Source: Ignavibacteriaceae bacterium
Lineage (GTDB): Bacteria; Bacteroidota; Ignavibacteria; Ignavibacteriales; Ignavibacteriaceae
Assembly: GCA_031292455.1 (NCBI GenBank)
Contig: JARLHC010000165.1
Span: 1-59,173 of the forward strand
Length of the DNA: 59,173 nucleotides
Direction of reading: 5' to 3'
Below, piece by piece: positions 1-59,173 of the stretch; the first letter of the stretch is position 1; the number at the start of each line of letters is the position of its first letter. The notes beneath the pieces are model-generated. The model saw only the letters and a program-made list of their open reading frames with translations. It was not told the origin of the DNA and did not search any database. The translations under genes were made by a program, and so were the position numbers.

Positions 1-606
1 GACATTGGACTCCTCAACTATTTCTTTCAGAGGCTTATATCCTGAAGGTGATGCAATTGTAATATTCATTCCGACTTTTGAACATCCGTGTAGCAATGAA
101 TGCGCCATATTATTTCCGTCACCTATGTATGCCAGCTTCAGGCCTTTAAGTGTTCTTCTTTTTTCAAGTATTGTAAACAGATCGGTTAATACCTGACAGG
201 GATGATGCAGATCAGTAAGACCATTGATTACCGGAATCGAGCCGTATTTTGCAAGATCAATAACATCCTGATGATCAAATGTTCTTATCATTATCCCGCT
301 TAAATAACGGGAAAGCACCTTGGCTGTATCCGAGACACTTTCACTTTTCTTTAGCTGAAGATCATTCTGGTTAAAGTACATTCCTATACCACCAAGCTGA
401 TAAATTCCTGCTTCAAAAGAAATACGTGTCCTGGTAGACGGTTTTGAAAAGATCATCCCCAGGGTCTTCCCCTCAAGCAATTTATGAGGTTCCCCGGAAT
501 TCTGTTTCTCCTTTAGTGTTCTGCTAAGGTCGAAGATCTGATAGATCTCTTCAAGACTTAATTGATTTATCTCGATTAGGCTTTTGCCCTTCATATTAAT
601 GGCCAT
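1..606 (-). CDS. argF: Ornithine carbamoyltransferase, 3' end missing (runs off the window)
   Basis: Joins carbamoyl phosphate and ornithine to give citrulline, or runs in reverse in arginine/citrulline catabolism; cytoplasmic. Only the first 202 codons are present, from ATG at 606 to the window edge without a stop. Visible are the carbamoyl-phosphate loop SKPSTRTR (about residues 54-61), the HPCQ motif (about 135-138) and YIGDGNNMAHSLL at the start of the ornithine-binding half. The start lies 11 bp after the carbamate kinase stop on the same strand, so the two are probably co-transcribed. That pairing favours a catabolic (arcB-like) role, but the missing C-terminal half and the absence of other arginine genes in view leave the anabolic role open. 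Confidence 0.93.
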   Translation of the reverse strand, partial: MAINMKGKSLIEINQLSLEEIYQIFDLSRTLKEKQNSGEPHKLLEGKTLGMIFSKPSTRTRISFEAGIYQLGGIGMYFNQNDLQLKKSESVSDTAKVLSRYLSGIMIRTFDHQDVIDLAKYGSIPVINGLTDLHHPCQVLTDLFTILEKRRTLKGLKLAYIGDGNNMAHSLLHGCSKVGMNITIASPSGYKPLKEIVEESNV

Positions 607-617
607 AACTTATCCGT

Positions 618-1559
618 TTAGTTTGATATAATTCTTGTTCCACAATCACTTTCATTTAATTGTGTTGCCTCTGTAATAATGCTTTCTTTGCCGCCGTGTT
701 CAACAAATTCAATTGCGGCTAATATTTTTGGACCCATGCTGCCTGCAGCAAATTCCCCCTGCTCATAATATTTTTTTGATTCTGCTAGTGTCAGTACATC
801 AAGAGATATCTGATCCGGTTTATTAAAATGAATACATGCTTTAGGTACATCAGTTAAAATAAAAAAAGCATCTGCATCAATTTCAGAAGCTAAAAGAGAC
901 GATGCAAGATCTTTATCGATTACTGCTTCAATTGGTTCAATACGCCCGTTATCCATATAAATCGGTATTCCCCCTCCACCGGCAGCAATTACTATATTTC
1001 CTTCACAAGCCAATCTTTTTATTAACTCTTTATTTAAAACATCAACTGGCTTAGGAGATGCAACTACTCTCCTCCAACCCCTTTTCCTGGGATCTTCTTT
1101 AAATATCCATTTGTTCGCTTCGGCCAATTCATCGGCCTCTTCTTTAGTATAAAATGCTCCGACAGGTTTAGTAGGATTTTGAAAAGCTGGATCCTTCTTA
1201 TCTACAATAACCTGTGTGATAATTGATATCACATTTTTATTCATTCCTTTCTCTTTCAGCGTATTCCTTAATTCCTTTTCAATCATATATCCTATCCCCC
1301 CCTGTGAATCAGCAACACAAATATCCAATGGCATTTTGGGGATTTTATATTGAGTAAAACCCGCTTCATTCCTGAGTAGTATATTCCCTACCTGTGGACC
1401 ATTACCGTGTGTAATTACAAGGTTAAAACCTTTTTCAATTAAACCTACAAGATGCACCATCGTATTTTCAGTGTTTTTCTCCTGCTGTTCAATTGTACCG
1501 GCTTCATTTCCGCGTGATAATGCATTCCCGCCTAAAGCGATTACTGCTAATTTTTCCAT
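618..1559 (-). CDS. arcC: Carbamate kinase
   Basis: 313 residues, the normal family length. Carbamate kinase transfers phosphate from carbamoyl phosphate to ADP, making ATP, or runs backwards; cytoplasmic. The amino-acid-kinase fold is shown by ALGGNAL (residues 8-14), the HGNGPQVGN loop near residue 50 and the AAGGGGIP segment in the second half. It is the first gene of a two-gene minus-strand unit with ornithine carbamoyltransferase 11 bp downstream. No arginine deiminase is visible on the upstream side, so substrate could come from citrulline or from a gene outside the window. The 158 bp between this gene and aat must hold both divergent promoters; I could not recognise a convincing one. 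Confidence 0.95.
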   Translation of the reverse strand: MEKLAVIALGGNALSRGNEAGTIEQQEKNTENTMVHLVGLIEKGFNLVITHGNGPQVGNILLRNEAGFTQYKIPKMPLDICVADSQGGIGYMIEKELRNTLKEKGMNKNVISIITQVIVDKKDPAFQNPTKPVGAFYTKEEADELAEANKWIFKEDPRKRGWRRVVASPKPVDVLNKELIKRLACEGNIVIAAGGGGIPIYMDNGRIEPIEAVIDKDLASSLLASEIDADAFFILTDVPKACIHFNKPDQISLDVLTLAESKKYYEQGEFAAGSMGPKILAAIEFVEHGGKESIITEATQLNESDCGTRIISN

Positions 1560-1717
1560 TGATTGATCTAAAAATATAATGAATAAAATTTTTGAAAATT
1601 AAGTATTAAATTTAATATCTAAAAACCTGAAAAACTAATTATATCCGCCTGGAATAGTCCTTAAACAATTTCATTTCCCGTATACAATTCAACAAACTGG
1701 TTATTTGCATATATTTA

Positions 1718-2335
1718 ATGGTAATAGATTTATTTATGAGTGACAAACCCTTAAATATTAAAGAACTTTTGCTTCCCGACAATATGCTTCGGATGTACGC
1801 TACTGGCGCATTCCCTATGGCTGATGATAAAAACGGTGAAATACTTTGGTACCGGCCGGAAATTAGAACAATAATTCCTGTCGGAAATTATAATATTCCG
1901 CGCTCATTAAAAAAATATCTTCAGACTGCAGCATTTGAATTTAAAATGGATACCGATTTTTTATCAGTCGTAAATGGCTGCGCCGACAGGGAATCAACAT
2001 GGATATCAGATGAATTAATTGAAGCATATCTGCGGCTGTATAAAAGGAAACATATTCATAGTATTGAGGTCTGGCAGAGCGGTAAATTGGTCGGGGGCCT
2101 TTATGGCATTGTATTCAGAGGAGCGTTTTTTGGTGAATCTATGTTCTCTAAAGTACCACAGGCTTCCAAAGCAGCGCTCTCATATTTACTTCAACATCTT
2201 AAGGAAAAAGATTTCGTTTTACTGGATGTGCAGTATATTACTCCCCATCTAAAAATGTTCGGAGCAGTTCAAATATCCTTTGAGGAATATGAGGATTTAT
2301 TAAAAACTGCTTATATTCGAAATTGTGAATTCTGA
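1718..2335 (+). CDS. aat: Leucyl/phenylalanyl-tRNA-protein transferase
   Basis: Adds Leu or Phe from aminoacyl-tRNA to the N-terminus of proteins that begin with Arg or Lys, marking them for the N-degron pathway (ClpS/ClpAP in E. coli). The sequence follows the family along its length: YATGAFPMAD and ILWYRPEIR near the start, STWISDELIEAY, HSIEVWQSGKLVGGLYGI, FFGESMFSK and LLDVQYITPHLKMFGA. 205 residues. A second in-frame ATG at 1736 could be the true start, since neither ATG has a clear ribosome site and family alignment begins after both. Stands alone on the plus strand, 11 bp from the convergent M24 peptidase gene. Confidence 0.93.
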   Translation: MVIDLFMSDKPLNIKELLLPDNMLRMYATGAFPMADDKNGEILWYRPEIRTIIPVGNYNIPRSLKKYLQTAAFEFKMDTDFLSVVNGCADRESTWISDELIEAYLRLYKRKHIHSIEVWQSGKLVGGLYGIVFRGAFFGESMFSKVPQASKAALSYLLQHLKEKDFVLLDVQYITPHLKMFGAVQISFEEYEDLLKTAYIRNCEF

Positions 2336-2346
2336 TCTAATTTACC

Positions 2347-3537
2347 TCAGCTTTTTATAAGATACAATTCCTTCTGAGGCTTTGAGATGAACCTGCATCC
2401 ATCTTTTGTCACCAGAACTTCTTCTTCAATAGTTGCTACTCCGTAATCCTTAATAGGTAATCTGGGTTCAATAGTATAAACCTGTGATTCTTCTACTTTC
2501 ATATATGGTATCGTACCGTATCGCTCCCATCTGGGAAACAAGCCGCATCCACCGTCATGAGCAATCCTCCCTACCTGGTGTCCTAATCCATGCGGATATT
2601 CCTCATACCCATTCTCAACAATGTAATTTCTCGCAATATCATCCATCTCGTATCCCATAACACCAGGCTTTATTTTTTCAGCTACCTTCTGAATTGAATC
2701 CCTTATTACGTTAAAACCTCGAATGACTTCTGCAGGAGCTTTATCTTCACCATCTTTTAAGAAGTACCATGTTCTTTGAAGATCAGAGCAGTATCCGTTT
2801 ATCTTCACCCCAAAATCTATATTCAGAACATGCCCTTTTTGTATAGTACGTTTTGTGGGCTCAGCATGAGCACCTGCGGATTCCGGCCCTGTAAATACCG
2901 CGGGGCATTGATCTTCCTCCCACGCTGTTTCCAAACCTTTCGATTTTACTATGCTTAACATGAAATCAGCCACTTCTTTCTCTGTCATTCCGGGTTTCAT
3001 AAACCCGGTTACTTTGTCATAAATTGCTAGTGTCGTATTGACCGCTTCTGCCATATTGGCAATTTCAGTCGGCGATTTTCTGCCTCTTAACGCAGAAATA
3101 ATTTCCTCCGAAGAAACCAGCTTATCAGCATAGACTGTTCCTTTAATATAATCCGTCAGAATTAAATACATTCCATGTGTAAGCCCATCTGCTATGTTTG
3201 AATTCTTTGAATAGTTAATTGCAATAGATTTGGGCTTCTTATTATTTAACATATTAAAAAGCGGTCCTTTAATTGATTGAACATAACCCGTAATGTCTTT
3301 ATATATCCCCTTTGCTTCCATATTCGCCTTATCAAGTGATCCAAGAATTGCAGAATACGATCCGTCTCTGCAAATAGTAAAAGCAGATTCCCATGTAACA
3401 TTAGTACCTACTATTACATCCATAACCGGATCTTTTGAATATGCGCTCTCCCTAACAAATGTAATCCACATATCAATATTCTTTTCATTAAGAATTTTAA
3501 CGGCCTGCTGAATTTTCTCTTCTATTATCCTGTTCAT
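2347..3537 (-). CDS. M24-family aminopeptidase (Xaa-Pro type)
   Basis: 396 residues: an N-terminal creatinase-like domain (about 1-150) and a C-terminal pita-bread metallopeptidase domain (about 155-390). The five metal ligands are all present: D241 and D252 (NIDFG and CSDLQRT), H320 (HGLGHQVG), E357 (TIEPRL) and E371/E372 (IEEEVLV). Members remove an N-terminal residue before proline from peptides or split Xaa-Pro dipeptides; the sequence does not decide between aminopeptidase P and prolidase. There is no signal peptide, so it acts in the cytoplasm. It is monocistronic, with a Bacteroidota-like promoter candidate just upstream. Confidence 0.9.
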   Translation of the reverse strand: MNRIIEEKIQQAVKILNEKNIDMWITFVRESAYSKDPVMDVIVGTNVTWESAFTICRDGSYSAILGSLDKANMEAKGIYKDITGYVQSIKGPLFNMLNNKKPKSIAINYSKNSNIADGLTHGMYLILTDYIKGTVYADKLVSSEEIISALRGRKSPTEIANMAEAVNTTLAIYDKVTGFMKPGMTEKEVADFMLSIVKSKGLETAWEEDQCPAVFTGPESAGAHAEPTKRTIQKGHVLNIDFGVKINGYCSDLQRTWYFLKDGEDKAPAEVIRGFNVIRDSIQKVAEKIKPGVMGYEMDDIARNYIVENGYEEYPHGLGHQVGRIAHDGGCGLFPRWERYGTIPYMKVEESQVYTIEPRLPIKDYGVATIEEEVLVTKDGCRFISKPQKELYLIKS

Positions 3538-3560
3538 TTATTACTCCAATTATTTCATGT

Positions 3561-3592
3561 CAAAAATAGGAATTCCATCCCTTAACCTCAAT
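3561..3592 (-). promoter_or_regulatory. Candidate Bacteroidota-type promoter for the M24 peptidase gene
   Basis: Read on the minus strand: TATTTTTG (3568-3561) fits the -7 consensus TAnnTTTG exactly, and ATTG (3592-3589) fits the -33 TTTG with one mismatch at a 20 bp spacing. It sits 23 bp before the ATG at 3537. Confidence 0.5.
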
Positions 3593-3629
3593 TATTTCAA
3601 TATGATCTGCAGTATTATTGAAAATTCCG

Positions 3630-3663
3630 TTTGATTTAGTTACTATTAGCATAGATAATTTTC
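3630..3663 (+). promoter_or_regulatory. Weak promoter candidate for the AmmeMemoRadiSam operon
   Basis: TTTG at 3630-3633 and TAATTTTC at 3656-3663 (one mismatch to TAnnTTTG), separated by 22 bp, slightly longer than usual. It would start transcription only a few bases before the ATG at 3675. Nothing better is seen in the 137 bp gap. Confidence 0.3.
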
Positions 3664-3674
3664 TTTGGTTCACT

Positions 3675-4922
3675 ATGAACGATAATAATCTTTCCCGCCG
3701 TAATTTTCTTATTAATCTATCCAGGTATGGAATAATTTTAGGCGGTTCATCGTTAATCCTTTCTAAAGCTTCTGGTATAGAGAACCTCACTAAGTATATA
3801 AATTCAAGAATACTTTATGACTACAAAGATGATCTCTATAAGAATGCTCCGGTTGCAAGGTACTGGACATCAACTATCTTAAAAAAAACTGAGTGCAGTT
3901 CATGCCATTCCTCCGGTGAAATAAATGAAAAATCTCATAATCACAAAGAAAAAACGGTTAAATGTTTACTCTGTGCGCAAGGTTGCCTGATCAAAGAAAA
4001 TGACCGGGGAAAGTGCCGGGGAAGAATAAATCTTAAAGGCGAGCTCCGTTCACTCGTATACGGACGACCTATTGCAATTCACATAGATCCTATTGAAAAA
4101 AAACCCTTTTACCATTTCCTCCCTGGCTCTCAGGCCTATTCTCTTGCAACTGCAGGATGCCCGCTCTCCTGCCTTTTCTGCCAGAATTGGGAAATTTCTC
4201 AATCAAGTCCAGAAGATAATCCGGTTAAATACACTCCACCAATTGATATCGTTAATAATTCTAAACAAAATAATGTTCCGGTTATTGCTTTTACCTACAA
4301 TGAACCTACTACTTTTTTTGAATATATGGTTAACATAGCACAGGAAGCAAAGAAACATAACATCAGATCAGTTCTTGTGAGCTGCGGGTTTATGAATCCT
4401 GAACCACTGAATGAATTATGCTCCGTCCTCGATGCTATCAAAATCGACTTGAAGGGTTATAGTGAATATTTTTACAATAAAGTCTGCAATGCTTCTTTAA
4501 GCCCTGTCCTTCGTACTATTAAACAAATAGCTAAAAGTAAAACACATCTTGAAATAGTCAATCTGGTTGTTCCTACATTGAATGATTCGGATAAAATGAT
4601 GTCGGGACTGGTAGATTGGATCGCGGGTGAAGTTGGTTTTGATGTCCCCGTTCACTTTACACGGTTTCACCCTGACTATAAGTTATTGAACCTCCCCCCG
4701 ACACCAATAGCAACATTAGAACACATTAGAAATTTGGCAATGAGTAAAGGATTACATTATGCGTTTGTAGGAAATGTACCCGGTCATGAAGGAAATAATT
4801 CATACTGCCCGTCTTGCAAAAAAGCTGTAATTAAAAGAAGTAATTTCTTTGTAACTGAAAATAATGTTATCAATGGTAAATGTGCATTCTGTAAAACAAC
4901 AATTGCGGGAGTATGGAAATGA
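3675..4922 (+). CDS. amrS: AmmeMemoRadiSam-type radical SAM enzyme with Tat signal
   Basis: 415 residues from ATG 3675. I chose this start because it begins directly before a Tat signal: SRRNFL at residues 7-12, then a hydrophobic stretch to about residue 30. An upstream in-frame ATG at 3618 would bury the signal. The radical SAM cluster motif is C162-x3-C166-x2-C169 (GCPLSCLFC). Extra cysteines lie before it (C74, C77, and C97, C100, C104, C114 in CLLCAQGC and GKC), and a C-terminal CPSC...CAFC pair looks like a zinc ribbon. The closest family is the radical SAM member of the three-part AmmeMemoRadiSam group, whose chemistry I cannot name. Its stop overlaps the next gene's start (ATGA). An exported, folded Fe-S radical SAM enzyme would be unusual, as SAM and electron donors are cytoplasmic. 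Confidence 0.88.
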   Translation: MNDNNLSRRNFLINLSRYGIILGGSSLILSKASGIENLTKYINSRILYDYKDDLYKNAPVARYWTSTILKKTECSSCHSSGEINEKSHNHKEKTVKCLLCAQGCLIKENDRGKCRGRINLKGELRSLVYGRPIAIHIDPIEKKPFYHFLPGSQAYSLATAGCPLSCLFCQNWEISQSSPEDNPVKYTPPIDIVNNSKQNNVPVIAFTYNEPTTFFEYMVNIAQEAKKHNIRSVLVSCGFMNPEPLNELCSVLDAIKIDLKGYSEYFYNKVCNASLSPVLRTIKQIAKSKTHLEIVNLVVPTLNDSDKMMSGLVDWIAGEVGFDVPVHFTRFHPDYKLLNLPPTPIATLEHIRNLAMSKGLHYAFVGNVPGHEGNNSYCPSCKKAVIKRSNFFVTENNVINGKCAFCKTTIAGVWK

Positions 4923-6451
4923 AACCATTTTCTATTAAGATTTCAATTGTTATCCTTTTATGTGTCTGCTTTTCGAACTGCAAAAGTCAGACGGAAGAAT
5001 CGTTAATAAGGAACCCGGCTGTTGCAGGAAAATTTTACCCTGCTGACTCTTTAAAACTTAGAAATGCACTTAAATATTTTTTCATGGATGCTGTCCCCGG
5101 TGGTAATTCTATCCCTCTGGCAATTATCACCCCTCATGCAGGATATTTGTATTCAGGACAGATTGCTGCGGATGCATTTAATCAGACAAAAAATTTTGAC
5201 TATGACATTATAGTGATTCTTGGAACTAACCACACTACGGCAGGGTTCAATAAAATATCCGTTTACCCGAAAGGCGGTTTCCGTACTCCACTTGGTATAG
5301 CCCATATCGATCAGGAAATCACAGAACAGCTTATTAAAAATGATCCTGACTGCGTCTCCGATATTGGCCCCCATGAATCTGAACATTCTGTTGAGGTAGA
5401 GATTCCATTTATTCAGTACTTATTCCCAAAGGTAAAAATAGTTCCTGTTATAATAGGTACTGATGATCCTGACCTATGTATAAAATTCGGCAAAGCACTT
5501 GCAGGAATATTAAAGGATAAAAAGGCCTTGATCGTCGCAAGTTCTGATCTGTCCCATTATCCCAAATATGAAGATGCTGTGAGCACCGATAAGAGTACTC
5601 TTAATGTTATTAAATCAATGAATACATTAGACATTCGACAAGAATTATACAAAAAATTAAACTCAGGGATCCCATCCTTGGTAACATGTGCCTGCGGCGA
5701 AGGGCCAATATTAACAGTTGTTACTGCAGTTAAAGAGTTAGGAGGAAATAATGTTTCAATAATAAGCTATGCCAATTCAGGAATTACTCTTTTAGGCGAT
5801 AAAGAAAGAGTAGTAGGTTATAGCGCTATTGCCTTTTATAAGACAGATCAGAATATAAAAATCGCTGATAAGTTTATCGAAAATATATCCGATCATCCAG
5901 GTAAAGATTTAGATTCATTGGATAAAGTTTCACTCCTTAAACTTGCACGCAGGTCAATAGAGCAATATCTGGCTTCTGAAACCCTTCCTCTTCCAAGGAA
6001 TTTATCTCCCGGTATGAATTTCAATAGAGGTGCATTTGTGACAATAAAAAAACAAGGAGAACTGCGTGGATGTGTCGGTAGCATGTCAGAATCTCTCCCG
6101 CTTTATGCAGTTGTAGGAAGGATGGCCCTGCAAGCTGCTTTTAATGATAACAGGTTTCATCCTCTTGAGCCCTATGAATTGTCACAGGTTAAGTTTGAAA
6201 TTTCAGTGCTCACTCCCATGATTAAAATTAATAGTATTGATGATATCGTCCTTGGGCGAGATGGTGTTTTATTAAAAAAAGGGAACAAGCAAGCAGTCTT
6301 TTTACCTCAGGTTGCAACAGAACAAAAGTGGAATATGGACCAATTCCTCACTCAGCTTTGCTATAAAGCAGGGCTCAATGCCAATGATTGGAAAACTGCA
6401 ACGCTCTATACATTCAGGGCCGAAGTTTTCAGTGAAGAAGACTTCCAGTAA
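4919..6451 (+). CDS. MEMO1-AMMECR1 fusion lipoprotein (AmmeMemoRadiSam proteins B and A)
   Basis: 510 residues from ATG 4919, which gives an ATGA overlap with the radical SAM gene; ATG 4913 is the alternative. A short lipoprotein signal ends at C21 (CFSNC). Residues about 30-310 form a MEMO1 domain, a relative of LigB-type extradiol dioxygenases: TPHAGY (H73), GTNH (H105), SSDLSHY (H213) and TCACGEG (C257, C259) match the positions of the histidines and cysteine that bind metal in human MEMO1. Residues about 335-510 form an AMMECR1 domain with the hallmark LRGCVGS (382-388). In many genomes these are two separate genes; here they are one membrane-anchored chain. If the signal is real, both domains sit outside the cytoplasm, matching the Tat signal on the preceding enzyme. 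The reaction is unknown to me. Confidence 0.9.
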   Translation: MKPFSIKISIVILLCVCFSNCKSQTEESLIRNPAVAGKFYPADSLKLRNALKYFFMDAVPGGNSIPLAIITPHAGYLYSGQIAADAFNQTKNFDYDIIVILGTNHTTAGFNKISVYPKGGFRTPLGIAHIDQEITEQLIKNDPDCVSDIGPHESEHSVEVEIPFIQYLFPKVKIVPVIIGTDDPDLCIKFGKALAGILKDKKALIVASSDLSHYPKYEDAVSTDKSTLNVIKSMNTLDIRQELYKKLNSGIPSLVTCACGEGPILTVVTAVKELGGNNVSIISYANSGITLLGDKERVVGYSAIAFYKTDQNIKIADKFIENISDHPGKDLDSLDKVSLLKLARRSIEQYLASETLPLPRNLSPGMNFNRGAFVTIKKQGELRGCVGSMSESLPLYAVVGRMALQAAFNDNRFHPLEPYELSQVKFEISVLTPMIKINSIDDIVLGRDGVLLKKGNKQAVFLPQVATEQKWNMDQFLTQLCYKAGLNANDWKTATLYTFRAEVFSEEDFQ

Positions 6452-8601
6452 TGACTTCATTCTCCCAAATGAAAGTTCAGATATTTATCTTTTTAACAGG
6501 CTTTATTTCTATACTGGGACAGATTGTACTCCTTCGCGAACTTAATGTTGCTTTCCGGGGAATCGAACTTGTCTATATTTTAGCGTTTAGTACATGGCTT
6601 ATTGGAACAGCGGTTGGAGTCTCCATAGGTAAACGAAGCTATGTTCCCCCGGAAAGCAGAATAATTATTCTGTTCTTAATAAGCGGGTTACTTTTCCCTC
6701 TGGAACTGTTCATAATCAGAAACCTTCAATTTATCTTTGGAGGGATTACCGGGGCATACCTTCCTTTCGGTAAACAGATCATCTCAATGATTGTCGCGCT
6801 GTTCCCTGTAAGTCTATTGATGGGAATCCTCTTTCAGTGGATTGCTAAAAGGATTGCTTTATTAGGGAAAACATTGGCTGAAGCTTATTCTTTGGAAAGC
6901 TTTGGCGGATTATTAGGAGGTGCAGTATCATCTTTATTAATAATGGCAGGTTTGCAAAATTTTGAAATTATGCTTATTTGCAGCATTGTATGCCTTGCTG
7001 TATTTGCTCTTGAAAATATTCGTTACAGATACACAGTATTTGCAATATTGCTTATACTGGTCATTGGATCTATTCTATGCAGCAGATCAATGGATAATTG
7101 GACGACCTCGGAAGGTTTTGGAAAAACGGTTGAATCTTTAGACACGCCTTATAATAGAATTACAATTGCGTCTTCATATAACCAGCTTTCCCTATTTGAA
7201 GATAATGCACTCTCCTACGAATCTGAAACTTTTGATGCCGAAGAGTTTGTCCAGCTTGCTTCTCTTCAAGCGAAAAATACCGCCAATGTCTTGATATTGG
7301 GTGGGGGATATAAAGGAATAGTCGAACAGCTCAATAAACTCCATCCTTCCAAAATTGATTATGTCGAATACAACAGAAAGATGTATCTGTTTATCAGAGA
7401 TAATTTGCCTGAAAAACTTAGGAACTCTTTAAATTCAGATAAATTAAATATTGTTTTTGAAGATCCTCGATTATATCTTAAACACAATGTTAGTTATGAT
7501 ATTATACTTTCGGGTATGCCTGAACCTTCATCCGGCCAAACCAGCCGCTTTTATACACTGGAATTCTTTAGGGAATTATCATCACGTCTTAATAAAAAGG
7601 GAATCTTTGCTTTTCAATTGCCTTCTTCTGAAAACTTCTGGCCTATTGCTTTGCAGAAAAGAAATGCCAGTATCTATAATTCATTAAAAGCTATATTCAA
7701 TTTTGTCATAGTTCTTCCTGGTACATCTAATATTTTCATAACTTCCAATTCCCCATTAATTCATGACCCTGTGATATTATCAGCAATACTTCAGTCACGA
7801 GGGATTCAGAATAAGTTGGTAACTCCCGAATATGTTAATTACATTTATACTAATGACAGGTTCAATGAAATCTCTTTATTGCTGAACGATACTACCGTAC
7901 AATTAAATAATGATACAAAACCCGTTTGTTATCAGTATACTTTGACTATCTGGCTTTCGAAATTCTTTCCTGGTTTGTCTGGTTGGGATCTTTCTATTAA
8001 AAAGTTAATGGAAACTTTTATGTTCAAAATATCCATGGGATCCATGGGATTCCTGCTATTTGTCATCATACTTGTTGGTAGAATATGGAAATCTTTTAGT
8101 CGTTCTTTAATTGTATTTATATCCGGATTCCAGGGAATGGTCTTAGAAATTATTCTATTGCTCAATTATCAGATGCATAATGGAATTTTATTTCAGAATA
8201 TAGGGTTCCTGATAATGGGATTCATGCTTGGACTTGCATCAGGAGCCTGGCTAATTAATAAATTGATAAAGAAGTATATTGGATTGTTATTAATTACATC
8301 CTCGATAATTATTTTTTTACTAGTTGGAGTATTATTAACTGAAGGATATATAAATGGATTCTTTAGCTCCCTCCTATTCCTTGTGATTTCTGGATTCCTT
8401 ACCTCAGGAATTTTTGCTTATGCTACAAGGTACAGTGTTAAAGATCAGAAAAGGATTATTTCGCCTTTATATTCTGCGGATATTTTGGGTGGAGTCGCTG
8501 GATCTCTACTAGCAAATTTTATTCTTATTCCACTACTTGGATTCGGAATTTCAGCACAGGTAATGGCTTTTCCTTCTCTTCTTCTCTTTTTCTTCTTATA
8601 G
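6451..8601 (+). CDS. Polytopic membrane protein with spermidine-synthase-like methyl/aminopropyltransferase domain
   Basis: 716 residues. The first ~210 hold about six or seven membrane helices, residues ~225-430 a Rossmann domain, and ~505-716 several more helices: the fused MFS/spermidine-synthase layout. SAM-type binding features are LILGGGYKG (281-289), IDYVEYNR (302-309) and EDPRLYL (337-343). At the place where spermidine synthases carry D[ST]SDP, this protein has SGMPEPSSG (354-362), so the catalytic aspartate is not conserved and a putrescine reaction is doubtful. The start codon shares one base with the preceding stop (TAATG), so it is translationally coupled to the MEMO1-AMMECR1 gene and probably belongs to the same system. 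It ends 11 bp from a convergent gene. Confidence 0.82.
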   Translation: MTSFSQMKVQIFIFLTGFISILGQIVLLRELNVAFRGIELVYILAFSTWLIGTAVGVSIGKRSYVPPESRIIILFLISGLLFPLELFIIRNLQFIFGGITGAYLPFGKQIISMIVALFPVSLLMGILFQWIAKRIALLGKTLAEAYSLESFGGLLGGAVSSLLIMAGLQNFEIMLICSIVCLAVFALENIRYRYTVFAILLILVIGSILCSRSMDNWTTSEGFGKTVESLDTPYNRITIASSYNQLSLFEDNALSYESETFDAEEFVQLASLQAKNTANVLILGGGYKGIVEQLNKLHPSKIDYVEYNRKMYLFIRDNLPEKLRNSLNSDKLNIVFEDPRLYLKHNVSYDIILSGMPEPSSGQTSRFYTLEFFRELSSRLNKKGIFAFQLPSSENFWPIALQKRNASIYNSLKAIFNFVIVLPGTSNIFITSNSPLIHDPVILSAILQSRGIQNKLVTPEYVNYIYTNDRFNEISLLLNDTTVQLNNDTKPVCYQYTLTIWLSKFFPGLSGWDLSIKKLMETFMFKISMGSMGFLLFVIILVGRIWKSFSRSLIVFISGFQGMVLEIILLLNYQMHNGILFQNIGFLIMGFMLGLASGAWLINKLIKKYIGLLLITSSIIIFLLVGVLLTEGYINGFFSSLLFLVISGFLTSGIFAYATRYSVKDQKRIISPLYSADILGGVAGSLLANFILIPLLGFGISAQVMAFPSLLLFFFL

Positions 8602-8612
8602 TTCAATCGGCT

Positions 8613-9242
8613 TTAGTTTTTCAGAAATTCTCTTATATTATCACTTTCCATTTTAAATACAGTATACCAATGTGCAATATCCTCCCCGCCCTTAAGATTA
8701 TTGTCTTTAATATATATTTGTAAACTTCCTATCGAAGAAACTTCTGAATTCAGCCCTTCAGCAAGAAATTTCATTCCTGGTCTGACATTAATTATTGTTA
8801 ATTTTCTTTCCTCAACGTTCTGATCTTTAGCTTTAGAATAATTTGATGCAAAAATAATATTCCCTTCGATAATAGAGTTAATCCCCTTCACCAGTTCATT
8901 TGTTATTTCTTTTGTTTTTGCATCCGGGCTTTTTAATGCTATGGCATTTTGTAAGGAAATCGAATCAAGTCTGATTCCTTCAATCAATGAATTCTGAGCC
9001 CTCTCGGCAGCATCAACATCAAGCAATCCAGACTTTCTGTATGAGATGATAGCTTCTGATCCTCTTTTAATAATTTCTATTCGGGCTTGACTCTTCATGT
9101 CATTAATAATCCTGGTGTAGTTGTCGACATACGCCTGCGTTTCCACTTTTGATCGCCCGCATGATTGTAATAGTAAAACAATTGCAATTAAAAATAATAT
9201 TTTCAATAAGACTGATACTCTATATCCCATTGATAATCTCAT
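8613..9242 (-). CDS. Predicted lipoprotein, helical, function unknown
   Basis: 209 residues from ATG 9242, chosen because it forms an ATGA overlap with the aldo-keto reductase stop; ATG 9257 is possible but overlaps more. A hydrophobic signal ends in LLQSC (C28), a good lipobox. The rest is mostly predicted helix with many charged residues and no catalytic motif. I do not recognise the family. It is the last gene of a four-gene coupled unit that starts with the exported M16 peptidase, so an envelope role is likely by context only. Confidence 0.7.
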   Translation of the reverse strand: MRLSMGYRVSVLLKILFLIAIVLLLQSCGRSKVETQAYVDNYTRIINDMKSQARIEIIKRGSEAIISYRKSGLLDVDAAERAQNSLIEGIRLDSISLQNAIALKSPDAKTKEITNELVKGINSIIEGNIIFASNYSKAKDQNVEERKLTIINVRPGMKFLAEGLNSEVSSIGSLQIYIKDNNLKGGEDIAHWYTVFKMESDNIREFLKN

Positions 9243-10117
9243 ATTTGTCCGATCCAATTAATATTATTCTGTTTAAATGCATCTCTGATCTCATAATATA
9301 CATCATAAGGAAGAGGCCCCTTCTCTATAAGTTTAATATTCTCTTTCAGGTGCTCAATATTATTTGTGCCTGCAATTACAGAATCAACACCCCACGTAAA
9401 GGCTGCAAATCGCAAAGCAACATCCTGAAGATCAAGGTCAAGACGAAGATTCATCCTTTTTAACCTATTCCAGTATTCTTCAACATATCTGCCAGACGGC
9501 TGTTCAGCAAACCTCCAGGGTGCGTTGGCTGCAGGACGTTTGGCAATAACTCCCATACCTTTAACTTTTGCCCTTGGAAGTAGTGAGTCCAGGTTAATTT
9601 GATCGGCAATATTAATTGAAGTTTGTATACTTCCGAATCTTCCTGATTCTATTGCAAATGACAGGTGTTCATTTTCGCCTGAGTAAGAAGCAACTTTTAT
9701 TTTCCCATCTTCTTTAGCTTTTTCAAGCGCATCAATTACTCCATTATTCATAAGTATTTCTTTTGAACATGAATGAAGATGAACTATATCAATATAATCA
9801 GTCCGAAGCTGTTTAAGCGCTTCATTTATTCCCGCTATTACACACTCCTTTGTCCAATCCTTGTAACCCGGAATACTATATCCCACTTTAGTTGAGAGAA
9901 TTATCTCATTCCTTCTGTGTGAAAGAAATCTACCGATCCGCTCTTCCGAGGCACCGTATCCCCGGGCTGTATCAAAAAGAGTAATTCCTGAGTCGACCGC
10001 CGTATTTAATAATTTATTGATTGCCTTTTCATCTGAATTATAATCACCAATATGGCCGGCTCCAAACCCGAGTGCAGAAACTTTTAGTCCCGTAAATCCG
10101 AATTGTCTTAGTTCCAT
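9239..10117 (-). CDS. Aldo/keto reductase
   Basis: 292 residues, normal length for the family. NAD(P)H-dependent reduction of an aldehyde or ketone, substrate unknown; cytoplasmic. The catalytic tetrad is intact: D49 and Y54 (FDTARGYG), K77 (LSTKVG), H115 (DYIDIVHLHS). The start is 6 bp after the stop of the enolase-superfamily gene upstream, and the stop overlaps the lipoprotein start by ATGA. The sequence resembles the galactose/threose-dehydrogenase-like AKR branch (VDSGITLFDTARGYG), but I would not assign a substrate. Confidence 0.9.
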   Translation of the reverse strand: MELRQFGFTGLKVSALGFGAGHIGDYNSDEKAINKLLNTAVDSGITLFDTARGYGASEERIGRFLSHRRNEIILSTKVGYSIPGYKDWTKECVIAGINEALKQLRTDYIDIVHLHSCSKEILMNNGVIDALEKAKEDGKIKVASYSGENEHLSFAIESGRFGSIQTSINIADQINLDSLLPRAKVKGMGVIAKRPAANAPWRFAEQPSGRYVEEYWNRLKRMNLRLDLDLQDVALRFAAFTWGVDSVIAGTNNIEHLKENIKLIEKGPLPYDVYYEIRDAFKQNNINWIGQI

Positions 10118-10123
10118 AACTCT

Positions 10124-11230
10124 CTACTTAATAATTATTTTATTAATAGTTACTTTATTTAAATATCTTTCGTCTACGATCGCCCCATGTCCCGGAATAG
10201 TGGGAACTGTAAGCGTGCCGTCGGCATTTAATTTAAATGGGTTCATCACTATATCTCTTTTAAAATATCTGCTGTTCGCACTAATATCTCCGGGTAATGT
10301 AAATCCGGGGAGACTAGCAAGACATACATTTATTGCTCTACCAATCCCTGTCTCCAGCATCCCACCACACCAAACGGGAATTTTATTCTTCCTGCAAAGA
10401 TGATGAATAATAACAGCATTTAATATACCACCTACCCGTCCCGGCTTTATATTTATTACCCTGCATGCATCCATTATCAGTGCCTCAGCGGCCTTTCCTT
10501 CCGATACTATACTTTCATCAAGACAAACCGGCGTTTTTATTCTTCTCTGCAGTACCGAATGATATAAAAGATCATCATAACTAAAAGGCTGCTCGATCAT
10601 AAGCAGGTTAAATTTATCAAAACTTTCTAATACGCTGATTCCTTTATATGAATATGCACAGTTACCATCCACCTGGAGCATTATATCATGCCATCTCTCT
10701 CTTATGCTTTTAAGCGGAATAATATCCCATCCTGGTTTTATTTTTATTTTTATTCTCCGGTATCCTTCCCTAAGGTAATTATCGCAAAGCGAGATCAGCT
10801 CTCTTTCATTTTTCTGTATGCCAATACTTACACCTACTGGTACCCTTTCCTTTTTCCCGCCTATATATTTTGAAAGATTCTGTTTTTTTGTTTTGCACCA
10901 AAGGTCCCAAACTGCAGATTCTAATCCAGAAATAGCAAATCTGTTCCCCCTGACGTTTTTCAATATCTCTGTAATATCTCCGGGATTCGTAATCTTCTTT
11001 TTCATAATCAGAGGAGCCAGAACTTCTTTCTGGATAGATAAAACAGTTGATGTAGTCTCTTCAATATAATGCGGATCTCTGCTTACGGATGATTCCCCCC
11101 ATCCTGATACTCCCCCCGAAGTTACCTTAACTATTATAGAATTACTTGACTCTTCAATCCCACCTGCAGTTTGGAAAGGTGATATAAAAGGAAGATTAAT
11201 TTGCCTTAATTCTATTCGATCGATTTTCAC
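10124..11230 (-). CDS. Enolase-superfamily enzyme, OSBS/N-succinylamino acid racemase type
   Basis: 368 residues with a capping domain (1-~125) and a barrel. Acid/base lysines K163 (KIKIKPG) and K262 (INIKPGRVGG) and metal ligands D188 (QVDGN), E213 (MIEQP) and D238 (CLDES) are all present. WCGGMLETGIGRA (287-299) and LPGDIS point to the subgroup that makes o-succinylbenzoate for menaquinone and often also racemises N-succinylamino acids. No other men gene is nearby; instead the gene overlaps an exported M16 peptidase (ATGA at 11227-11230) and precedes an aldo-keto reductase. A racemase or epimerase role in amino acid metabolism is therefore as plausible as menaquinone synthesis. I leave the symbol empty for this reason. 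Confidence 0.85.
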   Translation of the reverse strand: MKIDRIELRQINLPFISPFQTAGGIEESSNSIIVKVTSGGVSGWGESSVSRDPHYIEETTSTVLSIQKEVLAPLIMKKKITNPGDITEILKNVRGNRFAISGLESAVWDLWCKTKKQNLSKYIGGKKERVPVGVSIGIQKNERELISLCDNYLREGYRRIKIKIKPGWDIIPLKSIRERWHDIMLQVDGNCAYSYKGISVLESFDKFNLLMIEQPFSYDDLLYHSVLQRRIKTPVCLDESIVSEGKAAEALIMDACRVINIKPGRVGGILNAVIIHHLCRKNKIPVWCGGMLETGIGRAINVCLASLPGFTLPGDISANSRYFKRDIVMNPFKLNADGTLTVPTIPGHGAIVDERYLNKVTINKIIIK

Positions 11231-13947
11231 TTTATAGGATTTCCTTTTTCATCTACACTTCCTGCTATAACAATAGCTATATCATCTGGTTTAATATATT
11301 TTTTAATAGCACTGTTTACCTCATCAATTGTGAGCGCGTTTATTATATCAGGATATTTATCAATAAAATTTAACTCCAGCCCCCTTTGAGCAATACTTAA
11401 AATCTGGTTTACCAGTCCGCTTGTTGTTGCAAGCTGAACTTTATACTCTCCTATAAGACGCGATTTTGTATTTTTCATTTCAACGTCTGTTATACCATCC
11501 TTAACCCATCTCTTTAATTCACGCAAAGTAGATTCAGTCCCTTTTGCTAATAATTGAGGTGCAAATGTTCCCTGAATATTCCATTGTCCGCCGCAGAATA
11601 AGTCCTTGCTCAGCCATGAATAAATGCCATAAGTTAACCCCTCGTCATCGCGTACAATCGACATAAGTCTTGCCATAAATGTCCCTCCTCCAAAAACTTC
11701 AACACCGAATGAAAGTGAATAATAATCTGGGTCGGATCTTTTTAAATTAGTAACTATACCCATCTCTAAAGCGGTACTCGTTTTACCGGGAATAGTGATA
11801 TATTTTTTAACTGATGATGTCGTAATACTTGAATTGTTACAGGTCGGATAATCAACTCCTCCCTTCCATCCTTTAAATGAACTTTCGATGGCATTTTCAA
11901 ATTCCTTTACATCGATATCCCCTGCAGCAACAAATAACATCGATTTAGGACCATAATATTTATTATAAAATGCTTTGACGTCTTCTACGGATACTTTATT
12001 TATTTCATCAATCGATTTATCAAATGGTGTCTCGTAATTGGGATGCCCCTTTGGAAAAAGCAATTGTGATATTGCATTTTCTGCAACAGAAGATGGATCA
12101 TCCATCGTTTGGCGTATACTTCCCGTTATTTGTTTCTTCAACTTATCAAGCTCGTCCGGCAAAAATGCTGGCGTGCGAAGCTGCTCTGCAACCATCCCTA
12201 TAACTGCAGGAACATCTTTCTTTAAACATTTTCCTGAAAAGTTTGATGTATTTGCATCAACGGAAAAAACAATTGATGCTCCCAGATCCTCAAGCTTTTT
12301 CGACAGGGTAAACTTGTCCTCTTTTGTAGTTCCTTTATCAAGCATATTTCCTGTAATGTCCGCTATCATTAAATTGGAATCAGGACTTAATATATGCCCT
12401 GCAGCCAGGCTCCCTGCAAAAGTTACCACATCCTTAACCCCGGTTTTTGCAATTATTACATCTATATTATTTATCTTTTTACGGCTTATATTATCGGATA
12501 TTTTAGCGCCCGCAGATAATTCAGGGTCCCTGTAAAAACACATTCCCGGATTCCTGGATCTGTTCTGGATTCTTTTTGTATCCCCTCCTTCGCCTCCGGG
12601 AATTTGCGGATAGAAATATCCTACTGTCCTTGTGTCCTCATTAAAATATTTCTTCACAACTTCCTGAATATCCATTGGGGTAACTTTCTTAATGTTATCC
12701 TCATATGTTGCATAGTAACTCCAGTCACCCATAGCGATAGCTTCATTTAGTTGGCTGGCGATGGAATATGAACCATCCCTTCCGTATGAAGTTTCGGCAG
12801 TTATTTTATTAATAGCACGTGTAACCTCTTCCTGGGTTACACCGTTCTTTTTTATGCTATCATATTCCGCAGTAATTATCTTCTCAACATCCTCATGCTT
12901 AACACCGGGACTTAAAAATACATATGGGGTAAACATGCTGGGGTCTTTAAATGGCACATAATAGATGAACAGATCAACAGCAAGGTTTTTATCTGTGAGT
13001 AGTTTATAATAACGGCTTGTTTTACCATCAGACAGAATATAATTAAGAACAGTTAAAGGATAAGTATCTTTGTTTAATCCTTCGGGAATTTTATCCCCTA
13101 CGCCAACTACCCCTAATTGTCCCGGTCTTTTTAGAACAACTCTTCTGATTCCCTGCTGTTCCGGTTCGGTTGTGTATACCTGCGGAATCGGACTTGGCGA
13201 AGAAGTAATTTCGCCGTAGTATTTTTTAATAAGTGTAAGGGCATTTGCTTTATCAATGTCCCCGATTACAGTAATAGTTGCGTTGTTAGGCCAATAATAA
13301 GTATTATAGAATTCTCTCAGCTTTTGGATCGGTACATTTTCTATATCCGAACGCCATCCGATTGTAGGATGATGATATGGGTGAGCAGTAAATGCTGCGG
13401 CTTTTATAAGAACATCAAGTGCCTCAAAAGGTGAATTTTCCCCTCTCTCAAACTCATTCCGGACGACTGTCATTTCAGAATTCTTATCCTCTTCTCTCAA
13501 TAACAGATTGCGCATCCTTTCCGATTCAATCTGAACACCGAGTTCCAACTGGTCGCTTGCCATAGTTTCATGATAATTCGTTCTGTCATACCAGGTAGAT
13601 GCATTTGATATGGCTCCAACTTTGCTAAGGAGGTCATCAATTTTATTATGATCTTTCTTCTGATATTTCTTAGTATCCTTGAACATCAGATGCTCAAGCA
13701 GATGTGTGGCCCCGGATGTTCCCGTTACTTCATTTCTGGAACCGACATGATATGTTACCATAAATGTAATTACAGGAGCAGAATGATCCTCAAGCAAAAG
13801 AACTGTTAATCCGTTTGAATCAAGCTTATATTCCGAGATACCCCCAAGTTCTTTGACCCTTGTAAACCCTTCAGGGATATTCTGTGCTAAAGAAAACGAT
13901 ACTGCGAATAAAAGGAAGAATGACAGATTAAAAAGTTTCTTTAGCAT
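11227..13947 (-). CDS. Exported M16 zinc peptidase (insulinase/pitrilysin family)
   Basis: 906 residues with a Sec signal peptide (cleavage after SLAQ at about residue 22). The inverted zinc motif HLLEH is at residues 82-86, with the downstream glutamate in the VVRNEFERG segment. The second M16 half (from about residue 480) lacks the HxxEH motif, as expected for the non-catalytic half of a clamshell peptidase. It would degrade peptides in the periplasm or at the outer membrane. AAGGAG lies 8 bp before the ATG. First gene of the coupled unit M16 / OSBS-like / aldo-keto reductase / lipoprotein. Confidence 0.93.
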   Translation of the reverse strand: MLKKLFNLSFFLLFAVSFSLAQNIPEGFTRVKELGGISEYKLDSNGLTVLLLEDHSAPVITFMVTYHVGSRNEVTGTSGATHLLEHLMFKDTKKYQKKDHNKIDDLLSKVGAISNASTWYDRTNYHETMASDQLELGVQIESERMRNLLLREEDKNSEMTVVRNEFERGENSPFEALDVLIKAAAFTAHPYHHPTIGWRSDIENVPIQKLREFYNTYYWPNNATITVIGDIDKANALTLIKKYYGEITSSPSPIPQVYTTEPEQQGIRRVVLKRPGQLGVVGVGDKIPEGLNKDTYPLTVLNYILSDGKTSRYYKLLTDKNLAVDLFIYYVPFKDPSMFTPYVFLSPGVKHEDVEKIITAEYDSIKKNGVTQEEVTRAINKITAETSYGRDGSYSIASQLNEAIAMGDWSYYATYEDNIKKVTPMDIQEVVKKYFNEDTRTVGYFYPQIPGGEGGDTKRIQNRSRNPGMCFYRDPELSAGAKISDNISRKKINNIDVIIAKTGVKDVVTFAGSLAAGHILSPDSNLMIADITGNMLDKGTTKEDKFTLSKKLEDLGASIVFSVDANTSNFSGKCLKKDVPAVIGMVAEQLRTPAFLPDELDKLKKQITGSIRQTMDDPSSVAENAISQLLFPKGHPNYETPFDKSIDEINKVSVEDVKAFYNKYYGPKSMLFVAAGDIDVKEFENAIESSFKGWKGGVDYPTCNNSSITTSSVKKYITIPGKTSTALEMGIVTNLKRSDPDYYSLSFGVEVFGGGTFMARLMSIVRDDEGLTYGIYSWLSKDLFCGGQWNIQGTFAPQLLAKGTESTLRELKRWVKDGITDVEMKNTKSRLIGEYKVQLATTSGLVNQILSIAQRGLELNFIDKYPDIINALTIDEVNSAIKKYIKPDDIAIVIAGSVDEKGNPIK

Positions 13948-14009
13948 AATAAAAGCTCCTTCTCATGATATTTTATTTGTAAGAAATGAAACTTAAAGAA
14001 ATTTTCAAT

Positions 14010-14038
14010 AAAAAAGGGCTACCCCTTTTGGGCAGCCC
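14010..14038 (-). terminator. Rho-independent terminator of the 14.07-14.98 kb gene
   Basis: On the minus strand the stem GGGCTGCCC / GGGTAGCCC (9 bp with one G-U pair, 5-base loop AAAAG) is followed by six U. On the plus strand the G-U pair would be an A-C mismatch and no U-tract follows, so it serves the minus strand. It lies about 30 bp past the beta-barrel-like gene's stop and before the M16 operon. Confidence 0.85.
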
Positions 14039-14069
14039 GTCAGAACGTAAGAATTAATGGATATATAAA

Positions 14070-14981
14070 TCAGAAAACGAATGAAACACCGATTTTAAAT
14101 TGATCCAATGTCATAGGAGCGGCGGTTTCAAAAGGCCAGTTCATCTTGTCCTGTTTCAGTTCATAAAAACCATACGAAAGCGCATTTTTTAACAAGAAAT
14201 TCACGACAGGAACGGCATTTGGAGTTGAATCTAGTATTTCGTCGACAAACTTATCTATAAGTCCTTCCCCTACGGTTTCTATTATTTCGCTGGCTCCCCA
14301 TTTCCAGAACAGGTGGCGTGAGTAAATAATTGACCTCTCAAATGAAGCATCAAGTCCTATATTATTCATGAATTTGAATTTGATTCCCGCCTGAAAGCTG
14401 TTGCCGAATCTGAAATCTTTATTAAAAAGATCAGTATTATTTTTATCGGTAGGATTTGAGGGCGTACTCTGAATATTTACCATTGTCCAGTCGAATGAAC
14501 TCTGATGGTAAGGAACAATCTCAAATCCCTCGCCAAGATCATATCCGAATCCAGAAGCACATCCTAACCCGAACCTCCAGGAATTAGACAGAATATCGGA
14601 GCTGTTTTCATTGCCGGAAAGATTTGAAGTAAAATTGCTCAAATCGAAATATTTGAAATTGTAATTAGTAATATAATCTGAACCTTTATAGGATTTATCT
14701 GTAGTATATCCAAGTTTAAGTTCAAACAGCCCCGGATGCGCAAACTTGCTGGAAATACTTTTCAGATTCATTTTTGAGTTGCCGTAATTCAGTTCAATTG
14801 TAGGTGCACCCTTGATTTTGAAGTCAAACATATGGGAACCTATTTTATCCCATTTGCTGTCACCATTATTATCCCAGTTTGACCAGGTTGAATCTGATTC
14901 TGTGGTATCTCTTTCCTGTGAATAAACAGGAATAATTAATGCGAGAACCAACAGAAAGGTCATTAACAGATTTTTATTCAT
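14070..14981 (-). CDS. Exported protein, probable outer-membrane beta-barrel, unknown function
   Basis: 303 residues with a clear signal peptide (MNKNLLMTFLLVLALIIPVYSQ). The mature part shows alternating aromatic and polar residues, for example TIELNYGNSK, LFELKLGYTTD and NYNFKYFDLS, and ends with the aromatic strand FKIGVSFVF, typical of small outer-membrane barrels. No named family is recognised. AGAGGAA precedes the ATG. It has its own terminator and is 183 bp from the upstream gene, so it is likely monocistronic. Confidence 0.65.
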   Translation of the reverse strand: MNKNLLMTFLLVLALIIPVYSQERDTTESDSTWSNWDNNGDSKWDKIGSHMFDFKIKGAPTIELNYGNSKMNLKSISSKFAHPGLFELKLGYTTDKSYKGSDYITNYNFKYFDLSNFTSNLSGNENSSDILSNSWRFGLGCASGFGYDLGEGFEIVPYHQSSFDWTMVNIQSTPSNPTDKNNTDLFNKDFRFGNSFQAGIKFKFMNNIGLDASFERSIIYSRHLFWKWGASEIIETVGEGLIDKFVDEILDSTPNAVPVVNFLLKNALSYGFYELKQDKMNWPFETAAPMTLDQFKIGVSFVF

Positions 14982-15164
14982 TTCTTCCTCTTAAAATTTA
15001 CCTGGCTTAATTAATATTATATTTACAGTTACTATTTGAAACCATAAATAATGATTGTTTATAATGAAACGGACTAAAAAGCATACATTCAGGCGTAAAA
15101 TTTAATACACTCTGGGTAAATATTCTAACCGCTTATTATTAAGACTAACCGTCCAACATAATGG

Positions 15165-15425
15165 TTACTTTTCGATAGGCGTATTTTCTTTCCTCTTAAA
15201 TAAATGAGAACCGGAAAGTTGACCTAAAAAGAAGGCGCCGATCAGTATCGGATAAGTTATAAACTTAAATCCGATGCCGCTGTAAACCCGTAAGAGAATA
15301 ATAAAGGGAATCGGCATATGTATTGATAGTATCCATTGAATTGAATACTTCTTTACATTCGCCCTCCAATATCCGAAAGGAATATTAAGCACGAAAATAA
15401 TTGAGACAACTAAAAATAAATTCAT
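15165..15425 (-). CDS. Small membrane protein, unknown function
   Basis: 86 residues with about three hydrophobic segments (2-18, 30-48, 53-73) and a short basic/polar tail. FGYWRANVKKYSIQWILSIH is a striking positively charged loop. Located 41 bp after the secreted lamin-tail protein gene on the same strand. I do not recognise a family, but the even hydrophobic pattern and the gene spacing make it a likely real gene. Confidence 0.65.
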   Translation of the reverse strand: MNLFLVVSIIFVLNIPFGYWRANVKKYSIQWILSIHMPIPFIILLRVYSGIGFKFITYPILIGAFFLGQLSGSHLFKRKENTPIEK

Positions 15426-15466
15426 TAGAATAAGATATTGTTAATTTAATTACAAATAAAAGATAA

Positions 15467-17695
15467 TTATTTTAATTTTCTGGCTATAACAACTGTACTC
15501 TTTATGGCTTCGTCCTGCCCGGTAGCACTATTCAGTGCTTCAAGAAATATGATATATATTCCCATCCTCAGTGCTAAACCATCATCTCCACGTCCGTCAA
15601 AAATAACTGATCCAATCGATCCTGATGCAATATTATTTGCAAGAATACGGACTAGTCTTCCTCTGCTGTCATAGATTTTTATATTCACCTGGGAAATAGG
15701 AATTTTTAATGAATAATTTATTATTGTGCAATCTTCAAAACCGTCATTATCCGGAGAAAAAGGATTGGGGTATACTGATATTGATGAATTAATTTTCGTG
15801 TTAATTGTATAAAGACTGTTCCTTGCTCCTGGTGTAGCTCCTTTAGAATCTACACAGGTATTCCAGTTGTACCGGTCATTGCTACCCAGATATGGATTAA
15901 TTCGTTCAAGCGATCGCCCCTTTGTGATGTTGAAATTTTTATTGTTCCAATCATCTGCATAATAAACTGAATCGATGACATTTCCTCTCAGGTCCCTTAA
16001 CAATACTAATTCATTTGTGGTTAACCCCAGGGAAGTTACATTTAGAACAGTTTTATTATTAAAACCGAAAAGTCCATAATCCTTGATTACAGAAGAATCG
16101 GCTGCAAGTAGAAAATAAGCGTTAGACGGAATTACAAAATTTGAGTCGGAAATTTTATACCTGTTTTTATGTTGGTCCTCAATACTCCATCCACCTATAT
16201 TTAATGCATACTTTTTAAGATTAAGTAATTCAATAAATTCATTATTACCAACCGCCGGGTTGTACATTATTTCATTTATAACCATATCATTTCGTGTTCC
16301 ATTGGGAATATCCTTAATAGAGTTTTCTTTACCTGGAGTAGATTTTTCACTGCTTAATGATAGTGTCCAATTGGTACTGTCATTTGAATATTTATATTGT
16401 GAAATCCTTTCAAGAGAATATCCTTTCTTGTGACCCCACGATGAATTATATACTACACTGTCTATAATTTCATCTCTGTAATCACTGACTATTATTCCAT
16501 CTTCCGTATTTCCAAGAATCCCATATTTAACAATTTTGGTTCTATAACTTAACTCAGGATGAAAGAGACAGAATATTGTATCTCTTGCTGCTATTAAAAA
16601 ATCATTTGGAAAAAGTATAAAATCCTGGTCGGTAATCATTGATTTCGTTGGAGTTGTAAGCAGATCACTTATTGACCAATTTTTCAGGTTTATTTTCTCG
16701 GAGGAAATATTCTTCAGTTCGATCCACTCGGGTTCACCTGCTTCAGGATCATACATAATTTCATTAATTATTATTGAATGCTCAGAAGTAACTGGTTCTA
16801 TTTCTTTTTCAAAATAATTATTCACAGTGTCTTGATCCGAAGAATAATTTATTTTAGCAGATATTATGAATTTACCCTGAATGTCATTAATCGTCGAGGT
16901 AGAAAGAATATTTAAAGAATCACCTGGGGATAAGTTCAGACCACTTGAAATAGATAATAATTTCCATCCAGTTGAATCTGTTTTAGAATTAAACTCAACT
17001 GTAAAATTATTAGCTGATAAAATTCCGTTATTCTTGATCAAAGCAGATATAGAGACATCATTACCAGCCATTGGAAATTTTGGAATAAATGAAATACCCT
17101 CAATTGATAAATCTGATTGTTTCCCAGTTAAGCTGTTGATACTTCCGGGGGTTCCGTAATATCTTATACTATTACCCCAGTTAGCTGATGAAACATCTTT
17201 ATTCATACTTATTTTTTCATCTGAGTAGCCACTGATATTATTTGCTGAATAAGTATAATAATCTATTGTATCGTCTAAAGCATTTAACAGCCATATTGGC
17301 CTGCTTGATGTATTAGACATGCCATTAGAACCAAATGCATTATTCGAAATTTTTAATTTAAGGGCAGATGAGGGCGTAATATTTTTATAAATTCCTGAGG
17401 ACAAATCATAATCGCCTTCGAAAATCACTGCATATGATTTAGGAGGAAGGAGTGTACCATAACCTGCCGATATAATTGTATCGGGGTTGCTTGTATAATA
17501 TTTTATATGGAATCGATAAAGATTTATTGTTTGTGTTTCACTTCTATTATATAGTTCTATAAATTCATTATTCCCTGAAGGCGCATCAAACATAACCTCT
17601 GATAAAATAATACATGAATCCTGAGGTGAGGTATATACATAGGTATAAGACAGAATAAATAATAATAAACATTTGCCCATTAGAAATCTCCGCAA
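15467..17695 (-). CDS. Secreted lamin-tail-domain protein with C-terminal sorting-type tail
   Basis: 742 residues with a signal peptide at the start. Three lamin-tail-like domains are visible by their shared opening: ILSEVMFDAP...EFIELYN (about 30-170), INEIMYDP...EWIELKN (about 310-440) and INEIMYNP...EFIELLN (about 470-600). A CARDB-like adhesion domain (SDLSIEGISFIP..., about 195-300) lies between the first and second. The end (about 640-742) is a FlgD/CHU-type segment beginning YPNPFSPDNDGFED, as found in proteins sent through type IX secretion. Likely a cell-surface or released protein. It follows the SDR gene by 36 bp. Confidence 0.85.
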   Translation of the reverse strand: MRRFLMGKCLLLFILSYTYVYTSPQDSCIILSEVMFDAPSGNNEFIELYNRSETQTINLYRFHIKYYTSNPDTIISAGYGTLLPPKSYAVIFEGDYDLSSGIYKNITPSSALKLKISNNAFGSNGMSNTSSRPIWLLNALDDTIDYYTYSANNISGYSDEKISMNKDVSSANWGNSIRYYGTPGSINSLTGKQSDLSIEGISFIPKFPMAGNDVSISALIKNNGILSANNFTVEFNSKTDSTGWKLLSISSGLNLSPGDSLNILSTSTINDIQGKFIISAKINYSSDQDTVNNYFEKEIEPVTSEHSIIINEIMYDPEAGEPEWIELKNISSEKINLKNWSISDLLTTPTKSMITDQDFILFPNDFLIAARDTIFCLFHPELSYRTKIVKYGILGNTEDGIIVSDYRDEIIDSVVYNSSWGHKKGYSLERISQYKYSNDSTNWTLSLSSEKSTPGKENSIKDIPNGTRNDMVINEIMYNPAVGNNEFIELLNLKKYALNIGGWSIEDQHKNRYKISDSNFVIPSNAYFLLAADSSVIKDYGLFGFNNKTVLNVTSLGLTTNELVLLRDLRGNVIDSVYYADDWNNKNFNITKGRSLERINPYLGSNDRYNWNTCVDSKGATPGARNSLYTINTKINSSISVYPNPFSPDNDGFEDCTIINYSLKIPISQVNIKIYDSRGRLVRILANNIASGSIGSVIFDGRGDDGLALRMGIYIIFLEALNSATGQDEAIKSTVVIARKLK

Positions 17696-17731
17696 AAACC
17701 TGGCTTCAATTTAGCGAAGAAAAAGAATAAA

Positions 17732-18508
17732 TTACAAATTAATTCTTTTCGTTAGTCGTTTGAATTCTATATATTCAAACAGCCGATCTGGAATAAGACT
17801 TATTATACTTGCACCTAACACTGTACCTAATGGAAATTGGATTATCCTCTTTTCTTTCTTCAAACCCTTTACTATTATTACTGCCGCTTTTTCTGCTTCC
17901 ATCAGTAATGGCATTTTGAAATTATTCCCTGCAGTCATCTCTGTTCTCACAAATCCTGGCTTAATCGTTACTACTCTGATACCTCTACTTTTCATTTCTG
18001 CACTTAAACTCTCCAGTATTTTTGATACTGCTGCCTTACTGCCGCAATAAAATCCACTCCTGCTGTATCCTCTATTATCCGCCAGACTCGATACACCTGC
18101 TATTACACCACTTTTTTGCTCTAAGAATATCGGAATCAGCGCTTCAATGCAGTTGACCATCCCAATTACATTAGTATTAAATACTGCTTCAGCATTTTCT
18201 GCCCTGAATTCTTTTATCCCTTCAGGCCTGCCTGTTCCGGAATTCAGAATAGCAATATCTATCCCTCGCATTTCCCTGTTTATCTCAGAGACAACTTTAT
18301 ATACTCTTTTTCTGTCTGTTACATCGCATTGATATGTATATAGTTTCCCCTCATACCCTTGAACTTCTTTTGACAGTTTATCTAGTCTTTCTTTTCTTCT
18401 GGCAAGGACTGCGACAGTCCCACCCTCTGCAAGAAGCTTTTTTGAAAGTTGATATCCAATTCCGCTTGATCCCCCTGTAAGAACTATTTTTTTATTCTTT
18501 ATTACCAT
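17732..18508 (-). CDS. Short-chain dehydrogenase/reductase
   Basis: 258 residues, classical SDR. TGGSSGIG (11-18) binds NAD(P)H, with ALARRKE after strand 2 (arginines suggest NADPH), NSG at about 89-91, S140/S141, Y154 and K158 (YCGSK) as the active site. The C-terminus (residues ~205-258) has hydrophobic helices as in the YqjQ/DHRS7-like branch. Substrate unknown. The start lies inside the last codons of the upstream receiver-kinase gene (17 bp overlap), so the two are translationally coupled. Confidence 0.88.
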   Translation of the reverse strand: MVIKNKKIVLTGGSSGIGYQLSKKLLAEGGTVAVLARRKERLDKLSKEVQGYEGKLYTYQCDVTDRKRVYKVVSEINREMRGIDIAILNSGTGRPEGIKEFRAENAEAVFNTNVIGMVNCIEALIPIFLEQKSGVIAGVSSLADNRGYSRSGFYCGSKAAVSKILESLSAEMKSRGIRVVTIKPGFVRTEMTAGNNFKMPLLMEAEKAAVIIVKGLKKEKRIIQFPLGTVLGASIISLIPDRLFEYIEFKRLTKRINL

Positions 18509-19601
18509 TATCTTGTACCATAATGGTTAATTTGACCATGGTCTGCTTTTTAGGAATGCTTTCAATATTCAATTCGCCGCCGTATAACAAAATTAATTTT
18601 TTAACTATCGATAATCCAAGCCCGGAACCGCTTTGTTCACTATCTTTCTTGTCAAATTGCATGAATTCGCCAAGCATGCCGATTTGCTTATCGGATATTC
18701 CCTTGCCGTTATCAACTATATATATACAATATTCTGTCTCTTTCTGCACTCCTGTAATTTTTACATTTGTACCCTTTGAAGAATATTTCATGGCGTTATC
18801 CGTCAGCTCCGATATTATGCTCTTTAAATACGCTTCTGCGATTTGCAAAGGAGTATTATCAATTTCAAATTCAAGATCATCAACCCGGTCATATCCTAGG
18901 GCTATCCTTACTGCTGTTTCGGTTATTAATTTGTTTGGATTCTCTGTCTTGTGAGTTTTAAGCTCTCTCAGCTTTTCAGGATCTTTTAATATCAGATCCA
19001 GTTTTGCAGAGAATAATATCTTCTGAATCAGTTTGTTTAATCTTTTCGCGGATAACTGGATATCCTCAGCAATTTCAAGAATCCGCTTTCTTTCAATCTG
19101 GCTGTAATCTTCAATTAGTAGATGCGAAAACCCCATTATTGCAGCAAGAGGAGTTTTCAATTCCTGTGGCAGAACGTATGTAATGCTTTGTTTCAGCTCC
19201 TCCGTTTTTGCTTCAAAAGTTTCTTTTCTTGCAAGTCTGGTTTCAACTGCTTTTATTAATTGCTTGCTGTCAAAAGGCTTAGTGATGTAATCATCAGCTC
19301 CAAGCTGCATGCCTTCCCTGAAATCCTTTGGTTCAGCCTTTGCTGTTAGAAAAATGAATGGTATTGTGTTGGTCCGGGGATTTGAATGTATTATGCTCAT
19401 TACTTCATATCCGTTTAGTAATGGCATCATGATGTCACATAAAATCAAATCGGGGTTTTCCTTCAACGCAAGCTCTATTCCGGTTTTTCCGTCGTTTGCA
19501 GTAATTGTTCTGTAGCCTTCTTTTTCCAGCCTTTCCCTTAAGACTATTATATTCTCCTCTACATCGTCGATTAAAAGTATTTTTTTCTTTATTCTATCCA
19601 T
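18492..19601 (-). CDS. Receiver domain - histidine kinase hybrid with Gln at the phospho-acceptor site
   Basis: 369 residues. Receiver domain 7-~122 with D56 (LCDIMMP), T86 and K108 intact. A HisKA-like helix pair follows, but the usual HELRTPL reads QELKTPL (Q146-L152), so the phospho-accepting histidine is glutamine; the codon is CAG. The ATPase domain keeps its N box (ELTDNAMKYS), DNGKGIS and GSGLGLSIV. The protein may therefore bind ATP but not autophosphorylate in the normal way, and could work as a phospho-controlled partner or phosphatase. No membrane segment. Co-transcribed with the SDR downstream. I checked the codon on the minus strand and see no frameshift around it. Confidence 0.88.
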   Translation of the reverse strand: MDRIKKKILLIDDVEENIIVLRERLEKEGYRTITANDGKTGIELALKENPDLILCDIMMPLLNGYEVMSIIHSNPRTNTIPFIFLTAKAEPKDFREGMQLGADDYITKPFDSKQLIKAVETRLARKETFEAKTEELKQSITYVLPQELKTPLAAIMGFSHLLIEDYSQIERKRILEIAEDIQLSAKRLNKLIQKILFSAKLDLILKDPEKLRELKTHKTENPNKLITETAVRIALGYDRVDDLEFEIDNTPLQIAEAYLKSIISELTDNAMKYSSKGTNVKITGVQKETEYCIYIVDNGKGISDKQIGMLGEFMQFDKKDSEQSGSGLGLSIVKKLILLYGGELNIESIPKKQTMVKLTIMVQDNGNKE

Positions 19602-19741
19602 AATTTCTCTATCTTTATATGATTCTCACCTGATTATCTTTTTTAAAAATTGATGCTATAATAATATAATAATAATGGAAAAATCAGGTATAATTTTTGT
19701 ATTAACTTACAAATTATTATTTTACGTCAAAAATTATTCCA

Positions 19742-20311
19742 ATGTTGCCAAATAACTTTATACCGATAGAAAACGTATTAGTGCGCCCAGAAATCATGGA
19801 TACTAACTTTTCATGCGACCTAGAAAAATGCAAAGGTGCCTGTTGTACAATAGAATCTGAATTCGGAGCTCCGCTCCTCGATGAAGAAATCCCAATTATG
19901 GAAGAATTGCTCGATATTGTATTCCCTTATTTACCGGGAGAAAATGTTGCATTAATAAAAAAACATGGCTTCTATAATAGAAAAGAAGGGGATGCAATGA
20001 CAATGTCTATAAATAAGAGAGAATGCGTATTTGTTTATTATGATAATGCGGTTGCAAAATGCTCAATTGAAAAGTCATTTCAGGATGGCAAAACATCATT
20101 TCGTAAACCGGTTTCCTGCCATCTCTTCCCTATTCGGGTTACGAAATTTGGTGGAGATGTCCTAAGGTACGAAAAATTTAATGAGTGCACTCCCGCTCTT
20201 GTAAAGGGAAAAATTGAAAACACAAAAATAGTTGAGTTCTGCAAGGACTCGCTGATTAGATCCTATGGGAATAAATGGTATTCATCTTTAATGGAAACCA
20301 AAGGTAAATAA
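19742..20311 (+). CDS. DUF3109-family cysteine-rich protein
   Basis: 189 residues. The N-terminal cluster C25, C30, C34, C35 (FSCDLEKCKGACC), a later REC and KCSIE, and SCHLFPIR fit the DUF3109 family, related to YkgJ-like proteins thought to bind zinc or iron-sulfur. Function unknown. It ends one base before rpoN and should share its transcript. No clear promoter motif was found in the 140 bp gap shared with the divergent hybrid kinase. Confidence 0.85.
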   Translation: MLPNNFIPIENVLVRPEIMDTNFSCDLEKCKGACCTIESEFGAPLLDEEIPIMEELLDIVFPYLPGENVALIKKHGFYNRKEGDAMTMSINKRECVFVYYDNAVAKCSIEKSFQDGKTSFRKPVSCHLFPIRVTKFGGDVLRYEKFNECTPALVKGKIENTKIVEFCKDSLIRSYGNKWYSSLMETKGK

Positions 20312-20312
20312 T

Positions 20313-21776
20313 ATGCTCTCTCTTAGCCAAAAAATGTCTCAGCAGCAGCGTCTCTCCCCACAACAGATACAATATCAAAAATTGCTCCAGCTTAATACTC
20401 TTGCTCTCGAACAGCGGATAAAAACTGAACTGGAAATAAATCCGATTCTCGAGGAAGTTATGGAAGGGGAAATGGAAGCTACCCAGGAAATAGATGAAAA
20501 AGATAGGGAAAAATCTGAAGATGCCCCGGAAGATGAGATTGTAAAGGATGCTGACAGGGAAGAATTTGAACTTGAAGATTTTATGAATGATTCTGATTAT
20601 GAGGCAGAAAGAGTCAACAAATCTGCCGACGATGATAATTACCAGCCCCTTGCTCCGAACCGTTTGTCCTTATCTGACCACCTTGAGGAACAGCTTAACA
20701 TGCTGGAGCTTGATAATGATATGTTTCTGTTAGGGCAAGAAATTATCGGTAATCTTGATGATGACGGCTATTTGAAACGTTCCCTGCCTGATATTATTAA
20801 TGAACTTTCCATGTTTGCTAATACTGATGTCCCACTGGATAAAGCCGAAAAGCTTCTACGGCAAATTCAGACTTTTGACCCCATCGGCATCGGTGCAAGA
20901 TCATTGCAAGAATGCCTTTTAATTCAACTGCGAAATATAAAACATGATCCTTATTATTCTTATTTAGCCGAGGAACTTCTCAATAAATATTTCGATGATT
21001 TTACCAAGCGGCGCTATGATGCAATAATGCTCAAAATGAACCTTAGCAACGATACTCTTAAAGCGGTTCTTGATTTGATTCAAAATCTTAATCCTAAACC
21101 GGGCGAAGGAAATATCGCCTCTCAGGAAATGAATCAGATTACCCCTGACTTCGTAATAGAGAGGGTGGATGATAATTTTATTATTACTCTTAATGACAGA
21201 AGCGTTCCTTCAGTTACTATCAGCAAATCGTACCTGGAAATGTTCCAACAGAATAAAAAGAATAAGAAAAACGAAAGGGAAAAGGATACCTATAAGTTTC
21301 TGCGTGAAAAGTTTGAGTCTGCAAAATGGTTTATAGCCTGCATTCAGCAAAGACGCGAGACTTTGATGAAGATAATGAGAGCTATCCTGGAAAGACAATA
21401 TGAATTTTTTGAAAGAGGGCCTAAATTCCTTAAACCAATGATTTATAAGGATATTGCCGAAGAAATAATGATGGATATTTCTACTATAAGCCGGGTGGTA
21501 AATGGTAAATATGTACAATCCCCAATGGGAGTTCATGAGCTTAAATACTTTTTCAGTGAAGGACTAATAACAGACTCGGGTGAGGAAGTTTCTAATAAGC
21601 ATATCAAAGAACGTCTTAAAGAGATTATTGATGCCGAGGATAAAAATAATCCATTAAGCGACGACCGCCTTGCTGAAATTCTTAATGAGGAAGGAATTCA
21701 CATTGCAAGAAGAACGGTAGCCAAATACAGGGAACAGCTTAAGCTGCCAATTGCCAGACTCAGAAAAGAATTATGA
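20313..21776 (+). CDS. rpoN: RNA polymerase sigma-54 factor
   Basis: 487 residues. Region I (1-~50) is glutamine-rich as usual (LSQKMSQQQRLSPQQIQYQ), followed by an acidic linker (about 50-100), the core-binding region and helix-turn-helix, and the RpoN box ARRTVAKYR (about 465-473) that reads the -24 element. It directs transcription from -24/-12 promoters and needs an ATP-driven activator; one such activator is encoded at 52-53 kb. Its TGA overlaps the ATG of the next gene. Confidence 0.97.
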   Translation: MLSLSQKMSQQQRLSPQQIQYQKLLQLNTLALEQRIKTELEINPILEEVMEGEMEATQEIDEKDREKSEDAPEDEIVKDADREEFELEDFMNDSDYEAERVNKSADDDNYQPLAPNRLSLSDHLEEQLNMLELDNDMFLLGQEIIGNLDDDGYLKRSLPDIINELSMFANTDVPLDKAEKLLRQIQTFDPIGIGARSLQECLLIQLRNIKHDPYYSYLAEELLNKYFDDFTKRRYDAIMLKMNLSNDTLKAVLDLIQNLNPKPGEGNIASQEMNQITPDFVIERVDDNFIITLNDRSVPSVTISKSYLEMFQQNKKNKKNEREKDTYKFLREKFESAKWFIACIQQRRETLMKIMRAILERQYEFFERGPKFLKPMIYKDIAEEIMMDISTISRVVNGKYVQSPMGVHELKYFFSEGLITDSGEEVSNKHIKERLKEIIDAEDKNNPLSDDRLAEILNEEGIHIARRTVAKYREQLKLPIARLRKEL

Positions 21777-22423
21777 GCAATGCTTATAATCTTATTTTAG
21801 ATATTTTAGCATTTTTACTTTTTGCTTGTCTACATTCCTTTCTGGCATCTTTCAAGGTAAAAAACTTCCTTACACAACGGATTGGAAACCTGATAGCTTT
21901 TTACCGTTTGGCATATAACATATTCTTTCTTTGGTTCTTCTTTTACTTATATGATATCCTCCCAAGACCCGATATTGAATTGTTCGAATTAAAATTCCCC
22001 TGGGATATTATTATACTTATTCCGCAGTTCTTGTCATTGGCAGGAATTATCTGGACACTAAAATATTTTTCTGTTTATGAGTTTGCAGGTCTTTCACAGA
22101 TTAAAAGATGGAAAGAGGGCAGTTTTATTAGTAATATTGAAAATGAAGATACTAACAATGGTATTTCAAAAAATGCATACGATGAAAAACTTACTTTAAA
22201 GATTGAAGGCCCGTATAAAGTGGTCAGACACCCGCTGTACCTTTTTACAATTATCTTTTTAGTCTTACGCCCGACAATGGACATTTTCTATGCAGTTTTC
22301 TTAATATTTTTAATTGCTTACTTTTATATCGGTTCTTTTTATGAAGAAAGAAAATTAGTCTCCGTTTTCGGTGATAGTTACAGGAATTATCAGAACACAG
22401 TTCCCCGGTTTTTCCCGTTATAA
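21773..22423 (+). CDS. ICMT/NnrU-like integral membrane methyltransferase-family protein
   Basis: 216 residues with about five membrane helices. The C-terminal signature of the isoprenylcysteine methyltransferase/PEMT-like family is present: GPYKVVRHPLYL (about 147-158) and EERKLVSVFGDSYRNYQ near the end, which build the SAM site in relatives. Substrate unknown; relatives methylate lipids or small membrane compounds, and NnrU-like members are linked to nitric-oxide metabolism. ATGA overlap with rpoN at 21773 implies translational coupling. Confidence 0.8.
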   Translation: MSNAYNLILDILAFLLFACLHSFLASFKVKNFLTQRIGNLIAFYRLAYNIFFLWFFFYLYDILPRPDIELFELKFPWDIIILIPQFLSLAGIIWTLKYFSVYEFAGLSQIKRWKEGSFISNIENEDTNNGISKNAYDEKLTLKIEGPYKVVRHPLYLFTIIFLVLRPTMDIFYAVFLIFLIAYFYIGSFYEERKLVSVFGDSYRNYQNTVPRFFPL

Positions 22424-22479
22424 TCATTTGAATTTATAATTTTAGACATATAGCTAATACATTGAAGATAAAGGATATT

Positions 22480-23022
22480 ATGGAAAATAAAATAAGATCT
22501 ACAACAATTATTGGAGTTATTCACAATGGACAGGCTGCCATTGGCGGTGACGGCCAGGTTACTCTCGGTAACACAGTTGTAAAACATAATGCATTTAAAA
22601 TCAGGAAAATTGCTAATGGTAAAGTCATTTGCGGATTCGCGGGAGCTTCCGCCGATGCTTTTACATTAGTTGAGCGTTTTGAAGAGAAAATTGAACAGTA
22701 CAGGGGAAATGTATCCCGTGCTGCAGTTGAACTTGCTAAAGACTGGCGTACCGACCGATATCTTCGTAAACTGGAAGCTATGCTGGCTATCGTAACAGAG
22801 GATCAGGCACTTATTATCTCTGGAAATGGCGATGTAATTGAACCAGATGATAAGATCGTGGCTATCGGCTCGGGCGGGATGTATGCACTTGCCGCAGCAA
22901 GGATGCTTAAAAAATACAGTACTCTTTCCGCAAGAGAAATTTGCGAGGAAGCACTTAAAACTGCATCCGAAATATGTATCTACACTAATAATAAAATTAA
23001 CACAGAAATAATTGAAAAATAA
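22480..23022 (+). CDS. hslV: HslV, peptidase subunit of the HslUV protease
   Basis: 180 residues from ATG 22480; a TTG at 22462 would add six residues but ATG 22480 has AAGGA four bases upstream. The proteasome-like N-terminal nucleophile is T8 (STTIIGV), freed by removing a short propeptide. [28 protein letters not shown] and [16 protein letters not shown] match the family closely. Forms a double hexamer capped by HslU for ATP-driven protein degradation. hslU follows 13 bp later. Confidence 0.96.
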
Positions 23023-23035
23023 ATCCGGTTTTAAT

Positions 23036-24406
23036 ATGTATGATAGATTGATGAAGGAATTAACCCCTACACAGATCGTTGCTGAACTTGATAATTATAT
23101 TATCGGTCAGCGTGAAGCTAAAAGAGCGGTTGCTATCGCCTTAAGGAATAGATGGCGAAGACAACAAGTTCCAGCTGGTCTCCGTGAAGAAATATTGCCA
23201 AATAATATAATTCTTATAGGACCTACAGGTGTAGGCAAAACAGAAATAGCACGCCGGCTTGCAAAGCTTGCTAACGCTCCATTTATTAAGGTTGAAGCCT
23301 CCAAGTTTACAGAAGTTGGATATGTAGGACGTGATGTCGAATCAATGATACGTGATCTTACAGATTATGCCGTTAACATGGTAAAATCTGAAAAGACAAT
23401 GGAAATCCAGGCTAAGGCTAATGAAATGGCTGAAGAAAGGATACTTGATATTCTGATCCCTGCGGTTAAAAAACCTTCCGGTTCATCTGAAGAAAAAGAT
23501 GAAAACAGCGAGGCATTCCAGAACCAGAAAACAAGAGAATGGATGAAAGAAAAACTGAAGAACGGGGAAATGGATGATAAAATGATTGAGTTTGATTCAA
23601 GCAGCCAGAATAATGTTGGAATGCAGATTCTTGGACCTCTGGGAATGGATGATATGGGGATAAATATCCAGGAGATTATGGGAAATATAATGCCCAAAAA
23701 GAAAAAGAAAAGAAAAACATCCATTGCTGAAGCCAGATCAATAATTACTCAGGAGGAGGCTCAGAAGTTGATTGATATGGAATCAGTTCAAAAGGAGGCT
23801 ATCGAACGGGTAGAGAATTCTGGGATTGTGTTTATAGATGAAATAGATAAGGTCGCTGGAGGTGGGAAGTCACAGGGACCTGATGTTTCTCGTGAAGGAG
23901 TACAACGTGATCTGCTTCCAATAGTCGAAGGTTCTAATGTGAATACAAAATATGGTATAGTAAAAACCGATCATATATTATTTATTGCTTCCGGCGCTTT
24001 TCATGTATCAAAACCCTCTGACCTTATTCCAGAGCTCCAGGGAAGGTTCCCAATTCGTGTTGAACTAAAAAGTCTTACTGAAGATGATTTTATAAAAATA
24101 TTGACTATCCCGCAAAACGCATTGCTGAAACAATACTCCGCTTTGCTTGAGACTGAAAATGTAAAACTGGATTTTACGGATGGCGCAATTAAGGAAATAG
24201 CCAGGGTGGCAACTGATGTTAATGAGCAGGTTGAAAATATTGGCGCCAGACGCCTGCATACCATATTAACTACATTGCTGGATGAAATTCTTTTTGATGT
24301 TCCTGATAAACTTCCGAAAGAAAAGGTGATGATTACTGCAAAAGTAGTTAAGGATAAACTTGATGCAATAGTAAAAAACCGGGATCTCAGTAAATTTATT
24401 TTATAA
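23036..24406 (+). CDS. hslU: HslU, ATPase subunit of the HslUV protease
   Basis: 456 residues from ATG 23036 (ATG 23051 and a TTG at 23012 are alternatives). AAA+ features: [17 protein letters not shown] at the start, Walker A GPTGVGKT (62-69), Walker B IVFIDEID, and an I-domain insertion between them (about 110-240) rich in acidic and lysine residues. The C-terminal LSKFIL tail is of the kind that docks into HslV. It unfolds substrates and feeds them to HslV. The stop is two bases from the convergent decarboxylase stop, with no terminator between them. Confidence 0.97.
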
Positions 24407-24408
24407 AA

Positions 24409-25860
24409 TTATTGATCTCCTGGTATTGCATGAGCAATGTTTTTAATTATTTCCCAGGCTTCTAAAATATGTTCCGTTTCTGTTCTGATTCCTGAAACAA
24501 CAAGACGTATCACAAAATTTCCGTTCAGCTTTGTATGGGACAATAATATCCTACCTGTTTTATTTATCGCATCCATTAAATTATTATTGAGTATATTCAA
24601 ATCACCTTTATAGCCTGAGGGGTTATACCTGAAACAAACAGTGCTGAATGGAGCAGGCGCCATTATCTCAAAATCAGAATCTCTCTCAATCAAATGTTTG
24701 AATTTTTTTCCTGTCTCTATATTTCGCTTTATTATTCCTGCTAATCCATCCACCCCGAAATACTTAATTACAAACCATAGTTTAAGAGAACGGAACCTTC
24801 TGCCTAGCTGTACACCATAATCATTGTAATTGATTACTTCTGAATCCACTTTTGTTTTAAGATATTCAGGTTCCAGGCTGAAAGCTCTTTTTAATATTTC
24901 CGGCTCCCTTACAAATAATACACTGCAATCAACTGGTACGAACATCCATTTGTGAGGATTAACAACAATTGAATCCACATATTCTATTCCATCAAATATG
25001 TATCGCATTTCTGGAATTATTGCAGTGATACCTGCATGCGCTGAATCAACATGGAGCCAAATATTTTCTTTTCGACATATCTCCCCTATTGCACGAACAG
25101 GATCGATGCTTGTTGTAGATGTTGTTCCAACAGTAGCAACAACACAAAAAGGCAGAACACCTTGTTCTTTATCTTTCCTAATTTCTTCTTTAAGCAATTC
25201 AGGTATCATTCTGAATTGTGAATCTGATCCAATTTTTGTTACCCCATCCCTTCCTACTCCTAAGGTTATAGCTCCTTTCTCAATTGAGGAGTGAGCATGT
25301 TCCGAGCAGTATAAACGTAATTTAGGAAAATTATTACCTGCAAGCCCCTTCTCCCTTATATCCAGCCCTAATTTTTCCCTTGCACATGCAATTGCATGAA
25401 GACTGCTCATCGATGCAGTATCATAAATTATTCCCCACATATTTTTCGGAAGCCCAAGCATCTCTCTTAACCATTTAGTTGTAACTTCTTCAAGTTCAGA
25501 AGCGGATGGAGATGTTTTCCAGAGCATACCATTTACGTTTAATGTTGCAATTAATAGCTCTGCTAAAATTCCAGGGACACTCGCAGTAGAATTAAAATAG
25601 GCCATAAACCCAGGATGATTCCAGTGCGTTATTCCTGGAATAATAATTTTATTGAAATCGTCTATAATTTTATTGAAATCTTCCCCTGTATAATTAGGAT
25701 GTTCAGGTAATTGGGCTTTAATTGCCCCGGGTTCGATATCAGGAAGCACCTTATAACTGCCGATATTTTTTAAATATTCGGATGCCCATTCAATTAGCTT
25801 ATTCCCGTATTCCCTGAAATCATCAGGTGACATATCATAATATTCTTCTTTCCCTTTCAT
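24409..25860 (-). CDS. Group II PLP-dependent amino acid decarboxylase (aromatic amino acid type)
   Basis: 483 residues, the usual length. The PLP lysine is K304 in NPHKWMF, D272 in HVDSAHAG binds the pyridine nitrogen, and H190 in AHSSIEKG stacks on the ring. FNSTASVPGILAELL and TTSTTSIDPVRAI are typical of the aromatic-L-amino-acid/tyrosine decarboxylase branch. It would make an amine (tryptamine, tyramine, phenylethylamine or similar) and CO2; substrate not determined. It starts 8 bp after a PAS histidine kinase gene on the same strand, an uncommon partner. Confidence 0.88.
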   Translation of the reverse strand: MKGKEEYYDMSPDDFREYGNKLIEWASEYLKNIGSYKVLPDIEPGAIKAQLPEHPNYTGEDFNKIIDDFNKIIIPGITHWNHPGFMAYFNSTASVPGILAELLIATLNVNGMLWKTSPSASELEEVTTKWLREMLGLPKNMWGIIYDTASMSSLHAIACAREKLGLDIREKGLAGNNFPKLRLYCSEHAHSSIEKGAITLGVGRDGVTKIGSDSQFRMIPELLKEEIRKDKEQGVLPFCVVATVGTTSTTSIDPVRAIGEICRKENIWLHVDSAHAGITAIIPEMRYIFDGIEYVDSIVVNPHKWMFVPVDCSVLFVREPEILKRAFSLEPEYLKTKVDSEVINYNDYGVQLGRRFRSLKLWFVIKYFGVDGLAGIIKRNIETGKKFKHLIERDSDFEIMAPAPFSTVCFRYNPSGYKGDLNILNNNLMDAINKTGRILLSHTKLNGNFVIRLVVSGIRTETEHILEAWEIIKNIAHAIPGDQ

Positions 25861-25868
25861 GAATCTTC

Positions 25869-27572
25869 TTAATTAAACCGAACGGTGAATGTAGATCCTT
25901 TCCCCTTTTCACTTGCCACAATAATTTCTCCTTTAATTAAGTCCAAATAATTTTTCACTAATGCAAGTCCCAATCCGTTACCATCAAATTTCCTGGAATA
26001 ACCTGAGTCTTCCTGAGAAAAAGGAACAAATAACTTATTCATATAATTATCTGAAATTCCTATTCCAGTATCCTTGATCGATACGAAATAGTTCTTCTTT
26101 TCTCCTCTATAAATATTAATTTCTATTTTCCCTTTTAGAGTATATTTTACAGCATTATCAATTAGATTTTGAAATACTTCAGTAACTATATATTCATCAC
26201 TTTTAATAACGGGCATATCCACACAGCTGTTTATGCAAAATATCTCAAGGTTTTTTTCTTTAGCCGAAAGCTCAAATTCCTTGGCAAGTTCATTTAATAT
26301 ATCGTATAGATTAATATCGTTGTTTCTTATATCTAACCTCCCAGCCTGTAATTCTGCCATATTAAGTATCAGGTTAATAGTTCTTGTGAGTCTCCTGCCG
26401 GCAGAATCTATAGAATTAAACCCGATTATTTGATCTTCATTCAGGTGATTTTCAAGTTCTTCTTTGAGAAAAGAATTATAGCTTAATATTATGTGTAATG
26501 GAGTTCTGATTTCATGGGACATCTGAGCCAGAAATTCTGACTTTAATTTATCAGACTCTTCGGCTTTCTCCTTGGCTCTGATTAACTGTTCCTCCATTAT
26601 TTTCCTTTCGGTAATGTCTTCCTTAATTGCAAGAAAATGTGTCATCTTACCATTTTGGTCCCGTATAGCAGAAATGGAAGCTGCTTCCCAGAATAATGTC
26701 CCGTCTTTCTTTTTATTATGGAATTCCCCTCTCCATTCATTCCCGGAATTGATTGTATCCCACAATGTTTTATAGAATTCATCGGGTTGTTCATCTGATT
26801 TTAGTATGGAAGGTTTATTCCCTATCACTTCTTCAACGGCGTAACCTGTCTCTTGAAGAAATCTTGGATTCACATATTCAATTATTCCATTCAAATCAGT
26901 AATTATTATTGAAGAAGGGTTTTGTTCAACTGCGACTGATAACTTTCTTAACTTCTCTTCCATATTTTTTCTTTCAGTAATATCGATCGCTATTCCCCTT
27001 ATACCCCTGGTTACTTCATTCCGGATGATTGGACTGGTAGATAACAAAACAGGAAAAGTCGTGCCATCTTTTCTTAAAGCAGTATATTCTTCAACATCTC
27101 TTTTTTCACCATTCATTATGCGGGCCATATTATAGCGTGCCCGTTCCCTATCCGCAGGAATAATTACCATAAAAACTGAAAATCCCGAGGAAATTTCTTC
27201 CTGAGTATAACCGAACATATTATAACTTATCAAATTGGCAAATATGATGCATCCTTCTTTGTCAATTTCAAATATCATTTGTGGCAGAAAATCAGCTAGC
27301 TCTTTGTATCTTTTTTCACTTTCCCGTAAACTCTCCTCTGCCTTTATCTTTTCGAAAGTATAACTTCTGATAAGAAAATAAAGCATGCAGGCCGTAACCA
27401 GCACATATAAAAATCCTTTGGCAATGGCGATATCAGTAATGAGTTCAATATTTGTTGTAAACCGCTGTAAAATTGAATCAGAAAATAAAATCCAGAGCCC
27501 CCCCACTATTAAATAGATAAATATGATTTTTAAAATACCATATTGTATTGAACCTTTTTTATTCTGCTCCAT
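25869..27572 (-). CDS. Membrane PAS-PAS histidine kinase
   Basis: 567 residues. Two membrane helices (about 12-32 and 48-68) with almost no loop between them, then PAS domains at about 85-200 and 210-325, each ending in the DITERK motif, HisKA with H353 (MSHEIRTPL), and an ATPase domain with NLIDNAVKYT, DTGIGIS and GNGLGLALV. With so small an outside loop it probably senses something in the membrane or cytoplasm through the PAS domains. No response regulator is next to it; the downstream partner is the amino acid decarboxylase, 8 bp away. Confidence 0.92.
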   Translation of the reverse strand: MEQNKKGSIQYGILKIIFIYLIVGGLWILFSDSILQRFTTNIELITDIAIAKGFLYVLVTACMLYFLIRSYTFEKIKAEESLRESEKRYKELADFLPQMIFEIDKEGCIIFANLISYNMFGYTQEEISSGFSVFMVIIPADRERARYNMARIMNGEKRDVEEYTALRKDGTTFPVLLSTSPIIRNEVTRGIRGIAIDITERKNMEEKLRKLSVAVEQNPSSIIITDLNGIIEYVNPRFLQETGYAVEEVIGNKPSILKSDEQPDEFYKTLWDTINSGNEWRGEFHNKKKDGTLFWEAASISAIRDQNGKMTHFLAIKEDITERKIMEEQLIRAKEKAEESDKLKSEFLAQMSHEIRTPLHIILSYNSFLKEELENHLNEDQIIGFNSIDSAGRRLTRTINLILNMAELQAGRLDIRNNDINLYDILNELAKEFELSAKEKNLEIFCINSCVDMPVIKSDEYIVTEVFQNLIDNAVKYTLKGKIEINIYRGEKKNYFVSIKDTGIGISDNYMNKLFVPFSQEDSGYSRKFDGNGLGLALVKNYLDLIKGEIIVASEKGKGSTFTVRFN

Positions 27573-27672
27573 ATAAGAAATTATTTATTATTCTAAAGAA
27601 TTAAATCAAATTATGATAATTAAAAAATAATATATTAATTTTAGGTATTAAAATACTTAAAAATTCATTAAT

Positions 27673-27680
27673 TATATTTG
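27673..27680 (+). promoter_or_regulatory. Possible -7 promoter element for the acyl-CoA synthetase operon
   Basis: TATATTTG is an exact TAnnTTTG match, but no TTTG lies 19-21 bp upstream and the start codon is only about 10 bp downstream, which would make the transcript nearly leaderless. Confidence 0.3.
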
Positions 27681-27689
27681 CTATGAAAT

Positions 27690-29744
27690 ATGACCTCCCT
27701 TTATAATTTATTTTATCCTCATTCCATCTGTATAGTGGGGGCATCTTCTAAACAAAAAAGTATCGGATATGAACTACTTAATTCAATTAAAAGATACGGT
27801 TTCACAGGAGAAGTGTTTCCGGTCAATCCCAAAGTAGATGTTATTCTTGATTATAAATGTTATGAAAATATCAAAGAAATTACAAAAACTATTGATCTGG
27901 GAATTATTGTTGTTCCTAAGGCATTTGCTGAGGATTCAATTGATGATTTAATTTCTAATGGTATAAAATCTATTATCTTAATCACCGCAGGGTTCAGGGA
28001 AACCGGAGTTGAAGGAGAGCTTGCTGAAAAAAGGATTATAGAAAAGATTAAAAAATCAGGGGCACGTCTTGTCGGTCCCAATTGTATGGGAGTTATCAAC
28101 ACTTTCAGCGATATTAAACTTAATGCCACATTTGTAGCAGAAAAACCAGCAACTGGACATACTGCATTTTTATCTCAGAGTGGAGCAATAGGAGCGGCAG
28201 TTCTTAATTCTCTTAGAGAAAGTGGAATAAAGTTTGGACATTTTATAAGTGTTGGGAACAAGGCCGATATTTCTGAAAACGATTTACTCAGGTTCTGGAA
28301 TAATGATGATAGGATTAATACACTTACTTTCTATCTTGAAAGTTTTTCTAATGGGGAATCATTTATAAATAATTTTATTGAAAATAATATTAATAAACCA
28401 GTAATCATATTAAAAGCCGGAAAATCTGCAAGTGGAATTAAAGCTGCAACTTCTCACACCGGAGCGTTGGCTAGCAGCGATAAAGTAGTCAATGCAGTTT
28501 TAGAACAGTTCGGTATCATAAGGGCAAATGATTTAAATGAACTTTTCAACACGGCTAAAGGATTTGAAAATTATCCTATCCCCCGCGGAAACCGGATTGC
28601 GATAGTTACGAATGCAGGTGGTCCTTCGATACTGGCTGTTGATAAATTAGAAGAAGGAAACCTTGTCCTTGCGGAATTGTCACCGGAAACCATAAAAAGA
28701 CTGAAAGAAATAGTGCATCCTGAAGGAAGCTGTACTAACCCGGTGGATCTTCTTCCCGGAGGGAATGCAGAACAATTTAAATCAGTCAACAAATTATTGC
28801 TTGAAGATGATAATGTAGATGGCGTTGTATCCATTTTTGTCGAACCGGTAATGGTCTCACCATTTGAGTTAGTAGAAGGAATAAATTCAATAAAATCAGG
28901 TAAACCGCTTATGCAGGTTGTTATGCCATTGCCAGAATTCTGGGAAAAGTATCGCCAGGAATCAGTATTTAACTATCCGATTTTCCGTAATCCTGAGGAT
29001 CCGGTAGAAGTTTTGTCAAATATGTTATTTTATTCCGATTCCAAAGTAAAAAAAGAAAGACTGCGCCCAGATAAGACTATTCCTAAAAAATATAACTGTG
29101 GCTATTTATCTCAGCAGGAAACAGATGTATTATTAAATGAATATAATATCCCAAACATACCTTCACTTTTGGTCACCCCGGAAGAATTGATTAAGATAAC
29201 GGAACTTTCCTTTCCTGTTTGTCTTAAGGGGATATCCCCAAATGTCATTCATAAATCTGAATTAAATGGTGTTAAATTGAATATCAGCACTTTTGAAGAA
29301 CTTCTCAAATCTGCAAATGAAATAGAAAGGAATTTCAGCTTTAAAGGGTTCACAGTTGAAAAGTTTTTAATACAACCCTTCCTAAAAGTAAAACATGAAC
29401 TTCTTGTCGGTGGTTTCCGTGATCCTTCATTTGGACCAATAGTTATGTTCGGCAGTGGGGGAAAATATGTGGAAATATTAAATGATACTTCCATGAAATC
29501 AGCTTATTTATCCGAAAATGATATCGAGGATTTAATCAGCACGACAAAGGTAGGTCAAATTATCAAGGGGGTCAGAGGTGATAAAGGTGTCAATTTAAAT
29601 ATTATAAAATCATTGGTTAAAAACTCAGCCCGAATGATTCTTAATAATAAAGAAATTCTTGAGTTTGATTTAAATCCCTTAATCGTGACTGATGATAATA
29701 TCATGATCACTGCCGATGCAAGAATAAAGTGGGGTAGAAGCTGA
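27690..29744 (+). CDS. ADP-forming acyl-CoA (acetyl-CoA) synthetase, fused subunits
   Basis: 684 residues: CoA-binding domain (1-~125, GASSKQKSIGYELL), two succinyl-CoA-ligase-like domains (about 140-435) and an ATP-grasp domain (about 470-684). The phospho-carrying histidine is H256 in SHTGALASSD. These enzymes turn acyl-CoA plus ADP and phosphate into acid, CoA and ATP, a key energy step in fermenting organisms, or run backwards for activation. Alpha and beta parts are one chain. First gene of a likely three-gene unit with the DJ-1/PfpI gene 36 bp downstream. The next ATG upstream (27683) is out of frame. Confidence 0.92.
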   Translation: MTSLYNLFYPHSICIVGASSKQKSIGYELLNSIKRYGFTGEVFPVNPKVDVILDYKCYENIKEITKTIDLGIIVVPKAFAEDSIDDLISNGIKSIILITAGFRETGVEGELAEKRIIEKIKKSGARLVGPNCMGVINTFSDIKLNATFVAEKPATGHTAFLSQSGAIGAAVLNSLRESGIKFGHFISVGNKADISENDLLRFWNNDDRINTLTFYLESFSNGESFINNFIENNINKPVIILKAGKSASGIKAATSHTGALASSDKVVNAVLEQFGIIRANDLNELFNTAKGFENYPIPRGNRIAIVTNAGGPSILAVDKLEEGNLVLAELSPETIKRLKEIVHPEGSCTNPVDLLPGGNAEQFKSVNKLLLEDDNVDGVVSIFVEPVMVSPFELVEGINSIKSGKPLMQVVMPLPEFWEKYRQESVFNYPIFRNPEDPVEVLSNMLFYSDSKVKKERLRPDKTIPKKYNCGYLSQQETDVLLNEYNIPNIPSLLVTPEELIKITELSFPVCLKGISPNVIHKSELNGVKLNISTFEELLKSANEIERNFSFKGFTVEKFLIQPFLKVKHELLVGGFRDPSFGPIVMFGSGGKYVEILNDTSMKSAYLSENDIEDLISTTKVGQIIKGVRGDKGVNLNIIKSLVKNSARMILNNKEILEFDLNPLIVTDDNIMITADARIKWGRS

Positions 29745-29780
29745 GATTATTTATATTTATGCAGTAAATTATAAAAATAA

Positions 29781-30305
29781 GTGAATAATAATAGTATTTT
29801 ATATTTTCTACCAGCCTTGTATTTTAATGAGGAAGAGTTCTTTATCACTAAAGGTTTTCTGGAGAAAAATGGTTATAAAAGCTTCATCGCTTCCGATGCC
29901 CGGAATATGTGTGAAGGGACCAATGGGAAAAAATTTCAAGCTGATCTCAGATTAGAGAATATAAGAGCTAATAACTTTGCAGGAGTTATACTTATCGGCG
30001 GGAAAGGTGCAAAAGAATATTGGAATAATACCAAACTGCATAAAATAATTAACGAATTTAATACTAATAAAAAGATTATTGGGGCAATTTGCATCGCACC
30101 TGTTATCCTGGCTAATGCTGGCTTATTATATGGCAAGAGAGCAACTTGTTTCTATGAAGTAAAACAAGATCTTTCGCAGCCTTTTATTAATTATATGGAA
30201 TGGCCCGTCGTTGTAGATAAAAATATAATTACGGCAAATGGTCCTAAGTCTAGCTTTGAATTTGCAGAATCTATATTATATATGTTAAATAAACAGTCAA
30301 GATGA
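29781..30305 (+). CDS. DJ-1/PfpI superfamily protein
   Basis: 174 residues starting at GTG 29781; no in-frame ATG lies before the conserved core. The reactive cysteine is C104 in GAICIAPVILANAG, with the GGKGAKEYW nucleophile-neighbour loop before it. Members act as chaperones, glyoxalases or peptidases; the sequence does not say which. The stop overlaps the ispG start as ATGA, so it is translationally coupled to ispG. Confidence 0.85.
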   Translation: MNNNSILYFLPALYFNEEEFFITKGFLEKNGYKSFIASDARNMCEGTNGKKFQADLRLENIRANNFAGVILIGGKGAKEYWNNTKLHKIINEFNTNKKIIGAICIAPVILANAGLLYGKRATCFYEVKQDLSQPFINYMEWPVVVDKNIITANGPKSSFEFAESILYMLNKQSR

Positions 30306-32299
30306 ATAATTCTTTTGATAAGATAAGAATCTATTGTAACAGTTTAACCAAATATTCAAGATATAAGACCAGAGAAGTTTTCATAGGGGAAATTCCTTTA
30401 GGCGGCAGTAATCCAATCCGTATTCAGTCGATGACTACTACAGATACTATGGACACAACTGCTACGGTTGAACAAACAATACGAATGGTTGATGCCGGAT
30501 GTGATTATGTGAGGATTACTGCACCAAGCATCCTTGAGGCGGAAAACCTCCTTAACATAAAAAATGAACTTGGAAGAAGGGGTTATAAAGTTCCACTTAT
30601 AGCCGACATTCACTACACTCCCAATGCTGCAGAAAAAGCTGCAAGAATTGTCGAAAAAGTACGCATTAATCCTGGTAATTATGCTGATAAAAAGAAATTT
30701 CAGAACATTGATTACACCGATGCGGAATATGATTTGGAGTTGGAAAGAATACGTCAAAAATTTACTCCGCTGGTCAAGATTTGTAAAGAATATGGAACAG
30801 CTATGCGGATCGGCACTAATCATGGTTCTCTCTCTGATAGAATTATGAGCCGTTATGGAGATTCACCGCTTGGTATGGTTGAATCCGCATTGGAGTTTTT
30901 AAGAATATGTGAAGATGAAAGTTACCATAATATTGTCCTTTCAATGAAATCCAGTAACCCCAAAGTAATGATACAGGCCTACCGCCTGCTTATTCAGAAA
31001 ATGGAAGATGAGAATATGTATTACCCTCTTCATCTGGGAGTTACAGAAGCTGGCGGCGGCGAAGACGGACGGATAAAATCTGCTGTAGGAATCGGAACTT
31101 TATTGGAAGACGGTATTGGAGATACTGTCCGGGTATCACTAACCGAAGATCCTGAATTTGAAGCACCGGTTGCAATTTCACTTGTCAGTAGATATAAAAT
31201 CCCGGAGACTCCTCGGGATATAAAACCCTTGGAAATCCTTCCTTATAATCCATATGATTATACTAAGAGAAGATCTAATGAAATATCGGGCATTGGCGGC
31301 GCTAATGTGCCAAAAGTTGCAGCTGATTTTAGCAGCAGAAAATCTTTATCAGTTGATGACCTTTCTGATATCGGATATTTCTACGACGCAGCATCAGATA
31401 AATGGAAAATGAATGACACTGCTGCTGATTTAATATTCCTCGGGGACATTATTCCCGAATTCGAATTGCCTTCCGGATTATTAACTGTATATAATTATCC
31501 TACCTGGAAGAATAATCGGACTGGATCGTTTCCTTTAATAACCGCAAAGGAATATCGTAACAATTATGAATTTTCTACCGAAATTAAATTCTTTTTGTTA
31601 AGATCAGAAGATCTGGATGAAAATCTCTTGACAAAATTAAAGTTTGAGGAAAATGCGGTTATCATTCTTGAGTCTAGGCATTTTTATTCTATAATGGAGC
31701 AAAGAAGGGCATTTTGTGAATTATTGCAGCAGAATATCACGAATCCTGTAATAATTAAAAGGAATTACACTCAAATAACGCTTGATGAGTTTAGATTAAG
31801 TTCATCGATTGATTTTGGTTCCTTACTTATTGAAGGATTTGGTGATGGGGTTTGGGCAAATTGCTCATTTACAAAAGAAAAAGTGCCAGATAATGTACAT
31901 ATTAAGAGTTTTCTGCAAAAGGAAGTGTCATCGGAAAAAATAATCAATAGAATACTTTTTGGAATTTTACAAGCGGCAAGGACTAGGATCTCTAAAACTG
32001 AATATATTGCATGCCCATCCTGTGGCAGGACATTGTTTGACCTCAAGGAAACGACAGAAATTATTAGAAAAAGAACTGAACACCTTAAAGGATTAAAAAT
32101 TGCTATTATGGGGTGTATTGTAAATGGTCCAGGCGAAATGGCTGATGCAGATTATGGTTATGTTGGTTCAGGAACAGATAAAATTACATTATATAAAGGA
32201 AAAGATGTTGTTAAAAGGAACATTCCTGCCGATAATGCTGTAAATACATTAATTAAAATAATCAGGGAAAATAATGACTGGCAAGAGCCTAATTTATAA
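30302..32299 (+). CDS. ispG: IspG, 4-hydroxy-3-methylbut-2-enyl diphosphate synthase, long form
   Basis: 665 residues, against about 370-400 in E. coli: the long form known from Bacteroidota, Chlorobiota, Chlamydiae and plants, with an extra domain between the TIM barrel (about 10-300) and the Fe-S domain (about 550-665). Iron-sulfur ligands are C571 and C574 (CPSCG), C605 and E612 (GCIVNGPGE). It reduces MEcPP to HMBPP in the MEP isoprenoid pathway using a 4Fe-4S cluster. QSMTTTDTMDT, IADIHYTPNAA and GTNHGSLSDRI are barrel signatures. Last gene of the acyl-CoA synthetase / PfpI / ispG unit; no terminator is obvious after it. Confidence 0.97.
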   Translation: MNNSFDKIRIYCNSLTKYSRYKTREVFIGEIPLGGSNPIRIQSMTTTDTMDTTATVEQTIRMVDAGCDYVRITAPSILEAENLLNIKNELGRRGYKVPLIADIHYTPNAAEKAARIVEKVRINPGNYADKKKFQNIDYTDAEYDLELERIRQKFTPLVKICKEYGTAMRIGTNHGSLSDRIMSRYGDSPLGMVESALEFLRICEDESYHNIVLSMKSSNPKVMIQAYRLLIQKMEDENMYYPLHLGVTEAGGGEDGRIKSAVGIGTLLEDGIGDTVRVSLTEDPEFEAPVAISLVSRYKIPETPRDIKPLEILPYNPYDYTKRRSNEISGIGGANVPKVAADFSSRKSLSVDDLSDIGYFYDAASDKWKMNDTAADLIFLGDIIPEFELPSGLLTVYNYPTWKNNRTGSFPLITAKEYRNNYEFSTEIKFFLLRSEDLDENLLTKLKFEENAVIILESRHFYSIMEQRRAFCELLQQNITNPVIIKRNYTQITLDEFRLSSSIDFGSLLIEGFGDGVWANCSFTKEKVPDNVHIKSFLQKEVSSEKIINRILFGILQAARTRISKTEYIACPSCGRTLFDLKETTEIIRKRTEHLKGLKIAIMGCIVNGPGEMADADYGYVGSGTDKITLYKGKDVVKRNIPADNAVNTLIKIIRENNDWQEPNL

Positions 32300-32335
32300 T
32301 AAAATAATTAAATTTTATTAATATTTTCTTTAAAA

Positions 32336-32367
32336 TTTGAAATTTTATACCCTTTAGACTATATTTG
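32336..32367 (+). promoter_or_regulatory. Strong Bacteroidota-type promoter of a small transcript
   Basis: TTTG at 32336-32339, 20 bp, then TATATTTG at 32360-32367: a full match to the consensus TTTG N19-21 TAnnTTTG. Transcription should start at about 32371-32375, just before a 27-codon ORF and about 125 bp before a terminator. Confidence 0.7.
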
Positions 32368-32378
32368 TTAACTTAAAA

Positions 32379-32462
32379 ATGGTAAAGAAGATTAAAAAAT
32401 TAAAATACCTGAAAAAAGATATAAGTTCCGACTACGGAATATCAAAAACTAAAATTTCCTAA
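32379..32462 (+). CDS. Small lysine-rich ORF, 27 codons
   Basis: ATG at 32379, TAA at 32460-32462. The product starts MVKKIKKLKYLKKD and has nine lysines in 27 residues, with a serine/threonine-rich end. It begins a few bases after the predicted transcription start, so it would be nearly leaderless and has no room for a ribosome site. The stop is 3 bp before the terminator stem. Arguments for: exact fit between promoter and terminator. Against: AT-rich DNA gives Lys-rich ORFs by chance, and the hairpin inside suggests an RNA role. Confidence 0.3.
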   Translation: MVKKIKKLKYLKKDISSDYGISKTKIS

Positions 32463-32465
32463 AGA

Positions 32466-32499
32466 TGCACTTCCAATTAAAAGAAGTGCATTTTTTTTT
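32466..32499 (+). terminator. Rho-independent terminator just before the NIF3 start codon
   Basis: TGCACTTC (32466-32473) pairs perfectly with GAAGTGCA (32483-32490); loop of 9 bases; nine T follow (32491-32499). The NIF3-family ATG is at 32502, so this is either the end of the small transcript or an attenuator for the downstream operon. The region 32504-32511 (GAAGTGTA) can also pair with the same 5' strand, with one G-U pair. Confidence 0.85.
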
Positions 32500-32501
32500 A
32501 T

Positions 32502-33614
32502 ATGAAGTGTATTGAAATAATAAAAAATATTGAAAGTTGGGCGCCCCGGGAAATTGCATGGCAAAAAGACAATTCAGGTTTGCAAATCGGAGATACAGAA
32601 AAGCGAATTTTGAATATACTTGTATGCCTTGAAATTAATGATAATGTTGTTAATGAAGCATTGAAGAAAAAATGTAATTTAATTATATCTCATCATCCTT
32701 TCTTTTTTTCGCCTCTGAAAAAGATCGATATTGCCAAGGACAGGAATTCCAGACTGATACAAAATCTTATAAAACATGATATGGTACTGTATTCCGCCCA
32801 TACTAACCTGGATTATACCAAAGAAGGTGTCAGTTACCAATTAGCCAGAATTCTGGAACTCCGTGATATTAATTTTCTTGCAAATCTAAAATCCAACCAA
32901 TACAAGCTTTCTGTGTTTGTCCCCGAAAACTATTGTGATGCAGTTGCTAATGCAATTTTTAATGCTGGCGGAGGTATAATAGGAGATTATACTAAATGCA
33001 GCTTTAGTACCAGAGGTAATGGTTCATTCCATGGTTCTGAAAATACAAATCCTGCAATAGAGGAAAATGAAATCTTTAATTCCTTTAATGAAATTAAACT
33101 GGAAGTATTGCTTGACCGGTGGAAATTAAATAAAGTTATTTCGGAAATAAAAAAAGTCCACCCATATGAAGAGGTTGCATATGACGTTGTTCCTCTTGAT
33201 AATCCAAATGTAAACTACGGAATAGGTGCAATTGGATATCTGGACAAGGAGTATAATCTTAATGAATTTCTTAGTCATGTTAAGAACAGGCTTCAAATAA
33301 CAAATTTCCGATATACAAATGGGAATAAGAAAAAGATCAGGAAAGTAGCTGTTTGCGGCGGTTCAGGCAGCGAATATTTCAATGATGCGGTTGCCCAAAA
33401 TTGCGACGCCTATATAACAGCAGATATAAAATACCATTCTTTCCAGGAAGCCAAAGGAGAGATTTTACTAATCGATGCTGGGCATTATGAAACAGAAATA
33501 TTTTCACTAAAAGAAATTAAAAAAAGAATAACATTACAGTTAAATAATAATAACGATATCAAAGTTTATTTATATAGTGGTTCAACGAACCCGGTGATTT
33601 TTTATAATAACTAA
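32502..33614 (+). CDS. NIF3/DUF34-family dinuclear metal protein (GTP cyclohydrolase I type 2-like)
   Basis: 370 residues. Metal ligands are visible in ISHHPFFF (about 66-73), AHTNLD (about 98-103) and DAGHYETE near residue 330. The length shows the middle insertion with CutA-like fold (YKLSVFVPENYCDAV..., VHPYEEVAYDV), as in B. subtilis YqfO. The biochemical role of the family is unsettled. It is followed 11 bp later by the zinc-ribbon coiled-coil gene, a pairing common in bacteria. No ribosome site is visible because the terminator U-tract sits there. Confidence 0.92.
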   Translation: MKCIEIIKNIESWAPREIAWQKDNSGLQIGDTEKRILNILVCLEINDNVVNEALKKKCNLIISHHPFFFSPLKKIDIAKDRNSRLIQNLIKHDMVLYSAHTNLDYTKEGVSYQLARILELRDINFLANLKSNQYKLSVFVPENYCDAVANAIFNAGGGIIGDYTKCSFSTRGNGSFHGSENTNPAIEENEIFNSFNEIKLEVLLDRWKLNKVISEIKKVHPYEEVAYDVVPLDNPNVNYGIGAIGYLDKEYNLNEFLSHVKNRLQITNFRYTNGNKKKIRKVAVCGGSGSEYFNDAVAQNCDAYITADIKYHSFQEAKGEILLIDAGHYETEIFSLKEIKKRITLQLNNNNDIKVYLYSGSTNPVIFYNN

Positions 33615-33618
33615 GGAG
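33613..33618 (+). promoter_or_regulatory. Shine-Dalgarno site that fixes a TTG start
   Basis: AAGGAG, 7 bases before TTG 33626 and overlapping the NIF3 stop codon. It supports TTG as the start of the zinc-ribbon gene, since no ATG is available before the conserved core. Confidence 0.7.
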
Positions 33619-33625
33619 AAATAAA

Positions 33626-34348
33626 TTGATTAGTAGAATAAAAACATTATATGAGCTGCAGATTGTAGATGAAAAGTTAGATGAATTAGACGAACTTCGT
33701 GGAGATCTTCCTGTTGCTGTCGAATCTCTCAGAGCAAAGATAAATGAGATTAAAAAAGAAACTGAAGAAAAGGAAGAACAAAGAGAAAATTCCCTTGAGA
33801 AAAGGAAAGAGAACGAAGAGGAAGTTGAGAAGCTCAAAATTAACCAAAAGAAATTCAAAGCACAGCTGTATAATGTAAGAAACAATAAAGAATATGATGC
33901 TCTTACTAAAGAAATCGATCATTCCGAAGAACAGATTAAAAAACTTGAGACCGATAATGATTCTTTAGCAGATGTTAGTAAAAAATTAGCTGATGAAATT
34001 GAAGCAATTACTCCTCAACTTAATGAGTATAGTGAAGATCTTAAAATTAAGGAAACCGATCTAAAAGAGATTATTAAAAATAATGAGAAAGAAGAGGCTA
34101 AATTAAGGGAACAGCGGAAAATTATTGAAGACCAGACTAAAAAGATGGATTACTCTGCTTATATGAGAATCAGGAAGGCCAAGGGAAAAGCAGTAGTTAC
34201 AATTAAAAGATCAGCATGTTCCGGATGCCATAATATTGTCCCTGCCCAGAGACAATTGGAGATAAGACGAAATAACAAACTTTTCTTTTGCGAATATTGC
34301 GGGAGGATACTGGTTTCTCCGGAAGTAGCAGGAATTACAGAAGATTAA
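33626..34348 (+). CDS. Coiled-coil protein with C4 zinc ribbon (CT398/DUF164 type)
   Basis: 240 residues from TTG 33626. About residues 5-175 form a long antiparallel coiled coil, almost all charged (KKETEEKEEQRENSLEKRKEN), then C198-x2-C201 (ACSGCH) and C222-x2-C225 (CEYCG) form a zinc ribbon. This matches the chlamydial CT398 / DUF164 family, cytoplasmic, which has been linked in Chlamydia to sigma-54 and secretion but is otherwise uncharacterised. It lies between the NIF3 gene and RNase P RNA. Confidence 0.88.
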   Translation: MISRIKTLYELQIVDEKLDELDELRGDLPVAVESLRAKINEIKKETEEKEEQRENSLEKRKENEEEVEKLKINQKKFKAQLYNVRNNKEYDALTKEIDHSEEQIKKLETDNDSLADVSKKLADEIEAITPQLNEYSEDLKIKETDLKEIIKNNEKEEAKLREQRKIIEDQTKKMDYSAYMRIRKAKGKAVVTIKRSACSGCHNIVPAQRQLEIRRNNKLFFCEYCGRILVSPEVAGITED

Positions 34349-34427
34349 TTCGTCAAATACTGATTTAACAGAAGCAATTTATTATATTTAATTCAATTAA
34401 ATAAATTGTTTTTAACCAACAATACCG

Positions 34428-34445
34428 GTCTGCGGTTACGCAGAC
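34428..34445 (+). terminator. Perfect hairpin between the zinc-ribbon gene and rnpB
   Basis: GTCTGCG / CGCAGAC (7 bp, loop GTTA), followed by AAAAATTTT rather than an immediate U-run. It may end the upstream transcript or process near the rnpB 5' end, which is 15 bases later. It is not part of the RNase P fold I can draw. Confidence 0.4.
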
Positions 34446-34460
34446 AAAAATTTTAATAAT

Positions 34461-34849
34461 AGTTCATACCGGGCAATTGCTTCGTATTTATATGAAGAGG
34501 AAAGTCCGAACTTCATAGAACAGAGCGCCGGGTAACGCCCGGGGGTTGTATAATCAATTATGCAACTACGGAAAGTGCCACAGAAAATATACCGCCTCAG
34601 TAATGGGGTAAGGGTGAAATGGCAGGGTAAGAGCCTACCGCTGTAATGGTAACATTACGGGTCCAGGTAAACCCCGCTCGAAGCAAGGTTAAATAGGGAA
34701 ACCTTCTCATGGTCAAACATTGAGATAAAGTTGTTCGCTTTAAATGGTTTCCGGGTAGACCGCTGGAGCTTTGGAGTAATCCCTAGCCTAGACAAATAAT
34801 TGCCGTCCTGCTTTGCAGGATTACAGGATTCGGCTTACAGGTATGAACT
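34461..34849 (+). ncRNA. rnpB: RNase P RNA (bacterial type A)
   Basis: Catalytic RNA that trims tRNA 5' ends. The ends are set by a perfect 10-bp P1 helix: AGTTCATACC (34461-34470) with GGTATGAACT (34840-34849). P2 is GGCAATT (34472-34478) with AATTGCC (34798-34804). Core landmarks are GAGGAAAGTCCGAAC near 34496, CGGAAAGTGCCACAGAAA near 34570, GGTAAACCCCGC (the tRNA-CCA-binding L15) near 34666, GCAAGGTTAAATAGGG and CTAGCCTAGACAAA near 34785. After P2, CCTGCTTTGCAGG makes a hairpin at the P19 position that E. coli lacks. About 389 nt. Confidence 0.97.
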
Positions 34850-34868
34850 TTGTTCTATTTATAATTAT

Positions 34869-36599
34869 ATGACGAAAAAACGCTGGAAAATAAGAGAAGT
34901 TTACGATGATTATACTGTTAAATCTTTAGCAGACTCATTAAATGTTTCTGAAATTCTGGCCCGCCTTCTTATTCAGAGGGACATAACCAATTTCTCTCAA
35001 GCAAAATATTTTTTCCGGCCATCTCTAGATTCATTACATGATCCGTTCCTTATGAACGGAATGGAAAGTGCCACCTATCGGGTAATTAAAGCTCTCACAG
35101 AAAATCAATTAATAATGGTGTATGGAGATTATGATGTAGATGGGACATGCTCGACTGCTCTTTTATATCTTTTCCTTAAAGAATTAGGCGCAAAAGTAGA
35201 ATTTTATATCCCCAAAAGATTAACTGATGGATATGGTATTAATAATACCGGTATCGATTATGCAAAAAGCAGGAATACATCACTGATTATTTCTGTCGAT
35301 TGCGGAATTACTGCTGTTGATGAAACCGAATATGCAACAAGCTTGGGGATGGATTTGATTATCTGTGATCATCACCATCCCAAAGAAAAAATCCCTAATG
35401 CCTTTGCTGTACTTGATCCGATAAAACCCGGCTGCAGTTATCCTTTTGCATATTTGTCGGGAGCTGGAGTTGCCTTCAAGTTGGCTCAAGGTGTTAGTGA
35501 ACGAATAGGTAAAAGAGAACTCCCTTTGAAATACCTTGATCTTGTAGCACTTGCTGGCGCTGCAGATATTGTCCCTTTGATTGGTGAAAACAGGGTTTTA
35601 GTAAAAGAGGGCCTGGAACAGATTAACTCTAACCCGCGCCCGGGAATACTGGCACTTATTGAAAGTAGCAATATGCATCCCGGGGAACTTACTTCAGGAC
35701 AAGTTATATTTTCAATTGCTCCACGTATAAATGCTGTCGGACGTATGGGAGATGCAGAACGGGCAGTTGAATTATTAATAACTCATGACAAGAATGAAGC
35801 TTTTAAACTTGCCCAGGTTCTGGAGACAGAGAACTATCAACGGAGAAAAATTGATGAAGACACCTTCTTAATGGCACAGGAGATAGTGGAGAATTCAATA
35901 GATCTTACGTCTGATACTGCTATTATACTTCACCAGGAATCATGGCATGCAGGTGTAATTGGTATTGTTGCTTCGCGATTGGTTGAAAAATATTACCGTC
36001 CTACTATTATTCTTACTACAGCTGGAGGAGTGGCTAAAGGCTCTGCAAGAAGTATTTCAAATTTTAATATATATGATGCTTTAAAGAAATGTGAGGATCT
36101 TTTGATTCATTTTGGCGGACACCAGGCTGCTGCCGGATTAGCAGTTGAAATGGATAAACTGACTGAATTTAAATTCAAATTCAATCAGATTGCAAAAGAA
36201 ACTATTACGGAAGAAGATCTGGCCCCGGAAATTACAATTGATTCTAAGCTAAAATTTTCGGAAATAACTCCTAAGTTTTTAAGAATTATTGACCAGTTCG
36301 CTCCTTTTGGTCCCGGGAATACGAGACCTGTTTTTATTTCTGAGAATGTTGAAATTGAAGGTAAACCTAGAATAGTAGGTTCAAACCACCTGGTGGTTAC
36401 GTTAAAGCAAAACGGTTCCGATAAAGTATTTGAATGTATAGGATTTAATATGGCCGAATATTATGATGAGATGATGAAAATGAATTATAAAGCAGATGTG
36501 GTATACCAAATTGATAAATCTAATAGAAACGGATTATCTTTTCCGCAACTCAGGTTTAAGGATATTAAAATAAAAGAAACTAATCTGGAGCTAATCTAA
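34869..36599 (+). CDS. recJ: RecJ single-strand-specific 5'-3' exonuclease
   Basis: 576 residues. I start it at ATG 34869; the open frame runs back to 34800, but that part lies inside RNase P RNA. DHH-family motifs: GDYDVDG (86-92), SVDCG with D144, and DHHHP (167-171); later HFGGHQAAAG of DHHA1. It degrades single-stranded DNA in recombination and repair. Only about 20 bases separate it from the rnpB 3' end. Its stop shares one base with the yebC start (TAATG). Together with ruvC and ruvA it forms a DNA repair run. Confidence 0.96.
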   Translation: MTKKRWKIREVYDDYTVKSLADSLNVSEILARLLIQRDITNFSQAKYFFRPSLDSLHDPFLMNGMESATYRVIKALTENQLIMVYGDYDVDGTCSTALLYLFLKELGAKVEFYIPKRLTDGYGINNTGIDYAKSRNTSLIISVDCGITAVDETEYATSLGMDLIICDHHHPKEKIPNAFAVLDPIKPGCSYPFAYLSGAGVAFKLAQGVSERIGKRELPLKYLDLVALAGAADIVPLIGENRVLVKEGLEQINSNPRPGILALIESSNMHPGELTSGQVIFSIAPRINAVGRMGDAERAVELLITHDKNEAFKLAQVLETENYQRRKIDEDTFLMAQEIVENSIDLTSDTAIILHQESWHAGVIGIVASRLVEKYYRPTIILTTAGGVAKGSARSISNFNIYDALKKCEDLLIHFGGHQAAAGLAVEMDKLTEFKFKFNQIAKETITEEDLAPEITIDSKLKFSEITPKFLRIIDQFAPFGPGNTRPVFISENVEIEGKPRIVGSNHLVVTLKQNGSDKVFECIGFNMAEYYDEMMKMNYKADVVYQIDKSNRNGLSFPQLRFKDIKIKETNLELI

Positions 36600-37324
36600 T
36601 GTCTGGTCATTCAAAATGGGCTACAACCAAAAGAAAGAAAGCTGTAATTGACTCTAAAAGAGGAAAAGCTTTTACTAAATTAATTAAGGAAATTACAATT
36701 GCAGCAAGAGAAGGAGGCGGGGATCCTGCAGGAAATCCGAGATTAAGACTTGCAATTGATAATGCGAAGGCTGCAAATATGCCCGCCGATAACATCGAGA
36801 GGGCTGTTAAAAAGGCAACCGGTGAACTTGAGGGACAAGTATATTCAGAACTTACCTATGAAGGATATGCGCCTGCAGGTATCGCTATAATTGTTGATGT
36901 TGCGACTGACAATAAGAACAGGACTGTAGCCGAAGTAAGGCACATTTTCAGCAAACATGGCGGCGGTATGGGTGAGAGCGGCTCAGTTGCATGGATGTTC
37001 AATAAAAAAGGGGTTATCACTATTCCAAATCAGGGCAAGACTGAAGATGAGATTATGGAGATAATATTGGATGCCGGAGCTGATGATATGCAGACTGAAG
37101 AGGATTTTTTTGAAGTTCAAACTTCAATTGAAAGCTTTGAAACTGTTAGAAAAGCCCTGCTCGATAAGAAAATTACAGTCGAGAACGCATCTCTTCAATG
37201 GGTTGCTAAGAATAATATTCCGATTAAAGGTGAGGATGCTGAAAAGGTTATCCGGTTAATCGAAACCTTAGAAGATAACGATGATGTTCAGAATGTTTTC
37301 ACTAATGCCGACTTTCAGGATTAG
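36599..37324 (+). CDS. yebC: YebC/PmpR (TACO1) family protein
   Basis: 241 residues, standard length. MSGHSKWATTKRKKA at the start and GGGDPAGNPRLRLAIDNAKAANMP are family hallmarks. Described as a transcription regulator in some bacteria and, more recently, as a translation factor helping ribosomes at difficult proline stretches. Cytoplasmic. Coupled to recJ and 36 bp from ruvC; the yebC-ruvC-ruvA order is widespread. Confidence 0.96.
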   Translation: MSGHSKWATTKRKKAVIDSKRGKAFTKLIKEITIAAREGGGDPAGNPRLRLAIDNAKAANMPADNIERAVKKATGELEGQVYSELTYEGYAPAGIAIIVDVATDNKNRTVAEVRHIFSKHGGGMGESGSVAWMFNKKGVITIPNQGKTEDEIMEIILDAGADDMQTEEDFFEVQTSIESFETVRKALLDKKITVENASLQWVAKNNIPIKGEDAEKVIRLIETLEDNDDVQNVFTNADFQD

Positions 37325-37360
37325 AAGAATAATAACTTTAAATTTTAAGGCCTGTAATAA

Positions 37361-37900
37361 TTGATAATACTCGGTGTAGATCCCGGTACCATCTTTGCCG
37401 GATATGGAATAATTAATCATGATAAGAATACTTTTACAAATGTATTTCATGGCCTGATTAAACTTCCCTCCGCTAAATCACTCCCTCAGAAACTTGAAAT
37501 TATTTATGACGAATTGGACAGAATCATTAAGACTTACAAACCAGACGAGTTTGCAATAGAAACGGCTTTTTATGGAAAGAATGTTCAGTCAGCAATGAAA
37601 ATAGGATATGCCAGAGGGGTATCTCTTTTGGCTGCTGTTCATAATAATTTGCCTACAAATGAATATTCACCAAGGGAGATAAAAAAATCAGTTGTAGGAA
37701 ACGGAGCAGCTTCAAAAGAACAGGTGTTTTTTATGATCTCAACTCTCCTTAATTTAAAGAATGTAAAAATGCGCTTTGATGAATCAGATGCCCTGGCTGT
37801 GGCATTATGTCATGCATTTAGGCTTAAAACCCCGGATAGGAAAGGAAAAAGTTGGAAAGATTTTATTGAAGCATTTCCACAAAGAATAATTCAAAACTGA
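37361..37900 (+). CDS. ruvC: RuvC Holliday junction resolvase
   Basis: 179 residues starting at TTG 37361, because GVDPGT, the first catalytic strand, begins at residue 5 and no ATG precedes it. Acidic active-site residues D7, E67, D140 and D143 (FDESDALAVALCH) are all present. It cuts Holliday junctions with RuvAB. ruvA follows 5 bp later; ruvB is not in the window. Confidence 0.96.
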   Translation: MIILGVDPGTIFAGYGIINHDKNTFTNVFHGLIKLPSAKSLPQKLEIIYDELDRIIKTYKPDEFAIETAFYGKNVQSAMKIGYARGVSLLAAVHNNLPTNEYSPREIKKSVVGNGAASKEQVFFMISTLLNLKNVKMRFDESDALAVALCHAFRLKTPDRKGKSWKDFIEAFPQRIIQN

Positions 37901-37905
37901 TTATT

Positions 37906-38487
37906 ATGATTGGATTTCTTAAAGGTAACTTGATATCAGCAAAACCAACTCAATTGCTTATTGATGTGAATGGTGTAGGGTATCTTTGTAATATTTCAAT
38001 TACAACATTTGAGAAGATATCCGACCAGAAAAGTGTTTCTCTTTTTATTCATACTCATGTGAAGGAGGATTCCATCACGTTATTCGGATTTCATTCCGAA
38101 TCCGAAAAGATAATGTTTGAATTATTGATTTCAGTAAGCGGGGTGGGACCGAAAATTGCACTAGGTATATTGAGTGGGATACAAATAGATGATCTTAAAA
38201 ATGCTATCCTTCAGGCAGATATTTCCCGCATCTCAGCTGTGCCGGGGATAGGAAGAAAAACTGCAGAACGACTTATTCTGGAGCTCAAGAATAAAGTTGA
38301 TCAGGTAAGAGGAGATAGCGAAGTTGAAATTCCATTCAGTATTAAAAATGAAGCTGTCATGGCATTATCAACACTCGGATACAACAATAAACTTGCTGAA
38401 AAGGTAGTGTGGGATATCCTGACAACTGAACCGAAAGTTGCGCTGGAAGAGTTAATCAAAAAAGCACTAAGTTCCCTTAATAAATAA
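37906..38487 (+). CDS. ruvA: RuvA Holliday junction binding protein
   Basis: 193 residues with the OB-fold domain (1-~63, LIDVNGVGYLCN), tandem helix-hairpin-helix domain (SGVGPKIALGIL near 77, and VPGIGRKTAERLILELK near 110) and the C-terminal RuvB-binding domain (NEAVMALSTLGY to the end). Holds the junction in a flat cross for RuvB-driven branch migration. Second gene of the ruvCA pair; 13 bp before a lipoprotein gene. Confidence 0.96.
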   Translation: MIGFLKGNLISAKPTQLLIDVNGVGYLCNISITTFEKISDQKSVSLFIHTHVKEDSITLFGFHSESEKIMFELLISVSGVGPKIALGILSGIQIDDLKNAILQADISRISAVPGIGRKTAERLILELKNKVDQVRGDSEVEIPFSIKNEAVMALSTLGYNNKLAEKVVWDILTTEPKVALEELIKKALSSLNK

Positions 38488-38500
38488 GCTAACAAAACCG

Positions 38501-39376
38501 ATGAAAAAGCCAATTATATTATTATTCATAATAATCACTATCCAGTTTTTTTTCGGATGCAGCCATAATAGCAAATCCCCTGAAAGTCTATTAGCTTCCT
38601 TCCGGGAAAATCTGGAAAAACTCCACAAGAGCGATCTTTCATCAATATCCCAGGCCCTGGATAATTATAGGAATAACTTTTCAAATGTAACACCTGAGAT
38701 AAAGGATTCTGCTTTTATAGATTACAGGGGTTTCTTTTATGATGTGATTAATAGCTATTATCAAATATTCTGGAATAACCAGAACCTCGTAAATAAATTA
38801 AATAGTAATAAAAACGATGACCCTGAAGTCCTGCAACTTAAAAAAGAATTAGATAAAAATGGATTACGGCTATCCAAAACAGAAGGGGGATACTATATAG
38901 ACGAGCAACCAAATTTTCTTTATAATAATTTTAAGGACTATGTTACTCAGAGTATCAAGGAATTCCTTCTTATCAGGAGTAAGGAACTGGACGAAGGATT
39001 TTCTGAAAATTCAAAACTTCTTATATCATTCAAATCTCTTGGCGACCGGATTGTCACATGGGAGAATTACTTGAACAAATTTCCTGCATCCCCCCTCTCG
39101 GCTGAAGCAAAATTCTCATATCATTTGTATCTGAATACTTTTATTACCGGTTTGGATAACTCCCCGGTAGCAATTGATGAAAACCTCCTCCCGGAGATTA
39201 AAAATGTATATTCAGATTATATCCGGGAAAACAAAAACACTGAAAGCGGGAAAATAGTGGAGAAATTTTATTCGATTGTATCTAAAAACAATTTCCATCT
39301 CACTACAGATTTAGATGATTTCTATGAAGAAAATCAGATTGAATCGATGAAAGGGATGGAACCTCCTACCAGATAA
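38501..39376 (+). CDS. Predicted lipoprotein, unknown function
   Basis: 291 residues. Signal ends at C20 (FFFGC). The mature protein is mostly helical and polar, with a tail EESMKGMEPP-like region rich in acidic residues. No family recognised. It follows ruvA by 13 bp, so it may be read from the same mRNA without being functionally linked. Codon use does not stand out from the neighbours. Confidence 0.7.
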   Translation: MKKPIILLFIIITIQFFFGCSHNSKSPESLLASFRENLEKLHKSDLSSISQALDNYRNNFSNVTPEIKDSAFIDYRGFFYDVINSYYQIFWNNQNLVNKLNSNKNDDPEVLQLKKELDKNGLRLSKTEGGYYIDEQPNFLYNNFKDYVTQSIKEFLLIRSKELDEGFSENSKLLISFKSLGDRIVTWENYLNKFPASPLSAEAKFSYHLYLNTFITGLDNSPVAIDENLLPEIKNVYSDYIRENKNTESGKIVEKFYSIVSKNNFHLTTDLDDFYEENQIESMKGMEPPTR

Positions 39377-39472
39377 TTTTACAAACAGAAGTAATAGAAC
39401 TTCCTTCGATTGCGAATATCTATGAGTATTCTGTGGGTATTCTGTGGGTATGAAGAGTATAGGATTATATCT

Positions 39473-39503
39473 AAAAAAAAGCCCGTTAATAATAACGGGC
39501 TTT
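39473..39503 (-). terminator. Rho-independent terminator of the HU gene
   Basis: GCCCGTTA (39481-39488) and TAACGGGC (39493-39500) form an 8-bp stem with loop ATAA, extended by AAA/TTT. On the minus strand eight U follow. On the plus strand only TTTC follows, so it may act weakly for the lipoprotein gene too. Confidence 0.88.
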
Positions 39504-39525
39504 CAACAATTTTGGAATTGCAGGA

Positions 39526-39819
39526 TTACTTAGAACCCAGGACTGCATCTTTTGCAGCTTTAGCAATTCTGAATTTCAATACTTTCTTTGCTGGAATTAA
39601 CATGGTTGCGCCTGTAGCAGGGTTTCTGCCCATTCTTTTTTTGCGTTGAACCAAAACTAATTTACCTAAGCCAGGAATTACAAAAGATTTTTTTGCTTCC
39701 TTGTGTGCTAAAGAAACAAGTTCTTCCAGAAATTGAACAGCAAGCTTCTTTGTCTGGTCGGTCTTTTTTGCCAAATGATCGACTATTTGTGATTTTGTCA
39801 TTGGTCTAGCAGCGGCCAT
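39526..39819 (-). CDS. HU-family nucleoid DNA-binding protein
   Basis: 97 residues. MTKSQIVDHLAKKTDQTK opens the dimerisation helices and GRNPATGATMLIPAKKVLKFR (two parts around the GRNPATG signature) forms the DNA-binding arm. It bends and compacts DNA. Monocistronic, with a full-consensus promoter, an extended ribosome site and a strong terminator, as expected for a highly expressed gene. Confidence 0.95.
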   Translation of the reverse strand: MAAARPMTKSQIVDHLAKKTDQTKKLAVQFLEELVSLAHKEAKKSFVIPGLGKLVLVQRKKRMGRNPATGATMLIPAKKVLKFRIAKAAKDAVLGSK

Positions 39820-39824
39820 ATATA

Positions 39825-39832
39825 ACCTCCTT
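39825..39832 (-). promoter_or_regulatory. Extended Shine-Dalgarno site of the HU gene
   Basis: AAGGAGGT on the minus strand, 5-6 bases before the ATG at 39819. Most genes in the window have weak or no such site, so this one points to high expression. Confidence 0.75.
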
Positions 39833-39855
39833 GTTATTGGTTAGTAATTCAAGAT

Positions 39856-39886
39856 CAAATTTAAAAATTTTTTAATATTAAACAAA
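39856..39886 (-). promoter_or_regulatory. Bacteroidota-type promoter of the HU gene
   Basis: On the minus strand TTTG (39886-39883), 19 bp, TAAATTTG (39863-39856): a full consensus match, giving a leader of about 30 nt before the HU ATG. Confidence 0.75.
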
Positions 39887-39985
39887 CATTTTATTCAACT
39901 TTATGCCATTATTTTAATATTTTTTTTGGATAAATGCCATATTCACCCTATTGATGGCTTATAATGTGCTATTATGTCTCCTTTC

Positions 39986-40017
39986 TTTGTAGCTTTACTA
40001 TAATTTATATATTTTCG
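39986..40017 (+). promoter_or_regulatory. Bacteroidota-type promoter of the TonB-plug protein gene
   Basis: TTTG (39986-39989), 20 bp, TATTTTCG (40010-40017), one mismatch to TAnnTTTG. It lies 27 bp before the ATG at 40045. Confidence 0.6.
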
Positions 40018-40044
40018 GTATACCTTATTTAGTTATACAATTTA

Positions 40045-42153
40045 ATGATTAAGAGTTTTCCCCTATTTATATTATTTATTCTGCAGGTAAGCGCATTCCC
40101 TAGGGTCAGTTATAATTCTGAAAATGACAAGAATAAAGAATCTGCCGTACAATTTGATTCGACCTCAATCAGGAAGGGCCCGGACACTGTTCACATAAAA
40201 TCTGAATTTCTCTCAAAGGATTCTACAGGAACGAAATTAAATAAATCAATTGACAGCAGTTCAGTTCGCGATAGCCTTGGATTATTAAGCAAATCAAAGA
40301 ATATTGCCAGGGGTGACACTATTAGTCCTATTTATGAGTCCCCGATTTCAAATACCGGATATATTCTAAGCAAGGATGACCTTCAGAAAAATGATTACAG
40401 ATACACACCTGATTTACTAAAATTATTTGAATTTAGTTACTTGTCAGAAACAGGTAACCTGGGATTCCCTGATAAACTATATTTATATGGTTTATCACCA
40501 TATAGGACAGATTACCTTAAAGATGGAATTTCACTTAACAGTAATCCTTATATTTTTTATGATCTGAATTACCTGCAATCCGAAACTCTGGATTCAATAG
40601 AAATAATACCATCGCCCCGCGGATTTTTATACGGAAGTTATAATAAACCAGGAGCCGTAAATTTCATTTCAAAGGATTTCATCTCCGTGAGCCCCTATAC
40701 AAGGATTAAATATTACCAGGGAGCATTTGGAGAGGCAATGTTGGACGGTATTTTTAATTCAGTTCTATATAAAAGATTAATCGGTTTTCTGGATATTACA
40801 AACAGGAAACTTGATAAACGGTTTACAAATTCTGACTTCAGCTCATGGCAGGTTACTGCAAGATTGAAATACCTGCTTTCTAATTCGCTTAATATTACCG
40901 GCACATACTCATATAATAAAATTTATAAGGCTCTGAATGGTGGAGTAAACGTAGACTCACTTCAATTACTCGGGGTAAATATTAATAATTACTTGTTTGA
41001 TGAAATAGCAGCGCCTGTAGTAAATCAAATAACGGATATGGATGTTAATCAGCATAGTTTTAATCTCCGGCTTTTAGCAACTCCGATAACACATGCCGGC
41101 ACAGATTTGAATCTTTACTATAAGTTTGATGGTCAAAGCTTAAATAATATAAATGACAACTCAAATTATTACCAGAAAACTAACAGTAAGCTGTATGGAA
41201 TAACTTTTAACCAAAAATACTATGAAGATATTTATAGCCTTAATTTAATTGCAGATTATAACCATTCTGATTTTGAATTTAACTCCCTACCGGTTCTACC
41301 CGGTTCCGATTATCAGTATTCATATAAATTGGGACTGTTCTCGTTAGCCGGAATAGCAGGTATAAATATTTCTGATCAAATTAAAGCTTCTCTGTTTTAT
41401 AAGTATTCGTCCATGCAGAATGAAATGCTGAATAATTTTAATATTAACAGAGAATCGAAAGGTGCAGGAATAGACCTTAATATCAAAGCGAATGATAATT
41501 TATCTTTTTATATGGGATATTCTTTCCTGAAGGACTATTATAGCAATAACTATTTCGGGACCGGTGAAGTTTCTGCCATTGGTTCAACTGATAATCTCTA
41601 TCTGAAATTAACCTTCTTTGCCCGGAATAATGCTGCCTATAATAATGAGTCGGGCAGTGTGAATTATCCTTATCTTCTGCTGTCTGATATGCAGCCGGAT
41701 CCCATGCTATATGATAATCTGGATGTCAGGGGCTTAGGAATTAAAATAAAATACAAGTTTTGGATAATGTCGTTTGAAAATAACTCTTCATATTATACCG
41801 GCGATTATATGGAGAATTCCACTAAATCCAATGGATTAACAGGCATCCCGGAATTATATTCAAGATCTGGTCTTTTTATAAGTGATAGTTTATTTTCGTC
41901 AAACCTAAATCTGAAAGGCGGATTTGTCTACACTTATATTGGCAAAACAAAATATTTAACCGCTGCAGGATCAGCTTTCGAAAATAATTCTGCATATACA
42001 ATTGACTTTACACTGGCAGGGAGAATTAGAAAAGCAGCAACTGTTTATTTCTCCTGGGAAAACCTGTTAGATGAAAAATATTATCTTGTACCTTATTATC
42101 CTGCTTTAGGTAGAAACCTACGGTTCGGAATTGCCTGGGATCTTTTTAATTGA
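40045..42153 (+). CDS. Outer-membrane TonB-dependent-receptor-like protein
   Basis: 702 residues with a signal peptide (MIKSFPLFILFILQVSAFP). After a serine/lysine/aspartate-rich spacer (about 25-95) comes a plug-like region (about 100-215; LKDGISLNSNPYIFYDLNYL, LDSIEIIPSPRGFLYGS, KPGAVNFISKD), then a barrel of alternating aromatic strands ending NLRFGIAWDLFN. The plug is degenerate compared with the two receptors downstream (no clear VRG motif), so its substrate and even its TonB dependence are uncertain. The GT-C-like gene follows 8 bp later. Confidence 0.72.
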   Translation: MIKSFPLFILFILQVSAFPRVSYNSENDKNKESAVQFDSTSIRKGPDTVHIKSEFLSKDSTGTKLNKSIDSSSVRDSLGLLSKSKNIARGDTISPIYESPISNTGYILSKDDLQKNDYRYTPDLLKLFEFSYLSETGNLGFPDKLYLYGLSPYRTDYLKDGISLNSNPYIFYDLNYLQSETLDSIEIIPSPRGFLYGSYNKPGAVNFISKDFISVSPYTRIKYYQGAFGEAMLDGIFNSVLYKRLIGFLDITNRKLDKRFTNSDFSSWQVTARLKYLLSNSLNITGTYSYNKIYKALNGGVNVDSLQLLGVNINNYLFDEIAAPVVNQITDMDVNQHSFNLRLLATPITHAGTDLNLYYKFDGQSLNNINDNSNYYQKTNSKLYGITFNQKYYEDIYSLNLIADYNHSDFEFNSLPVLPGSDYQYSYKLGLFSLAGIAGINISDQIKASLFYKYSSMQNEMLNNFNINRESKGAGIDLNIKANDNLSFYMGYSFLKDYYSNNYFGTGEVSAIGSTDNLYLKLTFFARNNAAYNNESGSVNYPYLLLSDMQPDPMLYDNLDVRGLGIKIKYKFWIMSFENNSSYYTGDYMENSTKSNGLTGIPELYSRSGLFISDSLFSSNLNLKGGFVYTYIGKTKYLTAAGSAFENNSAYTIDFTLAGRIRKAATVYFSWENLLDEKYYLVPYYPALGRNLRFGIAWDLFN

Positions 42154-42161
42154 TTAAATAA

Positions 42162-43478
42162 TTGATACATTTTTCAAAACAGAAGTATTTCCTTTTAGTT
42201 TTTTTTGCAGTCGTGATCGAGCTGCTCTTGATTTCTTTCGATATTTTTAATGGCAAAGGAAGTATGCCATTATACATTTTCACTTACCTGGAAGTATTCC
42301 TTCTTTTTTCTCTGGCATTTTTTATAATTAAAGCAAAACAACCTTCCGGCAATAAACAATTTACCCCCCTGCTCAATGTCCCGATGTTTTTAATAATCAC
42401 AGGGATAGTTTTCCGGATTACACTTTTCCCTGCTGCTCCTACAACTTCCCCGGATGTTTACAGGTATATATGGGAGGGAAAAATAGTAACTCATGGAATA
42501 AACCCTTACCAGGTTCCACCGAACGCTCAACAATTGAATCAATATCATTCATCAGTTTGGGAAAAGGTTGGATTCAAGAATATGACTTCCATTTATCCCC
42601 CATTTGCACAGTTTACTTTTTTATTGGGCTTTTTGCTTTCAGGTGATTCTGTATGGGGGCTGAAAATAGTTTATCTTTTCTGTGAAATAATTACAATGAT
42701 ATTTCTGCTTAAACTTCTGAAATTAAAAGGGAAAAATCCGGATTATTTAATATTGTATGCCTGGCTTCCCATTCCGGTAATGGAGTATTTTATAAATACA
42801 CACATAGATGCTGCGGGAATTGCCTTTTTTATTTTATTCCTGTATTATATTGAAAAAGGAAACTATAAAATCTCGGCTATTTTTTATGCTGTTTCCTTTT
42901 TAGTGAAATTTTATCCCATAATCTTATTTCCACTTCTATTTAAGAAAATAGGGATTAAAAAACTTATCCCGTTCACTTTGATTTTTTTAATCATTACAAT
43001 ATGCTGTTATGTTCCTTTCCTAACAAGCGACCTGGCTATAAAAAATACCTTAGCAACATATCTTACAAGGTGGGAGTTTAACGGGTCAGCATTCAATTTA
43101 TTCAAAGCAATTTTTAACCAAAATCTGGCAAGAATCTTATGCGGTTTTTCTCTGGTAATAGCTATAGCTGCTATTTCATTCAGGTATAAAGATTTTATTA
43201 ATGGAACTTTCGGAATATTGTTATCTTATGTAATTTTTGCTACTACGCTTTATCCGTGGTACCTTGGATGGATTGCTTCAATAAATCCGGTAATAAACTT
43301 TTATTCCGTATTCAGTTTATTATTTACATCCAATTTTTCCAATTTCACACCTTTAGGCAAGGTCTGGCAGGAATACTGGTGGGTTCTTATAATAGAATAT
43401 ATCCCCTTTTATATCTTATTATATACGGATCTCAAATCCAAATATTTGCAAAAGAAGTTTAATCTTTCTTCTTCTTAA
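42162..43478 (+). CDS. Integral membrane glycosyltransferase-like protein (GT-C/GT87 type)
   Basis: 438 residues from TTG 42162 (no ATG is available before the first helix). About ten to twelve membrane helices. DVYRYIWEGKIVTHGINPY (two halves around residue 100) and SIYPPFAQF (about 143-151), with INTHIDAAGIAFF later, are the pattern of polyprenyl-phosphate-sugar-dependent mannosyl or arabinosyl transferases of the GT-C fold. The first loop aspartate is the usual catalytic site. It would act on the outer face of the inner membrane; acceptor unknown. The last 20 bp overlap the convergent lipoprotein gene. Confidence 0.75.
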   Translation: MIHFSKQKYFLLVFFAVVIELLLISFDIFNGKGSMPLYIFTYLEVFLLFSLAFFIIKAKQPSGNKQFTPLLNVPMFLIITGIVFRITLFPAAPTTSPDVYRYIWEGKIVTHGINPYQVPPNAQQLNQYHSSVWEKVGFKNMTSIYPPFAQFTFLLGFLLSGDSVWGLKIVYLFCEIITMIFLLKLLKLKGKNPDYLILYAWLPIPVMEYFINTHIDAAGIAFFILFLYYIEKGNYKISAIFYAVSFLVKFYPIILFPLLFKKIGIKKLIPFTLIFLIITICCYVPFLTSDLAIKNTLATYLTRWEFNGSAFNLFKAIFNQNLARILCGFSLVIAIAAISFRYKDFINGTFGILLSYVIFATTLYPWYLGWIASINPVINFYSVFSLLFTSNFSNFTPLGKVWQEYWWVLIIEYIPFYILLYTDLKSKYLQKKFNLSSS

Positions 43479-44118
43479 ATAGGAAAATAATCACGATAAT
43501 AAGAACAATCCCGGATATCATATAAATCCAATATGGGGTTTCCTTTATTTTATAGGGAATAAAAGTAACTGAAATTGTTTTCCCGCTCCCTATTTCAGAT
43601 AGATTATAGTTCCAAATCAGTGTTTTCTTTTCCTGTTTCTGAGCGTTATGTTGAACTACTTCTCCCGAAAAAGTATACTTATATTGAATCTTAAAACTAC
43701 TTCCGTCTATTCCCCATCCGGTAGCAATTGGAGGGATGAATTGTGAAAATATTTTTTGACCTGCCGCCCCGTCTTTAAATGAAAAATGGGCATCAGCAAA
43801 GACCTTTGTATTATTAAGTGAATCTATATGTGTAAAGGAAAAGTCAATGACAGAATGCATAGTGCTGTCCGTAGTATCTGAATACACCCTGACTTCCTTA
43901 ATTTTAGTATATGGCGATGAAAATTCACTTTTTATTGAATCCTTATTAAATATGCCTATTTTGCCTAATGTTTTTATGCTTGAAGTATCGGGGGTTTTCA
44001 TCCAGTAATTTATTTTCATTATCCCTGAGCCATCAGGATAAATGTTTACATCTTGAATATAATTTAAACATCCCGGAATGAGCAATAATAACAGAAAGAG
44101 AAAAAGTAGTCTTTTCAC
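43459..44118 (-). CDS. Lipoprotein with C-terminal membrane anchor, unknown function
   Basis: 219 residues. Signal ends at C17 (LLIPGC), then DVNIYPDGSGIMKINYWMK, a beta-rich middle part, and near the end a membrane helix (about 195-214) followed by KKKKD. The architecture recalls LppM/DUF3153-like proteins, but I am not sure. Its 3' end overlaps the GT-C gene by 20 bp, tail to tail. Confidence 0.65.
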   Translation of the reverse strand: MKRLLFLFLLLLLIPGCLNYIQDVNIYPDGSGIMKINYWMKTPDTSSIKTLGKIGIFNKDSIKSEFSSPYTKIKEVRVYSDTTDSTMHSVIDFSFTHIDSLNNTKVFADAHFSFKDGAAGQKIFSQFIPPIATGWGIDGSSFKIQYKYTFSGEVVQHNAQKQEKKTLIWNYNLSEIGSGKTISVTFIPYKIKETPYWIYMISGIVLIIVIIFLFKKKKD

Positions 44119-44229
44119 AATAAATCTTTTCTTTTACGGTTTTATAAATATGATATGTCACAATTTATAGAAAAAAAAGGTTTTTTTCATTATGTTTTGG
44201 TACGAAAAATTTAATATAAAGAATTAAAA

Positions 44230-44490
44230 ATGCCTACATACGAGTATAAATGTAAAAAATGCGGAAATGTTTTTGAAGTATTCCACTCAATGAACGCTCA
44301 TCCTGTTATAGTATGCCCTAAATGCGGTGGTGATGTTAAGAAATTAATTAGCGCAGGATCCACTCCGATTTTTAAAGGGTCTGGTTTTTACCAAACAGAT
44401 TATAAGGATAAAACATTTAAGGATAAATCTAAAGAACCTGTACGTCCTAAACCGAAAAACAAACCTGAACCGCCGGCTAAATCGGAATAG
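44230..44490 (+). CDS. FmdB-family zinc-ribbon protein
   Basis: 86 residues. MPTYEYKCKKCG at the start with C8, C11, C29 and C32 forms the FmdB/CxxC zinc ribbon; the C-terminal third is disordered and rich in Lys and Pro. These are small putative regulators, first seen near formamidase genes, with no settled role. Followed after 9 bp by the next gene. Confidence 0.88.
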   Translation: MPTYEYKCKKCGNVFEVFHSMNAHPVIVCPKCGGDVKKLISAGSTPIFKGSGFYQTDYKDKTFKDKSKEPVRPKPKNKPEPPAKSE

Positions 44491-44499
44491 AGCGTAAAT

Positions 44500-45015
44500 T
44501 TGAAAAAATACTTTTGCATAATACTGGCATTTCTGATCTTTTTGAATTCAGCAGGATATATTATTCTTTTCTGGCAGATTCAACAGGATATTAAAAGAGA
44601 AATGCTCTACAAAATTTCGCAAATACTCCCGTCGGAAAAGCTTACATGTATAAAATTTCTGAAAAAGGATATCTCACCATCCGAATGGAATGATAAAACT
44701 GAACTTGAATACAAAGGAGCAATGTTTGACGTAGTTAAGAAAGTTGAAACAAGTAAATATTATCTTTTTTACTGCCTGAATGATGAAAAAGAAGATTTGC
44801 TTATAAAAAATTATAACGGCCATTTCGATGATAATAAAGATAAAACAGCACACAATAATGCAAGATTTTTTTTCTCATTGATCGCTGCTGCAATTTTACA
44901 GAATAATATTATCATTAAACACACAAATGCCATTTCCTCAATTCAATATCTAAGCTTCCATTATCGGTCCGTCTGGCAGGATCAATTAACCCCTCCGCCC
45001 AGGCAATTAGTATAA
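44500..45015 (+). CDS. Small single-helix membrane or exported protein, unknown function
   Basis: 171 residues from TTG 44500 (the frame has no ATG before the hydrophobic start). One N-terminal helix (about 3-28) followed by a soluble part with ELEYKGAMFDVVKK, then YYLFYCLNDEKEDLL, and a proline-rich tail LTPPPRQL. Similar small proteins with a YKGKMYDVV-like motif sit before TonB-dependent receptor genes in Bacteroidota in my experience; a link to metal uptake is inference. Own terminator at 45064. Confidence 0.65.
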   Translation: MKKYFCIILAFLIFLNSAGYIILFWQIQQDIKREMLYKISQILPSEKLTCIKFLKKDISPSEWNDKTELEYKGAMFDVVKKVETSKYYLFYCLNDEKEDLLIKNYNGHFDDNKDKTAHNNARFFFSLIAAAILQNNIIIKHTNAISSIQYLSFHYRSVWQDQLTPPPRQLV

Positions 45016-45063
45016 TAACCTGTATTCACTTCTCTTTAATATAATTATAGAGACGCTTATAGT

Positions 45064-45086
45064 CTTCTTCTGTTGAAGAAGTTTTT
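45064..45086 (+). terminator. Rho-independent terminator after the FmdB / small protein pair
   Basis: CTTCTTC / GAAGAAG (7 bp, loop TGTT) followed by five T. It separates the FmdB pair from the receptor gene at 45119. Confidence 0.75.
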
Positions 45087-45118
45087 ATACTCAATTATTA
45101 AATTAAAAATATACTGAT

Positions 45119-47218
45119 ATGAAGAATTTATTTATAATAATTTTGCTTGCTTTGTCTTTCGTTAATTTTATGAATGCACAGCAAAAAGATACACTCTCAT
45201 TTAAATACCCATCCGATATTCAAATCACTGCACCCCGGATGAATGCTCCTCTAAACGAAATCCCTTTTGCAACAAGTATTATCGGGACTGATATATTAAA
45301 TGAAATACCCCGCACAATATCTCTCGATGAAGCTGTAAAACTTGTACCGGGACTTAAAGTAGATAATCAATCCGATGCTGAAAGAATTCATGTCTCCATA
45401 AGAGGACAGGGAATATTAACCGAAAGAGGTACTCGTGGAATAAATGTTTTGGTTGACGGTATTCCAATGAACGATCCTACTGGTTTTGTCCCGGACTTTT
45501 TTAACATCGATTTTAATAATGTTGAAAAAATTGAAGTCCTCAGAGGTTCTGCTGCCGCTCTCTTCGGCGGCTCTGCTTCTGGTGGAATTATTAGTGTTAC
45601 AACACAGAATGCTCCTCATGTCCCCCTCTTCGGCGAAGTTTTCGGAACTGGTGGTTCAAATGGTTTCTGGAAAGCTGCAGGAAAATTTGGTGGAGAATCA
45701 AACAATACTAATTATTTAGTCAACTTTTCCCGTACTATGGGAGATGGTTACAGACAGCATGAACATTTCTGGGGAAATTTTGTCTCCGGGAAAATGACTT
45801 ACACACCTTCTGAAAATGTTACATTAACCCCTCTTTTTACTTATACAGATATGTATCATGAAAATCCGGAAGGCGTTAATGATTCTCTTTATACCTTGGA
45901 TCCCAAAATCCCGAATGGTGCTTCTTTTCAGGATAATGAATATATTGAAACCAGCCGTATTACTACAGGACTTACTGGCATCATTAAATTTGCAGAAAAC
46001 CAGGACGTTCGGTTTGATGGATATGTAAAAAGAGGAACTTTTACGGAATCTTCCAACGGTTCATATAATATTGAAACTCTTACTACTCCCGGTGCTTCTG
46101 TTCAATATGACCTTGGATTTGGCTCAGCAGATGGTTTTTATAAAAATACTATCAGCGCAGGTATCGATCTGAGCGGACAAAACATGGACCAGCACAACGT
46201 TGCCCATTTCGATCAACTGTCAAGAGGAGTCGCTGATTCCATAGAGGCCTTACAAAAAATTAAACAAACCGGTTTGGGACTTTTCTTATCTGATAAAATT
46301 GACTTCGGAAAAGAATGGAGCGCCATGCTTAGCATAAGGTATGATAAAATTCATAATGAACTTACTGATGCAATTAATGATTCTGTTAACGGTAGTGCTG
46401 ATTTTAACAGAGCTACGGGACGCATAGGTGTTACCTATTCCCCAATGAAAGAAATTAATTTCTTTGCTAATTGGGGACAGGGATTCCTTCCTCCGGCTAC
46501 CGATGAACTGTTAAATAATCCTAATTCATGGGGCGGTTTTAATAAAAGCCTTACTTTTGCTACATCCAATAGTTATGATCTCGGTTTAAGAGGCGCTTTA
46601 TTGAATAACAACTTGTATTATGATCTTTCCGGATTTTATGAAACTACAAACAATGATTTCGATCGTTTCAGGATTCCGGTTCCTGGCAGAGATCTTATGG
46701 ACTTTTACAAAAACGTAGGTTCTACACGTAGAATAGGTCTCGAATTTTATGGCGCGTATTTCCCTGTTAAAGATTTGGAATTCCAGGTAGCTTATACTTA
46801 TTCAAACTTCAAGTATACTAATTCCAGCCCAATTCAAATTGTAATGGACGATCCTACAGATTTACGATATATTAGTGATGGTAATTATTTACCCAATTCG
46901 CCCATGCATCAGTTATATGTTGATCTCCAGTATACTTTTATCCCTGGATTATCTGCCGGTGTAAGCGCTGAAACTTATAGCAAAGCATATATCGACGGTG
47001 CTAATATTGAATCTGAAGCTGTCCCCGCATATACTCTTCTTCATGCACGTATAATTTATAAACTGCCAATAAAGAGTATTCCTATTGAGGTTAGCTTAAG
47101 TGGAAGAAATCTTGGTAATGTCAAATATGTGGCTTTTTCAGAACCAGATCCAAGCGGTAATTCTTATCAGGCCGGTGCCGGTTCGGAATATTTCGCAGGT
47201 TTAAGACTCAGATTCTGA
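45119..47218 (+). CDS. TonB-dependent outer-membrane receptor 1
   Basis: 699 residues with signal peptide (to NAQQ, about residue 21). Plug domain about 40-170 with HVSIRGQG, GINVLVDGIPMNDPTG, VEKIEVLRGSAAALFGG and GGIISVTT, all standard. The barrel ends EYFAGLRLRF with the terminal phenylalanine. No carboxypeptidase-like N-terminal domain, so not of the SusC type. Probably imports a metal chelate or vitamin; no substrate can be read. A terminator follows at 47225. Confidence 0.9.
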   Translation: MKNLFIIILLALSFVNFMNAQQKDTLSFKYPSDIQITAPRMNAPLNEIPFATSIIGTDILNEIPRTISLDEAVKLVPGLKVDNQSDAERIHVSIRGQGILTERGTRGINVLVDGIPMNDPTGFVPDFFNIDFNNVEKIEVLRGSAAALFGGSASGGIISVTTQNAPHVPLFGEVFGTGGSNGFWKAAGKFGGESNNTNYLVNFSRTMGDGYRQHEHFWGNFVSGKMTYTPSENVTLTPLFTYTDMYHENPEGVNDSLYTLDPKIPNGASFQDNEYIETSRITTGLTGIIKFAENQDVRFDGYVKRGTFTESSNGSYNIETLTTPGASVQYDLGFGSADGFYKNTISAGIDLSGQNMDQHNVAHFDQLSRGVADSIEALQKIKQTGLGLFLSDKIDFGKEWSAMLSIRYDKIHNELTDAINDSVNGSADFNRATGRIGVTYSPMKEINFFANWGQGFLPPATDELLNNPNSWGGFNKSLTFATSNSYDLGLRGALLNNNLYYDLSGFYETTNNDFDRFRIPVPGRDLMDFYKNVGSTRRIGLEFYGAYFPVKDLEFQVAYTYSNFKYTNSSPIQIVMDDPTDLRYISDGNYLPNSPMHQLYVDLQYTFIPGLSAGVSAETYSKAYIDGANIESEAVPAYTLLHARIIYKLPIKSIPIEVSLSGRNLGNVKYVAFSEPDPSGNSYQAGAGSEYFAGLRLRF

Positions 47219-47224
47219 TAACTT

Positions 47225-47256
47225 AATCCCTCTCCCTTTAAGGAAGAGGGATTTTT
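47225..47256 (+). terminator. Rho-independent terminator of receptor 1
   Basis: AATCCCTC (47225-47232) pairs with GAGGGATT (47246-47253); the stem runs into a T-rich end. The next gene starts 25 bp later, so some read-through is possible. Confidence 0.78.
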
Positions 47257-47280
47257 AATATAATTATAAAGGATAATAAC

Positions 47281-47742
47281 ATGCTCCTCACACATCTTCA
47301 TTTAATGCTTAACCATATCCCGATTTTTGGAACAATCGTACTATTCTTCCTTATGGGCTATGCAGTTATCTATAAAAAGGAAAATCTGGTAAGAATATAT
47401 CTATGGTGGTTTGTTGTCACTGCACTGATTACCGTTCCGGTTTTCCTGACCGGCGATCCGTCATCAGAATATTTGAAGACATTCTTGCCGGGTGTTAATA
47501 ACGATACAATTGAGAACCATGAAACATTCGGATATATTTCTTTCATTATCATTCTGATTCTTGGGCTATCAGCTATAATTGCCTTACGATTATTCAGAAA
47601 TAAGGAGATTATTCCTTCATGGTTTAAATATTTTTTCCTTATTGTTTCATTTATTTGCATGTTAGCTATATCCTGGACAGGTAAAACAGGAGGTGAAATC
47701 AGACATGACGAAATTACTTCTGGAAATACCACTGTAAAATAG
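47281..47742 (+). CDS. Four-helix membrane protein, DUF2231-like
   Basis: 153 residues with four membrane helices (about 10-30, 38-56, 83-103 and 114-132). Histidines H5, H7, H12 and H80 (NHIPIFG, ENHETFG) and H142 (GEIRHDEI) are placed near membrane faces, as in DUF2231 proteins that resemble b-type cytochromes; heme binding is inference. It stands between two TonB-dependent receptor genes on the same strand, so a part in iron, copper or heme handling is plausible. Confidence 0.72.
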   Translation: MLLTHLHLMLNHIPIFGTIVLFFLMGYAVIYKKENLVRIYLWWFVVTALITVPVFLTGDPSSEYLKTFLPGVNNDTIENHETFGYISFIIILILGLSAIIALRLFRNKEIIPSWFKYFFLIVSFICMLAISWTGKTGGEIRHDEITSGNTTVK

Positions 47743-47772
47743 ATTATATTAGGTGAATAATTAATCGTCCCT

Positions 47773-49893
47773 ATGTATAATAAACTGATAATTTTATTAT
47801 TCACCTTATCATTTATTTTCCTTTCCATTTCATCTATTTTACCACAGGAAAAGGGAGAAAAAGACAGCCTGAAATATGAAATTCAGGAAGTTACTATCCT
47901 TGGAACCAGAACTGTTGAGAAGATTATTGACCTTCCCTTTTCAGTTTTCCGCGTTGATAAAGAGGACCTTTTATACGGAATTAAAGAGTCAGCTAAGGAT
48001 ATTCTTACCGATGTACCTGGCCTGTTCCTGCAATCACGGTATGGTAATCAGGATTTAAAAATATCTATCCGGGGTTTTGGAACCCGCTCTAACTCCGGTA
48101 TCAGGGGAGTTAAAATATTGCAGGACGGGATACCTGAATCTGAACCCGATGGTGAGACAATAATAGATGATATCGATTTTAATTCTCTTGGGACCGTTGA
48201 AGTTGTTAAAGGAAATCTCTCCTCTCTTTATGCCAATTCTCCCGGCGGTATAATTAATTTTGTTTCTGATCTCTACTTCCCCTATGATTATTCTGCATTA
48301 ATTAACCAGGTCGGCAGGTTTGGTTATAGGCAGAATGGATTTAAACTTGGACTTAAAAATGAAAATAATCGATTCCTTCTTTCATATAATTACCGGAATC
48401 TCGACGGGTACCGGCAGCATAGCAATGAGTATCAGCATCTCGTAAATGCTGCCTACGAAGGATACTTAGGCCGGGGCACAATCACAATTCTTGGTAATTT
48501 TGTCAACGGTCTTAATAAACTCCCCGGTTCCCTTACAAAAGATCAATTTGACGCTGATCCTTTCCAGGCTAACCCTTTGGCCATCTCCTTCGATTTTAAA
48601 AGGATCACTAAGAAAGGAAGAATTGGAATAAAATATAAAATGGAAATTGATGAAGCGGAAAAAAATGAGATCGAGGTTACAGGTTATGGCGGTATAAAAG
48701 AACTTGAAAGTGCCGATAATCTGAACTATATAATCTCCACAAGATATTCTTTGGGTTCCTTTATCAGATACACTAACCGGTCTGAATTATTCAGCCGGAA
48801 TAACGTTTTTACTTGTGGAATGGATTATGCCTACCAATCTGGCCCCGTTTCTGATTTTGATAATATGTTCGGGAATAAAGGAATCTCTGTCCAAAACGAA
48901 TACATTGAAAGTCTTAGCAATGTTGGATTTTATATGTTAAACCATTTTAATATCATACCCGATATGTTTGATCTTTTCCTTTCTGGAAGATTCGACCGTA
49001 ATGTTTATGAAAGAAATATTTCTATCCCTTTCGGGTTTGCAGATACTAACAGAATATTTCAGAAATTCGCACCTAAGATAGCTCTTAATTATAAACTCTC
49101 TCCCTCTGTTGCTCTTTATACTTCCTATGGAATTGGATTTGACTTCCCTGCGCTTTCTGAACTTGCTAACACTCCATTATCAAGCAATATTAAATATTCA
49201 ATAAATCCCGATCTCAATGTTGAAAAATCTGAAAACTTTGAATTTGGTATAAAAGGAAATATAATTACTCCTGACCGGGATTTTCTGAGAAAACTTTCAT
49301 TTGAATTTACTTTTTTCGATTATGTTATAAGCAATGAAATTGTTTCCTTTGTTATCAATCAAACTACATATTTCCGCAATGCTGCTAAAACTAACAGACT
49401 TGGAATAGAGGCAGGATTAAAAAGTGAGCCCTTCAAAAGTATGGAACTTACACTTAATTATACTATTACTGATTTTAAATACCTTAATTATCCGGCCTTG
49501 ATAAATACTCCTTTAGGAATCACTAATGACGATTATTCCGGGAATTTTGTCCCTTCGGTTCCGGGAAATATTTTAAACTTTATCCTGAACTATGAATTTG
49601 AAATCTCTGATAATATCTCGGGACTTCTTCAGTGGGACTGCGATTATATCTCTTCAATGTGGGTTAATGATCAAAATTCTGAAAGAACATCCTCCTATTT
49701 CTATGCTAATGTGATGGCAGGAATGAACTGTTCCTTTAATAATTTTAATGCAGTTCTTTATATTGGCGAAGGAAATATTTTTGATAAAAGGTACTCCGGA
49801 TTCATTAATATAAATGACTTTAATGGACAATATTATGAGACAGGAGAACCAAGAAATTTTTATTCAGGATTAAATATTAGCTATAATCTCTAA
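47773..49893 (+). CDS. TonB-dependent outer-membrane receptor 2
   Basis: 706 residues with signal peptide (to about residue 28). Plug about 40-170: EIQEVTILGTRTVEKI, KISIRGFGTRSNSGIRG, ILQDGIPESEPDGET, VEVVKGNLSSLYANSPGG and IINFVSD. The barrel ends FYSGLNISYNL. Similar to iron-complex receptors; substrate unknown. Its stop is one base before the start of the secreted propeller gene, so the two are coupled and perhaps work on the same ligand. Confidence 0.9.
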   Translation: MYNKLIILLFTLSFIFLSISSILPQEKGEKDSLKYEIQEVTILGTRTVEKIIDLPFSVFRVDKEDLLYGIKESAKDILTDVPGLFLQSRYGNQDLKISIRGFGTRSNSGIRGVKILQDGIPESEPDGETIIDDIDFNSLGTVEVVKGNLSSLYANSPGGIINFVSDLYFPYDYSALINQVGRFGYRQNGFKLGLKNENNRFLLSYNYRNLDGYRQHSNEYQHLVNAAYEGYLGRGTITILGNFVNGLNKLPGSLTKDQFDADPFQANPLAISFDFKRITKKGRIGIKYKMEIDEAEKNEIEVTGYGGIKELESADNLNYIISTRYSLGSFIRYTNRSELFSRNNVFTCGMDYAYQSGPVSDFDNMFGNKGISVQNEYIESLSNVGFYMLNHFNIIPDMFDLFLSGRFDRNVYERNISIPFGFADTNRIFQKFAPKIALNYKLSPSVALYTSYGIGFDFPALSELANTPLSSNIKYSINPDLNVEKSENFEFGIKGNIITPDRDFLRKLSFEFTFFDYVISNEIVSFVINQTTYFRNAAKTNRLGIEAGLKSEPFKSMELTLNYTITDFKYLNYPALINTPLGITNDDYSGNFVPSVPGNILNFILNYEFEISDNISGLLQWDCDYISSMWVNDQNSERTSSYFYANVMAGMNCSFNNFNAVLYIGEGNIFDKRYSGFININDFNGQYYETGEPRNFYSGLNISYNL

Positions 49894-49894
49894 T

Positions 49895-51505
49895 ATGTAT
49901 CTTAATTTCTACTCTTGTATTGTTCTCCTTGCTTTAACCCTGATTGGCTCATTGAATTATGCTCAGGAAAACTTCCGCATTTTCCCAAGCCCTGTAACTC
50001 AGACTGAACCGGTAATCAGCATAAACCCCGTAAATCCAAACATTATTGCAGTAAGCGCAAAAACTATAAACACAGCTACTACATTTACGAGTGAAGGTAT
50101 TTATGTCTCCGGTAATGGAGGGTTAACATGGAACGGTTCTGATACTTGTAAAGGACAGTCAATTTTGAACCACGGTGGAAGCCCTCAGTTAATGATCGAT
50201 AGAAATGAACGGCTGATTATCACTCATATAGGCAATCCCCAGTTATTTGCTGGTATTTATAGCCACTATTCAAATGATCTCGGTTTTACCTGGACACCTG
50301 CTTACACAATTTCTGACCAGCAGCCTGAGGATAAAGGATCATCTGCAATCGATAATTTCAATTCCAGTCCTTATTACTCCAAACTCTATACGGCATGGGT
50401 AAATCAGTCCATTCCGGCTAATCCTGTCTCATTTTCTTATTCCACTAACAGCGGTGAAAGCTGGATTGCTCCTAAACTAATAAACAATAATGCTGCAGAA
50501 AGAAGTTCCGGCGGTTTTGTCAAAATAAGTAAAGATGGAAAAGTTTATATCTCCTGGGCTTATATATCTGGGGTTGCTCCTTTTATTGAAGATTCCGTTG
50601 GTTTGGCTTTTTCCTCCGATGGCGGAGATAACTGGTCAGTAAACCAATCCATTTTTAATGTTAACGGCATCTTCGGTACCCTTCATTCTAAAAATGGTAT
50701 CCGCGTTAATGGACTTCCACAGTTGGCAATTGATAATTCAAATGGTCCGCGCAGCGGCTGGCTTTATATAGTTACTACCGAAATAAACCATTCCCCTGCC
50801 GGTAGCGATCCTGATATTATTCTGCATTATTCATCCGATGGCGGTAATTCATGGTCTGCTGGGATAAGAGTCAACCAGGATCCTCTGAATGACGGTAAGA
50901 TCCAATATTTCCCCGCTATTGATGTAGATAGCTCGGGTGGAATAAATATTCTCTTTTACGATGACAGGAATACTTCATCTGATTCAGCAGAAGTCTGGCT
51001 GGCAAGATCTACCGATGGGGGAAGCTCCTGGAAAGAACAGGTTGTTTCTGACCATAGATTCCAACCAAAACCGATTTCCGGAGGATCATCTAATTACCAG
51101 GGAGACCATATCGCCCTTACTTCGTCAGGTAATAAACTATATGCTTTATGGATGGATGATTTCTCAGGTATTTACCAGATATGGATTAAAATTTTGAGTC
51201 TCAATATCTTAAGTGCAAACGATTCTAATAAGTATCCCTCTGATTTTGAATTATTGCAGAACTATCCCAACCCCTTTAATCCTGAAACAAATATTACTTT
51301 TACAATCCCCCAAAGATCATTTACTTCTCTTAAAATTTATGATTTGTTAGGAAGAGAAAAAGCTGTCCTTATAAATAATGAATTGGATTACGGCACACAT
51401 ACAATTAAATTTATCCCTGATAAATCCCTTCCCGGCGGAGTTTATTTCTATCGGTTGCAGAATGGAAAGTATTCCGCTTCTAAAAAACTCATCCTGATAA
51501 AATAA
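49895..51505 (+). CDS. Secreted sialidase-fold (BNR) protein with type IX-like sorting tail
   Basis: 536 residues with signal peptide (to NYAQ). Repeated Asp-box-like turns of the beta-propeller are seen: SGNGGLTW, SNDLGFTW, STNSGESW, SSDGGDNW, SSDGGNSW and STDGGSSW, about one per blade. The final 80 residues begin LLQNYPNPFNPETNI, the sorting tail typical of this phylum, ending in SASKKLILIK. No catalytic sialidase residues are obvious, so a binding or structural role is likely. Coupled to receptor 2. Confidence 0.86.
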   Translation: MYLNFYSCIVLLALTLIGSLNYAQENFRIFPSPVTQTEPVISINPVNPNIIAVSAKTINTATTFTSEGIYVSGNGGLTWNGSDTCKGQSILNHGGSPQLMIDRNERLIITHIGNPQLFAGIYSHYSNDLGFTWTPAYTISDQQPEDKGSSAIDNFNSSPYYSKLYTAWVNQSIPANPVSFSYSTNSGESWIAPKLINNNAAERSSGGFVKISKDGKVYISWAYISGVAPFIEDSVGLAFSSDGGDNWSVNQSIFNVNGIFGTLHSKNGIRVNGLPQLAIDNSNGPRSGWLYIVTTEINHSPAGSDPDIILHYSSDGGNSWSAGIRVNQDPLNDGKIQYFPAIDVDSSGGINILFYDDRNTSSDSAEVWLARSTDGGSSWKEQVVSDHRFQPKPISGGSSNYQGDHIALTSSGNKLYALWMDDFSGIYQIWIKILSLNILSANDSNKYPSDFELLQNYPNPFNPETNITFTIPQRSFTSLKIYDLLGREKAVLINNELDYGTHTIKFIPDKSLPGGVYFYRLQNGKYSASKKLILIK

Positions 51506-51543
51506 CTCGGTATAATAAAAGTATTAAGCTGAATTAATCTCGG

Positions 51544-51921
51544 TTATTTGAGAAGCAAACCTACTTTCATAATAAGGTCCTGCGAATCGAAAGGTTTTAT
51601 TATAATATCATCCCCCCCTGCTTTAAAAGCTCTGTCCTTATCTTCCTGACTTGTTTTGGCTGTTACAAATATGAATGGAATCGATCTGTATTTTTCATTT
51701 TCTCTTACCTTCTCACAGAATAAAAATCCATCCATTTCTTCCATTGTAACATCGCATAAAACCAGGTCTACACTTTCTTCTTCAAGAATTTTGAATCCTC
51801 CCATTGCTCCGGAGGATTCAAATATTGTATAATTATTTGCTTTGAGATGATGGCCAATTAATTTCCTTATTGTTAGGTCATCATCTATTATAAGGATCGA
51901 TTTTTTATGATCATCATCCAT
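51544..51921 (-). CDS. Single-domain response regulator
   Basis: 125 residues, receiver domain only: DDD at 13-15, D57 (LVLCDVTM), T88 region (FVTAKTS) and K108 (IKPF). Lacks an output domain, so it may pass phosphate on or bind a partner. It is the last gene of the kinase / sigma-54 activator / receiver unit, 30 bp from the activator gene. Confidence 0.92.
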   Translation of the reverse strand: MDDDHKKSILIIDDDLTIRKLIGHHLKANNYTIFESSGAMGGFKILEEESVDLVLCDVTMEEMDGFLFCEKVRENEKYRSIPFIFVTAKTSQEDKDRAFKAGGDDIIIKPFDSQDLIMKVGLLLK

Positions 51922-51951
51922 AAGTTTTTCTTAATTGGTAAACTTCTTGTA

Positions 51952-53334
51952 TCATTCCGTCGTTCTTAGTTCAATATTATATTTTTCCATCAACCTGTAT
52001 ATTGTGGCCCTGCCTAATTGCAGCTTTCTGGCAGCTTCAACTATATTACCGTTTGTTATCTTCAGCGCATGCTTTATAGATTCTTCTTTTAATTTCTCAA
52101 ATGGAATTATATCATCATCGCTGAATAATGCTCCGCTTAACTCATAATTCCCTTTCCCCTCGGCATTTTTTATATGTGGCGGCAGATCATCTGCATCAAT
52201 CATATTCGTTTCGGATATGATTATGCTTCTTTCAATTGTATTCTCCATCTCCCTTATATTCCCGGGCCACGAATAATCATAAATCAGCTTTATGGCTTTC
52301 TTTGTGAACCCCTTAATATCTTTACCTAATTTCTTGTTCATAACATCAAGAAAATGATATGCAATTATCAGTATATCCCCTTTTCTGTGCCGCAATGGGG
52401 GAATAAATATAGGAAATGAATTTAGCCTGTAGTAAAGATCCTCCCTGAATTCCTTGTGATCAACTGCCTGCTTCAGGTCCCTGTTGGTAGCTGATATTAT
52501 CCTTACATCAGTCTTTATTGTTTCTGTGCCTCCAACTCTCTCAAATGTTCTTTCCTGTATAACACGCAATAGCTTTGCCTGAAGCAGCATTTCAAGTTCA
52601 CCTACTTCATCAAGAAATATCGTCCCTTCATTGGCTATCTCAAACTTCCCTAATTTCCTCTGGTGCGCTCCTGTAAAAGAACCTCTCTCGTGACCAAATA
52701 ATTCGCTTTCAAGAAGTTCCCGCGGAATCGATGCACAATTTACTACTACAAAGGGTTTCTCCTTCCGCCTCCCGTTATAATGTATAGCTCGTGCAATTAG
52801 TTCTTTCCCGGTTCCGCTTTCGCCATATATTAACACCGTAATTTCATTGTTGAGAACTTTCGTTACAAGCTTGAATACATCCTGCATCTTCCCATCCGCA
52901 GAAATTATGTTATCAAAACTGTATTCTTTCTTCAAATTCTCCCTTAGATTATCAACTTCCTTCGTAAGATCATAATGCTTTATTGCATTCTTTATAGAGG
53001 GCTCAAGGCGCTGTGTATCTAATGGCTTTGTGAAATAATCAAAAGCTCCAAGTTTTAGTGATTCAACCGCCCTCTCTATTACTCCCTGAGCACTTACCAT
53101 AATGACCGGAAGGTTTTCATCATACTGCTTTACCCGTTTAAGAGTTTCAATGCCATCAAGACCCGGCATCATTATATCCAGCAGTATTAAATCCGGTCTC
53201 GCCTGAAGTCTTCTCAGCATATCCTCCCCGTTATCAAAAACTTCAATTTCATATTTCCATTTATCTTTTACCCAAAACGCAAGAAGCTTGGAAATTGCTT
53301 GCTCGTCATCTACAATAAAAATTAATTTTCCCAC
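51952..53334 (-). CDS. NtrC-family sigma-54-dependent response regulator
   Basis: 460 residues: receiver (D53 in LLDIMMP), AAA+ domain with Walker A GESGTGKE (171-178), the sigma-54-contact loop GSFTGA (218-223, a common variant of GAFTGA), and a Fis-type helix-turn-helix at the end (GNIVEAARKLQLGRATIYRL). Activates RpoN promoters when phosphorylated. AAGGA before the ATG. It follows the kinase gene by 19 bp, so that kinase is the likely partner. Confidence 0.96.
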   Translation of the reverse strand: MGKLIFIVDDEQAISKLLAFWVKDKWKYEIEVFDNGEDMLRRLQARPDLILLDIMMPGLDGIETLKRVKQYDENLPVIMVSAQGVIERAVESLKLGAFDYFTKPLDTQRLEPSIKNAIKHYDLTKEVDNLRENLKKEYSFDNIISADGKMQDVFKLVTKVLNNEITVLIYGESGTGKELIARAIHYNGRRKEKPFVVVNCASIPRELLESELFGHERGSFTGAHQRKLGKFEIANEGTIFLDEVGELEMLLQAKLLRVIQERTFERVGGTETIKTDVRIISATNRDLKQAVDHKEFREDLYYRLNSFPIFIPPLRHRKGDILIIAYHFLDVMNKKLGKDIKGFTKKAIKLIYDYSWPGNIREMENTIERSIIISETNMIDADDLPPHIKNAEGKGNYELSGALFSDDDIIPFEKLKEESIKHALKITNGNIVEAARKLQLGRATIYRLMEKYNIELRTTE

Positions 53335-53353
53335 ATTAAATCCTTTTTATTAT

Positions 53354-54541
53354 TTATAAGTTTTTTTTAGGTAATTTAATCGCAAAAGTTGTCCCTTTGC
53401 CGGCTTCACTTTGTACTCTGATAAATCCTTTGTGCAGATCAACTATCTGTTTTACAAAGACCAGCCCTAATCCTGTCCCCGCTATTTCAGTTCCTGGCCT
53501 GTTTACACGATAAAACTTTTGAAATATATACGGCAGATCTATTTCCGGAATTCCGATTCCTGTATCGCTTATTACTATTTCTATTTCATTAAATAAATTC
53601 TTTGCAATTATTTTAATTCTTCCCTTTTCATTGGTAAACTTTATTGCATTATTTAACAGTCTGCCCATCGTCTGTATTATTCTCTCTTTATCCCCCTCTA
53701 TAATTATTTCTTCTTCCGGAAAATCACTTGTCACCGCTATATTTTTAGCCTGAGCACTTTTAATATGTGCCTGGATAACTTCATTTAGCATTTCTATTGC
53801 ATCGAACTTTAGTTTTACTATCTCAATTTTCCCCCCTTCAAGCTTTGAAATATCCAGTATATCATTTATTAAACGGGCAAGCCTTTTCCCTTCATTTAGT
53901 ATAGTGGAATTAAATTCTGATTTCATTTCATCCGGCATATCTGGATCGGAATCTATCGTTTCTGAAAACCCGATTATCGATGCAAGTGGCGTCCTTAATT
54001 CATGAGATATATTGGAAACAAACTCGCTTTTCATCTTATTCAATTCATCAAGAAGTGACTTCCGCTGGTTGGCCCTCTGCCGCTCAATTGATATTAGCCT
54101 GTTTGCCTCTATTAGCTTTATCTTCAGATTTTCTATTTCATCTGTTATTTCTCTTAAATGTGTTATGTTCTTCCCTACAAGTATTATTTCACTCATTTTA
54201 CCATTCTGATATACAGGTTTTGCATTTATATCAAATAGAATTTCTTTCCCCCGGTATGAATAAAATGAGACCTCAAATGTTAGCTCCGGTTTCCCCTCTA
54301 TAAGATCGTTAAATGCCTTCATCGCTTCTTCTTTATGCTTTGTTGCTATTAAATCAACAATATGATGATTCAATATATCAACTTCTTTAAATTCCAGCAT
54401 CTGAAGGCCATTAGAATTGACTTTTGTTATTAATCCCCCCCTGTTAAGTATAAATATAAGATCCTCTTCCAACTCTAGGATTATATCAACTTTACTTTGA
54501 AGTATATCAGGATCTGTATCTTTTTTATTAGTAGTATTCAT
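53354..54541 (-). CDS. PAS-domain histidine kinase, probable partner of the NtrC-like regulator
   Basis: 395 residues, no membrane helix: PAS domain (about 15-130, DLIFILNRGGLITKVNSNG), a coiled linker (135-170), HisKA with H180 (ISHELRTPL) and ATPase domain with NNAIKFT, DTGIGIP and GTGLGLVFV. Soluble sensor of a cytoplasmic signal. First gene of the three-gene unit; no promoter consensus could be recognised in the 181 bp upstream. Confidence 0.93.
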   Translation of the reverse strand: MNTTNKKDTDPDILQSKVDIILELEEDLIFILNRGGLITKVNSNGLQMLEFKEVDILNHHIVDLIATKHKEEAMKAFNDLIEGKPELTFEVSFYSYRGKEILFDINAKPVYQNGKMSEIILVGKNITHLREITDEIENLKIKLIEANRLISIERQRANQRKSLLDELNKMKSEFVSNISHELRTPLASIIGFSETIDSDPDMPDEMKSEFNSTILNEGKRLARLINDILDISKLEGGKIEIVKLKFDAIEMLNEVIQAHIKSAQAKNIAVTSDFPEEEIIIEGDKERIIQTMGRLLNNAIKFTNEKGRIKIIAKNLFNEIEIVISDTGIGIPEIDLPYIFQKFYRVNRPGTEIAGTGLGLVFVKQIVDLHKGFIRVQSEAGKGTTFAIKLPKKNL

Positions 54542-54722
54542 TTAATTTCATATGTATCAAAGTGATGCATAAGTGTAAGTACTGAAAATATAATGTTTTT
54601 GCTATTAAATCAATTAAAATTTGCCGGATGAACCGATATATTTTGAGACTCCCGGCTGTATCAATTAAATGCACTAACCTTTTTTTGGTAGGAAATAGAG
54701 TGGTCTATAAAGTCAATAATGA

Positions 54723-57700
54723 CTAATTCTTAATATTACGCCCCTGGAGTGATTCGTAATATTTCCTGATAAGCTCCTCGTAATCTTTTTTGTACCCTTC
54801 CTGAACGGCTCTGTTCAGTTCATCCTTAATCTTATTTTTCCCCTTTTCCGATGATAAATTCAGATCCGCTGGAGATTCACGGACTATTGTGTTCCCCGGT
54901 TTCGATTCCCTCTGCTTTTCATAATCCCTTTCATTAATCGAACGCTGCGCATCAAGAAGTCGTGATAAAATCCGCTCCTGCTTCTGAACAAGATCCTGAT
55001 CAAGTTTCGCTGAATTCATGTCTGTCACTATCTCCTGCATCTGCTTCGAAATATTGTCCAGGTTCGATGGAAGACGTTTGGATTCACCCGATAACTTTGC
55101 CTCCTGGTTCAGCTGATCTAATGATTTCTTGATTAATTCCTGCTGCTGACCTAATCTTTGAAGCTCTGACTGTTGCTGTGGCGTTAGCTTTCCCTCCCCC
55201 TGCATCATCTGCTGTAATTGCTGCGTCAGATTATTAAGCCCCATTTGCTGACCTGACATTTGCTGAAGTTGCTGCATTAAAGACATCATCCCCCCTCCTT
55301 GCCCCCCTCCCTTCATCATCGATTCCATCGACCCCTTCATCAGGTTCGCTGCTTCATTTATTGATGCCATTGCATTCTCCTGCATCTTCGACGACATGTT
55401 GCTGTTCCTCTTTTCCAGGTTATCTATTGACTGCAGCATGCTCCTGTCTGCATCACCCAATGCCTTCCCCATCTCCGGCGTTATCGCAAATGTCTTCTGC
55501 GCTAATTCCCCTAACTGCTGGGTTATCTTATCAAGACTTCGCTTAACGCTCCCCTGCTTTTCTCCATTCTCATTAAATAATGTCGAGTTCTGATCCATTT
55601 GCTCTGATGCCTTTTTAAGAACCTCCTCCTCCTTCGATAATGTTATCATGTTTTCAAGTATCCTCATCATATCCGTATATGTCTGCATCTGGTTCTCCTG
55701 CTGCATCGCCTGCTGCATCTGTTCCATTTGCTGCTTCATCTGCTTCATGTTCTTTGAGATCTGCGACTGCTTGCTCATCGATTGCTGCTTCTGGTTCTGC
55801 TCCATATTTTGCTTCGACTCTTCGGATAACTCCTGGTTCTCCTGCTTGTCAAATTCATCCTGAAGCTTATCCATCTTATCCTTTGGCATGTCCTTAAACT
55901 CTTTCATCTTCTCTGCAATATTTTCCATCTCCTGCTTCATTTTATCCAGATCTTTTGTTACTTCATCCTGCTTTTTAGATAGCTCATCTTTCTGGTTCTT
56001 ATCATTCATGTTGCTGTTTTTGGTATCATTCTGTAGATCATTCTGCTTTTTCTCAAGATTCTCTGCTCTCTTAACTAACTCGTTCATCTTCTCTTCAATC
56101 TGTAATCTCTTTATGAGATTCATTGTCCTTTCAATACTCTTTTGGAATTGTTCTTCATCAATCTTTACATCCTTCATTACCTGCTGGGTCTGCTGCCGGT
56201 CCATACTCTTAAGTGCATTCTGCAGTTTCTCCATCGCTTTCTTCATCTCATCACTTGTAAGTTCATCCATCAGCTTCTGCAGTTCCATGTACTTCTGCAA
56301 TGTCTCTTTGGAAAGAAGATTGTTCTGCTGAAGTTCCTGCTGCATTTTATTCATCTGCTTTGATGTCTCGGCAACTTTACTTTGCATTGCCTTAAACTTA
56401 TCAAGCGCATTCTGAATCTTCTCCTTCTCCTGCCATGTCAATTCTTTCTTATCCTGCTTCAGGTCCTGATCGATTTTCTCCAGTTCCTTCTTTAATTCAC
56501 TTGCATCCTTAAGCGTCTGTTTAAGATCATCTACTGATTCCTGGTGAGTGTTATCTGCACGTTTTAGAATTTCATCAAGTGATGGTACACGTATATTAAA
56601 TGCAGGTGACTTTGCAGATTTTGGCCCCGATACATTATCATTATCAAAAACTTCAAAATAATATGTCACTATATCATCGGATGCCAGATTAAGTTTGGTC
56701 AGATTCCATATATAGCTTACATCCGATTCCTTTTCATTTTTATTAATCGGTATCTCAATTGACGAGAATCCTTCTTGTGTTTTTGAGAATTTGGAAGATG
56801 AAAGTCTGTAATTTATTAGCAGTTTCGTAAATCCGTAATCATCCGATATCTTTAGTAATATCGGAAGCCGGCTGTCATTGGAAAGCAAACCATCCTCATT
56901 CGGTCTGATTACTTCAATTGTCGGATACGCATCTGATAAAGCTTTTATAGTGTATGTTATCGGCGATTGGTTTGTATTTCCGTTAAGATCGGTTAATAGT
57001 ATGCGGTAAGTATTGTCTCCTTTTATCCTTACCTTTCCTTGCGCCTTCTCATTGTTTACAGACATGTCAAAAACTGTTGTATCGGCAAACTGAAGCTTCG
57101 CTCCCTTTAATTCCTTTGTCGATGTTAAGCTCAAATCGACATAACTGCCGGCTAAGGAAGTGATATTTCCGTTATCTCTCTGAACTATTTGTGGAAGCTT
57201 CGAATAAGACGGAGGTGTTATCGTAATGTCCAGAGTCTTAATAATAGGCGGGTCAATTACATCTATGCTATATGTCTCACTCTTCAGGTTTTCAGCTTGT
57301 GCATAATACTTGAAAGACAGGTGCGCTGCATGTATATCAAAATTATACCTGCCGGTCGAATCAGTTAAGATCTTCTGATATCTGAAATCTGTTTCATCTT
57401 CATATTTAATCGCAATATCAGTTTCTTTCGGCACAGGTCCGGTTACCTTTATCGATATTCTGATATCATCCCCCTTGGTAATTTTGGCGTCCCCTGGATG
57501 CACTTCAAAATAAAACTTCTGCGGAGGAATATACTCCCTGTTAAAATTAATAAGACGTCCCGATGCGGCACTTACCCCTGGTACATATGAAAGAATAATA
57601 AAAGCGAAAATAATTCCCGCTGATAAATAAAGAAATAGCTCCTTAACCTTTTTAAAACTAACAATGGATTCAAACCTGATGTTTATAGTTTTTTTATAAA

Positions 57701-58121
57701 CCTGGTTAAATGCGGCATTAATCATTGATGATGAGTAAAGTGTCCCCTGGTCCCTCGAAGAAATAAGCTGCATCGCATTCAGCAGATCATCTTTAACTTC
57801 CGGAAAGTTATTCCCCACTTTCCCTGCTGTCTTGAAATGATCAGTTTTCCGGAAAATATTAAAATACTTTAACAGCGGAAATATAAATAAATACCCCAGC
57901 GCCCCTATTGTAATTACCAGAAAGAATAAAACTAAAACTGTCCTTACTGCCGATGAAAAATGGAATAGCATTTCCAGGAAGGCAAAAAGTACAAAGATCG
58001 CAATCCCCGTCAATACTGAAGCCTGTATTCCTAACGATGCAAAAAAGGTATATTCCTTCCTTGTCAGTCTCTCAAGCTTACTTATTATTTCTTTATAATA
58101 ATTGGAATCTGTTCCCATCAA
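54723..58121 (-). CDS. Large DUF4175-type membrane protein with Met/Gln/Lys-rich coiled coil
   Basis: 1132 residues. Three membrane helices near the start (about 25-50, 60-85 and 165-185), an exported beta-rich region (about 195-510; FEVHPGDAKITKGDDIRI and a 'TLDITITPPSYS' like strand pattern), then a very long coiled coil (about 520-1110) made largely of Gln, Met, Lys, Glu and Asn with low complexity (QQMEQMQQAMQQ, QMSGQQMG). Only N-terminal membrane anchors are predicted. Proteins of this type sit near DUF4159 in Bacteroidota aerotolerance (Bat-like) loci; the role is not known. DUF4159 gene precedes it by 7 bp. Confidence 0.8.
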   Translation of the reverse strand: MMGTDSNYYKEIISKLERLTRKEYTFFASLGIQASVLTGIAIFVLFAFLEMLFHFSSAVRTVLVLFFLVITIGALGYLFIFPLLKYFNIFRKTDHFKTAGKVGNNFPEVKDDLLNAMQLISSRDQGTLYSSSMINAAFNQVYKKTINIRFESIVSFKKVKELFLYLSAGIIFAFIILSYVPGVSAASGRLINFNREYIPPQKFYFEVHPGDAKITKGDDIRISIKVTGPVPKETDIAIKYEDETDFRYQKILTDSTGRYNFDIHAAHLSFKYYAQAENLKSETYSIDVIDPPIIKTLDITITPPSYSKLPQIVQRDNGNITSLAGSYVDLSLTSTKELKGAKLQFADTTVFDMSVNNEKAQGKVRIKGDNTYRILLTDLNGNTNQSPITYTIKALSDAYPTIEVIRPNEDGLLSNDSRLPILLKISDDYGFTKLLINYRLSSSKFSKTQEGFSSIEIPINKNEKESDVSYIWNLTKLNLASDDIVTYYFEVFDNDNVSGPKSAKSPAFNIRVPSLDEILKRADNTHQESVDDLKQTLKDASELKKELEKIDQDLKQDKKELTWQEKEKIQNALDKFKAMQSKVAETSKQMNKMQQELQQNNLLSKETLQKYMELQKLMDELTSDEMKKAMEKLQNALKSMDRQQTQQVMKDVKIDEEQFQKSIERTMNLIKRLQIEEKMNELVKRAENLEKKQNDLQNDTKNSNMNDKNQKDELSKKQDEVTKDLDKMKQEMENIAEKMKEFKDMPKDKMDKLQDEFDKQENQELSEESKQNMEQNQKQQSMSKQSQISKNMKQMKQQMEQMQQAMQQENQMQTYTDMMRILENMITLSKEEEVLKKASEQMDQNSTLFNENGEKQGSVKRSLDKITQQLGELAQKTFAITPEMGKALGDADRSMLQSIDNLEKRNSNMSSKMQENAMASINEAANLMKGSMESMMKGGGQGGGMMSLMQQLQQMSGQQMGLNNLTQQLQQMMQGEGKLTPQQQSELQRLGQQQELIKKSLDQLNQEAKLSGESKRLPSNLDNISKQMQEIVTDMNSAKLDQDLVQKQERILSRLLDAQRSINERDYEKQRESKPGNTIVRESPADLNLSSEKGKNKIKDELNRAVQEGYKKDYEELIRKYYESLQGRNIKN

Positions 58122-58128
58122 TCAATTT

Positions 58129-58785
58129 TTAATTAGTCAACGCGTAAATAACTAAATTTGTTCCGAATCGAAGCGCTTCCTCCCTTTTATCGGGAGGGTC
58201 ACCATGAACTTCCGGATCGTCCCACCCGTCACTCGGGTTCGATTCATAAGTATAATATACCGCAAGACGCTTATCGATAAAAATACCAAATCCCTGCGGT
58301 GGTTTTCCGTCATGCTCATGTGTCTTCGGCGGTCCGGTCGGAAAATCATAAACTATATGATAAAGTTTATGGTTGAATGGCAGTTCAATAAAATCCTTGT
58401 CCGGATAAACCCTTTTCATTTCCCTTCTTATAAATTTATCCAGCCCGTAATCATCATCAATATATAAAAACCCTCCCCCCTCAAGGTACTTTCTCAACCT
58501 CACAATCTCATCTTCCGTAAATACTATGTTCCCATGCCCGGTCAAGAATAAAAAAGGATAGGAAAATATTTCATCCGACGCAATGTCTACAAATTTATAT
58601 TCCGCTTTAACCTTCAAATTAGTATGCGCTTTAATATAATTCAGCAGATTCACCTCTTCCGTAGGATCATTGTACCAGTCCCCGCCCCCCGCATATTTTA
58701 CCCTTCCTATCTGAAAATTACCATTCTGCTGACCAAAAACCGGAATTACCAGCACTAAAAAAAGTATTAAATATTTTATCCTCAT
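58129..58785 (-). CDS. DUF4159-domain exported protein
   Basis: 218 residues with signal peptide (to VFGQQ). The rest fits DUF4159: FQIGRVKYAGGGDWYNDP, FLFLTGHGNIVFTEDE, LRKYLEGGGFLYIDDDYG and the flavodoxin/GATase-like strand order. It is thought to act in the envelope; role unknown. First gene of a two-gene unit with the DUF4175-type gene. The upstream 388 bp is non-coding, so a MoxR/Bat set, if present, is outside the window. Confidence 0.88.
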   Translation of the reverse strand: MRIKYLILFLVLVIPVFGQQNGNFQIGRVKYAGGGDWYNDPTEEVNLLNYIKAHTNLKVKAEYKFVDIASDEIFSYPFLFLTGHGNIVFTEDEIVRLRKYLEGGGFLYIDDDYGLDKFIRREMKRVYPDKDFIELPFNHKLYHIVYDFPTGPPKTHEHDGKPPQGFGIFIDKRLAVYYTYESNPSDGWDDPEVHGDPPDKREEALRFGTNLVIYALTN

Positions 58786-59173
58786 AAGACTGTTAATATA
58801 TCGTAGTAGCCCTTATTTTTCAATTAATATCGGCACTTTCCGCATTATGGGATGAATTTTTACACATATATGAACATTTCCTCCATTTCTAAGCCTCTTT
58901 TTTAATCAATTCTGTAATATCCCCATGTGTGTCTGCCGCAATACCTTTGCTTTTCTGCTATTGCTCTTTGGCCTTCGTCCCGCTGTCATTCCGCCTTCGT
59001 CCCCGGCTGAGGACACAGAAAAATCCGTAAATATCCGTGGAAATCGGTAAAAATCAGTGAATTGGGTTATTTAAGATGGGCTTTGTTAATTCATTTCCTA
59101 TTAAATTAACATCAAACATTATAAGATAATTCTAAATAATTGTCAAGTAAAATCTTCGTGACTATTGAAAAAA
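58786..59173. other. Non-coding stretch at the window end
   Basis: No convincing gene. The first part is AT-rich and must hold the DUF4159 promoter (none matches the consensus). It then holds a 22-bp-period direct repeat GCCTTCGTCCC (58971-58981 and 58993-59003) and four degenerate 10-bp repeats (59021-59060). Confidence 0.6.
59021..59060 (+). repeat. Four degenerate 10-bp tandem repeats
   Basis: AAATCCGTAA, ATATCCGTGG, AAATCGGTAA and AAATCAGTGA lie head to tail, consensus AAATCCGTGA. The 10-bp period equals about one helix turn. They follow the GCCTTCGTCCC pair directly. Possibly a remnant of a dispersed intergenic repeat family or a protein-binding array; nothing in the window repeats it. 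Confidence 0.6.

Follow-up and report, generated by a model that had tools for sequence, protein, structure and literature searches.

An AmmeMemoRadiSam operon with export signals, a candidate haem c site and a probable third component of MFS fold

Three overlapping genes in the window, the whole 59,173-nt stretch of DNA analysed here, form an operon that is a variant of the known, biochemically unsolved AmmeMemoRadiSam system. Judging from the sequences, we favour reading it as an extracytoplasmic version of that system, in which the enzymes are exported, a haem serves as electron inlet and the third gene is a component. The three-domain AmmeMemoRadiSam set was already known; what is new is a CxxCH-His insert in the radical SAM enzyme and the MFS fold of the third protein. 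Radical SAM chemistry needs SAM and low-potential electrons, and because of this it is regarded as cytoplasmic. The original prediction had seen a puzzle in supplying both outside the cytoplasm; that puzzle stands, and candidate solutions to it are encoded in the operon.

The three open reading frames lie on the + strand at 3675-4922, 4919-6451 and 6451-8601, joined by an ATGA at 4919-4922 (gene 1/gene 2) and a TAATG at 6449-6453 (gene 2/gene 3). Gene 1 (3675..4922) encodes an AmmeMemoRadiSam-type radical SAM enzyme of 415 aa, predicted to be a Tat-exported form, and belongs to TIGR04337 by its score of 351.7 bits (cut-off 220). Gene 2 (4919..6451) encodes a MEMO1-AMMECR1 fusion of 510 aa with an N-terminal lipoprotein-type signal; it scores 241.5 bits against TIGR04336 (cut-off 26) and 174.4 bits against TIGR04335 (cut-off 99), placing the MEMO and AMMECR1 domains on one gene that overlaps gene 1. 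Gene 3 (6451..8601) encodes a membrane protein of 716 aa with an inserted spermidine-synthase-like domain (PF01564, 53 bits, cut-off 22.9). Both the gene overlaps and these family assignments had been called from the letters alone, and they are borne out by the reading frames and profile scores; the CSSCH with its His in gene 1, a signal-less paralogue elsewhere in the genome and the MFS fold of gene 3 are additions to that prediction. All three AmmeMemoRadiSam domains (TIGR04335, TIGR04336, TIGR04337) are adjacent here, with their cysteines and metal ligands intact. Compared with that system, the window operon adds export signals on both polypeptides, the CxxCH-His insert and a regular MFS/spermidine-synthase-like partner, and the genome also retains a separate, signal-less radical SAM copy. 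In a search of literature outside subscription, AmmeMemoRadiSam appeared in passing only, in five papers, with no study of the exported form, and no periplasmic radical SAM protein was found; nor did we find an established reaction for any AmmeMemoRadiSam member.

The N-terminus of gene 1 carries an exact twin-arginine motif, SRRNFL (residues 7-12; 3693..3710, +). When 12 relatives are aligned, no column ahead of residue 59 is invariant except R8 and R9, which argues that the motif is not there by chance. The conserved S/T-R-R-x-F-L/K motif, a hydrophobic stretch and a TatC gene in the window genome together give the sequence profile of a Tat substrate. Further along, the enzyme has an auxiliary cysteine set (C97, C100, C104 and C114; 3963..4016, +), either a second cluster or a zinc site, that is invariant in 12 exported relatives. 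The radical SAM CX3CX2C motif (C162, C166 and C169; 4158..4181, +; PF04055) and a C-terminal four-cysteine ribbon (C378, C381, C403 and C406; 4806..4892, +) are likewise invariant, and the alignment of exported relatives shows the catalytic residues of gene 1 to be intact. Its core has the fold of the pyruvate formate-lyase activating enzyme, PflA (nearest solved folds 3cb8 and 3c8f), in a structure model whose confidence is low for the Tat signal and for part of the insert. Unlike gene 1, that activating enzyme is cytoplasmic and is without the extra cysteine sets, the Tat signal and the CxxCH. From this fold, and by family knowledge, hydrogen-atom abstraction at the envelope would be expected, the target being a peptide or a small molecule.

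We placed gene 1 among relatives, the majority of them metagenome bins, drawn from a scan of named genomes and from two sweeps, one covering 296 genomes in the window's phylum and the other 345 in the phylum to which a Smithella-like host belongs. The closest named relative in that scan is an Ignavibacteriales bin, 84% identical. N-terminal forms (signal-less, Tat-signal and Sec/TM-anchored, assigned by eye) were mapped on a tree built from 111 radical SAM cores; they need 6 changes, compared with 49 in shuffles. The window falls inside an all-Tat clade of 24 rows (SH-aLRT 99) with members from the window's phylum and from deltaproteobacterial and Krumholzibacteriia bins, and the RR pair is retained in all 24. 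Relatives lacking the signals, which the original prediction had named as evidence against its proposal, turned out to be a distinct signal-less paralogue, not the orthologue. The window genome itself (3.36 Mb, 171 contigs) encodes such a protein on another contig (TIGR04337, 497 bits and so higher-scoring than gene 1, no export signal), with no MEMO or AMMECR1 gene near it, and a second family-type copy is present in 16 of 17 host genomes checked, the exception being a 1.8 Mb bin. The stand-alone, signal-less TIGR04337 protein at G000:C10:108850-109857 (L001/L003; 494-497 bits) is flanked by pyruvate-kinase-like and short-chain dehydrogenase-like genes.

Several other arrangements were seen in passing. 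A sister form in Omnitrophota, Verrucomicrobia, Lentisphaerae and Kiritimatiellae (L026-L046, L081 and L083) has a plain N-terminal TM anchor of ambiguous orientation and no RR, and its third gene is often convergent. At least 8 genomes carry tandem pairs of Tat-signal radical SAM genes, overlapping or close (L193, L194, L195 and L196 in Desulfobacterota), and three of the four pairs inspected adjoin aminotransferase-like and ligase-like genes. At two loci (L015:7056-8636 and L082:7117-8916) it is the MEMO N-terminus that has a twin-arginine-like stretch, together with ARFYR, a motif otherwise typical of radical SAM proteins in this family, and the adjacent radical SAM gene is without any signal.

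The third gene travels with the exported enzyme. It is present in all 20 Tat-clade loci long enough to judge, the other four being cut by contig ends. Across the 296 genomes of the window's phylum, a full-length third gene (at least 526 bits; next best 186) occurs in seven, and all seven copies have as neighbours a radical SAM gene of Tat type and a gene for an exported MEMO-AMMECR1 protein. KR stands in place of RR at three of these seven loci, and likewise in G097, whose radical SAM gene is truncated where its contig ends. Ten genomes of the same family have the signal-less enzyme only, with no full-length third gene, which gives the operon a patchy distribution. For named-genome loci flanked by at least 2.5 kb on each side, the third gene accompanies 25 of 34 signal-bearing enzymes and none of the 22 signal-less ones (Fisher p 1e-8, ignoring kinship), an association that comes down to few independent evolutionary changes in an independent-pairs test on the phylogeny. 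Its position varies: on the same strand it may follow, precede or lie between the other two, and in Omnitrophota and Verrucomicrobia it is convergent. Around Tat-clade loci no further gene recurs beyond the three, a dedicated cytochrome included; multihaem cytochromes lie nearby in a few only. We rejected a chance neighbour on the strength of the co-occurrence with the exported enzyme. The earlier proposal that the third gene is a true component has held up, given the clade and phylum counts, the varying gene orders and its absence from signal-less loci, and we regard this with high confidence as the correct reading.

What might the third protein do? Its structure model (pLDDT 86.7, pTM 0.87) matches MFS carriers along the whole chain, among them SV2A (Z 27.1 over 332 residues) and PfHT1 (Z 21.5), so that it shares with SV2A and other MFS carriers a fold that extends over its full length. 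Its membrane halves are homologous to each other (hhalign 96%, E 5e-9), giving the duplicated six-helix halves of an MFS fold, and each half holds one of two conserved acids, E149 and D677, within an equivalent Y-x2-[ED]-x2-G motif. The inserted SAM-binding-type domain (7093..8019, +) resembles spermidine synthases (1uir, Z 30.1). Lysine and arginine are three times as dense in the inside loops as in the outside ones (0.185 versus 0.061), with the inside higher in 27 of 27 sequences, so the positive-inside rule, taken with the structure model, predicts that the domain is periplasmic. In its SAM site GxGxxG is retained, no sequence departs from G289 or D338, and E306 is found in 23 of 27 sequences. 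Two acids are missing from all 27: that of GxG(D/E)G, where F, I, M, P, Y or L stands instead, and the leading Asp of DxxDP, which we take to be an aminopropyltransferase active-site residue. The GxG(D/E)G rule comes from work on NHMT, a fungal seven-TM methyltransferase of the LPMO N-terminal histidine (PMC10349129). From these features we would put a role in SAM handling, as carrier or handler of SAM-like cationic molecules, at slightly short of an even chance; that the protein is specifically a SAM exporter is a more tentative idea.

NHMT offers the nearest biochemical parallel to a membrane protein of the spermidine-synthase-like kind (PMC10349129), and it raises the possibility that gene 3 is not a SAM supplier at all and is instead a membrane SAM-dependent methyltransferase acting on an envelope substrate. 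The fungal protein, seven TM helices plus a spermidine-synthase-like domain, has experimental support as a methyltransferase, and like gene 3 in all 27 sequences it has lost the acid for spermidine synthesis (PMC10349129). However, its seven helices are described as unlike known membrane folds (PMC10349129) and its domain is not inserted between duplicated halves, whereas the whole-length MFS match and the duplicated halves of gene 3 point to a transporter. A methyltransferase on this side of the membrane would also require periplasmic SAM. We consider this alternative a minority view, about as tentative as SAM export itself.

The electron supply may be addressed by the insert between the Tat signal and the core of gene 1. 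In the window it contains CSSCH (residues 74-78; 3894..3908, +), a candidate c-type haem attachment site, and His90 (3942..3944, +), a candidate distal ligand 7 residues upstream of the first auxiliary cysteine. The general pattern is C-x2-C-H-x(11-13, once 16)-H, with the last His 7 (once 8) residues ahead of that cysteine. It occurs in 16 of the 24 Tat-clade members, across phyla, and in 0 of 87 radical SAM family members outside the clade. One further member (L061) has a degenerate motif, YLKCH...H, with the His retained, and seven Smithella-like members have lost the whole insert; the distal His is accordingly found in 17 of 17 sequences with the insert and 0 of 7 without. One subclade lacks the insert and L061 has a damaged one, yet both retain the Tat signal and the operon, so the insert is dispensable in some members. 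Genes for cytochrome c maturation, either CcmF-type or ResB together with CcsA-type, are present in 16 of 16 hosts whose enzyme has the CxxCH and in four of the seven whose enzyme lost the insert, with three of seven lacking them, counts drawn from bins that may be incomplete and hosts that are not phylogenetically independent. The window genome encodes CcmE and CcmF (at L154). The CxxCH therefore lies in a predicted exported segment of a protein whose host has cytochrome c maturation, as a haem c site would.

These patterns lead us to prefer a c-type haem site, and with it a built-in electron inlet, as the best reading of CxxCH-x(11-16)-H. Haem attachment usually takes place on unfolded protein and Tat translocates folded protein, which counts against a haem. 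It may be that the pathway is exported and the motif is a structural zinc site, with a separate periplasmic donor docking to give electrons. CxxC plus a His, CxxCH-x12-H included, is also a common zinc motif; a profile search of the insert gave no confident cytochrome family (Cytochrome_C7 at E 0.48 and MtrC/MtrF at E 0.005, one member each); and the clade members without the insert retain everything else. Against zinc, all 16 motifs have a His immediately following the second Cys, which is what defines haem c sites but not zinc sites, and the motif is seen solely in exported enzymes whose hosts have genes for cytochrome c maturation. We judge the zinc site unlikely, at perhaps one chance in a handful, and continue with the haem site.

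Gene 2 bears on the compartment in which these proteins work. Its signal peptide (4919..4981, +) has a lipobox-like Cys21 (CVCFSNC|K), and the Asn at its -1 position is unusual. At the same site relatives show GSC, SSC, NSC, AAC or VAC, or they have plain Sec signals, and export-type N-termini, often with a lipobox, were present in the exported-clade relatives inspected. The domains of gene 2 are homologous to human MEMO1 (7kq8) and an AMMECR1-like protein (1vaj); they are fused and predicted to be exported, whereas human MEMO1 is intracellular. The counterparts of the MEMO1 iron/copper ligands H49, H81 and C244 (PMC11081632) are invariant in 23 exported fusions, as is the AMMECR1 RGC motif, so the exported pathway looks active rather than decayed. 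At one locus (L020:8513-9187) an extra, separate AMMECR1-domain gene directly follows the fusion.

The Tat motif, exact here and with its RR pair kept throughout the clade, and the lipoprotein signal, present as a lipobox-like sequence with its odd Asn, had both been picked out in the original prediction, together with a pathway at the envelope; the RR pair, the gene 2 signals, the invariant active-site residues and TatC all agree with that location. We hold with good confidence that the radical SAM enzyme and the fusion would be exported to the periplasmic side. The N-termini could instead be non-functional for export and act as membrane tethers, leaving the catalytic domains in the cytoplasm: there is no clear Tat cleavage site, and the Omnitrophota/Verrucomicrobia sister group relies on a simple TM helix at the N-terminus whose orientation is uncertain. 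The invariance of RR, exported MEMO proteins within the same operons, the restriction of CxxCH to Tat forms and the predicted periplasmic topology of gene 3 speak against tethering, which we find improbable. That gene 3 is a polyamine aminopropyltransferase, here by chance of neighbourhood and outside the pathway, is suggested by name-level matches and is very hard to sustain, since the window protein falls below every NCBIfam aminopropyltransferase cut-off (82.7 versus 472, 66.7 versus 260 and 51.9 versus 249.55) and co-occurs strictly with the exported enzyme. We rejected polyamine synthesis on these unmet cut-offs and on the two missing polyamine-site acids; with both lost, gene 3 should not make polyamines and is probably no aminopropyltransferase. 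The NF037959 model, ‘fused MFS/spermidine synthase’, names the same domain combination, and gene 3 is under its cut-off as well (17.8 bits versus 40).

Our preferred, exported reading can be set out as a mechanism. Tat would carry the folded radical SAM enzyme to act on the periplasmic face, and the MEMO1-AMMECR1 fusion would reach the same compartment as a lipoprotein or Sec-signal protein. After export, haem may be attached at the CxxCH beside the Tat signal, with the His about 12 residues on as second ligand, seven before the auxiliary Fe-S/Zn cysteines; electrons would then come from periplasmic cytochromes or the quinol pool, replacing cytoplasmic flavodoxin or ferredoxin. The third protein is pictured as an MFS-type carrier of 14 helices, the central two of which are separated by a spermidine-synthase-like domain on the periplasmic side; it might supply, hold or recycle SAM or its cleavage products outside. 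PflA-type 5'-deoxyadenosyl radical chemistry on an envelope substrate would be coupled to the MEMO1 metal site and the conserved Cys of AMMECR1. We know of no bacterium in which periplasmic SAM has been established. A fully self-contained extracytoplasmic radical SAM system, with a covalent haem c inlet and a dedicated MFS-type carrier moving SAM across the inner membrane to the periplasm, is a speculative version that we put forward with corresponding caution.

Human members of the MEMO1 and AMMECR1 families are linked to disease, and the operon offers new handles on their pathway: a compartment, a redox partner and a third component. A conserved, multi-phylum operon that joins an enzyme with an export signal and a candidate haem site to a transporter-like protein with a SAM-binding-type domain makes the problem of location directly testable.
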